A stretch of 57,642 bases of DNA from the NCBI GenBank assembly GCA_944325085.1, contig CALUYT010000004.1:1-57642 (forward strand), in the 5' to 3' direction. Positions within the stretch are counted from its first letter, which is position 1. The number at the start of each line of letters is the position of its first letter. Made by a program: the position numbers and the translations under genes. This document shows, in pieces, positions 1 to 57,642 of the stretch. The notes below the pieces were generated by a model that searched no databases, was not told the origin of the DNA, and saw nothing but the letters and a program-made list of their open reading frames with translations. Origin of the DNA: Candidatus Gastranaerophilales bacterium (lineage in GTDB: Bacteria > Cyanobacteriota > Vampirovibrionia > Gastranaerophilales > Gastranaerophilaceae).

Positions 1-2
1 GT

Positions 3-830
3 GTTCCTAACCTCGTTGTATTCCTTAACAAATGCGATATGGTTGATGATCCGGAATTGTTAGAATTGGTTGAAATGGAAGTTAGAGAACTTCTTACTTC
101 TTATGAATTCGACGGTGACAACATTCCGTTCATCCACGGTTCTGCTTTGAAAGCTCTTGAAGCTGTTCAAGCTAATCCAAATGTACAACGCGGCCAAGAC
201 AAATGGGTTGACAAAATTTGGGAATTGATGGATGCAGTTGATACATACTTCCCAACTCCTGAACGTGATTTGGACAAACCATTCTTGATGCCTGTTGAAG
301 ACGTATTCTCTATCACTGGTCGTGGTACTGTTGCTACAGGCCGTGTAGAACGTGGTATTGTTAAAGTTGGTGATGAAGTTGAATTAGTTGGTATTAAACC
401 TACTAAGAAAACTACAGTTACTGGTGTTGAAATGTTCAGAAAATCTCTTGAACAAGGTCAAGCTGGTGACAACATTGGTGCTTTACTTCGTGGTGTTGAT
501 AAAACTGAAATCGAACGTGGTCAAGTTTTAGCAAAACCAGGATCTATTCACCCACACACTAAATTCACAGCTAACGTTTACGTATTAACAAAAGAAGAAG
601 GTGGACGTCACACTCCATTCTTCCCAGGATACAGACCTCAATTCTACATCAGAACAACTGACGTAACTGGTTCTATCCAATTCGAAGGTCAAATGGTAAT
701 GCCTGGTGATAACGTTGTTATGACAGTTGAATTGATTGCTCCTGTTGCTATCGAACAAGGTATGAGATTCGCTATCCGTGAAGGTGGTAGAACTGTTGGT
801 GCTGGTGTTGTTGATACTATCATCGAATAG
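3..830 (+). CDS. tuf: Elongation factor Tu, 3' part (5' end outside window)
   Basis: EF-Tu is the GTPase that delivers aminoacyl-tRNA to the ribosome in the cytoplasm. The reading frame is open from base 3 and begins inside the G domain: the NKCD nucleotide-specificity motif is encoded just before base 39, followed by [19 protein letters not shown] and the GSALKAL motif. Domain 2 ([14 protein letters not shown]) and domain 3 ([16 protein letters not shown]) follow, ending in the usual C-terminus. About 275 residues are present, so roughly the first 120 lie upstream. Codon use is more C-rich than the neighbouring genes, as expected for a highly expressed gene. A strong terminator follows directly. 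Confidence 0.98.
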
Positions 831-852
831 TTTCTAACATATTAGAAATTCA

Positions 853-890
853 CAAAAAAAGACTTGATATTATTTATCAAGTCTTTTTTG
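853..890 (+). terminator. Rho-independent terminator of tuf
   Basis: Inverted repeat AAAAAGACTTGATA / TATCAAGTCTTTTT-type stem with a T-run, 22 bases after the tuf stop. The A-run on the other side means it could also work on the minus strand. Confidence 0.9.
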
Positions 891-963
891 TTTCATACTT
901 ACCATTAATCTTTCCCGAGTTAAATTGCATTAAAACCAGAAGTCTTCTGTTTGCTTTTATTTA

Positions 964-1137
964 TTATGCTAATAATGCCTCTAAAATTTTAGCATTTGTT
1001 TGTGCCCGTCTGGAATTCAACAAATACTTTTCAACGCTCGCTTTAATTTCTTGAGCATCTGTATCTAAATACTTGACCTCACTATCAAGCATTTTTAAAT
1101 ACTCTTTAACAGTTACCATTTGATAATTATTTTTCAT
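964..1137 (-). CDS. Small MVTVKEY/NAKILEALLA-family protein (57 aa), copy 1
   Basis: Unrecognised 57-residue protein, one of four related small proteins in this cluster. It has an N-terminal MVTVKEYLKML segment, a central charged helix-like region (SVEKYLLNSRRAQ) and the C-terminal tail NAKILEALLA. It aligns almost end to end with the two 56-aa copies upstream, for example KEI/QEI, SVEKYLL and TNAKI. I start it at the ATG at 1137, preceded by GGGGA, rather than an in-frame TTG three codons upstream. It lies 45 bases after the RHH gene stop and has no promoter box of its own, so the two probably form an operon. No signal peptide or membrane segment is visible. Function unknown. Confidence 0.75.
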   Translation of the reverse strand: MKNNYQMVTVKEYLKMLDSEVKYLDTDAQEIKASVEKYLLNSRRAQTNAKILEALLA

Positions 1138-1182
1138 TTTCCCCAAAATCCTATAATATTTTTCCCAAAATCAATTATTCAA

Positions 1183-1371
1183 CTATCCCAAAAGGGCTTC
1201 CAAAATTTCTGCATTAGATACAGCTTTTTTACCATTTCTAACTTGTGATCTATACATATATGTTCTTAATGCTTCTCTGATTAACTCTGAACGAGTACGA
1301 TTTTCAGAATTTGCTACTGAATCGATTTCATCTAAAAATTTTTCAGGCATTGAAATTAAAACTCTGGCCAT
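1183..1371 (-). CDS. Ribbon-helix-helix (CopG/MetJ-type) DNA-binding protein with NAEILEALLG tail
   Basis: A 62-residue protein. Residues 1-45 (MARVLISMPEKFLDEID ... NRTRSELIREALRTYM) match the CopG/Arc ribbon-helix-helix pattern: a beta strand, then two helices with the SELIREAL second helix. Such proteins bind DNA as dimers and often repress their own promoter. The last ten residues, NAEILEALLG, are the same C-terminal tail carried by the neighbouring small proteins, which is not part of the usual RHH fold. The start has a clear AAAGGAG ribosome site. The gene has the conserved promoter box at 1405-1444. No toxin-like partner is recognisable, so an antitoxin role is not claimed; a local regulator of the cluster is the inference. 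Confidence 0.88.
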   Translation of the reverse strand: MARVLISMPEKFLDEIDSVANSENRTRSELIREALRTYMYRSQVRNGKKAVSNAEILEALLG

Positions 1372-1404
1372 ATTTTTCTCCTTTAATTTTTCCTTTGTAA
1401 TCCC

Positions 1405-1444
1405 CTTACTTATATATAAAGTATTTTTATCTGTAAAAATTGCC
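1405..1444 (-). promoter_or_regulatory. Conserved cluster promoter/operator, copy A (RHH gene)
   Basis: Read on the minus strand: GGCAA, 18 bases, then CTTTATATATAAGTAAG, followed by a G-run. The same two blocks with the same 18-base spacing occur upstream of three other minus-strand small genes here. The second block is an imperfect palindrome (CTTA...TAAAG) with a TATATA core that could be a -10 box and an RHH operator at once. Confidence 0.75.
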
Positions 1445-1500
1445 TATTTTATAAAGAAAAAGTATATATCCTTAATATAATTTTACATTTCGTAAAAGAT

Positions 1501-1537
1501 AAAAAAAGGAGCAACTACATCAAGTAATTACTCCTTT
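1501..1537 (-). terminator. Terminator of the 98-aa repeat protein gene
   Basis: Arms 1505-1518 and 1524-1537. On the minus strand the 14-bp stem forms with two G-U pairs and is followed by seven T; on the plus strand the same positions are C-A mismatches, so it is oriented for the minus-strand gene. Confidence 0.8.
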
Positions 1538-1563
1538 GTATTTTATATTGTTTATTTTTGTTA

Positions 1564-1860
1564 TTAAGCTAATAATGATTCTAAAAGTTGAGCATTAATT
1601 CTATCTTTACGAGATTTAGATAATGAAAGTTCGATTGATCTTTCAATTTCATGATCTTCTGCTGTTGAATATTTAACGTTTTCTAAAGCTTTGGCATATT
1701 CTCTTACAGTAATCATTGTAGAAGCTTGAGATAATGCACATTGTGTCCTCAAAGATTTTGCATAATCTGCAGCTGTAATCATAGTAGATCTTTGTTCATT
1801 TTCTTTTCTTAAAGATTCAACATATTCTTTAACTGTTATTAATTCTGAATGATTTTGCAT
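1564..1860 (-). CDS. Small-protein family member with three internal MITVxEYAKSL repeats (98 aa)
   Basis: Unrecognised protein related to the 56-57 aa neighbours but longer because the N-terminal motif is present three times: ELITVKEYVESL, TMITAADYAKSL and TMITVREYAKAL, spaced about 25-27 residues apart. The C-terminal part (EIERSIELSLSKSRKDRINAQLLESLLA) matches the family tail. The start is taken at the ATG at 1860, with GGGG about 8 bases upstream, instead of an in-frame TTG two codons earlier. It has its own promoter box and terminator. The repeat unit loosely resembles the first helix of MerR/excisionase-type HTH domains, but the second helix is missing, so no function is assigned. Confidence 0.75.
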   Translation of the reverse strand: MQNHSELITVKEYVESLRKENEQRSTMITAADYAKSLRTQCALSQASTMITVREYAKALENVKYSTAEDHEIERSIELSLSKSRKDRINAQLLESLLA

Positions 1861-1891
1861 ATCCAAACCCCTATTCTCTTAATATATTTCC

Positions 1892-1931
1892 CTTACATAT
1901 ATATAAAGGATTTTTTTTATAAAAATTTGCC
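1892..1931 (-). promoter_or_regulatory. Conserved cluster promoter/operator, copy B
   Basis: Minus strand: GGCAA, 18 bases, CTTTATATATATGTAAG, then GGAAA. Spacing is identical to the other copies. It lies about 30 bases before the start at 1860. Confidence 0.75.
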
Positions 1932-1984
1932 TCAAAATCACCATATATTAACATATTTTAACAGAAAAAACAATATATAATCAA

Positions 1985-2016
1985 AAGGACGGATTTAAAC
2001 TATTAAATCCGTCCTT
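1985..2016 (-). terminator. Terminator of small-protein copy 3
   Basis: Perfect 14-bp stem (AAGGACGGATTTAA, loop ACTA or its complement, TTAAATCCGTCCTT) 25 bases downstream of the minus-strand stop at 2042. Confidence 0.85.
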
Positions 2017-2041
2017 ACAAACTTTTTATAAAGTATTTTAA

Positions 2042-2212
2042 TTATGCTAATAAAGCTTCAACGATTTTTTCATTTGTTTTTGCTCTTTGGATACTTAACA
2101 AATATTTTTCAACACTTTTTTCAATTTCTTTTTCTTCAACTGATAAACATTTTACATTATCCAAGCTTTCAACATAATCTTTAACTGTTACCATTTCATA
2201 ATCATTTCTCAT
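2042..2212 (-). CDS. Small MVTVKDY/NEKIVEALLA-family protein (56 aa), copy 3
   Basis: A 56-residue protein: MRNDYEMVTVKDYVESLDN, then VKCLSVEEKEIEKSVEKYLL, then SIQRAKTNEKIVEALLA. It is nearly identical to the next copy (C for Y and E for A substitutions). The ribosome site is GGGGAATAAG, with the ATG at 2212. Promoter box upstream and a perfect terminator downstream make it a self-contained cassette. The predicted protein is mostly helical and highly charged, without signal peptide. Function unknown. Confidence 0.8.
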   Translation of the reverse strand: MRNDYEMVTVKDYVESLDNVKCLSVEEKEIEKSVEKYLLSIQRAKTNEKIVEALLA

Positions 2213-2248
2213 AATCTTATTCCCCTTTTTTATTTTATTCTCATTTCC

Positions 2249-2288
2249 CTTACATATATATAAAGTATTTTTTGATTGAAAAATTGCC
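2249..2288 (-). promoter_or_regulatory. Conserved cluster promoter/operator, copy C
   Basis: Minus strand: TAGGCAATTTTT ... ACTTTATATATATGTAAGGG. The 18-base spacing between GGCAA and CTTTATA is conserved, and the copy nearly matches copy D over the whole 50 bases. Confidence 0.78.
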
Positions 2289-2350
2289 TATTTTTTACTT
2301 AATAAGTATATAAAGTTTACATGTATTAATAAAAGAAACCTTCTAATCGA

Positions 2351-2382
2351 AAGGGCAGATTTAATAAATTAAATCTGCCCTT
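2351..2382 (-). terminator. Terminator of small-protein copy 4
   Basis: Perfect 14-bp stem AAGGGCAGATTTAA / TTAAATCTGCCCTT with a 4-base loop, 25 bases downstream of the minus-strand stop at 2408. Confidence 0.85.
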
Positions 2383-2407
2383 ATAAACCTTTCATATAGT
2401 TATTTCA

Positions 2408-2578
2408 TTATGCTAATAAAGCTTCAACTATTTTTGCGTTTGTTTTTGCTCTTTGGATACTTAACAAATATTTTTCAACACTTTTTTCAATTTCTTTTTC
2501 TTCAACAGATAAATATTTTACATTATCTAAGCTTTCAACATAATCTTTAACTGTTACCATTTCATAATCATTTCTCAT
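2408..2578 (-). CDS. Small MVTVKDY/NAKIVEALLA-family protein (56 aa), copy 4
   Basis: A 56-residue near-duplicate of the preceding cassette's protein, with MVTVKDYVESL near the N-terminus, SVEKYLLSIQRA in the middle and NAKIVEALLA at the end. GGGGAATAAG lies before the ATG at 2578. Conservation of the protein alongside diverged terminator stems suggests that the ORF is under selection. Function unknown. Confidence 0.8.
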   Translation of the reverse strand: MRNDYEMVTVKDYVESLDNVKYLSVEEKEIEKSVEKYLLSIQRAKTNAKIVEALLA

Positions 2579-2613
2579 AATCTTATTCCCCTTTTTATTT
2601 TATCTTTATTTCC

Positions 2614-2653
2614 CTTACATTTATATAAAGTATTTTCAGATTGAAAAATTGCC
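2614..2653 (-). promoter_or_regulatory. Conserved cluster promoter/operator, copy D
   Basis: Minus strand: TAGGCAATTTTT, then CTTTATATAAATGTAAGGG, with the same 18-base spacing. Confidence 0.75.
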
Positions 2654-2785
2654 TATTTTTTATTTAAAAGATATATACTCTTAATATAAATTAACATTAC
2701 TTCATAAAAACAGAAAAGAATATATATTACAAAGGTTTTGAAGTAAAATTAAATAAAGAAGTAGCTAGTTAGAAGGGAAATATAA

Positions 2786-3883
2786 ATGCTAAGAACTGGG
2801 ATTGTAGGATTACCAAATGTTGGGAAATCAACACTATTTAACGCACTGACAAATGCAAGGAACGCACAAAGTGCAAATTATCCGTTTTGTACAATTGAAC
2901 CTAATATTGGAGTTGTGGATGTGCCGGATGAAAGGCTTCCAATTTTAGCGAAATTATGTAAAACAGAAACAATTATACCTACAGCAATTGAATTTGTTGA
3001 TATTGCAGGTTTAGTAAAAGGTGCAAGTAAGGGAGAAGGACTTGGTAACCAATTCTTACAAAACATAAGAGAAGTTGATGCAATTATACAAGTTGTAAGA
3101 TGCTTTGACGATGAAAACACTATACACGTGGCAGGTAAAGTTGACCCATTAAGCGATATAGAAACAATTAACACAGAATTAGCACTTGCAGATATGGCAT
3201 CTATTGAAAGAAGACAAGCAAGAATCGCAAAAACCGTAAAAGGCGGAGATAAAGAAGCTGTTTTAGAAGACAAAGTGCTTACTAAATTAACAGATTTATT
3301 ATCAGATTGCACATTCATTGATATATCAAAACATTTTGAAGAAGATGAAATTCCTGTTGTAAAAAGATTAAATCTACTATCAACAAAACCTGTTATATAT
3401 TGTGCTAACGTATCAGAATTTGATTTAAAAGATGGAAATGAATACACCCAAAAAGTTGGCGAGTACGCAAAATCTCACGGCGCTGAAATGGTTGTAATCA
3501 CAGCTAAAATTGAAGAAGAATTAGCAGATTTAGGAAAAGAAGAAGCTGAAGAATACTTAAAAGAACTAGGTATTGAAGATAGCGGAATCAATAGAATGAT
3601 AAAATCAGTATATAATCTGCTAAAACTTAGAACATTTATAACTGCCGGAGAAAAAGAAGTTAGAGCTTGGACAATAACAGCCGGAACAAAAGCTCCACAA
3701 GCTGCCGGAGTTATTCATACCGACTTTGAAAAAGGATTTATTAGAGCTGAAATAACACCATATAAAGACTTTGTAGAACTTGGTTCTTATAATGCTTGCA
3801 AAGAAAAAGGTGTAACAAGACTTGAAGGCAAAGATTATATAGTCCAAGACGGAGATTTAGTTCATTTCAGATTTGCAGTATAA
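2786..3883 (+). CDS. ychF: Ribosome-binding ATPase YchF (OLA1 family)
   Basis: A 365-residue P-loop protein of the Obg-like YchF family, which binds ribosomes and prefers ATP. Residues 1-20 carry the P-loop GLPNVGKSTLFNAL. Switch/G3 is DIAGLVKGASKGEGLGNQFL, and the usual NKxD motif is replaced by NVSE, as is normal for YchF and explains loss of GTP specificity. The C-terminal TGS-like domain (FITAGEKEVRAWTI ... HTDFEKGFIRAEI ... GKDYIVQDGDLVHFRFAV) is complete. The family length is about 363, so the gene is intact. The ribosome site GAAGGGA precedes the ATG. It converges on the GH13 gene and shares its terminator. Confidence 0.97.
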   Translation: MLRTGIVGLPNVGKSTLFNALTNARNAQSANYPFCTIEPNIGVVDVPDERLPILAKLCKTETIIPTAIEFVDIAGLVKGASKGEGLGNQFLQNIREVDAIIQVVRCFDDENTIHVAGKVDPLSDIETINTELALADMASIERRQARIAKTVKGGDKEAVLEDKVLTKLTDLLSDCTFIDISKHFEEDEIPVVKRLNLLSTKPVIYCANVSEFDLKDGNEYTQKVGEYAKSHGAEMVVITAKIEEELADLGKEEAEEYLKELGIEDSGINRMIKSVYNLLKLRTFITAGEKEVRAWTITAGTKAPQAAGVIHTDFEKGFIRAEITPYKDFVELGSYNACKEKGVTRLEGKDYIVQDGDLVHFRFAV

Positions 3884-3914
3884 AAAAAAAGACCCTATAA
3901 AGGGTCTTTTTTTT
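3883..3914. terminator. Bidirectional terminator between ychF and the GH13 gene
   Basis: A8-GACCCT, loop ATAA, AGGGTC-T8. It is symmetrical, so it can serve both convergent genes. Confidence 0.93.
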
Positions 3915-3930
3915 GAATTATATATATTAC

Positions 3931-6900
3931 TTATCTTGTCAATAATAATTTTTTACCACATTCATAAGACTTATTATCATAAGCATTTGTAACATATCTT
4001 GAATTTGGTTTAAAATCATTTCTACCGGTAAATGTTAAAGGTGTATTTTCAGGAACAGAATACAATATCAAAGTAGAATCTGTTATAGGAATTGTTCCAT
4101 CTCCAGTACATCTTTTTATAAAATATTTACCGTGAAGTTCATTTACAACATACGTATCGTCTTCATTTTTAGCATTATGGAATATAGTACCATTCTTAAG
4201 CCCAGGAATACCTACACCATTGTCACCATTTAAGAAAATTGTATGTTCTTGCTGATTATGATCTTTTTGAATTTCAAAATTCAATTGAATAGACTCTAAT
4301 GATAAATCTTGTTTATTGTATTCATATCTATAATCATTATGTAATGCAGAAGTATTAAACAAAGAAACAGCCATTCTACCATCTGTACTTTGTCTAAATA
4401 TTGCAGGAACTTTAACACCTTGTTTAGAAGTTTGCATTGGTAATGTATAAACAGCACCGTTATTTAAAGCATTACACTTAGGATTTTTACGTATAGACAT
4501 AGCTTCATCAAAGAAACCTTTGTACTTAGCTATCAAAGCTTTATACTTGGTTGCATCAGTAGAATCCAACCATTCATCATGAACTCTTTGACGACCTTGT
4601 AAATACATATTCTTAGATTTAGTATCATAACCTGTAGCTCCAACATCATCACCATCAAATAGTGTTGGCATACCAGGTAATGCAACTAAAAATTTCATCA
4701 TTGCCAATACTTTTGATAAAGCTGGTCCCATAACAGTATCAAACACAGCTTCTTCAAAGTGAGATTCTGCTTCTGGAGGAAGTTGGAATCCATATTCTGT
4801 TCTAGCCTGTTTCAATACCATTGAAATTGAAATATCTATCGGTTTTATACCAAAAGCATCAGGATCAAATCGTTTACCTAAATACTTACCATTAGCCAAA
4901 TCTGAAATAGCTTTACAAATAGGAACAAATGCTTTATTAAATTCATCTGGATTATTCAATACAGGATAATCTTTCTTATATGAATTTAACACATTAACAA
5001 ATGCAAGATGTAAAGCATCTGCCATTGCAACAGCCTTAGCTGAAGCATGTGAATAATCAAAATTATTAACTTCGTAAGCTGGAATGTCACCAATAAATCT
5101 ATTATTTAATATTTTGAATGCTGTACGTTTATATTCAAAATTATCAGTATAATTCAAATTAGTATAGAACAATTCCATATCCATAGCAGCACAATGCAAA
5201 GCTCTTGGCTTATCATGGTTACCTATAAACGTATAAGCATACATTACAGAATCTAAACCACCTGATCTGATAAATGGATTATCTCCACCTACCATTTTTT
5301 CAAAAATTATCTTTTGAAGTTTATCTTGATCAGCTTGAGAAGCTCCATTTTCAAAATCTTTTCCAAATATATTTGATATTAATCTAAACCAATGAGAATA
5401 ATTTGCAGTAGAAGACATGCCGGTTTCTCTTTGGAATTTTGAAACGATATCGGAATGTTTAGGGAACTTTTTAGACTGAGAACCATAACCCTTATTGTGC
5501 ATATCAATTTCATCTGTAACTTCGGCAACAGTATAAGCATTTGGATTTTTAGAAATAACACCTTGAGTAAATTTCTTCCAGAAGTTTATTACTTGCTGCC
5601 AAGTATAATCAAAATTATTAAGTCCGTTACGTAAAGCTTCTACATCTGCAATATCTTTCGTAGCGTCAATTCTCCAATCTAAACCGGCTTGAGTCTTATC
5701 AATAATTAAATCAGCCAATTGGAAACTTGCCAAGTTTGTATCTTTTATAGTTCTAACCAAACTTTCAACAATCTCACTATCAATAGATGAATCTAACCCT
5801 TTCATACCTTTTTTAATACGATATAAAAGCATTTCTGCTTCATCTTGCGGAGAGGCCGGATTCAATATACCTAAAGTTTGTAATGATACATCTTTTAAAG
5901 TTTTATAATCATAAGTTAATTCACCTGAACCTGAATCAATAGCAACAGTTAAATCAGGAACTAAAGACTTAACCACAGCATATTTAGCAATTACAGGAGT
6001 TAATAATGGCAATACATATTTACCATATTCTGTAACTTCTTCACCTTTAAATAATTTCTTATCAGCTGGCATAACAGAATCAACTGTAGTTAAAACCTGA
6101 TTTGCAAAGTTAGACATTTCATTTTTATAAATATTGTCCATAGCTTCATATGTCTTTTTGTATTCTTCAGGCAAATGTTTGTTTCCAGCTTTATATATTT
6201 TATATCTAGGAACACCTATTTCAGAAGGCACTGTAGCTCTTTTTGAAACCAAAGGAGATGCTAATACTGAAACTAAGTTATCTCCAAATTCGAAAGAATC
6301 TAACGGTGTATTCATTAAACCTTCCAAAATTTGAGATTTTTTATCTTCATTAGACAGAACTCGTTTATTATTATAAAAACCTTCTAATACATTTTCCACT
6401 TCAGCTTTTGTTACTTCAGCTTTAACTGAATTAGGGAATATCTTATTATTAGAAATATTTAAAATATGATTATATACCTGAGATGGGTTATTTTTATCAA
6501 CTGCTCTTAAAGATTGAGCTACATATAAGCGCAATATATCATCAGTTTTTTCTGTCCAATATTGACCAGATGAAACTGCATAATCTTGAACTTGATAATT
6601 TGCTCTGATCATTTTTCTCATTTCAAGCTTACGTTCATCTATTGGAAGATTTTTTAACGCTTTTGTATCTGTATGAGAATAAACAAAATTCAATTTTGCA
6701 ATATCAGGGTTTGCATCCCAAGTTTCAAAACCACTTTCAAATTTTCCATCAACAGAAAATGTCTTAAATTTAGATAATAATCTTGCACCCTTAGGACTAT
6801 CCATATCAATAACCCTATTTGGATGATGATCATTATATTCATTCAAACGTTTAATATTTTCGTTATAAACTTCAGGATCTACTTCAAATGCATAAGGGAA

Positions 6901-8082
6901 TACTGAATCATTATGAGAATGAAGTTCATATACATTTGGAGTACTCATTTTTGAGTAAGTTTTTATTAATGATTTATTATCATTTCTTTCTTCTTCTGTA
7001 ACTAATCGAGTATCAAAAAATTGAATATATGTTGGCTTTTTAGAATCATATTTAAGATTTTTCTTTATTGAAACATGACCAATTCTATTCTGAGTATATT
7101 GATATGGTGAGTTTACAATCTTGTGAGATATAAAATCTTTATTTTTTACAAACACACCCAATGATAATGGATTGTCTTTAATATTAGAAGCTTTAAACCA
7201 ATTAAAATATGGTGAATCTTCGCCCCATTTTAATAAATGTTTAAAGTGAACACCCTCTAAACCTTCATTAACAAAAGCTCCATCTGATACAAAGTTTAAA
7301 CCGTGTGCAAACATTTTTCTTTGCAATGAAGCATAATTATTGATATTACCTAAAGAACTTGCCATTTGCATACAGTTCTTATTCCAATAAGCATGAGCGG
7401 TAAAATCATCATCGGTAAATATCGGTAATGAAATTATTCTATTATAATTATCGTACTCGCCGTTATCAATAGCATATTCTAAACCGGCTAAAGTACCACC
7501 GAATTTATTTGTAATAGTTTTAATACCATTTTCACCACGTTTAGCCAACTTCTCATCTTTTACAATCATATTTTGGTCATTATAAACATATCCTACCTTT
7601 TGAGAATCAATAATAACCAATTTCATGTTTCCACCACGAGAAAGATCAGACTTTGTAGGTGTTACAACGTTAAACATTTTTCTATAATCATTACCAGGAC
7701 GCTCATCAATCATCTCGCCAGCGTCAAGTTTAACACTTTCACTACCATTTCTTTTATCTTTTAAAATAAAATGATAAGCAAAAGACTGATTATCAGAAAT
7801 ACCATAATTAGAAGCAAGATCAATTCTATTTACGCCGGGTTTTAATTCATAGCGATCCTGATGATTTCTATCATAAGCTTTGCCTGTAGAAAAATAATTG
7901 CCATATTTATCTTTATCAAGCTTATATATCTCTAAATAACAAATATCCTTATCCGGATCATATGGATAAGAAACCTCAAATTGTCTAAAACCTTCATCAG
8001 ATTTTATAAACTTATACCCTTCAAATGAAACAGCATGTTTTTTGTTTACATGGTCATTTTTTACATCAAAATTTACTTTCAC
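3931..8082 (-). CDS. Giant GH13-like alpha-amylase-superfamily protein (1383 aa)
   Basis: Probably a cytoplasmic alpha-glucan enzyme; substrate not predictable. The N-terminal ~110 residues look like a beta-sandwich preceding the catalytic barrel (PYDPDKDICYLEIYKLD). Residues ~230-300 resemble the GH13 region I neighbourhood (HGLNFVSDGAFVNEGLEG ... SPYFNWF). Far downstream is FIGNHDKPRAL, the GH13 region IV pattern xxNHD, and GMPTLFDGDDVGATGY resembles the PGxPxxYxGDE segment. The C-terminal ~100 residues look like a closing beta domain. I could not place the nucleophile Asp and acid/base Glu. Several hundred residues of mostly helical insertion separate the barrel motifs, making it more than twice the usual GH13 length. 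No signal peptide is seen. The N-terminus carries the short motif VSFEGYK. Confidence 0.7.
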   Translation of the reverse strand: MKVNFDVKNDHVNKKHAVSFEGYKFIKSDEGFRQFEVSYPYDPDKDICYLEIYKLDKDKYGNYFSTGKAYDRNHQDRYELKPGVNRIDLASNYGISDNQSFAYHFILKDKRNGSESVKLDAGEMIDERPGNDYRKMFNVVTPTKSDLSRGGNMKLVIIDSQKVGYVYNDQNMIVKDEKLAKRGENGIKTITNKFGGTLAGLEYAIDNGEYDNYNRIISLPIFTDDDFTAHAYWNKNCMQMASSLGNINNYASLQRKMFAHGLNFVSDGAFVNEGLEGVHFKHLLKWGEDSPYFNWFKASNIKDNPLSLGVFVKNKDFISHKIVNSPYQYTQNRIGHVSIKKNLKYDSKKPTYIQFFDTRLVTEEERNDNKSLIKTYSKMSTPNVYELHSHNDSVFPYAFEVDPEVYNENIKRLNEYNDHHPNRVIDMDSPKGARLLSKFKTFSVDGKFESGFETWDANPDIAKLNFVYSHTDTKALKNLPIDERKLEMRKMIRANYQVQDYAVSSGQYWTEKTDDILRLYVAQSLRAVDKNNPSQVYNHILNISNNKIFPNSVKAEVTKAEVENVLEGFYNNKRVLSNEDKKSQILEGLMNTPLDSFEFGDNLVSVLASPLVSKRATVPSEIGVPRYKIYKAGNKHLPEEYKKTYEAMDNIYKNEMSNFANQVLTTVDSVMPADKKLFKGEEVTEYGKYVLPLLTPVIAKYAVVKSLVPDLTVAIDSGSGELTYDYKTLKDVSLQTLGILNPASPQDEAEMLLYRIKKGMKGLDSSIDSEIVESLVRTIKDTNLASFQLADLIIDKTQAGLDWRIDATKDIADVEALRNGLNNFDYTWQQVINFWKKFTQGVISKNPNAYTVAEVTDEIDMHNKGYGSQSKKFPKHSDIVSKFQRETGMSSTANYSHWFRLISNIFGKDFENGASQADQDKLQKIIFEKMVGGDNPFIRSGGLDSVMYAYTFIGNHDKPRALHCAAMDMELFYTNLNYTDNFEYKRTAFKILNNRFIGDIPAYEVNNFDYSHASAKAVAMADALHLAFVNVLNSYKKDYPVLNNPDEFNKAFVPICKAISDLANGKYLGKRFDPDAFGIKPIDISISMVLKQARTEYGFQLPPEAESHFEEAVFDTVMGPALSKVLAMMKFLVALPGMPTLFDGDDVGATGYDTKSKNMYLQGRQRVHDEWLDSTDATKYKALIAKYKGFFDEAMSIRKNPKCNALNNGAVYTLPMQTSKQGVKVPAIFRQSTDGRMAVSLFNTSALHNDYRYEYNKQDLSLESIQLNFEIQKDHNQQEHTIFLNGDNGVGIPGLKNGTIFHNAKNEDDTYVVNELHGKYFIKRCTGDGTIPITDSTLILYSVPENTPLTFTGRNDFKPNSRYVTNAYDNKSYECGKKLLLTR

Positions 8083-8167
8083 ACCTTACTCCTTAGTGTC
8101 AATTATAACAATTCTCAAAAAAAAATTTTGTTACTACAAAAGTCATTATTAAGAAAATTTTACAATG

Positions 8168-8207
8168 TAGCTAAAATATTAGGAAATAAAGTTTTTTTAG
8201 CTATAAT
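8168..8207 (+). promoter_or_regulatory. Possible ahcY promoter with overlapping inverted repeat
   Basis: A perfect TATAAT lies at 8202-8207, about 55 bases before ahcY. The repeat TAGCTAAAA (8168-8176) / TTTTAGCTA (8195-8203) overlaps it. No good -35 box is seen. Confidence 0.4.
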
Positions 8208-8242
8208 ATTACGTGTGGAAAATACAATTAATATTGTATTAG

Positions 8243-9529
<1,287 letters not shown>

Positions 9530-9551
9530 AAATATCAATCAAACAACTCCG

Positions 9552-9590
9552 AAAAAAAGAACCGGTCTTAATTTATAAGACCGGTTTTAT
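9552..9590. terminator. Terminator between convergent ahcY and DUF475 gene
   Basis: Stem AACCGGTCTTA (9560-9570) / TAAGACCGGTT (9576-9586), flanked by an A-run and T-run, suited to both strands. Confidence 0.9.
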
Positions 9591-9603
9591 TATTAGTTAT
9601 ATT

Positions 9604-10659
9604 TTATTTTTCATTATTTTCACTTATACATTTTTTATTATGAACAATTGAAGATATAAATGCTGCTACAATAAAGACTAAACCAATTAAACCTGTTACA
9701 ACTTCAGGAACTTCCTTCACTGTAGAAATCAACATGATAATTGCTAACGCACCAATTGCCCAATGTGCACCGTGCTCTAAATATAAAAATTTTGCTAAAG
9801 TTTTCTTTTCAACAAGCATAATAGTCAAAGATCTGACAAACATTGCACCAATTGCCAAACCTATTGTAATAATTAAAACATCATTACTCAATGCAAAAGC
9901 ACCAAGAACACCATCTAAAGAAAAAGAAGCATCTATAAGTTCTAAATAAATAAAACTAATAAGTCCGGCACATTTAACACTATCTGCTGCACACTGTGCA
10001 TTTCTCATTTCCTCATGCTTTTCTAAGAAATGAGCAACACCATCAATCAACAAATAAGTGATAATTCCAGCCATTCCTGAAAGAATAACTGCAACTTTTT
10101 GCGCATTTGGTATAAAATTCTGAACAATAACAACTGATAATAATGTTATAACTATTTCAATACCTTTAATGTGATCTAAAGTTGATAAATGAGATTCAAT
10201 TGGTTTAATCCAGTGAACAACTTTTTGATGATCGAAAAAGTAATTAAGAAATAACATTATTAAAAATGTTCCACCAAAAGTTACAATAGGTGCATGAGTT
10301 TCATGCAAATAATGAGCATATTTAGCAGAATCAGTTAATGCAATATGTGTAACAGTCAACATATCTAATTTTGCAAAAATTGCAACAACTAAAACCGGAA
10401 ATAAAAATCTCATACCAAATACCGCAATTGCAATACCCCAAGTTAAAAAGCGATGGCGCCATTTATGCGACATTTTTTCTAACTTCATAGCATTAACAAC
10501 TGCATTATCAAAAGATAAACTAGTTTCTAATATAGCCAAAACTAAAACTATAAAAACACAAGTTAATCCTGTACCACTATGAACATGCTCGCCCCAAAAA
10601 TATGCGGCAACAACACCAAATATCGTTATTATATACGAACCTAAAAAATACTCTAACAT
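9604..10659 (-). CDS. DUF475 / TerC-like multi-pass membrane protein
   Basis: A 351-residue inner-membrane protein with about nine hydrophobic segments. It has the DUF475 signature in which acidic residues lie within membrane helices: ETSLSFDNAVVNA near the N-terminus and ELIDASFSLDGVLGA near the C-terminus. These repeat the TerC/Alx pattern, whose members have been linked to metal-ion (manganese) handling or tellurite resistance; the role here is inferred only from the family. I chose the ATG at 10659, preceded by AGAAGG, over an in-frame start 13 codons upstream. Single gene facing ahcY. Confidence 0.88.
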   Translation of the reverse strand: MLEYFLGSYIITIFGVVAAYFWGEHVHSGTGLTCVFIVLVLAILETSLSFDNAVVNAMKLEKMSHKWRHRFLTWGIAIAVFGMRFLFPVLVVAIFAKLDMLTVTHIALTDSAKYAHYLHETHAPIVTFGGTFLIMLFLNYFFDHQKVVHWIKPIESHLSTLDHIKGIEIVITLLSVVIVQNFIPNAQKVAVILSGMAGIITYLLIDGVAHFLEKHEEMRNAQCAADSVKCAGLISFIYLELIDASFSLDGVLGAFALSNDVLIITIGLAIGAMFVRSLTIMLVEKKTLAKFLYLEHGAHWAIGALAIIMLISTVKEVPEVVTGLIGLVFIVAAFISSIVHNKKCISENNEK

Positions 10660-10740
10660 AATACCTTCTTTTCCTTTGTAACATCTAACAACTGTCAATA
10701 TAATATATAAAAAATCAAATTAATATATCCTATAAAACAA

Positions 10741-10770
10741 TGAGAAAGTCTTATAAAAAAGACTTTCTCA
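10741..10770 (-). terminator. Hairpin downstream of the paired exported-protein genes
   Basis: Perfect 12-bp stem TGAGAAAGTCTT / AAGACTTTCTCA with a 6-base loop, 30 bases after the stop at 10801. The T-run on the minus strand is weak. Confidence 0.75.
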
Positions 10771-10800
10771 CTTAAAACTACTAAAAAAACATTAATCAAC

Positions 10801-11217
10801 TTAATTCATATCACTTGTACTTGGTACATAGTACTGAAAAGTATCTGGTCCGTTGTTAGGAAATACCAATTGGAATGGTTGATTTTGTCTAATCAAACCA
10901 CCTTTACCTTTGTAAGTTGCAGGATATTCATTTTTAATAGGTAAGCTTTCTTCCTGATAATTAACATAACTTACAGGGATAAATACAAAGCCACCATTTT
11001 GCTGAGGTACAACTTTTCCTGTAACTTGAAAACCTTGAAACAACATTAAATCATAATCAAGTCTTGTATTACCATTCATTTGAATATGCAAAACTTGAGG
11101 AGGATTAGCTGTTTGAAAATCTTCCAAAGCAGTAACCTGAACAGTCTTAGCTTCTACACTTTGAGTAACAACCAAAGAGAAGACTAAAGCCATAAATGTC
11201 ATAAATACTTTCTTCAT
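10801..11217 (-). CDS. Exported protein of unknown function, paralogue of the upstream gene
   Basis: A 138-residue protein. Residues 1-23 form a clear Sec signal peptide (KK, hydrophobic core, cut after VEA), so it is probably periplasmic. The mature part starts KTVQVTALEDFQTANPPQVLHIQM, which lines up with VEVLSLSKFSTEKPPKSITVKL in the gene 5 bases upstream. Both proteins continue with a beta-rich segment on 'gain of an initial value' spacing (DLMLFQGFQVTGKVV versus DIIFQAGVIMQGDLY). The two are therefore duplicates within one operon. No family name is recognised and no lipobox is present. Confidence 0.8.
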   Translation of the reverse strand: MKKVFMTFMALVFSLVVTQSVEAKTVQVTALEDFQTANPPQVLHIQMNGNTRLDYDLMLFQGFQVTGKVVPQQNGGFVFIPVSYVNYQEESLPIKNEYPATYKGKGGLIRQNQPFQLVFPNNGPDTFQYYVPSTSDMN

Positions 11218-11222
11218 TTTAC

Positions 11223-11882
11223 TTACTCCTTTTCTATAATATTGTATGAATAATTTTGTCCTTTTACTTCATCAGTTGAATTTGATTCTACATTATCATC
11301 ACCTTTTTTGTTTTTTGAAGAAAATTTCAAATAAAAAGGCTGATTAACATCTATACTAATATCTTGACCTTTTTCTGCATAAGATAAAGGGGAAGATTCA
11401 TAAACAGAAACCGCAGAAGATTTAATTCGATTACCTTCCTGATTTTTAACAGCACCAGAAACAGCTGCTACTCCCATTGATAAACCTTTAACAAAAAAAT
11501 TACCAACACCTAATGCTGCATTTTTTGCTAATTCACCTTTATTTAATGGTTCAGTATATGAAGCTACAATGTTCGAATCTACCTTGTACTTTTTACCATC
11601 AAGACCTTGATAGGTGATAGGTTTGAATGAAAAGTCCGCATCTCGTTTTAAACGTTTTGGACTTACCACATTATATAAATCACCTTGCATTATTACACCT
11701 GCTTGAAATATTATATCTTCAGATATTTCCAAAGGTTCTAATAATTTCACTGTAATAGATTTTGGTGGTTTTTCCGTTGAAAATTTACTCAAAGATAAAA
11801 CTTCAACAGTTTGCCCATATGCTTGAGAAAACATACAAGATAATATTATTATAAAAACAGAAAATATATTTTTTTGCGTCAT
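11223..11882 (-). CDS. Exported protein of unknown function, longer paralogue
   Basis: A 219-residue protein with a signal peptide (FSVFIIILSCMFSQAYG). It shares the N-terminal mature domain of the 138-aa protein encoded just downstream, then adds about 80 residues that include a glycine/alanine-rich hydrophobic stretch (FFVKGLSMGVAAVSGAV) which could sit in or on a membrane. The start is the ATG at 11882; a GTG two codons earlier is in frame. The ribosome site is weak. First gene of the two-gene operon; role unknown, envelope location inferred from the signal peptide. Confidence 0.78.
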   Translation of the reverse strand: MTQKNIFSVFIIILSCMFSQAYGQTVEVLSLSKFSTEKPPKSITVKLLEPLEISEDIIFQAGVIMQGDLYNVVSPKRLKRDADFSFKPITYQGLDGKKYKVDSNIVASYTEPLNKGELAKNAALGVGNFFVKGLSMGVAAVSGAVKNQEGNRIKSSAVSVYESSPLSYAEKGQDISIDVNQPFYLKFSSKNKKGDDNVESNSTDEVKGQNYSYNIIEKE

Positions 11883-11952
11883 AATCACACTGCCATTTCA
11901 AAAACATAATAGCAAATTATCTAACAAATTTCAAACACTAATAAAATCAATC

Positions 11953-14781
11953 TTATTTAAGATACTTTGCTAAATATTTTCCAGTATAGGATTCTTTACA
12001 TTTAACGATTTCAGACGGAGTACCCTTTGCAATTACACGGCCACCATCAACACCGCCTTCGGGGCCCAAATCAATTATATAATCTGCAATTTTTATCAAA
12101 TCAAGATTATGTTCAATCATCAATATTGTATTGCCTTGATCAGCTAAAGCTTGCAGAATTTTTGCCAACTTATCCAAATCTGCCCAATGCAACCCAACAG
12201 ATGGTTCATCTAACAAATACAAAGTTTTACCCGTAGATCTTTTGTTAAGTTCAGATGCTAATTTAATACGCTGAGCCTCTCCACCGGATAATGTTGTAGC
12301 ACTTTGTCCCAATTTCATATAATCTAAGCCCACATCGTACAATGTTTGAAGTTTATTCTTAATAGACGGAATACTATCAAAAAATTCTAAAGCTTCTTTT
12401 ACGCTCATATCCAAAACATCAGCAATTGTTTTACCTTTGTATTTTACTTCTAAAGTTTCTCTATTATAGCGTTTACCTTTACAAACATCACATTTGACAT
12501 AAACATCAGATAAGAAATTCATTTCAATTTTAACAAGCCCGTCACCTTTACAAGCTTCACATCTGCCACCTTTAACATTAAAGCTAAATCTTCCAGGCTT
12601 ATAACCTCTTACTTTAGATTCATTAGTACGAGCATATAATTCCCTTATAGGCGTAAACACATCAGTATAAGTAGCAGGATTAGAACGAGGAGTTCTTCCA
12701 ATTGGTGATTGGTCAATATCAATAACCTTATCAATATTTTCAAAGCCTAAAATTTCATCAACACCTTGAGGTTTTGGTTTATTTTTTCTCAACTTATGAG
12801 CGGCATACTCAAATAATATCTCTTGCATCAAAGTTGATTTACCGGAACCTGAAACTCCGGTTAAGATAACAATTTTACCTAAAGGAATATCAATATCAAG
12901 ATTTTTTAAATTATTCAAATGAGCATTTTTTATTTGTAAACTATGCCCATTACCTTCTCTAATTTTATCAGGTACTGGAATATATTTTTCACCACTCAAA
13001 TACTTACCTGTAATTGAAGATTTTGCTGCAATTATGTCATCAACAGAACCTTGAGCAATAATTTTACCACCTGCAACCCCTGCTTTTGGTCCTATATCTA
13101 CAATATAATCTGCACTTCTAATGGTATCTTCATCATGTTCAACAACAATCAAAGTATTTCCAAGATTTCTCAACTTAAACAGAGTTTTAATCAACATATC
13201 ATTATCTCTTTGATGTAAACCGATAGACGGTTCATCTAAGACATATAAAACACCACTTAAGCCACTGCCGATTTGTGAAGCTAAACGAATTCTTTGAGAT
13301 TCACCACCAGACAAAGTCCCAGCCATACGTGCCAAATCAAGATAATGCAATCCGACATCACATAAAAACTTAAGTCTTGCTCTAATCTCATCTAAAATTT
13401 GCTTAGCAATTTTTAATTGATACTCTGACAAATCCAAATATAATTCTGTGATAAATTTCAATTCATCATCAACAGACATTTTTGTAAATTCAAAAATATT
13501 TTTATCCTTAATCTTTACAGCCAAAGGAAACGGTTTTAATCTGGCACCATGACATACAGGACAAGGCTTTGCAACCATGAATTTTTCAATTTCTTCCCTC
13601 CAATAATCGCCTGAAGCATCATTATACCTTTTTTCCAAAAATGGAATAACACCGACAAAAGGCTGCAAATTAGTCTGATAACGACTAGTACCAAATTGTT
13701 TTACTTTAATTTTTATAGGCTCATCTGAACCATATAAAATAATATTTTGCTGTTCCTTTGTTAATTTTTCAAAAGGCAAATCCATATCAATATCATAAGC
13801 ACTACAAACAGAACTCAACAAATCATGATAATAAGTAGTAGCACTTCTTGTTGCCCAAGCATATATTGCACCTTGATTTAAAGATAAAGACTTATCAGGA
13901 ACAATCAAATCAGGATCAACAACAAAATCAGCACCCAAACCTGAACATCTTTCACATGCACCATAAGGAGCATTAAATGAAAATATACGAGGTGTTAATT
14001 CTTCAAAACTAATATTACAGTCAGGACAAGCTAATTTTTCGCTGAACACAATTTCTTTATCACCAACAACATCAATTACAACAATTCCATCTGCTTTTTT
14101 TAGTGAAAGCTGTACACTATCTGCCAATCTTGCCCTAGCAGACTCTTTAACTACAATCCTATCAACAACTATACTAATTTCATGTTTTTTAGTTTTAGCC
14201 AATTCAATTTCGTCATCATCAAGATTATAAACTTCACCATCAACCTTGACTCTAACAAAACCTTCTTGTCTTAACTCATCAAATAATGTAGAATATTCAC
14301 CTTTTTTACCTCTGACAATTGGTGCCAAAATTTGTATTTTAACCCCATCGCCAAGTGACAAAATTTTATTAACAATTTCATCTAAAGTTTGAGGTTTTAT
14401 TTTTTTACCACAAACCGGACAATACGGTGTACCAACTCTTGCATACAAAAGCCTCAAATAATCATATATTTCAGTAATAGTCCCAACAGTTGATCGAGGA
14501 TTATTACTTTTAGACTTTTGATCTATAGATATTGCAGGCGATAAACCATCAATATATTCAACATTAGGCTTATCTAACTGACCCAAAAACTGTCTTGCAT
14601 ACGTAGATAAACTTTCAATATATCTTCTTTGACCTTCTGCAAAAATCGTATCAAAAGCCAAAGAACTCTTACCTGAACCGGAAACACCGGTAAAAACAAT
14701 CAATTCATTTTTGGGGATTTCCAAAGAAACATTTTTTAAATTATGTTCTTTTGCGCCTACTATCTTTATCTTCTCTGCCAT
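11953..14781 (-). CDS. uvrA: Excinuclease ABC subunit A
   Basis: UvrA is the damage-sensing ATPase of nucleotide excision repair; it forms a dimer, loads UvrB and acts on DNA in the cytoplasm. The 942-residue protein is full length. Visible are the first Walker A GVSGSGKSSLAFD near residue 35, a zinc module (CPVC ... CPDC, CERCSGLG), the first ABC signature LSGGESQRIRLASQIG, the second Walker A GVSGSGKSTLMQE, the second zinc finger (CEACKGDG ... CDVCKGKRYN) and the second signature LSGGEAQRIKLASEL. The C-terminal Walker B is LYLLDEPSVGLH. Single gene, reading away from the divergent gene at 14925. Confidence 0.98.
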   Translation of the reverse strand: MAEKIKIVGAKEHNLKNVSLEIPKNELIVFTGVSGSGKSSLAFDTIFAEGQRRYIESLSTYARQFLGQLDKPNVEYIDGLSPAISIDQKSKSNNPRSTVGTITEIYDYLRLLYARVGTPYCPVCGKKIKPQTLDEIVNKILSLGDGVKIQILAPIVRGKKGEYSTLFDELRQEGFVRVKVDGEVYNLDDDEIELAKTKKHEISIVVDRIVVKESARARLADSVQLSLKKADGIVVIDVVGDKEIVFSEKLACPDCNISFEELTPRIFSFNAPYGACERCSGLGADFVVDPDLIVPDKSLSLNQGAIYAWATRSATTYYHDLLSSVCSAYDIDMDLPFEKLTKEQQNIILYGSDEPIKIKVKQFGTSRYQTNLQPFVGVIPFLEKRYNDASGDYWREEIEKFMVAKPCPVCHGARLKPFPLAVKIKDKNIFEFTKMSVDDELKFITELYLDLSEYQLKIAKQILDEIRARLKFLCDVGLHYLDLARMAGTLSGGESQRIRLASQIGSGLSGVLYVLDEPSIGLHQRDNDMLIKTLFKLRNLGNTLIVVEHDEDTIRSADYIVDIGPKAGVAGGKIIAQGSVDDIIAAKSSITGKYLSGEKYIPVPDKIREGNGHSLQIKNAHLNNLKNLDIDIPLGKIVILTGVSGSGKSTLMQEILFEYAAHKLRKNKPKPQGVDEILGFENIDKVIDIDQSPIGRTPRSNPATYTDVFTPIRELYARTNESKVRGYKPGRFSFNVKGGRCEACKGDGLVKIEMNFLSDVYVKCDVCKGKRYNRETLEVKYKGKTIADVLDMSVKEALEFFDSIPSIKNKLQTLYDVGLDYMKLGQSATTLSGGEAQRIKLASELNKRSTGKTLYLLDEPSVGLHWADLDKLAKILQALADQGNTILMIEHNLDLIKIADYIIDLGPEGGVDGGRVIAKGTPSEIVKCKESYTGKYLAKYLK

Positions 14782-14832
14782 ACTGATATTATGATACGAG
14801 TATAACTATTTTTCAAATAAATTTCCTTTAAC

Positions 14833-14861
14833 TTTACAATAATGGTAAAAAATGTTATAAT
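14833..14861 (+). promoter_or_regulatory. Sigma-70-type promoter for the 217-aa gene
   Basis: TTTACA (14833-14838), 17 bases, TATAAT (14856-14861), about 64 bases before the ATG at 14925. Close to consensus. Confidence 0.8.
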
Positions 14862-14924
14862 ATAGGCATCCTAGCCATTGTAAACCATTTAATATTAGCC
14901 TTTTTACGAAAGGAAAATATTATT

Positions 14925-15578
14925 ATGGGCAAACACTCTTCATACCCTAAGTACTCAACAGGAAGCATTGTTGTTAACGGTCAAACTGTCGCATCGACAA
15001 CTAAAGACGAAAATAACAATACAATAAATAGTTCCTATAATATGTCAGATACAGAAAAAAATATTTACAACAGTATTCAAAACAGCTTATCTAACTCTTT
15101 AAATAATTTATTTGATTTTACTGACAAACAAGATATTTGGGACAAACAATTAGATGCATACAAACAAAAAGGAATAGAAGAAATTAATGACATTTATACC
15201 CCAATGGAAACTAACTTAAAAAATGATATTGCATCAAGATTTGGAAACTTTGATAATTCAATATTTATGGATAACTTAAGCAATATTACGGATAACAAAG
15301 CTAAAGCCGTTGCCGAATTAAGTGATTCACTACTTGAAAAACAAGACGAACTATATTCAGATGAAATGGCAAACCGAATAAATTACATTTCACTTTTAAG
15401 CAATCTAAATACAATTATGAATAACAACATTCTAAGCTATACTCAAGCTGCACAATCCAATGCAGAATCAGGTAACAATCATAATGATCGAGCTTATAAT
15501 GCGTCAAATTCCGGAAGCTGGCTAGATACTATAGGAAAAATATCTGACATAGGATCTCAAATGTTATCATTCATATAA
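14925..15578 (+). CDS. Unknown Asn/Ser-rich helical protein (217 aa)
   Basis: Not recognised. It begins MGKHSSYPKYSTGSIVVNGQTVAST, a beta-like start with a VNGQ turn, and is then largely helical and rich in Asn, Ser and Asp. It contains regularly spaced leucines (NSLSNSLNNLFDF, NLSNITDNKAKAVAELSDSLLEKQDEL). There is no signal peptide or membrane helix; the C-terminus ends hydrophobic (GSQMLSFI). AAAGGA precedes the start, and the gene has its own strong promoter and terminator. The composition resembles secreted or structural (virion or flagellar-type) proteins, but no homology can be claimed. Confidence 0.75.
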   Translation: MGKHSSYPKYSTGSIVVNGQTVASTTKDENNNTINSSYNMSDTEKNIYNSIQNSLSNSLNNLFDFTDKQDIWDKQLDAYKQKGIEEINDIYTPMETNLKNDIASRFGNFDNSIFMDNLSNITDNKAKAVAELSDSLLEKQDELYSDEMANRINYISLLSNLNTIMNNNILSYTQAAQSNAESGNNHNDRAYNASNSGSWLDTIGKISDIGSQMLSFI

Positions 15579-15593
15579 ATTCAAATAAATATA

Positions 15594-15634
15594 AAAAAGA
15601 GGTTAAGTATTTACAATACTTAATCTCTTTTATT
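15594..15634 (+). terminator. Terminator of the 217-aa gene
   Basis: AAAGAGGTTAAGTATT / AATACTTAATCTCTTT stem with one G-U pair and T-rich tail. Confidence 0.82.
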
Positions 15635-15695
15635 TTAACTATAAAATATTAATCTTAAGAATTGTAAAGTTTTATTACAAGAAAAAGTATATAAA

Positions 15696-15734
15696 GCAAT
15701 TATTTAAAAAGTATATACTTTATATATATAATTA
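15696..15734 (+). promoter_or_regulatory. Fifth copy of the small-protein-cluster promoter type
   Basis: GCAATT, then CTTTATATATATAATTAG, with exactly 18 bases between GCAA and CTTTATA as in the four copies at 1.4-2.65 kb. Here it lies on the plus strand, upstream of the 408-aa gene. The second half (GTAAG) is changed to ATTAG. Confidence 0.6.
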
Positions 15735-15757
15735 GAGTTAAATAAGAGGACATGTAT

Positions 15758-16984
15758 ATGGGCATTTACGGATTTGGTAAAGCATTTAACACAAGATACG
15801 TCAACAGTGGGCAATTTTGTAAAATGCCACACGTAAACGTTAGACCGCAACCACGAACAGTAGTTTTTGGCGGTCATCCTTGCCATTCGAACACTAATAT
15901 AACCATAAACAATGGCCCTCAAGGTTTTTGGGGCTTTATGTCCGGCTTATTCAGCACAGGTTTTTTAGGCAACATTCTTGGAATGTTTGGATTGGGTGGA
16001 GGTATGAATATGGGTATGCCTACAATGGGTATGAGTCCATATAGTATGCTAAATGCACAAATGCAACCAAACACTCAACCACAACTTCAAGCAGGAGACA
16101 GATTAAACGACTTAAAAACATTATATCCAAATTGGAACATTGTATCAGATGGAAAAGGTCATTATGATGCAACATCAAAAGACGGAACAGTTCACCACGA
16201 AGGTAACTTTGATGAAATGTGCGAATTATTAAAGAATTCACAACCAGCTGAGAAAAATGGAGCACCAGAAGATGCAAATCCGACACCTGATCCAAACGAA
16301 GACGTAGCTGGAAAAGGTAACGATGGAGCTGCAAGACCAGCAGGTAACGATGGTGCAGCCGCAAGAAAAGGTGACGGTGAGGGTAATAGAGTAGCAAAAC
16401 AAAATAATACAAAAATAACAAACACTGAAAATGAAGAAATAGACAAAACAAAACCTATAAGCGTTAAAATTACTTTCTCAATACATACAACGAATTTTAA
16501 TGACGGTACAGCTACAGTAAAAATGCCAAATGGAGAAGTATTTAAAGCTTCAACCGGACCGTCTTTAACACATAACAATGCAATGGATGCTTTAGCAGAT
16601 GACATTAGACAACAATTGAAAAATGCAGGTTGGACAAATGTTACATTAGAAAACCCTAACTTTAAATTTAAACAAGGAGAACCAAAACCTGAAGTCGATG
16701 CAACAACAGGTGCAGCTCCAAAAGCAAAAACAAATTGGTCTGCAGCAGAAAAAGCAAAACCTCAAACTCTAAAAATCAGATTTGCAATACACACCCTTCA
16801 AGGAAAAAAAAAAACAAAAAGTGAAACAACACCAGAAGGAAAGACTCACACCGTAGAAACATCAATGTCTTGGACTCAACAAACTGCAATGGAAGATTTA
16901 TCAAAAAAAATGAAAGGTGTATTAAGTCAAAATGGTTGGACAAACGTAACACTAGAAAATACAAACTTCAACTGGTCAGATTAA
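15758..16984 (+). CDS. Unknown protein with Gly/Met-rich N-terminus and two C-terminal GWTNVTLEN repeats (408 aa)
   Basis: Not recognised. Residues ~60-110 are Gly/Met/Phe-rich (GFWGFMSGLFSTGFLGNILGMFGLGGG), possibly membrane-interacting. A low-complexity linker rich in Pro, Asp, Asn and Ala follows. The C-terminal ~170 residues hold two tandem domains: KPISVKITFSIHTT ... NNAMDALADDIRQQLKNAGWTNVTLENPNF and KPQTLKIRFAIHTL ... QTAMEDLSKKMKGVLSQNGWTNVTLENTNF. Each is a beta strand, helix, strand unit. The ATG at 15758 is chosen because AGAGGA lies 7 bases upstream; the ATG six bases earlier is too close to it. Shares a promoter type with the small-protein cluster. Confidence 0.78.
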   Translation: MGIYGFGKAFNTRYVNSGQFCKMPHVNVRPQPRTVVFGGHPCHSNTNITINNGPQGFWGFMSGLFSTGFLGNILGMFGLGGGMNMGMPTMGMSPYSMLNAQMQPNTQPQLQAGDRLNDLKTLYPNWNIVSDGKGHYDATSKDGTVHHEGNFDEMCELLKNSQPAEKNGAPEDANPTPDPNEDVAGKGNDGAARPAGNDGAAARKGDGEGNRVAKQNNTKITNTENEEIDKTKPISVKITFSIHTTNFNDGTATVKMPNGEVFKASTGPSLTHNNAMDALADDIRQQLKNAGWTNVTLENPNFKFKQGEPKPEVDATTGAAPKAKTNWSAAEKAKPQTLKIRFAIHTLQGKKKTKSETTPEGKTHTVETSMSWTQQTAMEDLSKKMKGVLSQNGWTNVTLENTNFNWSD

Positions 16985-17004
16985 AAAATAATATAAAACA
17001 AATT

Positions 17005-17043
17005 ACAAAAAGAGAAATCTTAAATTTAGATTTCTCTTTTTGT
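17005..17043 (+). terminator. Terminator of the 408-aa gene
   Basis: ACAAAAAGAGAAATCT / AGATTTCTCTTTTTGT long perfect stem with T-run. Confidence 0.85.
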
Positions 17044-17079
17044 TTTAATAATCATTTTTAAACTAAAAAAAGTATTTAT

Positions 17080-17107
17080 TAAAGACGAAAAAAATCCTTG
17101 CCGAAAA
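17080..17107 (+). promoter_or_regulatory. Possible sigma-28 (FliA)-like promoter
   Basis: TAAAG at 17080-17084 and GCCGAAAA at 17100-17107, against the FliA consensus TAAAGTTT-N11-GCCGATAA. The -10 matches 7 of 8; the spacing is one base longer than ideal. It lies 27 bases before the small ORF at 17134. Confidence 0.45.
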
Positions 17108-17133
17108 TTATCCTAGAAGAAAGGAATAAAATT

Positions 17134-17295
17134 ATGGCAAAAATAATTGAAGGTAGAAGAAGAGTAATAAGATTATCAACAGATGATATTTTAAATATTG
17201 TAAGAGAATATCAACAATTAACCAAAAAGAGTTGCTGTTACGAACATACAAGAGAACTATTGAACAAAACACCTTTATATATTCCTGAAGAATAA
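17134..17295 (+). CDS. Small basic protein of unknown function (53 aa)
   Basis: A 53-residue protein starting MAKIIEGRRRVIRLSTDDIL, with a helical middle (NIVREYQQLTKKS) and two adjacent cysteines. AAAGGA precedes the ATG at 17134, which is better placed than the in-frame TTG at 17098. The possible sigma-28-like promoter suggests co-expression with motility genes, but this is inference. No family recognised. Confidence 0.65.
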   Translation: MAKIIEGRRRVIRLSTDDILNIVREYQQLTKKSCCYEHTRELLNKTPLYIPEE

Positions 17296-17370
17296 ATTTT
17301 TACATAAAAAGTAGCAACTATTCACATTTACAAGTGTTCATAGTATTATCAATGTAGAAGGATTTATACT

Positions 17371-18654
17371 ATGCAATTTATTGACAAAGCAAAAATAAAA
17401 ATAAGTTCAGGCAAAGGTGGAAACGGTGTTGTTGCTTGGCGAAGAGAAAAATTTGTAGATAAAGGTGGCCCTGCTGGCGGAGACGGTGGAAAAGGCGGAA
17501 GTGTATATCTTGTTGCAGATGAAGGTTTATCTACACTTCTTGATTTTACATACCGCTCTATATTCAAAGCCGACAATGGAGAAAACGGTTTCAAAAAAAG
17601 TATGCACGGCAAAAGTGCTAAAGATTTATACATAAAAGTTCCAACAGGAACCATTGTAAAAGATCTAAAAACAGGAAACATTATTGCAGATTTAACTCAA
17701 CACGAACAAACCGTATTAGTTGCAAAAGGCGGTAGAGGGGGTAGAGGAAATATTCATTTCTGCACACCTCAAAACAGAGCACCTCAATATTGTGAACCTG
17801 GTGAACCTGGAATTGAAAGAGATTTACAACTTGAATTAAAATTATTAGCAGATGTTGGGCTTTTAGGATTTCCAAATGCTGGAAAATCTACATTTATAAG
17901 TAAAGTATCTGCAGCAAAACCTAAAATTGCAGACTACCCATTCACAACATTGGTTCCTAATTTAGGAGTTGTAAGAAAAAGTAGTGGTGACGGATATGTT
18001 ATTGCAGATATTCCTGGACTGATTGAAGGAGCTTCAGAAGGAGTAGGACTTGGTCACGACTTTTTAAGACACGTTGAAAGATGCCGATTCTTACTTCACA
18101 TAATTGATGGAACAGAAATCGATCCATTGAAAAATTATAAAATTATAAATGAAGAACTTGCAAAGTATTCTGAAAAATTGGCAAAACTATACCAAGTTGT
18201 TGCAATCAATAAAATAGATGCAATAGACAAAGAACATCAAGAAGCACTAAAAAAAGAATTTAATGAAATAGGAGTTGAACCATTTTTCATATCAGCTGTA
18301 ACAGGTGAAAATATAGATTCATTAAAATACGAACTTGAAAACAAAGTTGATACAATAGAAAAACCTCAATCAGAAGTTACTGTAGAAGAAGATTTTGAAG
18401 CAACAAATAATGATGATGGATATTGGGATGTTCAAAAATTAAATAAAGATACCTATCTTGTAACAGGTGGTAGAATTATACGAATATCTCAAGTTACAGA
18501 TTCTAGAAGTACCGAACAAATTATAAGATTTCAAAATATTATGATTAGTATGGGTATAATGGATGAATTGAAAAGACTTGGAATTCAAAACGGAGATACC
18601 ATTATCGTAGGAAAACTGGAACTTGAATATTGGGATGATGAAGTTTATAAATAA
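17371..18654 (+). CDS. obg: GTPase Obg/CgtA
   Basis: Essential GTPase that binds the large ribosomal subunit and helps its maturation and stress control. Residues 1-158 are the glycine-rich Obg fold (GKGGNGVVAWRREKF, GGPAGGDGGKGGSVYL, KGGRGGRGN). The G domain follows with P-loop GFPNAGKST, switch PFTTLVPNLG, G3 DIPGLIEGAS, NKID and SAVTG. The C-terminal ~85 residues (DGYWDVQKLNKDTYLVTGGRI ... GIQNGDTIIVGKLELEYWDD) form the OCT domain seen in Firmicutes-type Obg. 427 residues, full length. GAAGG precedes the ATG. It stands ahead of the zinc-ribbon gene, which has its own promoter. Confidence 0.98.
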   Translation: MQFIDKAKIKISSGKGGNGVVAWRREKFVDKGGPAGGDGGKGGSVYLVADEGLSTLLDFTYRSIFKADNGENGFKKSMHGKSAKDLYIKVPTGTIVKDLKTGNIIADLTQHEQTVLVAKGGRGGRGNIHFCTPQNRAPQYCEPGEPGIERDLQLELKLLADVGLLGFPNAGKSTFISKVSAAKPKIADYPFTTLVPNLGVVRKSSGDGYVIADIPGLIEGASEGVGLGHDFLRHVERCRFLLHIIDGTEIDPLKNYKIINEELAKYSEKLAKLYQVVAINKIDAIDKEHQEALKKEFNEIGVEPFFISAVTGENIDSLKYELENKVDTIEKPQSEVTVEEDFEATNNDDGYWDVQKLNKDTYLVTGGRIIRISQVTDSRSTEQIIRFQNIMISMGIMDELKRLGIQNGDTIIVGKLELEYWDDEVYK

Positions 18655-18661
18655 TAACAAC

Positions 18662-18690
18662 TTTACATCATAAAAAATCAATGCTAAAAT
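18662..18690 (+). promoter_or_regulatory. Promoter for the zinc-ribbon/radical SAM operon
   Basis: TTTACA (18662-18667), 17 bases, TGC-TAAAAT with the -10 at 18685-18690 and an extended -10 TG. It starts 7 bases after the obg stop and 33 bases before the next ATG. Confidence 0.72.
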
Positions 18691-18722
18691 CATAGAGTAA
18701 AGAAGAAAAGAGGTTATAAACT

Positions 18723-18893
18723 ATGGCAAGACTAATCAGACCAACATGGGCTATCAGATGCGTACAATCAGGATGCAAATGTTTATTTGAAGTTGCACAA
18801 GTAGAAGATGGTAAACAACAAGAAGTTGTATGTCCAAATTGTGGCGAACATTATGTTTACCCAATTTACGATAACGACGAAGATCAAAAGTAA
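18723..18893 (+). CDS. Small zinc-ribbon protein (56 aa)
   Basis: A 56-residue protein: MARLIRPTWAIRCVQSGCKC, then FEVAQVEDGKQQEVVCPNCGEHYVYPIY. The pairs Cx4CxC and CPNC give a four-ligand zinc-ribbon-like arrangement with beta strands between. AAAGAGG lies before the ATG. The stop is followed after 2 bases by the start of the radical SAM gene, so the two are almost certainly translated from one message. Exact role unknown; a small metal-binding partner or RNA-binding factor is possible. Confidence 0.82.
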   Translation: MARLIRPTWAIRCVQSGCKCLFEVAQVEDGKQQEVVCPNCGEHYVYPIYDNDEDQK

Positions 18894-18895
18894 AA

Positions 18896-19828
18896 ATGTT
18901 TTTTAATAATACAGACAAAAGATACAACCAATTTAGTGCATATTTGAAAAACAAATTTGGAGCAAAAGTATATAAAATAACTCTTGATGCAGGTTTTTCA
19001 TGTCCAAATAGAGACGGGACAATATCCACAGGTGGTTGTATTTTTTGTGATGAAGGAGGAAGTTTTTCTCAGGCACATTCAAACCTTTTACCTATAGAAG
19101 AACAGGTAAAAATCGGTGCTAAAACACTTCACGACAGATTTAAAGCCGAAAAATTTATGTCCTATTTTCAAGCATACACAAACACATATAAACCTGTAGA
19201 TGAACTTGAAAAAATATATAAATCTGCACTAAATCACCCTGATATTGTAGGTTTGTCTATAGGAACAAGACCGGATTGCGTTGAAGAAGATAAATTAAAC
19301 CTTATTTCTGATATTTCTAAAGATTATTACACTTGGGTAGAATATGGACTTCAATCAATCCATAATAAGACTTTAAAAAAAATAAACAGAGGCCACGATT
19401 TTGAGTGCTTCTTAAAAGCATATGAAAAAACAAAAGAAAAAGGAATAAATGTTTGTGTCCATGTAATATTTGGGTTATGGGAAACTAAAGATGACATTTT
19501 ACAAACAGCACAAAAACTTGCAGAACTAAAAGTTGATGGCGTAAAAATTCATATGCTATGCGCACTAAAAGACACCAAATTAGCTAAAATTTATGAAGCA
19601 AATGAAATCGATTTTATGAGCGAAGAAGAGTATGTGAATTTGGTATGTGACTTTTTGGAAATATTACCACCAGAAACAACAATACATAGACTTGCAGGAA
19701 ATGGTCTAAAGAAAAATTTAATAGCTCCACGTTGGTTAGGAGCAAAATTAGATTGTCTTAATAAAATAGATAGAGAATTTATTAAAAGAAATTCATACCA
19801 AGGTGTAAAATACTTTACAAACCCTTAA
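18896..19828 (+). CDS. YhcC-family (TIGR01212-like) radical SAM protein
   Basis: A 310-residue protein related to bacterial YhcC, an Elp3-like radical SAM enzyme of uncertain substrate. The iron-sulfur motif is the wide form CPNRDGTISTGGCIFC (C-x10-C-x2-C). It continues with GLSIGTRPDCV, VEYGLQSIHNKTLKKINRGHD, CVHVIFGLWET and VKIHMLCALKDTKLA, all typical of the family, and ends near PRWLGAKLDCLNKIDREF. Located in an operon with the zinc-ribbon peptide, directly behind obg. RNA modification is plausible by analogy but unproven. Confidence 0.93.
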   Translation: MFFNNTDKRYNQFSAYLKNKFGAKVYKITLDAGFSCPNRDGTISTGGCIFCDEGGSFSQAHSNLLPIEEQVKIGAKTLHDRFKAEKFMSYFQAYTNTYKPVDELEKIYKSALNHPDIVGLSIGTRPDCVEEDKLNLISDISKDYYTWVEYGLQSIHNKTLKKINRGHDFECFLKAYEKTKEKGINVCVHVIFGLWETKDDILQTAQKLAELKVDGVKIHMLCALKDTKLAKIYEANEIDFMSEEEYVNLVCDFLEILPPETTIHRLAGNGLKKNLIAPRWLGAKLDCLNKIDREFIKRNSYQGVKYFTNP

Positions 19829-19905
19829 CTATATGGGATAATATACGTGTTATATTGTAACATTTTGTTAATGGTTCTCACATATAATAGCAAAAAAATT
19901 TATTT

Positions 19906-19922
19906 ATCCGTATTATACGGAT
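19906..19922. promoter_or_regulatory. Perfect 17-bp palindrome upstream of the 248-aa gene
   Basis: ATCCGTAT-T-ATACGGAT: 8-bp arms with one central base, 31 bases before the ATG at 19954. A possible operator; no T-run follows, so not a terminator. Confidence 0.5.
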
Positions 19923-19953
19923 GGAAAATAATTGTAAGGTAGTGGGGGAAAAT

Positions 19954-20700
19954 ATGCTAACAATCCAACCAAATTTTACACAGCATTCTAATAAAGCATT
20001 AACCTTTAAAAGCGGTTATTCAGTTAATACTGATGAAGATAGAAAATTTCAAGAAAAAACTCAATTTTATGAAGATCAAGCTAACGAATTTGATAGCATG
20101 ATAAAAGACAAAAAGACCCCTGATTATATGAAGAAAATATTTAAAACTTTTAAAGTTTTATCAGAAGCATTATTTGAAGGTTGGCTTGTAATGTGGGGTG
20201 CATCTAAAGGCTCCAAATTTGTAAAAGATGGAGTTATCAAAGGTGCAAATAGCAAATTTACAAAAGAAGTTAAAGAAATCCTAAAACCTATAACTAAAGG
20301 CTTTAAAAACGCGAAAGCATCATTTATTGATGCCATAACTGAAGGTTCTAAACGCTTTAAGGATTCTGAATTCTTAAAGAAAATGAATAACAACGCTATT
20401 GGCAAACAAGTAGTAAAATTCTTTGAACTTATCGGTAAGGGATTCACTGCTGTAGGCAAAACAATAAAAACAGGTTACAATGCAGTAGCATCACATTTCA
20501 AAGGCAAATCTGCAAGCGAAATCTATGATAAAGCAGCAAAAGTAACAGGTAGAACATTAGGTATTGGAGCAGGTGCCGCAGGAGCATACGACGCAGCAAC
20601 AAGACCTGACGGAAACAATAAAATTAACAAAGATTTTGATAGAAACTACGATCCAGACGAAGAATTTGAAAACTTCGATAATGTAGAGGACGGTGAATAA
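19954..20700 (+). CDS. Unknown lysine-rich helical protein, first of a pair (248 aa)
   Basis: Not recognised. It starts MLTIQPNFTQHSNKALTFKSGY, is lysine-rich and helical through residues 30-190 with amphipathic segments (TKGFKNAKASFIDAI, VKFFELIGKGFTAVGK), has a Gly/Ala stretch (GRTLGIGAGAAGAYDAA) and ends very acidic. The ATG at 19954 follows GGGGGA and is preferred over the ATG 33 bases upstream, which lacks a ribosome site and overlaps the palindrome. The next gene starts one base after its stop, so the two are coupled. The N-terminal phrase (xxTFKSGY) recalls VSFEGYK of the giant GH13 protein. Confidence 0.75.
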   Translation: MLTIQPNFTQHSNKALTFKSGYSVNTDEDRKFQEKTQFYEDQANEFDSMIKDKKTPDYMKKIFKTFKVLSEALFEGWLVMWGASKGSKFVKDGVIKGANSKFTKEVKEILKPITKGFKNAKASFIDAITEGSKRFKDSEFLKKMNNNAIGKQVVKFFELIGKGFTAVGKTIKTGYNAVASHFKGKSASEIYDKAAKVTGRTLGIGAGAAGAYDAATRPDGNNKINKDFDRNYDPDEEFENFDNVEDGE

Positions 20701-20701
20701 A

Positions 20702-21199
20702 ATGCCAGGAATAGAAGCCATAAATCACCAACCAAAATTTACTGCGCCAAAAACACCTGAACAAAGAAAAGAAAACCAAGAAAAAGTAGCAGCAGGAGCC
20801 GGTGGAGCAGCAGGAGTAACTGGAACAGCAGCAAAAGCTGTAAGTAAAAGAGCTGCAAAAATCGAAGCTAAAGAACAAATGCTACAACAAGGTATGGAAA
20901 AAGCAAATCGAGTTTGCAGAACAATAAATAAAAATACACAAGAAGCTGAAGGACTTTTAGCAACATTTAGAATAAATGTAAAAAGATATACCGATGACAT
21001 CATTAAACGTATAAGCAAATTACAAGATTCAAAATTCTTAGCTCCAATCGTAAAAAGTCCTATAACTAAGAATATTGCAAGCGTATGTGGTGGAGCTTTA
21101 GCATTTTTCGTACTAGTAACAGGAGTAAGCAAAGCTTGCAGAACAGGTGCTATAGCTGTTGACAACTTCAAAAATCAATACCACGAATTTAACGGATAA
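20702..21199 (+). CDS. Unknown protein with C-terminal membrane segment, second of a pair (165 aa)
   Basis: Not recognised. It begins MPGIEAINHQPKFTAPKTPEQRKE, then an Ala/Gly-rich segment (VAAGAGGAAGVTGTAAKAV), an amphipathic helical middle (NTQEAEGLLATFRINVKRYTDDIIKRI) and one hydrophobic helix near the C-terminus (VCGGALAFFVLVTGVSKA). The Ala/Gly stretch resembles that of the gene upstream, with which it is translationally coupled. Probably membrane-associated. Function unknown. Confidence 0.74.
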   Translation: MPGIEAINHQPKFTAPKTPEQRKENQEKVAAGAGGAAGVTGTAAKAVSKRAAKIEAKEQMLQQGMEKANRVCRTINKNTQEAEGLLATFRINVKRYTDDIIKRISKLQDSKFLAPIVKSPITKNIASVCGGALAFFVLVTGVSKACRTGAIAVDNFKNQYHEFNG

Positions 21200-21215
21200 A
21201 AATTTTTATAAAGAT

Positions 21216-21243
21216 TTGAAAAACAGAAAAATCGTGCTAAACT
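21216..21243 (+). promoter_or_regulatory. Probable folP promoter placing transcription start at the AUG
   Basis: TTGAAA (21216-21221), 16 bases, TGC-TAAACT (-10 at 21238-21243). Transcription would start about 21250, where folP starts; no Shine-Dalgarno sequence is visible. Confidence 0.55.
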
Positions 21244-21262
21244 AAGTTTATGCACGATTTTT
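21227..21262 (+). promoter_or_regulatory. Perfect hairpin spanning the folP start codon
   Basis: AAAAATCGTGC (21227-21237) and GCACGATTTTT (21252-21262), 11-bp arms, 14-base loop. The folP ATG (21250-21252) sits at the loop/stem junction, and T's follow as in a terminator. It could end transcription of the upstream pair. Confidence 0.6.
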
Positions 21263-22389
21263 TAATTAAAGAATTATACAATACAGATATTCAACAAGAA
21301 CTAAATGATATAGGCTTTGATAAAACTTATATATCAAAAGCTAAAGACAAATTTGATTACAAAAATTTTAAAATATACAATTTAACTATTGCACAAGCAA
21401 ATATTTTAAAACAAACTGCAATTTCAGTTGGTGCTGACTGCGGGACAAATAGAGAAACAATAACCGGGAAAATAGATAGCACAGATTGTATTTTAGGAGG
21501 AAGTATCTCCCAAATAAAAAAAATTTCTCAAAAATTACAATACCAACCATTTGGGCTAAAAACTCTAGGACAAATTTTAGAAGAAAAAACTACAATTACA
21601 AAACCTCAAGAAACTAAAATTGTTGGAATATTAAATATTACTAAAAATTCTTTTTCTGATGGCGGACAATATTTTGAATATCAAGATTCAATAAAACATT
21701 TACAAGAATTAATTTCTCAAGGTGCAGATATTATTGATATTGGTGCTGAATCAACAAAACCATATTCAAAACCAATAGAATCCAAAGAACAACTAAATAA
21801 ACTTTTACCAATTTTAGAATATATAAAAGAAAAAAATTTAGATATTCCAATAAGTATAGATACAAGAAGCGCTGAAGTTGCAAAAAAATGTATTGAATAC
21901 GGTGCCAAGATAATAAATGACGTTTCAGGTCTTGATTACGATAAAGAAATGATAAATGTACTCGTTGAATATCCTAATATCAAAATTATCATACAACATT
22001 CGCAAGGTACTCCAGAAAATATGCAAATATCACCACAATATAATAATCTAATGGATGATATCTACACAAACTTAAAAAATAAAGTTGACTATGCAATTTC
22101 AAGGGGAATAAAAAAAGAAAATATTATTATCGATCCAGGAATAGGTTTTGGGAAAACAAAAGAACAAAACTTTGAAATATTAAAAAGATGGCAAGAATTC
22201 AAAACAATAGGTTGCCCAATTTTAATAGGCTTATCAAGAAAAAGTTTATTAAATATACCAGATGCTGATAATACAGAAAAAGATTTATATTCACTTGCTT
22301 TAAATAGTATTTTAATGAATGAAAAAATAGATTATATAAGAGTTCACAATGTAAAAATCCATAAAAAACTGCAAGACATAATGAATTAA
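21250..22389 (+). CDS. folP: Dihydropteroate synthase with N-terminal extension
   Basis: Cytoplasmic folate-pathway enzyme joining 4-aminobenzoate to the pterin diphosphate. The catalytic barrel begins near residue 120: VGILNITKNSFSDGG (the pterin/phosphate loop, usually GILNVTPDSFSDGG), DIGAESTKPYSKP, SIDTRSAEVAKKC, INDVSG, DPGIGFGKTKEQNFE and LIGLSRKSLL. The first ~118 residues are an extra domain seen in some longer bacterial FolP proteins, not a second folate enzyme. 379 residues. The usual Pro in TPDSF is Lys and the Asp is Asn, which is unusual but seen in diverged enzymes. No internal Met offers another start. Confidence 0.92.
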   Translation: MHDFLIKELYNTDIQQELNDIGFDKTYISKAKDKFDYKNFKIYNLTIAQANILKQTAISVGADCGTNRETITGKIDSTDCILGGSISQIKKISQKLQYQPFGLKTLGQILEEKTTITKPQETKIVGILNITKNSFSDGGQYFEYQDSIKHLQELISQGADIIDIGAESTKPYSKPIESKEQLNKLLPILEYIKEKNLDIPISIDTRSAEVAKKCIEYGAKIINDVSGLDYDKEMINVLVEYPNIKIIIQHSQGTPENMQISPQYNNLMDDIYTNLKNKVDYAISRGIKKENIIIDPGIGFGKTKEQNFEILKRWQEFKTIGCPILIGLSRKSLLNIPDADNTEKDLYSLALNSILMNEKIDYIRVHNVKIHKKLQDIMN

Positions 22390-22413
22390 GCCACTTATAC
22401 AATTCATAATAAT

Positions 22414-23334
22414 ATGCCTAAAAATAATAATACTATTATGAATTTCAACTTAACAACCGGCAAAATCATATTAATTCTAATATTTTTAGGCGCTATAGGC
22501 TACGGAATATACATATATTCAACGCATACATACATAAGAGCAGAATTTCAACACCTTGACCCGTTTCCGGCAAAAATGCCCGTTTATTATAAAGGATATA
22601 AACTTGGCTCAACTTCAAAAAATGAAATATCAAAGGATTTTACAAAAACAATATTATATATACGACTAAAACAAAGAGGATTACATTTACCCAAAAACAT
22701 AACAGCAGAAATAAAAAATCAATCAGGAAGCTATTATGTTGAAATCGTATGTCCTCAAAAACCTGCAAAACGCTACATCAGAAGCGGAGATTTAATAAAA
22801 GGAAAGACATACTCAGAAATTGAAGCTACAACAAAATTAAATCAAGCCTACTTGGTAAGTCTAGCCCAAAAAGGCGACTCATTAATAAGCTCTGCAACAA
22901 AACTAACTGATAACGCTGACAGACTTGTATCCTTAGTCCAAGACGTTATAAATGAAAATAGAGATGATATCAAAACCTCAACAAATAATTTAAAAGTAAC
23001 TACGCAAAACCTAGCCGTAATAACAACAGATGTAAAAGAACTAGCTCAAAAAGCTAACACAAGTATCAACAAAAAGGATATCCAAGCTAGCACACAAAAT
23101 TTAAAAATCATAACAAATGATCTTACTAGAATTACAAATAATTTAATTCCAATAACTCAAAACCTAAAAGATACAACTTCAAACATCTTAAATGGATTAC
23201 CAAAACTTGATAATTTATTAGATAAAATAACAAGCGTAGTATCAAATATAAATGAAATTTTACAAGGGCTAAAAAACACACTTAAACAAAGATTTTCAGG
23301 CTTTAGAATAATGTTTGGTAAGGCTATTAAATAA
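22414..23334 (+). CDS. MCE/MlaD-family lipid-transport protein (306 aa)
   Basis: Inner-membrane-anchored protein with one N-terminal helix (IILILIFLGAIGYGIYIY) and an MCE domain (PVYYKGYKLGSTSKNEI ... ILYIRLKQRGLHLPKNITAEIKNQSGSYYVEI), followed by a long helical tail with repeated SxNLK-type units (STNNLKVTTQNL, STQNLKIITNDL, ITQNLKDTTSNI) as found in MlaD/PqiB/Ttg2C-like phospholipid transporters. No ribosome site is seen at the ATG at 22414, and it lies 24 bases after folP. ATPase and permease partners are not adjacent. A second MCE gene lies at 34774. Confidence 0.85.
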   Translation: MPKNNNTIMNFNLTTGKIILILIFLGAIGYGIYIYSTHTYIRAEFQHLDPFPAKMPVYYKGYKLGSTSKNEISKDFTKTILYIRLKQRGLHLPKNITAEIKNQSGSYYVEIVCPQKPAKRYIRSGDLIKGKTYSEIEATTKLNQAYLVSLAQKGDSLISSATKLTDNADRLVSLVQDVINENRDDIKTSTNNLKVTTQNLAVITTDVKELAQKANTSINKKDIQASTQNLKIITNDLTRITNNLIPITQNLKDTTSNILNGLPKLDNLLDKITSVVSNINEILQGLKNTLKQRFSGFRIMFGKAIK

Positions 23335-23345
23335 ACCTTACCAAA
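23314..23345. terminator. Hairpin at the end of the MCE gene
   Basis: TTTGGTAAGG / CCTTACCAAA 10-bp stem spanning the MCE stop codon, in the convergent gap before the bioA stop. The T-run is poor, so activity is uncertain. Confidence 0.5.
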
Positions 23346-23362
23346 CTTATAATATAAAAATA

Positions 23363-24709
23363 TTAAACATTACTCATAACGTCAATCATACATTCTTTTG
23401 CAACATCAGTTACAAAATCCATATCATCTTTTTCAATAATTAAAGGAGGGTTAAAGTAAATAACATCTCCCAAAGGTCTTAATAAAACACCTTTTTTCAA
23501 AGCTTTTTTATAAATTTGATATCCTAATCTCAATTCTGAAGGATAAGCTTCTTTTGTTTTCTTATCTTTAACAATTTCAATAGCATTAACTAAACCAATA
23601 TGACGAACCTCACCCACATAAGGTAAATCTAAAAATTTATCGCAAATAATTTTATTAAAATATTTAGCTTTTTCTACAGCCTTATCAATAATTTTTTCAT
23701 CATCTAAAATATTTAAAACCTCAATAGCTGCAGAGCAAGCCAAAGGGTTACCTGAATATGTATGAGAATGCATAAAAGCCTTACCTTTGCCATAATCATC
23801 ATAAAAAGCATCATATATTTTTTGAGTTGTTATACAAATTGACATTGGCATATATCCACCAGTCAAACCTTTTGATAAACACATAATATCAGGGGAAACA
23901 CCTGCATGGTCAAAAGCAAACATTTTACCTGTTCTTCCGTAACCAGTAGCAATTTCATCCGCAATCAAATGAACATTGTACTTATCACAAAGAGCTCTTA
24001 ATTTAGTTAAATATAATGGCGGATAAACTTTCATACCGGCTGAACCCTGTAACAATGGTTCAACAAGCATTGAGCAAGTCCCATCACCATATTTTTCAAA
24101 TGTTTTTTCTGCATTTTCAAAACATTCACAACTACAATTATCCCTGCATTTACCATAAGGACATCTAAAACAATCAGGACCTTGAACCCTTACAACATCC
24201 ATCAATATTGGCTTATATATTTCAGAATACAAATCACAAGCTCCAACTGATAACGCACCTATAGTTTCACCGTGATAAGCATCTGATAATGCCATAAATC
24301 TTTTCTTTTGAGAATTACCTGTCTGTTGATGATATTGAAAACTCATTTTCATCGCCATTTCAATTGCCGCAGAACCATTATCCGCGAAATTAAATTTACA
24401 CAATCCTTTTGGTAATACTTTCATTAATTTTTGACACAAAGTTATTGCTGTTTTATGAGTAAAATTAGCAAAAATAACGTGTTCCAATGTATCTAACTGT
24501 TTTTTCATTGCGGTATTAATTCTTGGATTACAATGACCTAAAAGATTACACCACCAAGAACTAACAATATCTTTATAGCATTTACCATCAATATCATATA
24601 AATTTATACCCTTTGCATGGTCAATAACAATTGGTGGTAATGTTTCATAATCTTTCATCTGTGAACAAGGGTGCCAAATGTATTTTAAATCTTCTTCTTG
24701 CCAATTCAT
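23363..24709 (-). CDS. bioA: Adenosylmethionine-8-amino-7-oxononanoate aminotransferase
   Basis: PLP enzyme of biotin synthesis that makes 7,8-diaminopelargonate (DAPA), using S-adenosylmethionine in the classical form. The N-terminus WHPCSQMKDYETLPP is the BioA signature; SSWWCNLLGHCNPRI, NGSAAIEMAMKMSFQYH, AYHGETIGALSVG, ADEIATGYGRTG and the PLP lysine in CLSKGLTGGYMP follow. An insertion with six cysteines (CFRCPYGKCRDNCSCEC) lies near residue 190. The ATG at 24709 has AGAAGG upstream, better than the in-frame ATG six codons earlier. 448 residues, complete. Downstream of bioD, with 27 bases between them; bioB and bioF are not in the window. Confidence 0.95.
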   Translation of the reverse strand: MNWQEEDLKYIWHPCSQMKDYETLPPIVIDHAKGINLYDIDGKCYKDIVSSWWCNLLGHCNPRINTAMKKQLDTLEHVIFANFTHKTAITLCQKLMKVLPKGLCKFNFADNGSAAIEMAMKMSFQYHQQTGNSQKKRFMALSDAYHGETIGALSVGACDLYSEIYKPILMDVVRVQGPDCFRCPYGKCRDNCSCECFENAEKTFEKYGDGTCSMLVEPLLQGSAGMKVYPPLYLTKLRALCDKYNVHLIADEIATGYGRTGKMFAFDHAGVSPDIMCLSKGLTGGYMPMSICITTQKIYDAFYDDYGKGKAFMHSHTYSGNPLACSAAIEVLNILDDEKIIDKAVEKAKYFNKIICDKFLDLPYVGEVRHIGLVNAIEIVKDKKTKEAYPSELRLGYQIYKKALKKGVLLRPLGDVIYFNPPLIIEKDDMDFVTDVAKECMIDVMSNV

Positions 24710-24736
24710 AAAAAGCCTTCTTTCCAAAATTTTAAA

Positions 24737-25423
24737 TTAATTAAATATATCTAATAAATCTTTTTCCAAAATATTTAAATCTTTATCACCTTTTGATACA
24801 ACCGCAATAACTTTTACTCCGGTTAATACTTCAACTTGTTTTTTATTATCCTGATGCATAAAATCATCTTTATCGTAATTATTAAATATAATACCTCGAA
24901 TATTTAATCCACAAGATTTTGCATATTCAACAGTCAATAAAACAGAATTAATAGTACCTAATCCACCATCTGCAACTATAATTATATCAAGACCCAAATT
25001 TTTTATAACATCAGGCAATAACAACTTTTCTTCTTTCATATTAAAAGGACAAGTAATACCACCTGCACCTTCAACAATCATAAAATCATATTCATTTGTA
25101 CGTTTCAAATATTCAGATTTTATAACTTCATTACTTATTGAAACACCTTGTCTTTCAGCTGCCAAATGAGGAGAAACAGCTTCCTCAAAACAATATGTTA
25201 CACAATTTAATGGCTCAACATCAAGATTAGCAGTCTTTACAACATAATCGCAATCTCCAGGTAATAAACTACCATCTTTTTGTCTAATTGCACCACTTAA
25301 AGCTGGCTTATAATAACCACAATTATAATTAAGATCTCTCATTTTTTTTACTAATAATGCCGATACATAAGTTTTACCAATATCAGTACCTGTAGCTGTT
25401 ACAAAAACTGATTTACATCCCAT
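24737..25423 (-). CDS. bioD: Dethiobiotin synthetase
   Basis: ATP-dependent enzyme that converts diaminopelargonate and CO2 to dethiobiotin, the step after BioA. The N-terminal P-loop TATGTDIGKTYVSALL is the BioD form, followed by YYKPALSGA, EAVSPHLAAERQG (substrate motif), and VEGAGGITCPF. 228 residues, complete. A GGAGG ribosome site is placed 8 bases before the ATG and immediately after a strong hairpin, so its expression must come through or around that hairpin. First gene of bioD-bioA. Confidence 0.95.
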   Translation of the reverse strand: MGCKSVFVTATGTDIGKTYVSALLVKKMRDLNYNCGYYKPALSGAIRQKDGSLLPGDCDYVVKTANLDVEPLNCVTYCFEEAVSPHLAAERQGVSISNEVIKSEYLKRTNEYDFMIVEGAGGITCPFNMKEEKLLLPDVIKNLGLDIIIVADGGLGTINSVLLTVEYAKSCGLNIRGIIFNNYDKDDFMHQDNKKQVEVLTGVKVIAVVSKGDKDLNILEKDLLDIFN

Positions 25424-25437
25424 AATCTACCTCCAAT

Positions 25438-25470
25438 ATAAAAGCGGTAACATATTGTTACCGCTTTTAT
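25438..25470 (-). terminator. Perfect 14-bp hairpin between the TpsB gene and bioD
   Basis: ATAAAAGCGGTAAC (25438-25451), loop ATATT, GTTACCGCTTTTAT (25457-25470). It reads as a terminator for the upstream outer-membrane gene on the minus strand and ends 15 bases before the bioD ATG. Confidence 0.85.
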
Positions 25471-25490
25471 TATATATCAAACAAATTTTA

Positions 25491-27518
25491 TTATAATGTA
25501 GCTCCACCATCTAATAAGTAATCATAATGTCTTATATCATCATAATTATTATTTACCGGTTCAATTGGTTCTAACTTAGGTTGTTCTTGTTTTGGCATTG
25601 GTTGAGCCTTTGTTGAACGTTTACTTAACAATGCATCAAAGTCAGGTTCCAATGTCAATTCAAAATGGAATCTTCCCATTTTTCTATTAGTTTCGTAAGC
25701 ATTATTAATTAATGGATAGCCCCAATATAATCTTGCACTCAAGTCACCTGGTAATTGAACTCTTAAACCCATACCTAAAGAAGCTAAGAAATAACTACCA
25801 CCATAATAATCTTGACCTACCCAAGGGAACACACCTGCTGTATCAGCAAAAACAGCACCCTTGATATATTGACCAATGAAATTCTTAGTTACACCATCTT
25901 TATTTGTAATAGTTCTAGGTAACAATGGGAACATCAATTCTCCACTAAAGAAGTAACCGCTTTTACCCATCAAGATACCTTCAGAATATCCTCTAACAGT
26001 AGCCAAACCACCTGTTTGGAATTGATCCAAATATGGAATATATTTGCTATTAGGAATTACCTGATAGCTACCACGTAATTGACCAATTACACCGTGAGAA
26101 AAGTCGTGTAATCTTAAGATACTACCAGAATATTTGAAATAGCTTGAATCACTATCAAAAATTGGCAATGCCATTGCTGCACCTTGGTTCAAATACCAAA
26201 TACCATATTTAGTATCTTTACGCATATTTAAACCAACATCAATACTTGTAACTTGGTCAACATTTGAAAATGGAGAATCGCCCATCATTTGTTCAAATAT
26301 ACCATCATACTTAGACCAAGTTCTTGAACGTTTATAATTTAAAGATGCAAATGTTCTTAATTCAAAACCACTTTTTCTTACGATTGGTTGATCATAGTAT
26401 AAACTATATAAATATGAATAACTTTTTAATCCTAAATTAGTTAAATAAGCAGGACCATACTTAACTTTAGCAAAAGTTGAAGAATAAGTAAAACCAACTC
26501 TACCATCTTTTTTATTTACAGGATAGCTATAATCAAAGAATGGACTCACTGAACCACCTGAAAAATATGAACCTAAAGTCATTTGGTCTCTTCTATGGAA
26601 TAAACTATCAGCAACAATAGCAGGACCACCTCTCAAAGAACCTGTACTTCTTCTACCAGCATTATCCATCATACCTATAATATGGAATGGGAATGTTTCT
26701 TGAGCTGTAAGTTCAATATCAGTTGTTCCTGGAGTTGTACCAGCCTTCAAATTAGCTGCCAAATTAACGCCGTCATGATATCTGTTAAAATCTAAAACAT
26801 CTTGTTCTAAATCAACAATATCAAATAAATCACCTGATTTTTGAGGCATACGATCTAAAATATACTTATCAGTTGTATATTTATTATTTTCAATACTTAT
26901 ATTACCAATCTTACTTTCTATAAGTTCAATTCTAATATTACCGTTAGAAACAGTTTGTTCAGGCAAATATGCTCTAGCAGTAACATAACCTTTTTCGGCA
27001 TATAAGTTATTAATTGCATTAATTGCATTTTGAATATCAGACATAAATACGTTTTTACCAACATATTGTCCGATTACACCATTTATTTCGTCTTTTGTAA
27101 GAATTTCAGAAGGTGAAACTTCAATTGAATTTATATAAACACCTTTAGTGCCAATTTCATCAATTGTAGCTTTCATATAGTCTGGTGTTGATTGAGGTGC
27201 AGAATTAGTAACTGGAGAACCACCTGTACCATAACGCTTTTGTTCATATTGATAGTAATCTTTTTCATTCATACGACGGTTTTTATCATATCGCATCATA
27301 TCACTATCGTGTTTTACAGTACCTCCAATTTCATTCATTACAGGAATCATTCCGTGAGTAAAACCATACCCTGCATTTACGCTACCAGGTACATTAACAC
27401 CAGCACCACCTGCAGGTTCTGCACTTGCCGCATTGATTCCAGAAGTCGATAATACACAAGCCATAGCAACTATCAACATAGTTCCCAATAAGCTATTATT
27501 TTTCTTAACCTTCTTCAT
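25491..27518 (-). CDS. ShlB/FhaC/HecB-type outer-membrane transporter (TpsB-like)
   Basis: A 675-residue outer-membrane protein of the Omp85 superfamily, two-partner-secretion branch. Residues 1-32 are a signal peptide. A linker follows, then a POTRA_2 domain (VYINSIEVSPSEILTKDEINGVIGQYVGKNV ... LYAEKGYVTARAYLPEQ) and a second POTRA (GNISIENNKYTTDKYIL). The rest is a beta barrel containing the VRGY loop motif (ATVRGYSEG) needed for transport, and a long barrel end. A proline-rich tail of about 60 residues follows (RSTKAQPMPKQEQPKLEPIEPV), which is atypical because barrels normally end in a strand with an aromatic residue. No TpsA partner is next to it. Confidence 0.9.
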   Translation of the reverse strand: MKKVKKNNSLLGTMLIVAMACVLSTSGINAASAEPAGGAGVNVPGSVNAGYGFTHGMIPVMNEIGGTVKHDSDMMRYDKNRRMNEKDYYQYEQKRYGTGGSPVTNSAPQSTPDYMKATIDEIGTKGVYINSIEVSPSEILTKDEINGVIGQYVGKNVFMSDIQNAINAINNLYAEKGYVTARAYLPEQTVSNGNIRIELIESKIGNISIENNKYTTDKYILDRMPQKSGDLFDIVDLEQDVLDFNRYHDGVNLAANLKAGTTPGTTDIELTAQETFPFHIIGMMDNAGRRSTGSLRGGPAIVADSLFHRRDQMTLGSYFSGGSVSPFFDYSYPVNKKDGRVGFTYSSTFAKVKYGPAYLTNLGLKSYSYLYSLYYDQPIVRKSGFELRTFASLNYKRSRTWSKYDGIFEQMMGDSPFSNVDQVTSIDVGLNMRKDTKYGIWYLNQGAAMALPIFDSDSSYFKYSGSILRLHDFSHGVIGQLRGSYQVIPNSKYIPYLDQFQTGGLATVRGYSEGILMGKSGYFFSGELMFPLLPRTITNKDGVTKNFIGQYIKGAVFADTAGVFPWVGQDYYGGSYFLASLGMGLRVQLPGDLSARLYWGYPLINNAYETNRKMGRFHFELTLEPDFDALLSKRSTKAQPMPKQEQPKLEPIEPVNNNYDDIRHYDYLLDGGATL

Positions 27519-27768
27519 CTATTCACCTTCTATATGTTACTTAGTATATTATTCTGTATATCTAATGTTATATCTTATAAGTCTATTGTGTAATAATAAT
27601 TGGTAAATAAAAACCTTTTATTAACTTTTGTTAAGATTTAATTACAAAAATATAATAATAAGCTATACTATACCTACCGTAATATTATACAAAATTGCAC
27701 AAATCATGTAAAGATGTTACAAAAAAAATAAATCAAACGTACTAGCGTATATAAAAAATAAAATTTTG

Positions 27769-27777
27769 TGCTAATAT
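27769..27777 (+). promoter_or_regulatory. Extended -10 promoter element for the skp-like gene
   Basis: TGC-TAATAT about 26 bases before the ATG at 27803; no clear -35. The TGCTAAnAT form recurs before 18723 and folP. Confidence 0.45.
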
Positions 27778-27802
27778 AAAATTTGTTAGAAGGAGAAGCA
27801 TT

Positions 27803-28258
27803 ATGAAAAAAAATTTAGGTTTATTAGCAGCTACATTTGCTGTAATTGGATGTTTATCATTTAGTATATCTGCACAAGCTCAAGATTTTACAGTAGCTGT
27901 AGTTGATGTACCTCAAGTTGTAAACGCATCAGCTCAAGTTCAAGCTCTTAAAAAAGAACAACAAGCTAAAACTTCAGAAATAGTAAAATTTATAGAAAAA
28001 GCAAGAAAAGATGTAGCTGCAATTACAGATTCTACAAAGAAAAAAGAAGCTGAAGATAAATACGCAAAAGAATTACAAGCTAAAAAAGAAAAAATGGATA
28101 AAGAATATGCAGAAAAACTAAAAGCAATCGATTCATCTATATCTCAACAAATAGCAACTCAAGCAAAACAAGACGGATATAGTGTTGTTTTAAGTAAAGG
28201 TGTTGTTTTATATGGTGGCGAAGATATAACTGCAAAAATAATTAAAGTTGTAAAATAA
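27803..28258 (+). CDS. OmpH/Skp-family periplasmic chaperone-like protein
   Basis: A 151-residue protein with signal peptide (residues 1-26, cut after AQA), then FTVAVVDVPQVVNASAQVQALKKEQQ, the Skp start (VGYVDvqkvlnsSpe). A long charged coiled coil with many Lys, Glu and Ala comes next, and a closing beta strand (GYSVVLSKGVVLYGGEDITAKIIKVVK). This matches the jellyfish-like Skp trimer, which carries unfolded outer-membrane proteins across the periplasm. AGAAGGAG precedes the ATG. Monocistronic and divergent from the TpsB-type gene, a likely client. Confidence 0.88.
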   Translation: MKKNLGLLAATFAVIGCLSFSISAQAQDFTVAVVDVPQVVNASAQVQALKKEQQAKTSEIVKFIEKARKDVAAITDSTKKKEAEDKYAKELQAKKEKMDKEYAEKLKAIDSSISQQIATQAKQDGYSVVLSKGVVLYGGEDITAKIIKVVK

Positions 28259-28271
28259 CAAAATTTTACAT

Positions 28272-28304
28272 AAAAAAAAGAGCTCCTTATGGAGCTCTTT
28301 TTTT
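28272..28304. terminator. Terminator between convergent skp-like and hydrogenase genes
   Basis: A8-GAGCTCC, TTAT, GGAGCTC-T7; symmetrical. Its T-run overlaps the hydrogenase stop codon. Confidence 0.92.
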
Positions 28305-30054
28305 ATACATCTTTATAAGACCCAACAAATTTATTTACATAAGCGGTATGTAACAGTTCGTGAGCCTTATGAGAACCCGGATATTCAAGATATTCTTGAT
28401 ACAATTTCTGAATAGACGGATTCATATGAGATTTTCTAACCGGCAAATCGTGGTCTTCTTTATACAAACCATCAGCACGTTCTTCTTTTATTTTAGAATC
28501 ATCACAACTTCTTGGTTGACCACCGCCGTTAACACAACCTCCAGGACAAGCCATTACTTCAAGCATTTGGAAATTAGCTGTTCCATTTTTTATTTCTTGA
28601 ATAGCTTTTTCTGCCTCTTTTAATGTTGACACAACTCTAACTACTAATTTGGTACCTTTCAAATCCAATTCAATAGTTTTTGATCTATTTGAAGTTCCTC
28701 TCATTTGTTTAATATCAACATCATTTAAAGGTTCGCCTGTTGCAAATTCATAAGCTGTACGAACTGCAGCTTCAGCAACCCCTCCAGAAGCTCCAAAGAT
28801 TGTACCAGCACCTGTATATTCACCAAACGGAGAATCATTAGGTTCCGGAGATAATGCCTTAAAGTCTATTCCTGCAGCTTTAATCATTTTACCCAACTCC
28901 TGAGTTGTTATAACATAATCAGTATCAGGTCTGCCATTTCTATACATTTCAGGACGTTTACATTCATATTTTTTAGCCGTACAAGGCATAACTGCTACAA
29001 CAACAAGATTATCTCTATCTACATTGAAATATTTTGGAACTAAATCAACTAAAACAGGAGACAACATACTCATTGGTGATTTACAAGTTGATAAATGTTT
29101 CAACATTTCAGGATGTTGATCTTCCAAGTATTTAATCCAAGCAGGACAGCAAGATGTAAACAATGGAAGATTTTCACCTTTTTTAACTCTTTCCAAAAAT
29201 TCAGTAGCTTCTTCCATAATAGTTAAATCTGCAGAAAAATTAGTATCAAAAATTAAATTAAAACCAATTTTTCTCAATGCAGCATTCATTAAACCAATTG
29301 TATTTTCACCAGGTTCCAAACCAAACATCTCACCTAAAGCTACACGTGTAGCCGGAGCCATTTGCACAACAACTGTTTTATTTAGATTAACTATTTCATC
29401 CCAAACCTTATCTGTTTCATTTTTGATAGTTAAAGCACCTGTAGGACAAACTGCAGCACATTGACCACAATTTACGCAATCAACTTGTCCTAATGGTCTT
29501 CCTGCCATAGGTTGAACAACTGTTTTTGAACCTCTGTTTGCAAAACCTAATACAGAATGACCTTGAAATTCTGAACAAGCTCTTACGCAAGCTCCACATA
29601 AAATACATTTATTTGGATCTCTAACTAAAGAAGGGCTGCTATCATCAATTGGAAGATAATCTTCAATCTTTTTATCTGGGAATCTAATATCTTTGATGCC
29701 ATATTCTTCCGCATACTGTTGAAGTTCACAATTACCACTTTTTTCACAAGTTAAGCAGTTTCTATCGTGATTTGCTAATAACAATTCTAAAACTGTTTTT
29801 CTTATTCGTCTTGTTTTTTCTGTATTCAAATGGATCTTCAAACCATTTTCCGGTGGCATAGTACAAGAAGATTGAACTCCTCTACCTTCAACTTCTACCA
29901 CACACATTCTACAAGCACCAAAAGATGTTAAATCAGGTCTATAACAAAAAGTTGGAACATTCATGCCTGCTTTTCTAATAACTTCAAGCAAATTAGGTTC
30001 ATCAGTAAATTCAACTTCTTGCCCATCTATAAATAATGTTTTTTTATCTGTCAT
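28303..30054 (-). CDS. hydA: [FeFe]-hydrogenase catalytic subunit (HydA/HndD type)
   Basis: Cytoplasmic hydrogen-producing subunit. From the N-terminus: a [2Fe-2S] domain (CYRPDLTSFGACRMC ... C), the His-Cys cluster domain (HDRNCLTCEKSGNCELQ), two [4Fe-4S] clusters (CILCGACVRACSEFQG, CVNCGQCAAVCPTGAL) and the H-cluster domain with all three signatures: TSCCPAWIKYLE, MPCTAKKYECKRPE and EVMACPGGCVNGGGQPR. The C-terminal small-subunit-like part ends SHKAHELLHTAYV. 583 residues, so complete. Last gene of a three-gene operon with NuoE- and NuoF-like partners; NADH-linked or electron-bifurcating hydrogen production is inferred from that context. Confidence 0.96.
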   Translation of the reverse strand: MTDKKTLFIDGQEVEFTDEPNLLEVIRKAGMNVPTFCYRPDLTSFGACRMCVVEVEGRGVQSSCTMPPENGLKIHLNTEKTRRIRKTVLELLLANHDRNCLTCEKSGNCELQQYAEEYGIKDIRFPDKKIEDYLPIDDSSPSLVRDPNKCILCGACVRACSEFQGHSVLGFANRGSKTVVQPMAGRPLGQVDCVNCGQCAAVCPTGALTIKNETDKVWDEIVNLNKTVVVQMAPATRVALGEMFGLEPGENTIGLMNAALRKIGFNLIFDTNFSADLTIMEEATEFLERVKKGENLPLFTSCCPAWIKYLEDQHPEMLKHLSTCKSPMSMLSPVLVDLVPKYFNVDRDNLVVVAVMPCTAKKYECKRPEMYRNGRPDTDYVITTQELGKMIKAAGIDFKALSPEPNDSPFGEYTGAGTIFGASGGVAEAAVRTAYEFATGEPLNDVDIKQMRGTSNRSKTIELDLKGTKLVVRVVSTLKEAEKAIQEIKNGTANFQMLEVMACPGGCVNGGGQPRSCDDSKIKEERADGLYKEDHDLPVRKSHMNPSIQKLYQEYLEYPGSHKAHELLHTAYVNKFVGSYKDV

Positions 30055-30102
30055 AATTTTATTTCCTTACTTTAATAGTATTCACATAATAAGTTTAGAT
30101 TA

Positions 30103-31965
30103 TTACTCTAAAACAATTGCCTTAAACGGACAATTAGTTAAACAAGCTTCACACTTAATACATTTAGACTGATCAATGTGATGAGGTTGCTTAACTGTTC
30201 CAGAAATAGCACCCACAGGACAAACTCTGGCACATTTTGTACAGCCCTTACATAAAGATTCTTGAATTACAATCTTTTTCATAGCAGCACAAACACCTGC
30301 AGGACATTTTTTATCTTTTATGTGCGCAATATATTCATCTCTAAAATACTTTAAAGTTGATAATACAGGATTTGGTGCAGTTTTACCCAAACCACACAAA
30401 GAACCTTCCTTAACAGATAATGCAAGTTCTTCTAACAAATCTAAATCCTTCATCTCGCCCTTACCTGCAACAATTTTTTCTAAAATTTTCAACATATTCT
30501 TTGTACCTTCACGGCAAGGAACACATTTTCCACAACTTTCGTGTTGTGTAAAATTCATAAAGAATCTTGCAACTTCAACGATACAAGTATCTTCGGCCAT
30601 AACAACCAAACCACCTGAACCAACCATTGCTCCGGCTTTAATCAAATTATCATAATCCATAGGAATATCTAAATGTTCTTCGGTTAAACAACCACCTGAT
30701 GGACCACCTATTTGAACGGCTTTAAATTTCTTACCGTTACGAACACCGCCACCTATATCGAAAATAATTTCTCTTAATGTTGTTCCCATTGGAACTTCAA
30801 TTAAACCGGTATTATTAACTTCTCCAGTTAGAGCAAATGTTTTTGTACCTTTAGAGGTTTCAGTTCCCATAGAACTAAACCAATCTGCACCTTTAAGCAA
30901 AATTACAGGTACATTTGCTAATGTTTCAACGTTATTAATCAAAGTTGGACGTCCAAATAGACCTTTATTTGCTGGAAATGGTGGTTTTGGACGAGGCATA
31001 CCTCTTTCACCCTCAATTGATGCTATTAAAGCAGTTTCTTCACCACAAACAAAAGCTCCGGCACCTTCTTTAATATGAATATCTAAGCTAAAATCAGATC
31101 CCATTATATTTTTGCCTAAGAAATTTCTTTCCTCTGCATCTTTAATAGCTTTTCTTAATCTTGTAATTGCAAGAGGATACTCTGCACGAACATAAATATA
31201 AGCTTCATCTGCACCGATTGCAAACGCAGCAATCGCAATACCTTCTAATAATTTATGTGGATCACCTTCCATTACAGAACGATCCATAAACGCACCAGGA
31301 TCACCCTCATCTCCGTTACATACAACGTAAGATTTTCCACCTCTGTTTGCTGCAGTAAATCTCCATTTTCTACCGGTAGGGAAACCTCCGCCACCTCTGC
31401 CTCTTAAACCTGATTTTTCAATTTCCTCAATTACAGCATCAGGATTATTCTGAGCAAGCACATTTGCCAAAGCTTCATAACCTCTAACTGCAATTGCTTC
31501 ATCTATACTCTCAGCATTAATTTGTCCGCAATTTGCTAAAGCTGTTCTTGTTTGTTTTGCGTAAAAATTAATATCCTCATCTTTATGTATGCGTTCATGA
31601 GTTTTTGGATCTGTATATAATAATCTTTCTACAGGTTTTCCATTTTTAATGTGACTTTCATAAATTTCTTCTACATCTTCAACATGAACCTTAACATAAG
31701 TAATATGTTTATCCGGAATACTAACCAATACTCCTTGTTCACAAAAACCATGACAACCTGTTGGAACAATAGTCATTTTGTCATAATCTGTTAAGACAGA
31801 AACATCAGCACCTAATTCTTTAAATTTTTCAATTATTTGCAATGAACCGTTTGCAACACAACCTGTTCCGGCACAAACTAAAACTCGCAAACCTTGTTTT
31901 TTCATTTCTTCTTGAGCTTTAATTTGTTCTTGTTTTATATCTATACTTTTTAATGTGTTTTCCAT
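30103..31965 (-). CDS. hydB: NuoF-like hydrogenase subunit (HydB/HndC type)
   Basis: NAD(H)- and FMN-binding electron-transfer subunit. The N-terminal ~120 residues are a thioredoxin-like [2Fe-2S] domain (VCAGTGCVANGS ... PTGCHGFCEQG). The NuoF core follows: GLRGRGGGGFPTGRKW, NGDEGDPGAFMDR, EGAGAFVCGEETALI, INNVETLANVP and the cluster motif ESCGKCVPCREGTKNM. The C-terminus adds two ferredoxin clusters (CKGCTKCARVCPVGA, CIKCEACLTNCPFKA). I start it at the ATG at 31965, one base after the upstream stop, with GGAG correctly placed; an in-frame ATG five codons earlier lies inside the previous gene. 620 residues. Confidence 0.95.
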   Translation of the reverse strand: MENTLKSIDIKQEQIKAQEEMKKQGLRVLVCAGTGCVANGSLQIIEKFKELGADVSVLTDYDKMTIVPTGCHGFCEQGVLVSIPDKHITYVKVHVEDVEEIYESHIKNGKPVERLLYTDPKTHERIHKDEDINFYAKQTRTALANCGQINAESIDEAIAVRGYEALANVLAQNNPDAVIEEIEKSGLRGRGGGGFPTGRKWRFTAANRGGKSYVVCNGDEGDPGAFMDRSVMEGDPHKLLEGIAIAAFAIGADEAYIYVRAEYPLAITRLRKAIKDAEERNFLGKNIMGSDFSLDIHIKEGAGAFVCGEETALIASIEGERGMPRPKPPFPANKGLFGRPTLINNVETLANVPVILLKGADWFSSMGTETSKGTKTFALTGEVNNTGLIEVPMGTTLREIIFDIGGGVRNGKKFKAVQIGGPSGGCLTEEHLDIPMDYDNLIKAGAMVGSGGLVVMAEDTCIVEVARFFMNFTQHESCGKCVPCREGTKNMLKILEKIVAGKGEMKDLDLLEELALSVKEGSLCGLGKTAPNPVLSTLKYFRDEYIAHIKDKKCPAGVCAAMKKIVIQESLCKGCTKCARVCPVGAISGTVKQPHHIDQSKCIKCEACLTNCPFKAIVLE

Positions 31966-31966
31966 A

Positions 31967-32467
31967 TTATCTTTCTCCATTCAAAAGGGTATCCAATATT
32001 ACTTTTATAGCATCAGAAGTCATTTGAGGATAAACTTTACCGTTTATTACACAAACAGGAGCTAAACCACAAGCACCTAAACAGCTTACAGTCTCTAATG
32101 AGAATAAACCGTCTTCTGAAGTCATTTGCCCTTCTTTTAAACCTAAATGAGCCTTTATCGCATTTAAAACCGGCATTGAACCTCTAACGTGACATGCTGT
32201 ACCATCGCAAACTTTGATTTCATATTTTCCTTTCGGATCTAATGAAAACTGTGCATAAAAAGTTGCAACACCATATACGGTAGCTGGAGAAAGACCTTCC
32301 ATTTTTGTACCAATATAAATTAATGCATCTTCAGGTAAATATCTGTATTCTTCCTGAACTTTTTGTAAAATCGCAATTAAATTAGACTTCTTACCGCCAT
32401 AAGATTGTATAATTGAGTCTAACTTAGCAGTATCGATTTTATGAGGATGTGCTACACTACTACTCAT
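31967..32467 (-). CDS. hydC: NuoE-like hydrogenase subunit (HydC/HndA type)
   Basis: A 166-residue thioredoxin-like [2Fe-2S] protein, the small electron-transfer subunit of the hydrogenase. It has YLPEDALIYIG, VYGVATFYAQFSLDPKGKYEIKVCDGTACHVRGS and SCLGACGLAPVCVING, giving the four cysteine ligands. The start is the ATG at 32467, with AGGAG eight bases upstream, instead of the in-frame ATG 13 codons earlier. First gene of the hydC-hydB-hydA operon. A separate HndB-like gene is absent, and hydEFG maturases are not in the window. Confidence 0.94.
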   Translation of the reverse strand: MSSSVAHPHKIDTAKLDSIIQSYGGKKSNLIAILQKVQEEYRYLPEDALIYIGTKMEGLSPATVYGVATFYAQFSLDPKGKYEIKVCDGTACHVRGSMPVLNAIKAHLGLKEGQMTSEDGLFSLETVSCLGACGLAPVCVINGKVYPQMTSDAIKVILDTLLNGER

Positions 32468-32604
32468 TCTCAAAACTCCTATATATAAAAATGTATTAAC
32501 CCACAACTGCTTTGTACACTAAAATATCAAAGCAATTAATACATTCACAATATCATATTATGAATAAAAAAATCAAGTAAATAACAAAAATACAAACTAA
32601 AAAA

Positions 32605-33075
32605 CTATTTTTGAACAAGTTTTGTTAAATTTTCAAACAATCTATATGTTGCTCTTACAAAATCATCTTCATGACTTGAAACCATTATTATTGGAGTTTT
32701 CGCCCCATCTTTTGACTGTACATCAATCTGAGATGTAGAAGTATGCGTAAATGTATCTTTAGATGCATCTAATATTGCAACACGCTCTTTACCACTTATT
32801 TTATTTATTACGCGCATCATTATACTATTTTGTAAATGCTCTTTTAATTCTGGTTTAATCAACTTTTCATTATCAATTAAAGTAGAAGCTTTATCAATAA
32901 ATAGACTTACACAATTATGTTTTGCATAAGACTCAAAAACATCTTTTGCAGGTTCTAACTTATATAAAGCATCTTCGGCAATACCTTTTATTGGATATTG
33001 TACTATCTCTACAGACTTAGGAAAGTAAAAATCCTTAACCTTGCCCACATAATTTTTTAATGCATCTATTTTCAT
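32605..33075 (-). CDS. Unknown protein (156 aa), last gene of the MCE-lpxK-nth operon
   Basis: Not recognised. It starts MKIDALKNYVGKVKDFYFPKS and looks mixed alpha/beta: KHNCVSLFIDKASTLID, a helical region, then VAILDASKDTFTHTSTS and TPIIMVSSHEDDFVRATYRLFENL. No signal peptide and no membrane helix. An AGGATATG ribosome site lies before the ATG, and 28 bases separate it from nth. The operon context gives no clear clue to function. Confidence 0.72.
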   Translation of the reverse strand: MKIDALKNYVGKVKDFYFPKSVEIVQYPIKGIAEDALYKLEPAKDVFESYAKHNCVSLFIDKASTLIDNEKLIKPELKEHLQNSIMMRVINKISGKERVAILDASKDTFTHTSTSQIDVQSKDGAKTPIIMVSSHEDDFVRATYRLFENLTKLVQK

Positions 33076-33103
33076 ATCATATCCTAATCAACTTGGGTAA
33101 ATC

Positions 33104-33745
33104 TTATTTCAAAATAATTTTATCACAAAAATCAGAAACAGGACAAGAATCACATTTTGGATTTATTGGTTTGCAAACATTTTGTCCATGTGTAACTAAC
33201 AATGTATTTATTGGAATCCAAAATTCTAGCGGTAATTTATCTCTCAGGGCAAACTCTGTTTCTTCCGGATTTGAAGTTTTTATATAGCCTAAACGATTAA
33301 ATATTCTATGCACATGAACATCTACGCATATTGCAGGCTTTCCAAACCCCAAACTTAAAACCAAATTTGCAGTTTTTCTTCCTACTCCTCTGAATTTACA
33401 TAACTCCTCTATACTATCAGGAACCACACTATTATATTTTTCAACAAGAATTTTTGACAATTCAATAATTTGACCGGCTTTATTTTTATAAAACCCAACA
33501 GGATAAATAGCCTTTGCTAAATCTTGTTCAGAAACATTCATCATTTCTTCCGGGGTTTTAGCCAATTCCAACATTCTTAAAGTTGCAGGGTAAGTAGTTT
33601 TATCATTTGTTCTTAAACTCAATATACACGCTATCAAAACTAAATATGGATTTTTAAAAGAATCCATCAATTTAACAAATTCACTTTGAGGTTGTTTTTC
33701 TTTAGTCAAAATATCAATAATTTTAGATATATCACTATCTTTCAT
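33104..33745 (-). CDS. nth: Endonuclease III (DNA glycosylase/AP lyase)
   Basis: Base-excision repair enzyme that removes oxidised pyrimidines and cuts abasic sites. The helix-hairpin-helix is FRGVGRKTANLVLSLGFG, followed by the catalytic Asp in ICVDVHVHRIFNRLG. The [4Fe-4S] loop is CKPINPKCDSCPVSDFC. The lysine of the LSLRTNDKTT segment corresponds to the conserved early motif (LSxQTxD), with Arg in place of Gln. 213 residues, normal length. Its start codon overlaps the lpxK stop by one base (TAATG), so translation is coupled. Confidence 0.95.
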   Translation of the reverse strand: MKDSDISKIIDILTKEKQPQSEFVKLMDSFKNPYLVLIACILSLRTNDKTTYPATLRMLELAKTPEEMMNVSEQDLAKAIYPVGFYKNKAGQIIELSKILVEKYNSVVPDSIEELCKFRGVGRKTANLVLSLGFGKPAICVDVHVHRIFNRLGYIKTSNPEETEFALRDKLPLEFWIPINTLLVTHGQNVCKPINPKCDSCPVSDFCDKIILK

Positions 33746-34764
33746 TACTTAAGTAATTCCTCAACATTTATAACAGTCTTTAATTTTAATGCGTAGATAT
33801 TATCCCTATCAAATCTTGCCAATTTAACCGCATCTTTTTCTGTAGTAATAATACTTCCTGAAATATCAACAATATCAATAGGCGCATATTGATGATGATC
33901 ATCAAACGTAACTGTTTTAACTACTTCATAATCAGATAAAAAGTTATAAAACTGCTGAGGTTGACCTATAGCACACATTGCAGTAACAGCTAAACCTTCC
34001 ATCAATCTTTGCCCAGTTTTTATATTATAAACATAATCAGGTTCTGTATAACAAACAGAAGTAGATAATTTTAAGCGCTTATGCATAATACGTGCAACTT
34101 TTTGCGCAACTTCATGATTTACACTTTTACTAACAACAACAAGTTTATCTATCCTATCTAATGCCTCCGGACCTTCTCTTAACGGACCTGCTGGTAATAG
34201 ATTTTCATTTCCGAAACCCTTAACTGAATCCATCAATACGATATCTAAATCTCTATGTAATTTTCTGTGTTGAAATCCATCATCTAATATAATTATTTCA
34301 ACACCAAATCTATCAACAGCTTGCTTGGCTGCAACATATCGATTTTTACAAGTAAAAACATAACACCCAGGAGTATTTTCCGCTAACCAATACGGTTCAT
34401 CACCGGCCTGAACAGCATCAAAATATATAGACTGACCATCTGATATCATGTTTATATTTTTATTATTTAAACGACCGCCATAACCCCTTGAGACAATTGC
34501 AACTTTTTTTCCTAAATTTACAAGATATTTTGCAATTTCAGAAACAACAGGAGTTTTTCCAACCCCACCTGTTGTCATATTACCAACAGAGATAACATAT
34601 GCGTTCACTTTTTTAGGCTTTATCAATTTGTTATCATATAAAAAGTTTTTCAATCGGCTGCCAAAGCCATAAAAATAAGAACAAAACTTCAAGATATCAA
34701 ATAAAATACCTTCAGGATCTTTTGTATAGTGTATTTGTGTAATTTTTGTCTTTAAATTTAACAT
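33745..34764 (-). CDS. lpxK: Tetraacyldisaccharide 4'-kinase
   Basis: Inner-membrane-associated kinase adding the 4'-phosphate in lipid A synthesis; its presence implies lipopolysaccharide. The P-loop GNMTTGGVGKTPVV is the LpxK form, followed by SRGYGG, GDEPYWLAEN, DDGFQHRKLHRDLDIVLMD and PAGPLREGPEAL. The C-terminal TTEKDAVK motif is also present. 339 residues, complete. Between an MCE gene and nth, transcribed with them. Confidence 0.95.
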   Translation of the reverse strand: MLNLKTKITQIHYTKDPEGILFDILKFCSYFYGFGSRLKNFLYDNKLIKPKKVNAYVISVGNMTTGGVGKTPVVSEIAKYLVNLGKKVAIVSRGYGGRLNNKNINMISDGQSIYFDAVQAGDEPYWLAENTPGCYVFTCKNRYVAAKQAVDRFGVEIIILDDGFQHRKLHRDLDIVLMDSVKGFGNENLLPAGPLREGPEALDRIDKLVVVSKSVNHEVAQKVARIMHKRLKLSTSVCYTEPDYVYNIKTGQRLMEGLAVTAMCAIGQPQQFYNFLSDYEVVKTVTFDDHHQYAPIDIVDISGSIITTEKDAVKLARFDRDNIYALKLKTVINVEELLK

Positions 34765-34773
34765 CTTATCTTA

Positions 34774-36141
34774 TTAGAATAATAATCTGAACAATAAAAA
34801 TCTTTTATTTAATTTTTCTGAGAATTTTCTCAAATTAGATGTTGTAACAACAGTATCATCAACAATTTGCTGCAAATCTGAAGTTTGAGCAGGATTTGAT
34901 GGATTTACTCTGTTCATAGTTTCTAAAGCTGTTGCAGCTTGAGCCATTGCATTATTAACATTAGTTATAGCTGTTGTAACTTGCTTTTTCAACTTATCAT
35001 CACTTGTCATTGCATTTATACTTTCACTAATTTGTGATAAGTTTTCAGCAATAATTTTTAAGTTTTTACCCGTTTGTTCAGCATCAGCTGCGTCCATTAC
35101 TTTATTCAAGTTTTTAGCCAATTTATCTACTGAATCTGCTGTTGATAACATTGTAGTCTTGAATTGCTCATCTCCAATTATATTATTTATATTAGCTGAC
35201 AATTTTGAAAAATCATCAGTTGCTTGTTTTGTCATAGCCAATAATTGTTCAATATCAGATTTTGAAGAATCCAACAATTCATCAATTTTGCCTAAAGTAT
35301 CATTAGACTTAGCTGTCAATTGATCCAAATTCTTTATTGTAGTTTTTAAATCTGCAATAGTTTGGTCTGTTAAGATTTCATTAACCTTACGAGTTGTTTC
35401 TGTTAAAGTTTCAGCAGCTCGATATTGCCAATCCATAAAATCAGATAATCTCATAGGTTCAATAATTGTATATGGAGAATCTTGAGAAGGATATGCTAAA
35501 GGCATGTCATCAAGAGGTGTTAAACGTAATTTATGAGATTCACCATCATTAACAGCTGCGCCTTTCAAAAATTCAGGCATTATTAATCCTGGAAGATTTA
35601 TAAAATAATCAACCTTATAAGCATAAGGAGTTCTAATATTATTTTTATAATTGAAAGGAACAGAATCTCTTGATAAAACTTCAACAGATTTTATTAACCC
35701 AACATCATAATATTTATCACTCAATTTCATTTGAACAGGGTCATTTTTATACAATAAATGTCTGCTCAACATTGGAATATAAACTGTTCTTGTCTTAGGA
35801 GGAGTAATTTCCAAAAATAATTCACCAATCAATCCAGACTGCTGAATTGAAAAAGATGAAGCTCTAGGAATTTGCACATTTGGATCAGTAATAACAAATT
35901 TAACCTTTACAAAACTATCTTCACCATTGGCAACAGGTGTAATTTCTTCAACCTGACCAACTTTCAACCCCATTATCTGAACACCTGCACCAGGTCTTAA
36001 ACCATTTACGTCTTTAAATTGGATTTCTACACGTTTTGCTGAAGAAAAAGCTCTGCCTTTTACTTTTAAAACAGTACCAACCAATAATATCAAAGCCACT
36101 AAGGTTAATAATCCAACTTTAAATGAAGATGAAAATTTCAT
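34774..36141 (-). CDS. MCE/MlaD-family protein (455 aa)
   Basis: One N-terminal membrane helix (FKVGLLTLVALILLVGTVLKVKG), then an MCE domain with VEIQFKDVNGLRPGAGVQIMGLKVGQV and SSFSIQQSGLIGELFLEI, including the short pore-type segment GLIGE. After an extra ~120-residue beta-containing part comes a long helical tail rich in TIKNLDQL and KNLNKVMD-type repeats that probably forms a periplasmic tube or coiled coil. Role inferred: phospholipid traffic between membranes. First gene of the operon with lpxK, fitting an envelope role. Confidence 0.9.
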   Translation of the reverse strand: MKFSSSFKVGLLTLVALILLVGTVLKVKGRAFSSAKRVEIQFKDVNGLRPGAGVQIMGLKVGQVEEITPVANGEDSFVKVKFVITDPNVQIPRASSFSIQQSGLIGELFLEITPPKTRTVYIPMLSRHLLYKNDPVQMKLSDKYYDVGLIKSVEVLSRDSVPFNYKNNIRTPYAYKVDYFINLPGLIMPEFLKGAAVNDGESHKLRLTPLDDMPLAYPSQDSPYTIIEPMRLSDFMDWQYRAAETLTETTRKVNEILTDQTIADLKTTIKNLDQLTAKSNDTLGKIDELLDSSKSDIEQLLAMTKQATDDFSKLSANINNIIGDEQFKTTMLSTADSVDKLAKNLNKVMDAADAEQTGKNLKIIAENLSQISESINAMTSDDKLKKQVTTAITNVNNAMAQAATALETMNRVNPSNPAQTSDLQQIVDDTVVTTSNLRKFSEKLNKRFLLFRLLF

Positions 36142-36238
36142 TATCTACCCTTCCTAAAAAACTTAAGCATATAAGTATATTAGCAGAAACATAAAAAAAC
36201 TGTAAAGTTTTTAAAATTTTAAAACTTAAACAATTAAG

Positions 36239-36256
36239 AATATACATTATATAGTT
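36239..36256. promoter_or_regulatory. Shared 18-mer, copy 1 (divergent MCE / 36402 region)
   Basis: AATATACATTATATAGTT, identical to 40057-40074. Its complement contains a perfect TATAAT, 105-110 bases upstream of the MCE start on the minus strand. Confidence 0.5.
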
Positions 36257-36401
36257 GATTTTTTGGAAATTTACAACATAAACATTAATAAATTATGTAT
36301 AATTAAATCAGGTAGAATGTTGACTTTTTGAAAAAAAACATTAAATAACTGCCAGGTAGAAAGAAAATAAACAAACAAAACACGCAAGAAGGAGAGAGCC
36401 T

Positions 36402-37457
36402 ATGGGTTTAGCCGCATCTCAAGCTAGATGGGTTGCACTAGCAGCAAGAAAATCAAATGTTGAATATGAAGGTCAACAAATAAACCAGGCAAGAACAGCT
36501 TTAGCAAACCAAAGTTCCGAATTATGGAATCAATTATACGCAATGGAAGTTCCAACTGCACCTAGCACAAGTGAATTTACATCTACTCAATATACATTTG
36601 AAAATGGAGATACAACTCAAACCATTACAGATATTCAAAGTGCAGAATACACAGATGCTGATGGAATAAACTATAATTCATACATAACATATTCAACAAA
36701 AATATCTGAATATAAAGGAATTAGAAATACAAACTCTAATCCACAAGTTCAATATGTAGCTCCTGCAGGTGAAACTGAAGGATACTATATGGTAGGAACA
36801 AAAAAACTATCTTGTTTAAATACAGTTGATAAAACAGATACAAGCAAAGAAAGTTCATGGGGAACATACAGTGCAGCATTGGATCAAATAGCACAAGATT
36901 GGCCAGATACCCAACTTGCAAAAGATTGGCTTGATTATAAAAATAACGGTAATGAAGCTGTGTTAGATAACATATATCTATGGACTGATAATAATAACAA
37001 AGTTAATTTTGTATCAAAAACAAGTTCAACAAATGACTCGCTAGAAGCTTGCAGACAAGATGCAACTCAAGCTCTACATTCTTATTACGCAGATTACCAA
37101 ACAACAAATAAGGAAATTTCAAAATACGGTGTTATTGAATATGATAGCAGCGGTAGAGCAACATCTTTACAACTAGAAGGTTCAAGTGTAGTATATTCTC
37201 TAAAAGCTTCAAGTGTAACAGATGAAAACGCATACAATGATGCAATGAACCAATATAATTACGAACAACAATTATATGAAAAAAAGGTTCAAGACATAAA
37301 CGCTAGAACAGAACAAATTCAAACTGAAGATAGAACTTTAGAACTAAGATTAAAAGCGCTAGATACAGAACAAAATGCACTTCAAACAGAAATGGATGCC
37401 GTTCATAAAATCATTTCTAAAAATATCGAAAGTACATTTAAAACATTTGAAAGCTAA
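36402..37457 (+). CDS. Unknown protein with MGLAASQARW start and helical C-terminus (351 aa)
   Basis: Not firmly named. The N-terminal MGLAASQARWVALAARKSN and C-terminal helix (EDRTLELRLKALDTEQNALQTEMDAVHKII ... ESTFKTF) bracket a variable, Asn/Thr/Ser-rich middle. This is the layout of axial or exported structural proteins, with conserved ends and a variable centre, but it is not flagellin by sequence. The end of the 110-aa protein at 38942 resembles this C-terminus. GGAGAGAG precedes the ATG. First of two plus-strand genes. Export through a flagellar-type system is only a guess. Confidence 0.7.
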   Translation: MGLAASQARWVALAARKSNVEYEGQQINQARTALANQSSELWNQLYAMEVPTAPSTSEFTSTQYTFENGDTTQTITDIQSAEYTDADGINYNSYITYSTKISEYKGIRNTNSNPQVQYVAPAGETEGYYMVGTKKLSCLNTVDKTDTSKESSWGTYSAALDQIAQDWPDTQLAKDWLDYKNNGNEAVLDNIYLWTDNNNKVNFVSKTSSTNDSLEACRQDATQALHSYYADYQTTNKEISKYGVIEYDSSGRATSLQLEGSSVVYSLKASSVTDENAYNDAMNQYNYEQQLYEKKVQDINARTEQIQTEDRTLELRLKALDTEQNALQTEMDAVHKIISKNIESTFKTFES

Positions 37458-37493
37458 TAAAATAATACTAATAATAAGAAAAAAGAGGTTAAA

Positions 37494-38309
37494 ATGTCTT
37501 ATAAGAACGACAGTAATTTAGTAATAGCAAACAGATTCTCAGATGCCAGCAGTACAGCTAAAGCTCAAATGTGGGAAACTTATGACAGATTGAGAGACTT
37601 AACTGTTTCAGGTAGCGGAACAGGCACAGGCTTTGAAGCTGCAGGCGGTTTATTGTATAACTTAGCAAGTTTACTTGCACCATCATCTTTTGCAACTATT
37701 TTTGGAAGTTCAGAGACTATGAATATTTCCGGAACTTCTTATTATTCAAAAACAAATACAGGCAGCGCATATGGTGTAGATTCATTATACAATTACTCAG
37801 GATTTCCTGGAGGAGCTGCTTCAATTGATTCTATTTATGGACTGGCAACAGGTGGTGCTTCATCTATACTAAACGGCTGGGGAACAGATACCGGATATAT
37901 TACAGGTGGAGCTTCAAGTGTTAGCGGACTTGCAGATATTACAAGTGCTGCAGCATACGGTATTGGAACTGGTACAGGACTTGGCAAAATTGCATCAAAT
38001 ATTGTTATGCCATTTGCAAGTTGTATTTCAGGTTTTGGTGGCATATTAACAGCCGTATCACCTTATTTAGGAGTTTATGGCGCAGGAACAACAGTTTTAG
38101 GTAACTTAATGCAAGGAACTTCATCTGCCGCATTAGCAGCTTATCAAAATATTTCTGGAAATATTGTTACAAACGCAGATACAATACTTTCTACAAAAGT
38201 AAGAAACATTGAAACTGTTTGCAAAATGCTAGATACCCAAGGTGATGTAGCTAAAAAGATGTTAAAAGAAGGTATTGACGGCGATAGTAAAGCAATACAA
38301 AACCTATAA
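37494..38309 (+). CDS. Unknown Gly/Ser/Ala-rich protein (271 aa)
   Basis: Not recognised. The centre is very rich in Gly, Ser, Ala, Thr and Tyr (GSGTGTGFEAAGGLLYNLASLLAPSS, GGASSILNGWGTDTGYITGGASS), with moderately hydrophobic stretches but no charged signal peptide. The ends are helical and charged (MWETYDRLRDLT; KVRNIETVCKMLDTQGDVAKKMLKEGID). AGAGG lies 8 bases upstream of the start, and the gap from the previous gene is 36 bases, so it is probably co-transcribed and followed by a terminator. The pattern suggests a surface or structural protein. Confidence 0.7.
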   Translation: MSYKNDSNLVIANRFSDASSTAKAQMWETYDRLRDLTVSGSGTGTGFEAAGGLLYNLASLLAPSSFATIFGSSETMNISGTSYYSKTNTGSAYGVDSLYNYSGFPGGAASIDSIYGLATGGASSILNGWGTDTGYITGGASSVSGLADITSAAAYGIGTGTGLGKIASNIVMPFASCISGFGGILTAVSPYLGVYGAGTTVLGNLMQGTSSAALAAYQNISGNIVTNADTILSTKVRNIETVCKMLDTQGDVAKKMLKEGIDGDSKAIQNL

Positions 38310-38654
38310 AATTATAAAACTTGAAAGAATTATAAAAAGTATAACTTGTCTTAAAATTAAGACAAGTTATATTTTTCTTACTATATTTATAAATAATTCT
38401 TAAACTCAGACCTTTAATCCAAAGTTACAGCAAAATACTTTCCATAAACATTAATCTTATAGTAAAATATCTATATGATTAACAATTATTAAAATCTTAC
38501 TGTGAATATTAAAGATTTTATAAGACATACCGACTTATAAGAATATAAACTAAGACCTAAATATTAAGAAACATTACAAAGAGTTAAAAAATATATCAAT
38601 TATAAAATACATAATGTTTTTATTTATATGTAGGTCTAAAGTGTAAGGAGCATT
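38310..38654. other. 345-bp gap: terminator then no recognised gene
   Basis: Apart from the terminator at 38340-38371 nothing convincing is seen. The remainder is very AT-rich with several -10-like sequences, presumably holding the promoter of the gene at 38655. Confidence 0.5.
38340..38371 (+). terminator. Terminator of the 36402-38309 pair
   Basis: Perfect 15-bp inverted repeat TATAACTTGTCTTAA / TTAAGACAAGTTATA followed by TTTTT. Confidence 0.85.
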
Positions 38655-38927
38655 ATGTTTCGAGAAACTCTAGAACTATACCTGAGAAGAATCATGGATT
38701 TCTTAATTTATACTAAGAATTACTTTATTAGGAAAAATCCGATTCAATCAATAGTAAATTCAATAGTAGAAGGAATTAAAGATTTTTTGACGGTAAAAAA
38801 GAAATTAAAAATGGCACAATACAGGCTTAATTATCACAGACATCAACTTCACAAGATGGAACAATTAATCGCCGAAAACAGCCAACATAATTTCTTGAAA
38901 GGGGCACACCTAGATCAAAAAAGGTAA
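38655..38927 (+). CDS. Small basic helical protein (90 aa)
   Basis: Not recognised. Strongly basic and helical throughout: RETLELYLRRIMDFLIYTKN, IVNSIVEGIKDFLTVKKKLKMAQYRLNYHRHQLHKMEQLI. No signal peptide, although residues 10-25 are amphipathic. AAGGAG precedes the ATG. Only 14 bases separate it from the next gene, also a small helical protein. The size and charge are like those of chaperones or export helpers of secretion systems, but that is not supported by homology. Confidence 0.65.
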   Translation: MFRETLELYLRRIMDFLIYTKNYFIRKNPIQSIVNSIVEGIKDFLTVKKKLKMAQYRLNYHRHQLHKMEQLIAENSQHNFLKGAHLDQKR

Positions 38928-38941
38928 AGGCGGAAAATACA

Positions 38942-39274
38942 ATGGGTTTATTTATCGGAATAATCAGAAGAAGATACCTGAGAATGATGAAATCGACAGC
39001 AGAATGGCAACTGCAATTAATAACCCAAGCTAAAAGAACAGCAACAAGAGCAGCTGACCAATTAATGCAAGTCGGTACAGACTATGAATCCGATTCTGTA
39101 ATTGCCAAAAAGTTACAACAACGACAATATAAATTAAAACTTCTAGAAGAAAAACTAGACGAAAGAATGGAAGAATTAAAAACTCTTATCCAAGGTTACA
39201 ACGAAGAACTTCAATCTTGCGAATCAATGATAAATGCAAGTATTAAAGACTCATTCTCATATAATATTCGTTAA
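38942..39274 (+). CDS. Small coiled-coil protein (110 aa)
   Basis: Not recognised. The N-terminal 35 residues are basic; residues 55-90 form a heptad-like coiled coil (KKLQQRQYKLKLLEEKLDERMEELKTL), ending in SMINASIKDSFSY. The C-terminus resembles that of the 351-aa protein at 36402 (charged helix, then nI.ksFk.F-like ending). In an operon with the 90-aa gene. It converges on the minus-strand gene at 39278 with only 3 bases between them. Confidence 0.68.
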   Translation: MGLFIGIIRRRYLRMMKSTAEWQLQLITQAKRTATRAADQLMQVGTDYESDSVIAKKLQQRQYKLKLLEEKLDERMEELKTLIQGYNEELQSCESMINASIKDSFSYNIR

Positions 39275-39277
39275 TAA

Positions 39278-39982
39278 CTATCTTACGCTAGTTTGAACAA
39301 AAAGATTTATAATATCACTCATCACAGCAGACTGTCTTTGGTACTGCTGTGATTTTGCTTCTAACAAAGCAATTTGTTTACGGTATTCTGCCACATTATT
39401 TTGACATTCAACAGAATTAGCATTCAAAGAATCTTGGAATTGCTTAGCTTCTTGCAAAACGCTACTCATAGAAATACCTAGAGCTTCCATTGTTTGTTTA
39501 ATAATAATAGCACCGGTTTGTCTTGAAACACCATTTGGAAGCTTTGCAATTAACTGTTTTAGAACTGCAATATTTGGAGGATAAGAAAAATCATCTTGAG
39601 CAAAAGAATCAACTCCAAGATTGTTAACTAAGCTTTGTTGAAAAGCATTATCAACAAAAGATGAAGATTGAATTGCAGATTGAAACTGCATTTGTTGAGC
39701 TTGTTCCTGCAATTGCGATTGAACTTTTTTCTGTAATTCTGAATGTACAGAAGGTTTTAAAGTTTCACTAACAGTTTGCACAAAACTTTCATCAACAGAA
39801 GATTCTAAAGAATTATTATAAGATGCATTTTGATTATCAGGTTGGAAATCATTTGTAGAAGAACCATCTGATGAAGCATCTTCATTAACAAAAACTTCAC
39901 CATCAGAATGTTCCATAGTTTGCATTTTTAAAGCCTCTACAATCTTTTTTCCCATTCCATCATTCATGCTATCTACCGCCAT
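39278..39982 (-). CDS. Glutamine-rich coiled-coil protein of unknown function (234 aa)
   Basis: Not recognised. The first ~125 residues are low-complexity, rich in Gln, Ser and Asp (QSQLQEQAQQMQFQSAIQSSSF), probably disordered. The C-terminal ~100 residues form a defined helical domain: LKQLIAKLPNGVSRQTGAII, IKQTMEALGISMSSVLQEAKQ, then a coiled coil (CQNNVAEYRKQIALLEAKSQ) ending DIINLFVQTSVR. No membrane segment. The shared 18-mer at 40057 lies upstream, in the divergent gap with the PurH-like gene. Confidence 0.7.
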   Translation of the reverse strand: MAVDSMNDGMGKKIVEALKMQTMEHSDGEVFVNEDASSDGSSTNDFQPDNQNASYNNSLESSVDESFVQTVSETLKPSVHSELQKKVQSQLQEQAQQMQFQSAIQSSSFVDNAFQQSLVNNLGVDSFAQDDFSYPPNIAVLKQLIAKLPNGVSRQTGAIIIKQTMEALGISMSSVLQEAKQFQDSLNANSVECQNNVAEYRKQIALLEAKSQQYQRQSAVMSDIINLFVQTSVR

Positions 39983-40056
39983 CTTTTCCTCTTAATTATC
40001 ATTCTAAACAAGACAATTATATTAAAGACATGCAATTTTATCAAGAAATTATTATA

Positions 40057-40074
40057 AATATACATTATATAGTT
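40057..40074. promoter_or_regulatory. Shared 18-mer, copy 2 (divergent 39982 / 40137 region)
   Basis: AATATACATTATATAGTT, identical to 36239-36256. The minus-strand reading holds TATAAT, about 80 bases before the start at 39982. Confidence 0.5.
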
Positions 40075-40136
40075 TAAGATTTATTAACTTGATAGTAATA
40101 TACCTTTGTGCTAGCATCAAGGTTAAGAGGGATATT

Positions 40137-41072
40137 ATGGAAACTATAGAAATTACTAATTTTACAGATTTACAAAATGGAGAAAACCAAAATCAAACAG
40201 CATTTATTGCTCCGGTAGATGATGGTATTGAATACGAAATATTGAGCGATAGAAAAGAATTAGAATATATCGACTATTTAAATCTTACAAGAGTAACGGA
40301 AATTCTTGGAGAATTTTTTGATGTTAACACCGCAGCAATAGCAAAAGAAAACTCTCTATGCGCAGCCGCTCTTGGAAGCTCAGTTGACACAGCACTACAA
40401 AAAGTATTAGAAAGTGATCCTATCTCTATAACAGATAGCACAATTGGTTTTAGTAAAGAAGTTACAAAAAATGTAGCCAAAGAATTAACATCAATCAAAA
40501 TAAAAAATATAATAGCTCCGAAATATGAAAAAGAAGCATTAGACATATTACTAAAAAATGAATTTATAAACGTTATCCAAATTAAAAGTCCATTACAAGA
40601 ACTACTTGGATTTATAACAAAAGATATCAAAGTTACACCATTTGGATACCTAATACAAGAACAGAATTTAAGTAAATTAACAAAAGATTCCTTTAAAGTA
40701 ATGGGGAAAACAAAACCAACCCAACAACAAGCTGAAGATGCAATTTTTGCATGGAAGATAGCAAAATATACAAAAACCACATCTGCAGTTATCGCAAAAG
40801 ATTTATCAACCAAAGCCATAGTGCAAGATAACACAAACGGCATAGACACAGTAGAAAAAGCAATGGACATTGCCTGTGAGAACTCAAAAGACGCAGTTAT
40901 GGCAGTTGACGGTGTTATTGAAAATGAAGAAGTAATACATACAGCAATACAAGGAAGAATCGGATTAATTATAGAAGCAGGAGACGGTAGAAATTCAAAG
41001 AAAATTACCCAACTTGCAGACAAATATAACATTTCAATAATCGCCACAGGTATAAGAAATTACAAATACTAA
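40137..41072 (+). CDS. Degenerate PurH-like (AICAR transformylase domain) protein
   Basis: A 311-residue protein that follows the AICAR-transformylase half of PurH along its length: SDPIS, IKNIIAPKYEKEALDILLKN (compare E.IiAP.f...Al..L), TKPTQQQAEDAIFAWKIAKYTKTTSAVIAKD, DTVEKAMDIACENSKDAVMAVDGVI, ending TGIRNYKY. The catalytic places are changed: the KHxNPCG loop reads KENSLCAA, the DAFFPF segment reads DGVIENEE and RHFxH reads RNYKY. The IMP cyclohydrolase domain is absent. It is therefore probably not the purine enzyme but a pseudoenzyme or a protein with a new role. AAGAGGG precedes the ATG at 40137, chosen over an upstream TTG in frame. Followed 14 bases later by the dCMP deaminase. Confidence 0.65.
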   Translation: METIEITNFTDLQNGENQNQTAFIAPVDDGIEYEILSDRKELEYIDYLNLTRVTEILGEFFDVNTAAIAKENSLCAAALGSSVDTALQKVLESDPISITDSTIGFSKEVTKNVAKELTSIKIKNIIAPKYEKEALDILLKNEFINVIQIKSPLQELLGFITKDIKVTPFGYLIQEQNLSKLTKDSFKVMGKTKPTQQQAEDAIFAWKIAKYTKTTSAVIAKDLSTKAIVQDNTNGIDTVEKAMDIACENSKDAVMAVDGVIENEEVIHTAIQGRIGLIIEAGDGRNSKKITQLADKYNISIIATGIRNYKY

Positions 41073-41086
41073 ATAGGGGTATAAAA

Positions 41087-41536
41087 ATGGAAATAAAACC
41101 TTGGGATGAATACTTTTTGGCTCTAGCAAAGACTTGCGCAACAAGATCAAATTGTATAAGAGCACAAGTTGGAGCAGTAATTGTAGGTGAAGATAAAAAG
41201 ATAAAAGCAACCGGCTACAATGGTACGCCATCAAAAGTAGAATCTTGTGCTGAAAGAGGCGAATGCTACAGAATAAAAAACAATATTCCTTCAGGCACTA
41301 AATATGAAACCTGTCGTTCTATACACGCAGAACAAAATGCAATTATTCAAGCAGGTCAAGATAGATGTAAGGATGCAACAATATACATCTGGGGACATAA
41401 CTTTATTTGTATTTTGTGTAAAAGATTTATTGTACAAGCAGGCATAAAAAACTGTGTGCTTCAAAAAGACGAAAACTCTCCAATTGTTAGAGTTTCCGTT
41501 GAAGAAATAAGAAAAGAACTTGAAGCTCAAAGATAA
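41087..41536 (+). CDS. dCMP deaminase / ComEB-type cytidine-deaminase-fold enzyme
   Basis: A 149-residue zinc enzyme making dUMP from dCMP for thymidylate synthesis. It has WDEYFLALAKTCATRSNC, AQVGAVIV, the catalytic HAEQNAI (His zinc ligand and Glu) and a second zinc motif CILC (usual PCxxC, here with Ile before the Cys). The TGYNGTPS substrate loop and C...C region around residue 45-55 are present. Length normal. Same operon as the PurH-like gene, both nucleotide-type folds. AGGGG lies before the ATG. Confidence 0.9.
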   Translation: MEIKPWDEYFLALAKTCATRSNCIRAQVGAVIVGEDKKIKATGYNGTPSKVESCAERGECYRIKNNIPSGTKYETCRSIHAEQNAIIQAGQDRCKDATIYIWGHNFICILCKRFIVQAGIKNCVLQKDENSPIVRVSVEEIRKELEAQR

Positions 41537-41557
41537 TAATTAAAGGATTTACACATA

Positions 41558-43639
41558 ATGAAAAAACGAATTATTCCATTAATATTTGTAAGTTTATTAG
41601 TAAATGCTGCGTTTTCAAATATCGCATATTCAGAAAACGCACAACCAACAGAAAAAAGTATAGAAATAATATCAAATACACCTAACAATGGTGTTTATGT
41701 TGTTCGCGATCAAAGTGTAATCTCTCCAAAATTGGAAAAAGAAATCCGTACCAATATAACAAAAATATATGGCGCCGATAAAACAGATGAAATTTATAAT
41801 AAAATACTAGAAATCGCAACAACTGCCAAAAGTAAAAGATCGGATAAACTAAAACAAGAAGATTTAACAAGAGAAAGTGACTGGTACAAAGATGAAGTAA
41901 TCTATATGTTTTATGTAGATCAATTTGGTACCGTTACACCTGAAAAGCCAAACCAATTTAAAGACACAATTGGAATGCTAAATTATTTAAAAAATTTAGG
42001 AATAACAACAATATACATGTTACCTTTTGCAGATTCTCCAATGGAAGATTCAGGATTTGATGTTAAAAATCCTCAAAATGTAAGAAAAGATTTAGGTGGT
42101 AAAGTTCAATTTGAACAATTTATCAAAGCTGCCAAAGAACAAGGTTTTAATATAAAAGCAGATTTAGTTTTAAACCACTTTTCAGATCAACACGAATGGT
42201 TCCAAGAGGCCAAAAAGGGCGATTTAAACAAATTAAACAACTTTATAGTAAGAGAAACAATGCCGGAATATACTAAATACGTAGATCCTAAGCTTGGTAC
42301 AGTTATAGAATATAAAGAAGACGATGGCTCTATAAGTAAACGTAGATTAATATTTCCTGAAATAACAGAAAATAACTACAGAAAAGAAACTATTAATGGC
42401 AAAGATTACTATTTATATCACACATTCTATCCTTTCCAACTTGATATAAATTGGGAAAATCCTGAAGTTTTATACTACAACTTAGAAACCTTAAATTACT
42501 GGGCAAATTTAGGTGTCGATATATTTAGATTAGATGCTATTCCATATTTAATAAAAGAAAAAGGAACAAATGCAGAAAATCAGCCAAGAACTCACGAAAT
42601 TATAAAACTATTAAGCAACTATCTACAAGCAGTAGCACCAAGAACAGTACTACAAGCAGAAGCCTGCCAATTACCAAAAGATGTAATACCATATTTCGGA
42701 ACAGAACGAAAAACCGAAACTATTATAGATGGCAAACCAAAAGAAATAAAAAGAACAGATGAAGTTCAAATAGCATACAATTTTCCATACATGCCTGCAC
42801 TTTGGGCAAGTTTCATCACAGAAGACAGTTCATATTTCCAAAAAGCAGTAAAAGAAACTCCGAATATACCGGAATCTGCAAGCTGGGCAACATTTTTAAG
42901 AGTTCACGATGAACTTACATTAGAAATGGTTACCCCAGAAATGCGAGAACTAATATATAAAGCACTAGAACCAAAAGGGGCACCATTTAGAAAAGGTTTT
43001 GGTGTAAGCGGAAGAATGGCAAACTTCTTAGATGAAGATCACGACCATATTGAAATGGCATTTTCTGTATTACTATCAATGCCAGGAATTCCAATTATCT
43101 ATTATGGAGATGAAATTGGTGCAAAAAACAATTTTGCAAATGCTAAAAAAAGTGCAGAATTGAGAAAGAAAAAACAGAAAAAAAGTAAAATAAAACTCCT
43201 ATCATTTTTTGATTCAAGAGATATAAATAGAGGCTCCTTATCTCAAGATGCTTTTTATGATGCAACAAAAACAACAAAAACTTATAGCGGAAAAATCTTC
43301 CATAAAGTTCAAAAAATGATAGCTTTACGAAAAGAAATTCCAGCACTAAGACGTGGATCTTTAACAATATTAAAAACTAAAAATCCATATATTTTTGCAT
43401 ACATAAGAAGTTATAAAGGTGAAAAATACTTAATTGTTAATAACCTTGCAGACAAAAGATGTACCGCAGAAATAGAATTACCGACAGAAACTTTAATCAA
43501 AGCTATAGCTCACAAAGAATATGTATATCTAAAAAATATTCTTAATGATGAAGAATTTAAAGTTAAAGTATCTTTAAAAGATAAGAAAACTCGATTACTT
43601 ATGTATCCTTATGCTGTAGTTTGGTTGAAATTGCCGTAG
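41558..43639 (+). CDS. treS: Exported GH13 trehalose-synthase-like enzyme
   Basis: A 693-residue protein related to maltose alpha-D-glucosyltransferase (TreS, GH13_16), which interconverts maltose and trehalose. Residues 1-27 look like a signal peptide, unusual because TreS is normally cytoplasmic. After ~80 extra residues the barrel starts with SDWYKDEVIYMFYVDQF. Region I is DLVLNHFSDQHEWF, region II VDIFRLDAIPYL (nucleophile Asp), region III VLQAEAC (acid/base Glu) and region IV FLRVHDELTLEM (Asp; TreS usually has RNHDEL). The PGxPxIYYGDEIG segment is present. Complete, with a C-terminal beta domain. The 3' end overlaps the convergent acyltransferase by 41 bases. Whether the product is trehalose is uncertain. 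Confidence 0.85.
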   Translation: MKKRIIPLIFVSLLVNAAFSNIAYSENAQPTEKSIEIISNTPNNGVYVVRDQSVISPKLEKEIRTNITKIYGADKTDEIYNKILEIATTAKSKRSDKLKQEDLTRESDWYKDEVIYMFYVDQFGTVTPEKPNQFKDTIGMLNYLKNLGITTIYMLPFADSPMEDSGFDVKNPQNVRKDLGGKVQFEQFIKAAKEQGFNIKADLVLNHFSDQHEWFQEAKKGDLNKLNNFIVRETMPEYTKYVDPKLGTVIEYKEDDGSISKRRLIFPEITENNYRKETINGKDYYLYHTFYPFQLDINWENPEVLYYNLETLNYWANLGVDIFRLDAIPYLIKEKGTNAENQPRTHEIIKLLSNYLQAVAPRTVLQAEACQLPKDVIPYFGTERKTETIIDGKPKEIKRTDEVQIAYNFPYMPALWASFITEDSSYFQKAVKETPNIPESASWATFLRVHDELTLEMVTPEMRELIYKALEPKGAPFRKGFGVSGRMANFLDEDHDHIEMAFSVLLSMPGIPIIYYGDEIGAKNNFANAKKSAELRKKKQKKSKIKLLSFFDSRDINRGSLSQDAFYDATKTTKTYSGKIFHKVQKMIALRKEIPALRRGSLTILKTKNPYIFAYIRSYKGEKYLIVNNLADKRCTAEIELPTETLIKAIAHKEYVYLKNILNDEEFKVKVSLKDKKTRLLMYPYAVVWLKLP

Positions 43640-44705
43640 TAAATTTTTTATATACAAATTGTTGGAATACTCCAAAATAAGTTGTAATTAACATTACTAC
43701 CACAAAATATAAATATGTAGTCTGAACAGGGTTATAAATTGAATAGATTTTATCACCCTTTTCAGATAATGGGATACCTTTTATTTTAAAGATTAATAAT
43801 GTAATCATATACATTACGAACAAATGATTTGCCATAATATGATACGTAACTTTTCCCATACTTTGTAATAATTTTACATCTTTTAAATACGGATACAACA
43901 ACTTAACTGTCAATAAGCAGACCCAAATACCGGTTAAAGATGTAAATACAGGCACAATTATTTGATCATCAAATCTGCACCATACAAGAACATAACTTAA
44001 ACCAATACCATGAACCGGATCATAATCTCTATTAAATAGCCACAAAATAGATTGAAATAATATTATACCCCCAAGCCATTTTGGAGTAAAAATATTATAA
44101 TTATCTTTGATATACTTCACATAATAATGACCTATATACACAAAGAACAATGAAAACATAGTTCTAATAGTAATAAGCAATAAAGGTGTATGAACATTTG
44201 CCATTTTCCACAAAGGAATAGCTGAAAAACCTAATATAGAGAAGAATATCAAATTAACATATTTATTATCAAAACATCTCAATACTCTCATCAAGAAAAG
44301 AAATACAATTAAAGTCATAAATAATTGAGGGACAAACCACAACGGAGCACACAATAAAAGCTGGTGCCCATTCAAAAATGGAGTAATGAAAAAGTTTTTC
44401 AAACTCATTGGCGAACCAAAAAACTCACCTATTACAGGAACTAAAGCTAAAGTTATCAATAAATATACAAATTCATACGCAAAATAAGGAAATAACAAAG
44501 ATTTTATTCTGCGAGAAAAATAATTAGCAACATCATCTAAATATTTATCTTTAAATAACATTCCCGAAATAAAGAAAAACAAAGCGAGCTGAAATGAATA
44601 AGGTGGAAACATACCAAAAATAGAAAACTCTAAATGCCCAGAAACAACAAGCATAATTGCAAGGGCTTTTAACAATGTAACTTCACCTGAAAAAACTTTA
44701 TCCAT
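43599..44705 (-). CDS. Acyltransferase-3 family membrane protein
   Basis: A 368-residue inner-membrane protein with about ten hydrophobic helices, matching the acyltransferase 3 (OatA/WecH-like) family that O-acetylates cell-surface sugars. It has LKALAIMLVVSGHLEF, in which the conserved His lies, then LALFFFISGMLFK, and YFSRRIKSLLFPYFAYEF (R-x-K/R-L-P-x motif). AGGAGGGA precedes the ATG. The C-terminus reads into the TreS-like gene on the opposite strand by 41 bases. Confidence 0.88.
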   Translation of the reverse strand: MDKVFSGEVTLLKALAIMLVVSGHLEFSIFGMFPPYSFQLALFFFISGMLFKDKYLDDVANYFSRRIKSLLFPYFAYEFVYLLITLALVPVIGEFFGSPMSLKNFFITPFLNGHQLLLCAPLWFVPQLFMTLIVFLFLMRVLRCFDNKYVNLIFFSILGFSAIPLWKMANVHTPLLLITIRTMFSLFFVYIGHYYVKYIKDNYNIFTPKWLGGIILFQSILWLFNRDYDPVHGIGLSYVLVWCRFDDQIIVPVFTSLTGIWVCLLTVKLLYPYLKDVKLLQSMGKVTYHIMANHLFVMYMITLLIFKIKGIPLSEKGDKIYSIYNPVQTTYLYFVVVMLITTYFGVFQQFVYKKFTTAISTKLQHKDT

Positions 44706-44937
44706 TATCCCTCCTATAAAAAGTTCTATATAAAATATATTTCATTAGAAAAAATAAAGCAATATATATAAGAAAACAAAAAATAAAAATTTAACACCAC
44801 TAACAAAATAAATAAACAGGCTAAAATATCTTGTAATCTAGAATAAAGCTTGATTTTTAAAGAAATATTATTAAATATGAAGTATAAAAAGCCCAAAAAC
44901 AACCGCCTTGTACACCTTTTGATTGATTTTTAGCTTT

Positions 44938-44964
44938 ATAAGTTGATTAAAATAGTGCTGATAA
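44938..44964 (+). promoter_or_regulatory. Sigma-28 (FliA)-like promoter of the flagellar operon
   Basis: GCTGATAA (44957-44964; FliA -10 consensus GCCGATAA, 7 of 8) and AAGTT in the -35 window 11 bases upstream (5 of 8). It lies 28 bases before fliE. Confidence 0.6.
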
Positions 44965-44992
44965 TGTATTATAGAAAAGAGAGGTAGTATTT

Positions 44993-45331
44993 ATGTATAG
45001 TAATTTTCCACAATATGATTTAGCATCAAGAATACAACATACAAAATTTGACAATGGTTTTGGTCAAATGCCAAGTGCTAGAATGTCACGAGTAGAAAGC
45101 CCGGAATCACCTAATTTTAAACAAGTATTTACAGGCTTGATGGAAAACCTTAATACAGAAATGAATGCTCCTGACAATTTATTAAAAGACGTCATGTCTG
45201 GAAATCAGAATGTAGATATCCATGACGTTATGACAGCAATGTCTAAATCAGAAATCAGTGTAAGCATAGCAACTCAAATGGTTGGTAAAGTTATTAATGC
45301 ATACGATAGAATTTCACAAATTTCAGTATAA
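44993..45331 (+). CDS. fliE: Flagellar hook-basal body protein FliE
   Basis: A 112-residue rod-adaptor protein between MS ring and rod. The C-terminal two thirds carry the FliE pattern: NFKQVFTGLMENLNTEMNAPDNLLKDVMSGNQNVDIHDVMTAMSKSEISVSIATQMVGKVINAYDRISQISV, in which DIHDVM, the A..K.. helix and the AYDRI end match. The first ~35 residues are Pro/Asn/Gly-rich. AGAGG lies before the ATG. First gene of the flagellar operon. Confidence 0.88.
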   Translation: MYSNFPQYDLASRIQHTKFDNGFGQMPSARMSRVESPESPNFKQVFTGLMENLNTEMNAPDNLLKDVMSGNQNVDIHDVMTAMSKSEISVSIATQMVGKVINAYDRISQISV

Positions 45332-45374
45332 AAATAACAAATAATAAACTTAAATACAGACAGCGGGAATAAAG

Positions 45375-47042
45375 ATGGATTTTAACAAAATACTAGAAAA
45401 CAAACCATTATTATATGGGGCAATCGGAGCGGTTGTTCTTATCGTTGCAGTTGTGGTTATATCAATAGCAATAGCAAGCAACAATGGAAATAAAGAACAA
45501 AATACAGTTGGCGGAGAACCTCTAAAAGCAAATGTTGACTTACTTACAACTGACAATTTGGGAAAAGCCTTAGAAATTCAAGCACTTTTGGCAAAACAAG
45601 GTATCACAGCTGAAAGATCACTTGACGGTACAAAATCAAAACTATTTTTAAATAAAAATAATTGTTCAACTCTAACTAAGAAATGTACAATAACAGATAG
45701 AGATAATGCATTAATAGCTATTGTACAAAGTGGTTTAGTTGACCAAAATGTAGGGTTAGAAATTTTTGATAAAGGTGATTTTACATCAACCAAAGAAGAT
45801 AAAAGAATACGTCTTGCAAGAGCAATGAATGGAGAATTAGCAAGACTAATAAAACAAATAAAACCTATACAAAATGCAACAGTATTTATCTCTATTCCTG
45901 AAAACAGTACAATGTTTGAAGACCAAAAGCCAAGAACCGCTACTGTACAGTTAGTTATGCCAATAGATGAAAAATTAGATCAATTAAAAGTAAAAGCTAT
46001 TACTAACTTAATTATCGGAAGTACTGGAATTTCAGCAGAAAACATCGCCATTACAGATACAAATGGTAATGTTTATCATAGTGTTATGAATGCAGAAGAT
46101 GAAATGCTTCAAAAGTTGGAAGAAAATGATAAATACATGCAACAAAAAATTTCAAAACAATTAGATAGATTAGTAGGTCCTGGAAATTATGTTGCAACAG
46201 TAAGTACATTCTTACGTCAAGCACCTATTGAAAAATTTGCAATAGAATATGACCCAACAAAAAAAGCATCAGTTTCAGAACAATCATTTAGAGAAGGTTT
46301 AGGTGACAGAACACAAGATCAATCCCAAGGTATAAATGCAGTTAGTACATATTTACCAAACGGATTACCTACAACAGGAACAGATTCAAGTCAATCAAGA
46401 AACTACTCAAGACAAGCAACTGAAACTCAATATGGTGTTACAAAAACACAAACTAATGAATATATAAAACCTGGTGTTGTTGAAGATATATCAATCGCTG
46501 TAACATTAGATAGAAATAACTTACCAACAGACACAACTCTTGAAGAATTAAAAGAACTAATTGCAAGAGCGGCAAGCCCTAAAGTTAGTGCAGCAAATGT
46601 ATCAATAGCATTTACAAATTCAACAGATCCATACTTAACACCGGAAAGACAACAAGCACTACCTGAAGTTGACGAATCCGGAAACCCTTGGTGGTTAGCA
46701 TTATTATTATCAGGTTTAGGTTTAATAATAATATTCAAAGCAATTTCAGCCAAGGTAAAACGTATAAGAGAAGAAAATGAATATGAAGTTGAAGCACTAA
46801 GACAAAAAGCTCTAGAACAAGAAAGACAATTAAATGATATCAATTCAAGAGCAAGTCAATTAACTCAACGACAATCAGAATTAGCTCAAGATTTGATAAA
46901 TCAACAACAAAGAGCTGCAATACCTCAATTTGACGAAAGTTTATTAACAGATTCAATTGATAATATTTCAAGTGAAATAACTGAAGATGCAGCTGAAAGA
47001 ATAAAAAGTTGGATAGAAGAAGGGGCTAACAAGGAAGGTTAA
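45375..47042 (+). CDS. fliF: Flagellar M-ring protein FliF
   Basis: MS-ring protein that anchors the basal body in the inner membrane. 555 residues: one N-terminal helix (LLYGAIGAVVLIVAVVVISIAI), a YscJ/FliF domain (RIRLARAMNGELARLIKQIKPIQNATVFISIPENSTMF), the FliF-C region (YVATVSTFLRQ ... TETQYGVTKTQTNEYIKPGVVEDISIAVTLD), a second helix (WWLALLLSGLGLIIIFKAI), and a C-terminal acidic tail ending ERIKSWIEEG for binding FliG. 43 bases after fliE. Confidence 0.95.
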   Translation: MDFNKILENKPLLYGAIGAVVLIVAVVVISIAIASNNGNKEQNTVGGEPLKANVDLLTTDNLGKALEIQALLAKQGITAERSLDGTKSKLFLNKNNCSTLTKKCTITDRDNALIAIVQSGLVDQNVGLEIFDKGDFTSTKEDKRIRLARAMNGELARLIKQIKPIQNATVFISIPENSTMFEDQKPRTATVQLVMPIDEKLDQLKVKAITNLIIGSTGISAENIAITDTNGNVYHSVMNAEDEMLQKLEENDKYMQQKISKQLDRLVGPGNYVATVSTFLRQAPIEKFAIEYDPTKKASVSEQSFREGLGDRTQDQSQGINAVSTYLPNGLPTTGTDSSQSRNYSRQATETQYGVTKTQTNEYIKPGVVEDISIAVTLDRNNLPTDTTLEELKELIARAASPKVSAANVSIAFTNSTDPYLTPERQQALPEVDESGNPWWLALLLSGLGLIIIFKAISAKVKRIREENEYEVEALRQKALEQERQLNDINSRASQLTQRQSELAQDLINQQQRAAIPQFDESLLTDSIDNISSEITEDAAERIKSWIEEGANKEG

Positions 47043-47045
47043 TAA

Positions 47046-48044
47046 ATGGCAACAAAGAATTTTGATTATGAAAATTTTGCACAAAATCTTGCAGCACAAG
47101 CACAAGAACTTGTACCTCAAGATTTTAACGATAATCAAAAACAATATGTAATAAATACCCTAGGTAACTTTGCATTATTATCAGGAAAAGCCTTAGCAGA
47201 AGATCCTAACTTAAATTTTAATGAAGAACAATCAATAACTATCACTCAAATTATAGCAGAGTGGTCATTCCACAAATCAGTTGACGTTATTAGATCAGGT
47301 ATTCCACAACAATATTGGGATCCTATAATGCAAAAAATAGCATATACAATATTCGAAATTGCAAAACAAACATTTTCACAAGGATTACCACATGATAAAA
47401 TTCTTGAATTAATAGAACACCATGTAAAGAAAAGTTATCTTGAAGCAATTACCGAATTAAAAAATAAAGGTGCAATTGATGAAGGTTTAATGGAATATGC
47501 CGCATCACAATCCAATATGGATAGAATGGCACAAGAAATGCAAGCTCAACAAGGAGGGGCAGCACCTCAAGATAATAGCTCCGCAGCAAACATGCCTGGT
47601 CAATCAGCAGGTCCAATAGATTTTCCAAAAGTTGACTCTAAAGTTCTAAAATTAGCAACTGTAGCAATGTTATTTAAGAAAATGAATCAAGATAAAGTTC
47701 AAGCAATACTTGATAAATTTGGACCTGAAGATGCACAAACAGTTATAAAATTTATGAGAGTTCCAGATTTAGCAGAAAGAGTTGGAGCTCAAAATGCGCT
47801 AAGATGTTTAAAAGAAATAAAAACAACACTACCTAAAAACACAGATATAACACCTCATAAAATAATATTAAGAATAAAAAGATTTACATCAAAATACACA
47901 AATAAAGAATTAGATACAATGTTGATAAGAGAACGTATGGGTGTAAAAAGGCTTGTATTTAACGCAATGGAAGATAAATATTATGATAAAATGCCCCCAA
48001 AAGTTGCAAGCATTGTTGCCACACACCTACTAGATAGTGTATAA
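47046..48044 (+). CDS. Divergent protein in the FliG position (flagellar switch candidate)
   Basis: A 332-residue, mostly helical protein, the normal length of FliG (about 330), between fliF and fliH where fliG is usually found. The clearest FliG-like part is near the C-terminal third: LKLATVAMLFKKMNQDKVQAILDKFGPEDAQTVIKFMRVPDL, with KEIKTTLP after it. I cannot see the FliG EHPQ motif or a standard C-terminal charged ridge. A low-complexity linker rich in Gln, Ala, Asn and Ser lies near residue 160-185. AAGGAAGG precedes the ATG; 3 bases after fliF. A fast-diverged FliG is the best guess; other basal-body proteins cannot be excluded. Confidence 0.6.
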   Translation: MATKNFDYENFAQNLAAQAQELVPQDFNDNQKQYVINTLGNFALLSGKALAEDPNLNFNEEQSITITQIIAEWSFHKSVDVIRSGIPQQYWDPIMQKIAYTIFEIAKQTFSQGLPHDKILELIEHHVKKSYLEAITELKNKGAIDEGLMEYAASQSNMDRMAQEMQAQQGGAAPQDNSSAANMPGQSAGPIDFPKVDSKVLKLATVAMLFKKMNQDKVQAILDKFGPEDAQTVIKFMRVPDLAERVGAQNALRCLKEIKTTLPKNTDITPHKIILRIKRFTSKYTNKELDTMLIRERMGVKRLVFNAMEDKYYDKMPPKVASIVATHLLDSV

Positions 48045-48056
48045 TAATGTTATATC

Positions 48057-48767
48057 ATGATTATAAAAAACAAAAATAAAAAACAGCCAGAGGGAGAAAA
48101 TAAACAAACAGTCTCTGAAAAGGACGAAAATATAATCGAATCTTCAGAACAAACGGAAAAAGATCTCGATATATTTGACTTGGATAATATTGACTTTAAA
48201 CAAAGGCAAGAACGTAGAAAAGGGGATAGAAGAAGAGGTTTTAGACGTATAGACGACAGAAATCTTATCTCCAGAGCAAAAGAAGAAGCCAATGCAATAA
48301 AAGAAGCTGCAGCAAAAGAAGGTTACAGTGAAGGTCTTCAAGATGCCAAAGATGATATTGAAAAAGTAAAAGATGCTATAAGAGTATTTTACAACGCAAA
48401 GCAAGAAGTTTATGACAATATAGCACCTGACATTTTGGAAATAGGCATTGAAATAGCTAAAAAAATCATTAAAAAAGAAATAGCAGAAGATTCATCAATA
48501 TTGCTAGAAAATATAAAAAATATTTTAAAAGGCTTATCAAAAGAAGAAACAAAAATAACTCTGCGAGTTCATCCATCCCAAGTTGCAATGATAAAACAAG
48601 ATATACCAGAAGTTACAACCAATCTGGGGATAGAAGCGAAAATATTAATAATTCCAGATGATACAATAATGGAAGGCGGATGTGTGCTTACAACAACTAA
48701 TGGTGTAATAGATGCAACAATAGAATCACAACTGGCAATAATTAGTGAGGTATTAAAAGAAATTTAA
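48057..48767 (+). CDS. fliH: Flagellar assembly protein FliH
   Basis: A 236-residue cytoplasmic regulator of the export ATPase FliI. The N-terminal part is charged and disordered with a basic cluster (RKGDRRRGFRR). The helical part AKEEANAIKEAAAKEGYSEGLQDAKDDIEKV and the C-terminal domain (IGIEIAKKIIKKEI, ITLRVHPSQVAMIKQD, DDTIMEGGCVLTTTNGVIDATIESQL) match FliH/YscL. It overlaps the flhA start by one base. No ribosome site is seen before the ATG at 48057. No FliI gene follows. Confidence 0.88.
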   Translation: MIIKNKNKKQPEGENKQTVSEKDENIIESSEQTEKDLDIFDLDNIDFKQRQERRKGDRRRGFRRIDDRNLISRAKEEANAIKEAAAKEGYSEGLQDAKDDIEKVKDAIRVFYNAKQEVYDNIAPDILEIGIEIAKKIIKKEIAEDSSILLENIKNILKGLSKEETKITLRVHPSQVAMIKQDIPEVTTNLGIEAKILIIPDDTIMEGGCVLTTTNGVIDATIESQLAIISEVLKEI

Positions 48768-50878
48768 TGGCAGCACCAGAAGGAAATAATGCAAATCCAA
48801 TAAGTGAAATATTTATGGCATTGTTCGTATTGGCATTGCTGATTATTTTGCTGGTAGAACTTCCTAACTGGGTTATCAACTGCTGTATTTGTTTAAATAT
48901 AGCATTAGGTATTGTATTATTAATGTTTGCATTATACGTGCAAAAAACTTTGGAATTATCATCATTTCCATCAATTATTCTTGTTGGTACAATGTTTAGA
49001 TTGGTATTATCAATTGCATCTACTCGTTTAATTCTAGCAAAAGGAGAAGCGGGAGAAGTTATTCACGCATTTGGAACATTCGTTACCGGTGGTAATATGA
49101 TTGTAGGTGGTGTAATATTCTTAATCATCACAGTCGTTCAGTTTATGGTTATTACAAAGGGTGCTGAACGTATCGCCGAAGTTTCTGCACGTTTTGCATT
49201 GGATGCGATGCCAGGTAAACAAATGACCATTGACGCCGATTTTAACGCAGGATTAATCTCTCCTGAAGAAGCGACAAAAAAACGTGAAGACTTATCCAGA
49301 GAATCAAACTTAATGGGTTCAATGGATGGTGCTATGAAATTCGTAAAAGGTGATACTATTGCTGGTATCATTATTGTAATAATTAACATTGTAGGTGGCT
49401 TGTGCGTAGGTTGTTTGATGAACCAAATGCCAATCGCCGATGCTGTATCTAAATATACAGTATTAACAATCGGTGATGGTTTAGCATCACAAGTTCCATC
49501 ATTACTGATGTCTATTGCTGCAGGTATATTTATGACTCGTGCTTCTGCAGCTAGTCCTTCTTTGGGTTCTGATGTTACATCACAAATTACAAGTAAACCA
49601 TATGCTTTATTTTTTGCAGCAGCATTTTTAATGCTATTAGCAATTTCCGGACATACTTGGTTCTGGCAAGGAACAGGACTTCCTCCTTTACCATTTTTTA
49701 TAATGTCAGTGGGTTTATTTATTGCAGGTTTCCAAGTTTTAATCAATGCCGATGTTCAATCACAATTAGGACAATTAGAAAATGTTCGTCAAAATATGCA
49801 AGATCTTGTTAACCCAAATAGAATGTACGAACGTTTAGGTGTTGATATTTTAAGTCTGCAAGTTGGCTCAAACTTGTTGGTAATTGCAGACCCTGACCAA
49901 GAAGGTCAACTTTTAGCAAAAATAGCAGCTTTACGTCAAAGAGTTACAGATGAACTCGGATATATTTTGCCAAATATAAGAATTATGGATTCATCTGCTC
50001 TTGACGCTAATGAATATATGATATCAATTCGTGGTAATACTGTAGCCACAGGATACGTTTATCCTGGGAAATTTATGGTAATTGCAGACCAATGGGATTC
50101 TATGAAAAAAGAAGTTCCAGAAGATGCCATTATTGGTATTGACCCTACATATCAAACTCAAGCTTATTGGATAAGCCAAGAAGATGCAAAATCTGCAAGA
50201 CTTGTTACTGCAGTAGATGCTACAGATGTTATTGTTACTCACTTGCAAGAATGTGTAAGAAAACATGTTGATGAGGTTATGACAAAAACTGACGTACTTA
50301 AACTTATGGAACTTGTACGTTCACAAGACCCTACACTTGTTAATGACCTTGTACCTACAATCATTTCAACAAGTGACTTACGTAAAATATTTGTTAACTT
50401 AATTAGAGAAAAAGTTTCTATAAAAGATATTATATTTGTATTTGAAAGGCTTTGTGATTACGCAAGATTCTCAAAAGAACCAGATATCTTATCTGAGCGT
50501 TTAAGAGCCGCTCTAGGACGACAAATATGTTTATCTAATGTTCAAGATGATAAAGTTTTATATGCTTTAACACTATCACCTGAATGGGAAAAAACTCTAG
50601 ATGACAGCTGTCAAAGAACAGAGTTAGGTACAATGTTCTTACTAAATCCTGTACAAGTTCAAGAATTAATTGAAACAACAGCAACTACTTTATTAAGAGC
50701 ACACCAAACTTGTGGAAGACAACCTGTAATATTGTGTTCTCCAAGAATAAGATTGCCACTATATCAATTATTAGAACGACACATTCCAACAGTTGTTGTA
50801 ATTTCTTATTCCGAACTTATTACAGATATTAAAGTTGAAGCTATTGATACTATAGGTGAATCTTATATTACAGACTAA
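48767..50878 (+). CDS. flhA: Flagellar export protein FlhA (FHIPEP family)
   Basis: Inner-membrane core of the flagellar type III export gate. 703 residues: about eight membrane helices in the first 330, including the FHIPEP signature region (RLVLSIASTRLILAKG, GGNMIVGGVIFLIITVVQFMVITKGAERIAEVSARFALDAMPGKQMTIDADFNAGLISPEEA) and KGDTIAGIIIVIINIVGG, then a cytoplasmic ~370-residue domain ending PVILCSPRIRLPLYQLLERHIPTVVVISYSEL. The family also includes non-flagellar SctV; with fliE, fliF and fliH upstream the flagellar role is favoured. Start codon overlaps the fliH stop. Confidence 0.95.
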   Translation: MAAPEGNNANPISEIFMALFVLALLIILLVELPNWVINCCICLNIALGIVLLMFALYVQKTLELSSFPSIILVGTMFRLVLSIASTRLILAKGEAGEVIHAFGTFVTGGNMIVGGVIFLIITVVQFMVITKGAERIAEVSARFALDAMPGKQMTIDADFNAGLISPEEATKKREDLSRESNLMGSMDGAMKFVKGDTIAGIIIVIINIVGGLCVGCLMNQMPIADAVSKYTVLTIGDGLASQVPSLLMSIAAGIFMTRASAASPSLGSDVTSQITSKPYALFFAAAFLMLLAISGHTWFWQGTGLPPLPFFIMSVGLFIAGFQVLINADVQSQLGQLENVRQNMQDLVNPNRMYERLGVDILSLQVGSNLLVIADPDQEGQLLAKIAALRQRVTDELGYILPNIRIMDSSALDANEYMISIRGNTVATGYVYPGKFMVIADQWDSMKKEVPEDAIIGIDPTYQTQAYWISQEDAKSARLVTAVDATDVIVTHLQECVRKHVDEVMTKTDVLKLMELVRSQDPTLVNDLVPTIISTSDLRKIFVNLIREKVSIKDIIFVFERLCDYARFSKEPDILSERLRAALGRQICLSNVQDDKVLYALTLSPEWEKTLDDSCQRTELGTMFLLNPVQVQELIETTATTLLRAHQTCGRQPVILCSPRIRLPLYQLLERHIPTVVVISYSELITDIKVEAIDTIGESYITD

Positions 50879-50893
50879 CTGGAATAAAATAAA

Positions 50894-51124
50894 ATGAAAG
50901 CATTATTATTATTTTTAATAAAAATATATCAATGGTTTTCAAAATTTACACCATCAGTTTGTAGATTTTATCCAACCTGTTCAGAATATACAAAACAAGC
51001 CATTATAAAATATGGCGCACTAAAAGGTAGCTGGCTTGGTATTAAAAGAATATGTCGTTGCCACCCTGGAAATCCTGGGGGATACGATCCTGTACCGGAA
51101 CTAAATAATAACAAGGAAAAATAA
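50894..51124 (+). CDS. yidD: Membrane protein insertion efficiency factor YidD
   Basis: A 76-residue protein with the complete YidD signature: [60 protein letters not shown], an amphipathic N-terminal helix and conserved cysteines. It helps insertion of inner-membrane proteins with YidC. 15 bases after flhA. The next gene starts 1 base after its stop. Confidence 0.95.
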
Positions 51125-51125
51125 A

Positions 51126-51413
51126 TTGAAATTTGCATTCATTATAATGGGGAATTTTGACTACCCTAAAGATAGCGCAGAAATACACAATGGTGATGCT
51201 CAAATTATAGGAGTAAACTCCATAGAACAAGCCTGTGATGAGGCTAAAAAGCTTTATCAAAAAGGTGTCAATTGTATAGAATTATGTGGAGCTTTCGGAA
51301 AAGAAGGTGCCAAAAAGATAATTGAAGTGACCGAAAATAAAATTCCCGTAGGTTATATTACCCACTTACCAATACAAAATGAAATATACAAAAAAACTTT
51401 CGAAAAAAACTAA
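51126..51413 (+). CDS. Small DUF6506-like protein (95 aa)
   Basis: A 95-residue cytoplasmic alpha/beta protein: MKFAFIIMGNFDYPKDSAEI, INSIEQACDEAKKLYQKGVNCIELCGAFGKEGAKKIIEV, KIPVGYITHL. The GVNCIELCGAFG stretch resembles DUF6506 as I recall it. Function unknown. It starts with TTG; AAGGA lies 8 bases upstream. Coupled to yidD. Confidence 0.7.
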   Translation: MKFAFIIMGNFDYPKDSAEIHNGDAQIIGVNSIEQACDEAKKLYQKGVNCIELCGAFGKEGAKKIIEVTENKIPVGYITHLPIQNEIYKKTFEKN

Positions 51414-51416
51414 AAA

Positions 51417-52685
51417 TTATAACTTACTAATAAATTCAACAACTTCTTTTAAAGAATAAATATTCTGTTGAACAAAAAAGTCTTTTCTTGATTTTTCCTT
51501 TACATAATCCAAATTTTTACCATCTAAAAAGTCTTCAGTATAAGGTCTTAGCATAATAGATGGAATAACTACCATATCACAATTAACATCTTTGACTGTA
51601 TCAATTAAATCATCAGTCGTAATCAAACCAGCTACTGTAATATCTTGTCCCCAATAATTAGATTTTACAGGATGAACTTCAACTGTTAAATTTTCTATTT
51701 TATTTAATTGTTCAGAAATTTCGGTTAACATATCTTTAGCAGCATAAGAACAAGCAAAGATAAACTTGAAAGGTTTTGATATATTTTTTGGAAGTTCTAA
51801 ATTATAAAAATCATCCAATGTTAATCTTAAAGCGCCAACGCCATCATCTAACTGTGAAAAATTACCATAATATTCTGATGGAGGAATAGGTTCTCCTGCT
51901 AGTAAAAAGAATTCATCTGAGCAGCAAACTCTTTCATACTTAGAAGATATTTTTAAAGTTTCTTCTGCACATTGTTTATCTACTCGAGTTAATTCTCCAT
52001 CTGGTCTAAATTGAGTTATTCCAACGGGAACTATTGCTGTTGATAAAACAGAATCCCCTAATTTTGCCAAATCTGACAACGTTCTATCTAATTCTTTACC
52101 GTCATTTAATCCGGGACAAAGAACAATTTGAGCATGAAATGGTATTTCATTTTGCTTAAACCATTCTAAGTTATCCAAAGCTTTACCGGCATTAGGATTT
52201 CGTAACATTTTTACTCTTAACTCCGGATTTGTTGTATGTACAGAAACATAAAACGGACCCAAATGCATTTTTTTTATACGTTCTCTATCTTCATCTTTAA
52301 AATTAGTTAAAGTAATATAAGTACCTTGAAGATAAGACAAACGATAATCATCATCTTTAATATACAAAGTATCTCGCAAACCCTTTGGTTGTTGATCCAC
52401 AAAGCAAAATAGACAATGATTTAAACAAGGTTTTATTTTATCAAATACTGCACTTTCAAATACAATACCTAAATCTTCATCATAATCTTTTTCAATTTCA
52501 ATTTCTTCTAATTCACCATTAGCTTTTTTGATTTCAATAGTTATTAGTTCTGATTTCATATAAAAATTATAATCAATCATATCTTGCATCTTATTACCAT
52601 CAACAGATAATAACTCATCACCTTTTTGAATTTCTAATTCTTCAGCTATCGAATTTTCTAATACACTATTTACTATTGCGGGCAT
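51417..52685 (-). CDS. DUF512 radical SAM protein with PDZ-like N-terminus
   Basis: A 422-residue protein of the DUF512 family. The N-terminal ~65 residues are PDZ-like (LENSIAEELEIQKGDELLSVDGNKM). The radical SAM cluster is CLNHCLFCF, followed by VDQQPKGLRDTLYIKDDDYRLSYLQGTYITLTNF, and the DUF512 part has TAIVPVGITQFR and FFLLAGEPIPPSEYYG. The reaction is unknown for the family. Overlaps the PadR-type gene upstream by 20 bases, so the two are coupled. Confidence 0.93.
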   Translation of the reverse strand: MPAIVNSVLENSIAEELEIQKGDELLSVDGNKMQDMIDYNFYMKSELITIEIKKANGELEEIEIEKDYDEDLGIVFESAVFDKIKPCLNHCLFCFVDQQPKGLRDTLYIKDDDYRLSYLQGTYITLTNFKDEDRERIKKMHLGPFYVSVHTTNPELRVKMLRNPNAGKALDNLEWFKQNEIPFHAQIVLCPGLNDGKELDRTLSDLAKLGDSVLSTAIVPVGITQFRPDGELTRVDKQCAEETLKISSKYERVCCSDEFFLLAGEPIPPSEYYGNFSQLDDGVGALRLTLDDFYNLELPKNISKPFKFIFACSYAAKDMLTEISEQLNKIENLTVEVHPVKSNYWGQDITVAGLITTDDLIDTVKDVNCDMVVIPSIMLRPYTEDFLDGKNLDYVKEKSRKDFFVQQNIYSLKEVVEFISKL

Positions 52686-53193
52686 TATCTTTTTCTAAAC
52701 CTTCAACCATTGATATAAAATTTTTATATTCACATATTGCATTATCTAATACAACTCTCTGGTAAAAATCTAATGGAGTATATTCATCAGTCAAGATTTT
52801 CTCAGCATTCACTTTATGTAATAAAGCATTAGATTTAACATCTAAAAATAAATCCGAACAATCATCACGATCTAAAAAACCGCAACAAGATAATTTTACC
52901 CTCGCATCAGATAAAAATTGCAAAGGATTTGATGAAAATGGTTTTAATAATAAATTTTTCAATTCTTTTAAACCATCTTTAGTAATAGAATAGTAAACTG
53001 ATAATTTACCACCATCAGACATAATCTTAGCAGAAGTAATACAACCCATTTTTTCTAAACGCACCAATGCTGGCTTCAAAGCCCCAAAACTTGGACTTGT
53101 ATAAGCTAAAAACTTTTCTTGAATGCGCTTATGGATAGCATACATTGTTAAATCATGTTTTAAAAGAACATACAAAATCATCAAATCAATCAT
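52666..53193 (-). CDS. PadR-family-like transcriptional regulator
   Basis: A 175-residue winged-helix protein: MIDLMILYVLLKHDLTMYAIHKRIQEKF, FGALKPALVRLEKMGCITSAKIMSDGGKLSVYYSITKDGLKELKNLLL is the PadR N-terminal pattern. The C-terminal helical region would dimerise and bind effector. Its stop codon lies inside the start of the DUF512 gene, so it probably regulates that operon; the effector is unknown. Confidence 0.82.
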   Translation of the reverse strand: MIDLMILYVLLKHDLTMYAIHKRIQEKFLAYTSPSFGALKPALVRLEKMGCITSAKIMSDGGKLSVYYSITKDGLKELKNLLLKPFSSNPLQFLSDARVKLSCCGFLDRDDCSDLFLDVKSNALLHKVNAEKILTDEYTPLDFYQRVVLDNAICEYKNFISMVEGLEKDNARNSK

Positions 53194-53336
53194 AATATTA
53201 GAATATCATTAATCTTACAAATTAACAAACACTTATAAAAAAATAAAAATTAAGAAATGTAAACATAATCTTATATAAACGCAATTTAAAACCTTTACAG
53301 ATTTTAAGTGGAATATAAAAAAGGAAGGAAGTTAAT

Positions 53337-53699
53337 ATGGTAGAAGCATTACAACAAACACCCCCACAATCATTCACAACAATCAAATACACAACAAAAG
53401 ATGGGGAACACATTTCTGCAACCAAAAACAACGGTATTGTAACATTAGTAGGAGACAAAAATGGCACACGTCAAATGCCATTAGATGATTTTGTAAAAAA
53501 AGAATTAGCAACAAATCTTGCAAACGTTCAACTAGAAAAAGAGCCCCAAAAAGATACAGTTGAAATATCAAAAACAGCTGCAAAACCGGAAGCAGACAAA
53601 GCAACTGAAAAGAAAGATATTGACAAACCTCAAGCAAAAACCCCAGAAAAAACAAACGAAACAAAACCTGAAGAAAAGAAATTGGACGTTACAGTTTAG
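53337..53699 (+). CDS. Unknown protein with Lys/Pro/Thr/Glu-rich tail (120 aa)
   Basis: Not recognised. Residues 1-65 look folded (SFTTIKYTTKDGEHISATKNNGIVTLVGDKNGTRQMPLDDFVKKELA), with beta strands and a helix; the last ~55 are low-complexity, charged and probably disordered. AAGGAAGG precedes the ATG. Has its own terminator. No signal peptide. Confidence 0.72.
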   Translation: MVEALQQTPPQSFTTIKYTTKDGEHISATKNNGIVTLVGDKNGTRQMPLDDFVKKELATNLANVQLEKEPQKDTVEISKTAAKPEADKATEKKDIDKPQAKTPEKTNETKPEEKKLDVTV

Positions 53700-53721
53700 T
53701 TTTCAAAAATAAAAAAACTTT

Positions 53722-53755
53722 AAAGCTTCGGTCTTATCGACCGAAGCTTTTTACA
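53722..53755. terminator. Terminator between convergent genes at 53699 and 53751
   Basis: AAAGCTTCGGTC (53722-53733), loop TTATC, GACCGAAGCTTT (53739-53750), with A-run and T-run on both sides. Confidence 0.93.
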
Positions 53756-54149
53756 TTCTACATAGTTTTAAAGCAACATTTGCAACTGCCGTTCCCTGCA
53801 CAATAGGCTGAAATTTTGCATATTTATTATAATCGCCATAAATAAAATTACCTTGCTTATCATAAGAATCAATAACACCAATTTTGTACGTATTTTTACT
53901 GCAATCTATAGTATAACGACTCATTGTATAAAACACATCTCTACCATTAATTGGTTCATACTGACCTTTATTAAAAGATTTCAAAACAAAAGTAAAGCCA
54001 TAAATATCTTCAGTTCCGACAATTCCTTCAGGATTTATAAATATATTCTGTGCAACTTGTTTCCAAGTAGTATCTTCAACAACTTGTTCAGAATAAGCCA
54101 CTAACGTGGATAATATAAATATAGCAAATATAAAAATATAATTTTTCAT
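53751..54149 (-). CDS. Small exported protein of unknown function (132 aa)
   Basis: Residues 1-20 form a signal peptide (NYIFIFAIFILSTLVAYS). The mature part is beta-rich with tryptophan and aromatic residues (DTTWKQVAQNIFINPEGIV, YTIDCSKNTYKIGVIDSYDKQGNFIYGDYNKYAKFQPI), like small periplasmic proteins of the surface-adhesin-E type, though no family is certain. One pair of cysteines (DCSKN and LCRM) may be disulfide-bonded. Single gene. Confidence 0.75.
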   Translation of the reverse strand: MKNYIFIFAIFILSTLVAYSEQVVEDTTWKQVAQNIFINPEGIVGTEDIYGFTFVLKSFNKGQYEPINGRDVFYTMSRYTIDCSKNTYKIGVIDSYDKQGNFIYGDYNKYAKFQPIVQGTAVANVALKLCRM

Positions 54150-54199
54150 ATAATCTTTGTCTTTATCTTTATTATATTGATATTATTCGCAAAGTCACA

Positions 54200-55885
54200 T
54201 TAACGAACTTTTTGGAACAAATAATATGTGTAATTCCCTTTTGTAAAAGAGTTTGCTAACACAAAATTTCTTCCAAGCATAACATCCAAATCATTTAAAT
54301 ATTTTTCCATCATAATGCCAAGACTACGATTTTTTATATCTTGAATACTTGAAATAGACTTTCTAGTTTCTTCTAAAGGAACTACAGAATTAGCATCCCC
54401 ACCATACAATGCCAACAACACATATCTACCAACAGGAACAGTATTATTAACATTTTTCATAAAATATTGGTCAAAATTCTCAGAAAAACATCTATCAGCA
54501 AATACGGCATCGTATATTACACCGTATTTTGCATCTTTGTCCATAAGTTTTTGCTGTGATTTATCATAAAAATTATCATTATAAGGATTACGTATCTCTT
54601 TATGAAAATCAAAATTAAAAACTCTTGGAGCTCCTTTAGATCTAAAATAATACGGAGCATCTGCACCTAATGGCATGATGACAATATCTTTTTCATTTAA
54701 TTTGAGATTATCTGCCTCAACCCTTACAGTTTTAAAAGCCTGAGTTTTTAAATATTTTATAGTATCAAGTTTTTGAACATTATAAACTAACGCAACCAAA
54801 ATAAAAATACCTAAAAATACCTTAAAATGCACAGCTGAGATTTTCTTATACAAACCATAAACAGATAATATAATAATAGGCGGTAACAAATATAATATAT
54901 ATCTAACGGTAAAAACAAAAACCTCTGCATACGATAAAATTACGGCTAACAAAAAGTTAACAATAAAAATTAAATATAAAACTTTTAAAAATTTTTCAGA
55001 AAGTTTACACCCTTGCACATACCCATAAACAAAATATACACAAGGTACAATAACCAAAAATGTAAATGTTAGCGTTATCAAATAAGGATCACCCTCAGGC
55101 CAATATGGATTTGGAGTCATTATTATTCCAAAGAAGTTCCTTATCATATCAATAACATGGAAAAATAATAACGGCCCTTCATGCTTTATTACAAATAAAC
55201 TTCTCATTTTGGCATAATAAATAATCAGCGCAAAATAAGGTAATAATAATACAACTTCACATAATAAGCCCTTTAAATATTTATAGAAACAGTCTTTTTT
55301 ACACTTAAATAAATAAAAACCATAACAACACGCCAATGAAAAATTATATAAAATAGCGCCAACTAAAGTATATGGAATCAAAATATTTGTCACAACTAAT
55401 TTTACTAAAGATTTAGTGTCATTTTTTTGTTCAAAATCTATTAAATAATTTAACGATAGTAAAACCATAAAAACAGCAAGAGGATACATTCTAGCTTCAA
55501 CGGAGAAAAAGACCAAAACAGGACTCGCTGTAGCAACCAAACAAGCAAATAATGCAACAATATTTGGTACAATCTTTTTTGCAACAATATAAACAAGAGG
55601 TACAGTTCCTATACCAAAAATTATAGACAATGATCTAATAGCAATCTCACTATCCCCAAATATTTTCATCCAAACATGTAAAATTAAAAAATATAAAGGT
55701 GTATGTTGCAAATCTAAATGCAACAAATTATTAAAAATTCCCATAGGAAAAGTTTGTTTCGCACTAAACCATGAACAAGCTTCGTCATACCAAAATGGCA
55801 TATTTATATACAGTAATCTTATTCCAATTACAACAACAAATAACAAAAAAATATATAATATATTCAAAAATTTCTTTTTATCCAT
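54200..55885 (-). CDS. GT39/PMT_2-type membrane glycosyltransferase
   Basis: A 561-residue protein with about 11 to 12 membrane helices and the GT-C N-terminal motif FWYDEACSWF, whose Asp-Glu pair is catalytic in the PMT_2/ArnT-like family. DLQHTPLYFLILHVWMKIFGDSEIAIRSLSIIFG follows as usual. A C-terminal periplasmic domain of ~170 residues is present. Probable transfer of sugar from a polyprenyl-phosphate carrier to an envelope molecule; the acceptor is unknown. Monocistronic. Confidence 0.9.
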   Translation of the reverse strand: MDKKKFLNILYIFLLFVVVIGIRLLYINMPFWYDEACSWFSAKQTFPMGIFNNLLHLDLQHTPLYFLILHVWMKIFGDSEIAIRSLSIIFGIGTVPLVYIVAKKIVPNIVALFACLVATASPVLVFFSVEARMYPLAVFMVLLSLNYLIDFEQKNDTKSLVKLVVTNILIPYTLVGAILYNFSLACCYGFYLFKCKKDCFYKYLKGLLCEVVLLLPYFALIIYYAKMRSLFVIKHEGPLLFFHVIDMIRNFFGIIMTPNPYWPEGDPYLITLTFTFLVIVPCVYFVYGYVQGCKLSEKFLKVLYLIFIVNFLLAVILSYAEVFVFTVRYILYLLPPIIILSVYGLYKKISAVHFKVFLGIFILVALVYNVQKLDTIKYLKTQAFKTVRVEADNLKLNEKDIVIMPLGADAPYYFRSKGAPRVFNFDFHKEIRNPYNDNFYDKSQQKLMDKDAKYGVIYDAVFADRCFSENFDQYFMKNVNNTVPVGRYVLLALYGGDANSVVPLEETRKSISSIQDIKNRSLGIMMEKYLNDLDVMLGRNFVLANSFTKGNYTYYLFQKVR

Positions 55886-56052
55886 TAGTTCAATATCCCT
55901 CTCTTCAATAAGTTAAATTTTATCAAAAATAAGAAATTTTAGCCAGTTTTTAAAGATTTTGAAAAAAAATGAACAAAATTAATTAAAAATCGTATACTAG
56001 ATATAGAAGAAAAAAAACTACAAAAAGGTAGTACAAAATGAAAGGAAGAGAA

Positions 56053-56670
56053 ATGAAAAAATTATTAATTTTAGCTGGAGTGATCGCACTAACATCAACA
56101 ATGCAAACATTTGCACAAGAACCGCCAGTAAAAGAAGGTCCATGTCCTGTAAAAAAAATAGAATGTACACAAACAAAACTTGATACTAATAAAAATTTCA
56201 AAAAATGTCACTGCGACAAAATACAAAAATTAGAAAAAGATTTGAAACTAACAGCTGAACAAAAAGCTCAAGCAAAAGCACTTAGAGAAGCAGAAGCTGA
56301 AAAAATCAAACCAATACTAGAGCAAATAAAAGTAAAACACCAAGAAATGCAACAAATTTTTGACACTAAATTAACATTTAAAGAAAGACAAGAACAACTA
56401 ACTCCGGTAAGAAAAGACTTGTTTGAACTAAAAAAACAAATCCGAGATATTAAACGTCAAGGCAGAAAAGACTTCGAAGCTATATTAACTACAAAACAAT
56501 TAAAAAAACTAGAAAAAATCAAAAAACAACATAAAGAAGAATTCAAAAAAAATCACAAAGATAGAATGCATAGAAGACCTCAAAGAATGATGAGACCTTG
56601 TCCTCTTCCAGCACCTGCATTAGAACAAAAACCGCTACCAGTACAAGAAATTATGCCTCTTGATGATTAA
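56053..56670 (+). CDS. Spy/CpxP-like periplasmic protein (LTxxQ motifs)
   Basis: A 205-residue protein with signal peptide (residues 1-21, cut after TFA). The helical centre contains LTAEQKAQAKALREAE and later LTTKQLKKLEKIKKQH, the two LTxxQ-type motifs of Spy/CpxP chaperones. Rich in Lys and Gln, with a conserved-looking set of six N-terminal cysteines (GPCPVKKIECTQ, KKCHCDK), which is not usual for Spy. The C-terminus is Pro-rich. The ATG at 56053 with GGAAGAG upstream is preferred over the ATG at 56038. Possible metal or stress role is inference. Confidence 0.78.
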   Translation: MKKLLILAGVIALTSTMQTFAQEPPVKEGPCPVKKIECTQTKLDTNKNFKKCHCDKIQKLEKDLKLTAEQKAQAKALREAEAEKIKPILEQIKVKHQEMQQIFDTKLTFKERQEQLTPVRKDLFELKKQIRDIKRQGRKDFEAILTTKQLKKLEKIKKQHKEEFKKNHKDRMHRRPQRMMRPCPLPAPALEQKPLPVQEIMPLDD

Positions 56671-56680
56671 TAAAAAAAAT

Positions 56681-56713
56681 AAAAAGGGTTCTGAATACTC
56701 AGAACTCTTTTTA
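56681..56713 (+). terminator. Terminator of the Spy-like gene
   Basis: AAAAAGGGTTCTGA / TCAGAACTCTTTTT with a 4-base loop and one G-U pair. Confidence 0.88.
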
Positions 56714-56769
56714 TTTTAGTACAGTTATTTATTACATGATAAAATAAAAGATATTTAAAAGGAGTTTAT

Positions 56770-57381
56770 ATGAAATATCAAAAAAACAATATTTTAAATA
56801 GCTTAATACTAATTTGTACATGTATTTTATGCTGTAGCTGTACATATAATCAAGAGAACTATACAAGAGAAGCTTACCCTGGATTCTATTGGAAAGAATT
56901 TACTGGAGCTGGTCTTAATTTAAAAGTTCAAGAAAATGATTCTATTAAATTTACATCTAACTCTGATACCATTTTTATAAAAAAATTTTTAGACACTAAA
57001 GATCCAATCTTACAGCCAGTAATAAAAGTTTTTGATTTAAAAAATAACGATATTAATAGTTTATTGAAAACACTCCCTACCAGAAATGATTTTAAAGTCG
57101 ATAGTAACTGGTACAACCTTGCTAATTGCGAATTTTCAAAAGTTTATCAAGACCATAATACACAAAAATATATCCTAATTCCAAAAGGGAAAGCAAAAAT
57201 AGAAATGGATAAATTGGGTACCCAAGAACCAATTCCATTTACCTGTGGAGGATTTGGAGTCGGAAATAGTGGTGCTAGATACTTTACTACATTTAAAAAT
57301 CTTCCAAACAAAGCCATATTTGTCGAAATTGGACAAGATGCACCATTATTTGATGAAAAATCAATAACTCCAGTAAAATAA
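56770..57381 (+). CDS. Putative lipoprotein (203 aa)
   Basis: The N-terminus has a hydrophobic core (LNSLILICTCILCC) ending in a lipobox-like SC (LCCSC), so the mature protein would be lipidated at one of the cysteines near residue 24. The rest is beta-rich with FKVDSNWYNLANCEFSKVYQDHNTQKYILIPKGKAKIEM and GFGVGNSGARYFTTFKNLPNKAIFVEIGQDAPLFDE. Family not recognised. AAGGAG before the ATG. Single gene. Confidence 0.78.
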   Translation: MKYQKNNILNSLILICTCILCCSCTYNQENYTREAYPGFYWKEFTGAGLNLKVQENDSIKFTSNSDTIFIKKFLDTKDPILQPVIKVFDLKNNDINSLLKTLPTRNDFKVDSNWYNLANCEFSKVYQDHNTQKYILIPKGKAKIEMDKLGTQEPIPFTCGGFGVGNSGARYFTTFKNLPNKAIFVEIGQDAPLFDEKSITPVK

Positions 57382-57482
57382 AAAAACACATTAAATAAAA
57401 AAGGAAATGACTCTATTTTTTCAAGTTTTTTCTTGCGAAAATACAAAAGTTTGTTCGAACCCTTATAAGCCAGTCGTAGCAA

Positions 57483-57510
57483 CAAAAAAGACCCAATCGG
57501 GTCTTTTGTT
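57483..57510 (+). terminator. Hairpin after the lipoprotein gene
   Basis: AAAAGACCC / GGGTCTTTT stem with loop AATC, T-rich tail. About 100 bases after the stop at 57381, with the intervening stretch unassigned. Confidence 0.75.
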
Positions 57511-57642
57511 TAAATATGGGGCAAGCAATGGGTTGAACTTCGAACCTTATTGTGTGAAGTTAGCTCATCACCTGCTACATGATGAATATACTATAAACAC
57601 AATTAAAATGCTACTAAAATACAATTATACAAATAAAAGATA

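Follow-up and report, generated by a model that had tools for sequence, protein, structure and literature searches.

Gene content of the locus

The window, a stretch of 57,642 nucleotides from a Candidatus Gastranaerophilales bacterium, lies on a contig of a 1.89-Mb genome in 65 contigs (G000; assembly approximately 96% complete), and this contig breaks off inside a tuf gene (39-830). Between tuf and ychF (2786-3883) lie five small genes on the minus strand, encoding an RHH protein, its downstream partner, a 98-aa protein and two 56-aa proteins (Table 1). A preliminary description of the locus had proposed small-protein cassettes with a resident RHH regulator, and this picture holds: the genes are genuine, occur in several copies and share promoters. 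One small-protein gene follows the RHH gene, as that description stated, with 45 nt between the RHH stop codon and its ORF. The 98-aa protein would comprise 100 aa if translation started at the TTG at 1866. The N-terminal motif and C-terminal tail reported for the small proteins were likewise found, as [MI]TVKxY and NAxIxEALLA-like ends, respectively. The preliminary description contained neither the occurrence of this tail on the RHH protein nor the apparent RHH origin of the partner, the conserved linkage to tuf or the wider set of genes with the same promoter.

Table 1. Features of the cassette locus and promoter-linked genes. Positions refer to the window unless another contig is named.
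Feature	Position	Strand	Basis
RHH (CopG-type) regulator, 62 aa, tail NAEILEALLG	1183-1371	-	Pfam RHH_1 match, order-wide conservation
Downstream partner microprotein, 57 aa	964-1137	-	ORF, homologues
98-aa protein, three [MI]TVxEY N-motif copies and common tail	1564-1860	-	ORF, motif comparison
Solo partner copy 1, 56 aa	2042-2212	-	ORF, homologues, copy comparison
Solo partner copy 2, 56 aa	2408-2578	-	ORF, homologues, copy comparison
Promoter core, RHH-partner operon	1415-1443	-	Exact match
Promoter core, 98-aa gene	1902-1930	-	2 mismatches
Promoter core, solo copy 1	2259-2287	-	Exact match
Promoter core, solo copy 2	2624-2652	-	Exact match
Upstream repeat box of RHH promoter, ATGTAAAATTATATTAAG	1471-1495	-	Inspection and consensus; type conserved order-wide
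Promoter core ahead of 410-aa lineage-specific ORF (15752-16984)	15696-15724	+	1 mismatch
Terminator hairpin, 98-aa gene	1505-1537	-	Terminator scan
Terminator hairpin, solo copy 1	1985-2016	-	Terminator scan
Hairpin behind solo copy 2	2351-2382	-	Weak T-run, below scan call
Hairpin between tuf and RHH-partner operon, usable from both sides	~854-889	.	Inspection
ADP-ribosyltransferase-exoenzyme-like gene with promoter site	L176 1555-2394; G000:C42:22964-23398		Pfam PF03496

The small ORFs code for protein. Differences at codon positions 1, 2 and 3 were 0.38, 0.25 and 0.55 for the partners and 0.31, 0.21 and 0.42 for the solo copies, a bias towards the third position typical of coding sequence. 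The RHH gene was far more constant than the partners (0.18, 0.06 and 0.42, respectively). A search for the 56-aa protein in related genomes, which the preliminary description had proposed, recovered homologues in 33 of the 36 genomes of the genus (single query, E <= 0.01), while none was found at this threshold in 23 searched genomes outside the genus (22 from the same order and one from the same class). A family profile reached other genera weakly, where its better matches were partners of classes 2 and 1 (see below); weak profile matches within proteins of 580-760 aa from other genera were inspected and dropped as probable chance similarities. The family, which the preliminary description had not recognised, is real, and its members matched nothing in Pfam, NCBIfam or PADLOC.

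A promoter shared beyond the cassettes

The promoter core has the form GCAATTTTT-N11-TACTTTATA. It had been described as a box private to each cassette; it does stand ahead of the cassettes, but exact sites numbered 8 in the genome itself and 182 in 31 genomes of the genus (the sum of per-genome counts), against none in the reversed control and none in the control, respectively. Of 50 genomes from the order, 45 contained a related form ending CTTTATATA (0 in the control). When three mismatches were allowed, the excess was reduced (71 sites versus 34 in the control), so that only close sites are to be trusted. A scan with the sigma-70 consensus gave no excess above shuffled sequences. Candidate readers of the core include sigma factors, response regulators and the RHH protein itself.

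Conservation of the RHH-partner pair across the order

The 62-aa protein matched the Pfam family RHH_1 (PF01402) with 34.8 bits, above the cut-off of 20.5. Genome contigs were searched for this RHH protein, and the best 80 loci were examined; named records among them were mostly MAGs of Gastranaerophilales, Melainabacteria or 'Cyanobacteria', and the remainder were titled uncultured bacterium, with two under other group names. A partner-like ORF of 53-75 aa, in a few cases with a longer, upstream-extended frame, lay directly downstream of the RHH gene in all of these 80 loci, and the EF-Tu gene (tuf) was convergent with the pair in 62; several of the other 18 loci are contig ends. The promoter core preceded the RHH gene in nearly all 80, with a TTAAG/GTAA-type repeat box further upstream. 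We propose that the cluster forms a regulatory module that Gastranaerophilales have inherited vertically. The combination of RHH protein, partner and shared promoter looks like a regulatory circuit that has apparently gone unreported, and no paper in the literature library searched names Gastranaerophilales together with RHH proteins.

An RHH gene placed first in a two-gene operon is also the order expected if the RHH protein were the antitoxin of a type II toxin-antitoxin system with the small protein as a novel, very small toxin and the solo copies as orphan toxins or decoys; the closest solved RHH protein by sequence is indeed an antitoxin, EndoAI (PDB 4me7; E 2.9e-7, residues 5-45). We consider this decidedly improbable: Pfam, NCBIfam and PADLOC gave the partner no match to a toxin family, the partner is itself related to the RHH protein, the position beside tuf is fixed across the order, and the solo copies have no adjoining RHH gene. 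Viral contigs contained no partner and a single distant RHH gene, which likewise speaks against a toxin-antitoxin module; a phage origin was considered too and is disfavoured.

The genome contains a second RHH-partner pair, with a class 1 partner, adjoining its second tuf gene (C17); each of the two tuf genes is convergent with a pair whose partner class differs (L086; window 39-830). Besides the two pairs there are two further RHH genes, one of which lies immediately ahead of panD (aspartate decarboxylase) and has no partner ORF (L087 944-1683). A partner-like ORF of 55 aa from another genus of the family follows the promoter and apparently precedes the RHH gene (L252, near 1500-1750), so partners can occupy the upstream side. 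A 144-kb IMG/VR contig encodes an RHH protein 62% identical to that of the window, with neither tail nor partner (L215 3001-3201).

Partner classes and their relation to RHH proteins

The 80 partners were sorted, partly by eye, into three classes with approximately 49, 10 and 21 members, respectively. Class 1 partners (YIMSSLDEYFEILDKENKKRSELVAKSLVKYL) retain the second RHH helix behind a new N-terminal motif, class 2 partners combine the N-motif with a whole RHH domain and the tail, and class 3, the form of the window's own genus, retains the RHH C-terminal tail (NAKILEALLA versus NAEILEALLG). Both class 1 and class 2 are related to RHH proteins. Class 2 aligned with the RHH protein over residues 21-73 (97%, hhalign), and the class 1 core around helix B scored z 8.2 against shuffles (81%, hhalign). 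Class 3 was linked to class 2 at 98% and to class 1 at 94% (hhalign), whereas the own-genus protein stripped of its tail showed no significant similarity to RHH (z 0.7 against shuffles); its descent accordingly rests on the intermediates and the tail. A 67-aa partner with a shortened RHH region was found in L214. At the sequence level, an origin as RHH-derived microproteins is well supported for class 2, has good support for class 1 and is probable for class 3. The tail is common to the RHH protein and partners of classes 2 and 3; class 1 partners do not carry it, so it cannot be a universal interface.

AlphaFold models of the own-genus and class 1 partners were helical with no ribbon (pLDDT 81 and 77), and in both the DNA-contacting ribbon appears to have been lost. 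The RHH_1 profile matched none of the own-genus, class 1 or class 2 partners, a fold search with the 56-aa model returned neither RHH proteins nor another credible match, and a PDB sequence search with the partner profiles gave nothing significant, the class 2 profile showing weak similarity to YiiF and EndoAI (E 0.07-0.11). These models bear on whether the partner could instead be a co-repressor or specificity subunit whose mixed complex binds DNA better or elsewhere, the solo copies strengthening or redirecting regulation. The conserved pairing, the tail and the promoter data would fit such a role equally, and the whole RHH domain of class 2 partners could contact DNA; the apparent absence of a ribbon, with no strand in the models, from the class 1 and own-genus partners nevertheless makes it unlikely in our estimate.

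Duplication and terminators of the solo cassettes

The two solo cassettes repeat with a spacing of 366 nt, as previously described, although their supposed freshness is doubtful. The ORFs are 96.5% identical and the segments from the CAATTTTT element to the ATG 91%, whereas the 75-nt upstream boxes and the 3' flanks share 64% and 73%, respectively. The species G017 likewise carries two copies with the same pattern, its ORF pair having been homogenised separately (97.1%), and solo-copy ORFs are 91-92% identical between the two species. High ORF identity, diverged flanks and a separate pair in G017 fit better with an older duplication, probably homogenised by gene conversion; selection on the ORFs could contribute to the similarity of the copies.

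Of the private terminators attributed to the cassettes, those of the 98-aa gene and solo copy 1 passed a terminator scan (2 hairpins found versus 0.4 expected), while the one behind solo copy 2 was not called. The RHH-partner operon apparently ends, by inspection, at the hairpin that it has in common with the convergent tuf. The stems AAGGACGGATTTAA..TTAAATCCGTCCTT and AAGGGCAGATTTAA..TTAAATCTGCCCTT differ at two positions, at each of which both arms of the stem have changed and still pair. The divergence with retained pairing noted earlier is therefore present. Selection on the stems could plausibly explain it, although the evidence from two compensated positions is thin, and hairpin-templated correction could produce such compensation as well.

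Promoter-linked genes and a flagellar-type apparatus

Promoter sites outside the cassettes stand ahead of recurring, lineage-specific protein families. One family of 80-94 aa (…RMRFNNSxDPIYYVFD…) lies behind such sites in five genomes of the genus, among them G000 by inspection, as well as in two others. The only ADP-ribosyltransferase-exoenzyme-like gene of G000 (PF03496, just above the cut-off) is preceded by an exact copy of the core, and a gene for a calpain-like protein by a site with one mismatch. Seven of ten promoter-linked proteins had no Pfam match at E <= 0.01. The window also encodes FliE (Pfam) and, by inspection, FliF-, FliG-, FliH- and FlhA-like proteins (45375-50878) within a region of flagellar-type basal-body genes (44993-50878); flagellin_N was not detected in the approximately 96% complete assembly, and the apparatus is apparently a flagellar-type exporter without flagellin.

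The promoter gene set may be linked to export. The small proteins might then serve this gene set in an export-related role, whether as effectors, as chaperones or as secreted feedback proteins, instead of regulating the RHH protein; the ADP-ribosyltransferase-like, calpain-like and other lineage-specific proteins behind the promoter core, the flagellar-type genes and the repetition of the N-motif within 98-aa forms would allow this. Neither effectors nor chaperones would be expected to have an RHH-derived helix and tail or to be constantly paired with an RHH gene, and this role is in our judgement rather improbable. A broader and speculative possibility, which we doubt, places the RHH protein and its RHH-derived antagonists at the regulatory centre of a hitherto undescribed secretion programme of gut Gastranaerophilales. 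They would control, or receive input from, a set of lineage-specific and partly effector-like genes present across the order under this promoter, whose products the flagellin-less apparatus may export.

Proposed mechanism and comparison with known systems

The reading that we prefer, with about an even chance of being correct, is that the partner antagonises the RHH protein through mixed oligomers, by analogy with SinI and SinR. The 62-aa protein would be a DNA-binding regulator, and the partner would descend from an RHH protein, with the ribbon lost or remodelled and the second helix kept, together with the tail in the window's genus. Pairing through the common helix and tail would yield mixed oligomers that bind DNA poorly, making the partner a built-in antagonist as SinI is of SinR, and the operon would be autoregulated. 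In this genus, copies of the partner gene would have given rise to the solo cassettes, each with the same promoter, and partner dose would consequently track the activity of the wider promoter set.

We favour antagonism because of the RHH_1 match, the downstream partner in all of the best 80 loci and the 62 tuf-convergent loci, the relatedness of the partner classes to RHH and the common tail, the single promoter on the RHH operon and the solo and 98-aa cassettes, and the ribbon-less partner models. The lack of significant RHH similarity in class 3 once its tail is removed, the absence of the tail from class 1 and the fold search without an RHH match count against it. Among the roles guessed in the preliminary description (signal, antagonist or stress effector), the evidence favours the antagonist; a signal is unsupported, and no signal peptide was apparent by eye in the small proteins.

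Most Gastranaerophilales, gut-dwelling relatives of cyanobacteria, are uncultured, and little is known about their regulation. If the mechanism is correct, the graded partners, from a full RHH domain to helix and tail, would represent a natural series of a transcription factor shrinking into an inhibitor. A list of genes that are probably regulated together can be read directly from the shared promoter sites.

By its score, the 62-aa protein belongs to the RHH_1/CopG family, from which it differs in carrying the tail common to the small proteins; the latter gave no match to the family. The RHH protein is similar in sequence to the MazE-type antitoxin EndoAI, but its partner is not a MazF-type toxin. 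In Bacillus subtilis, SinI is a small protein that has a helical interaction region in common with the repressor encoded by the adjacent gene, and heterodimer formation removes DNA binding by SinR (PMC3163267). Here, too, a small protein related to the interaction region of a regulator is encoded beside it, a likeness that is weaker for class 3, where it comes from the intermediates and tail only. SinR is a helix-turn-helix protein, whereas the present regulator is an RHH protein, and no sequence relation is claimed; in contrast to SinI, the solo partner copies share their promoter with many other genes, and the complex is a predicted one.
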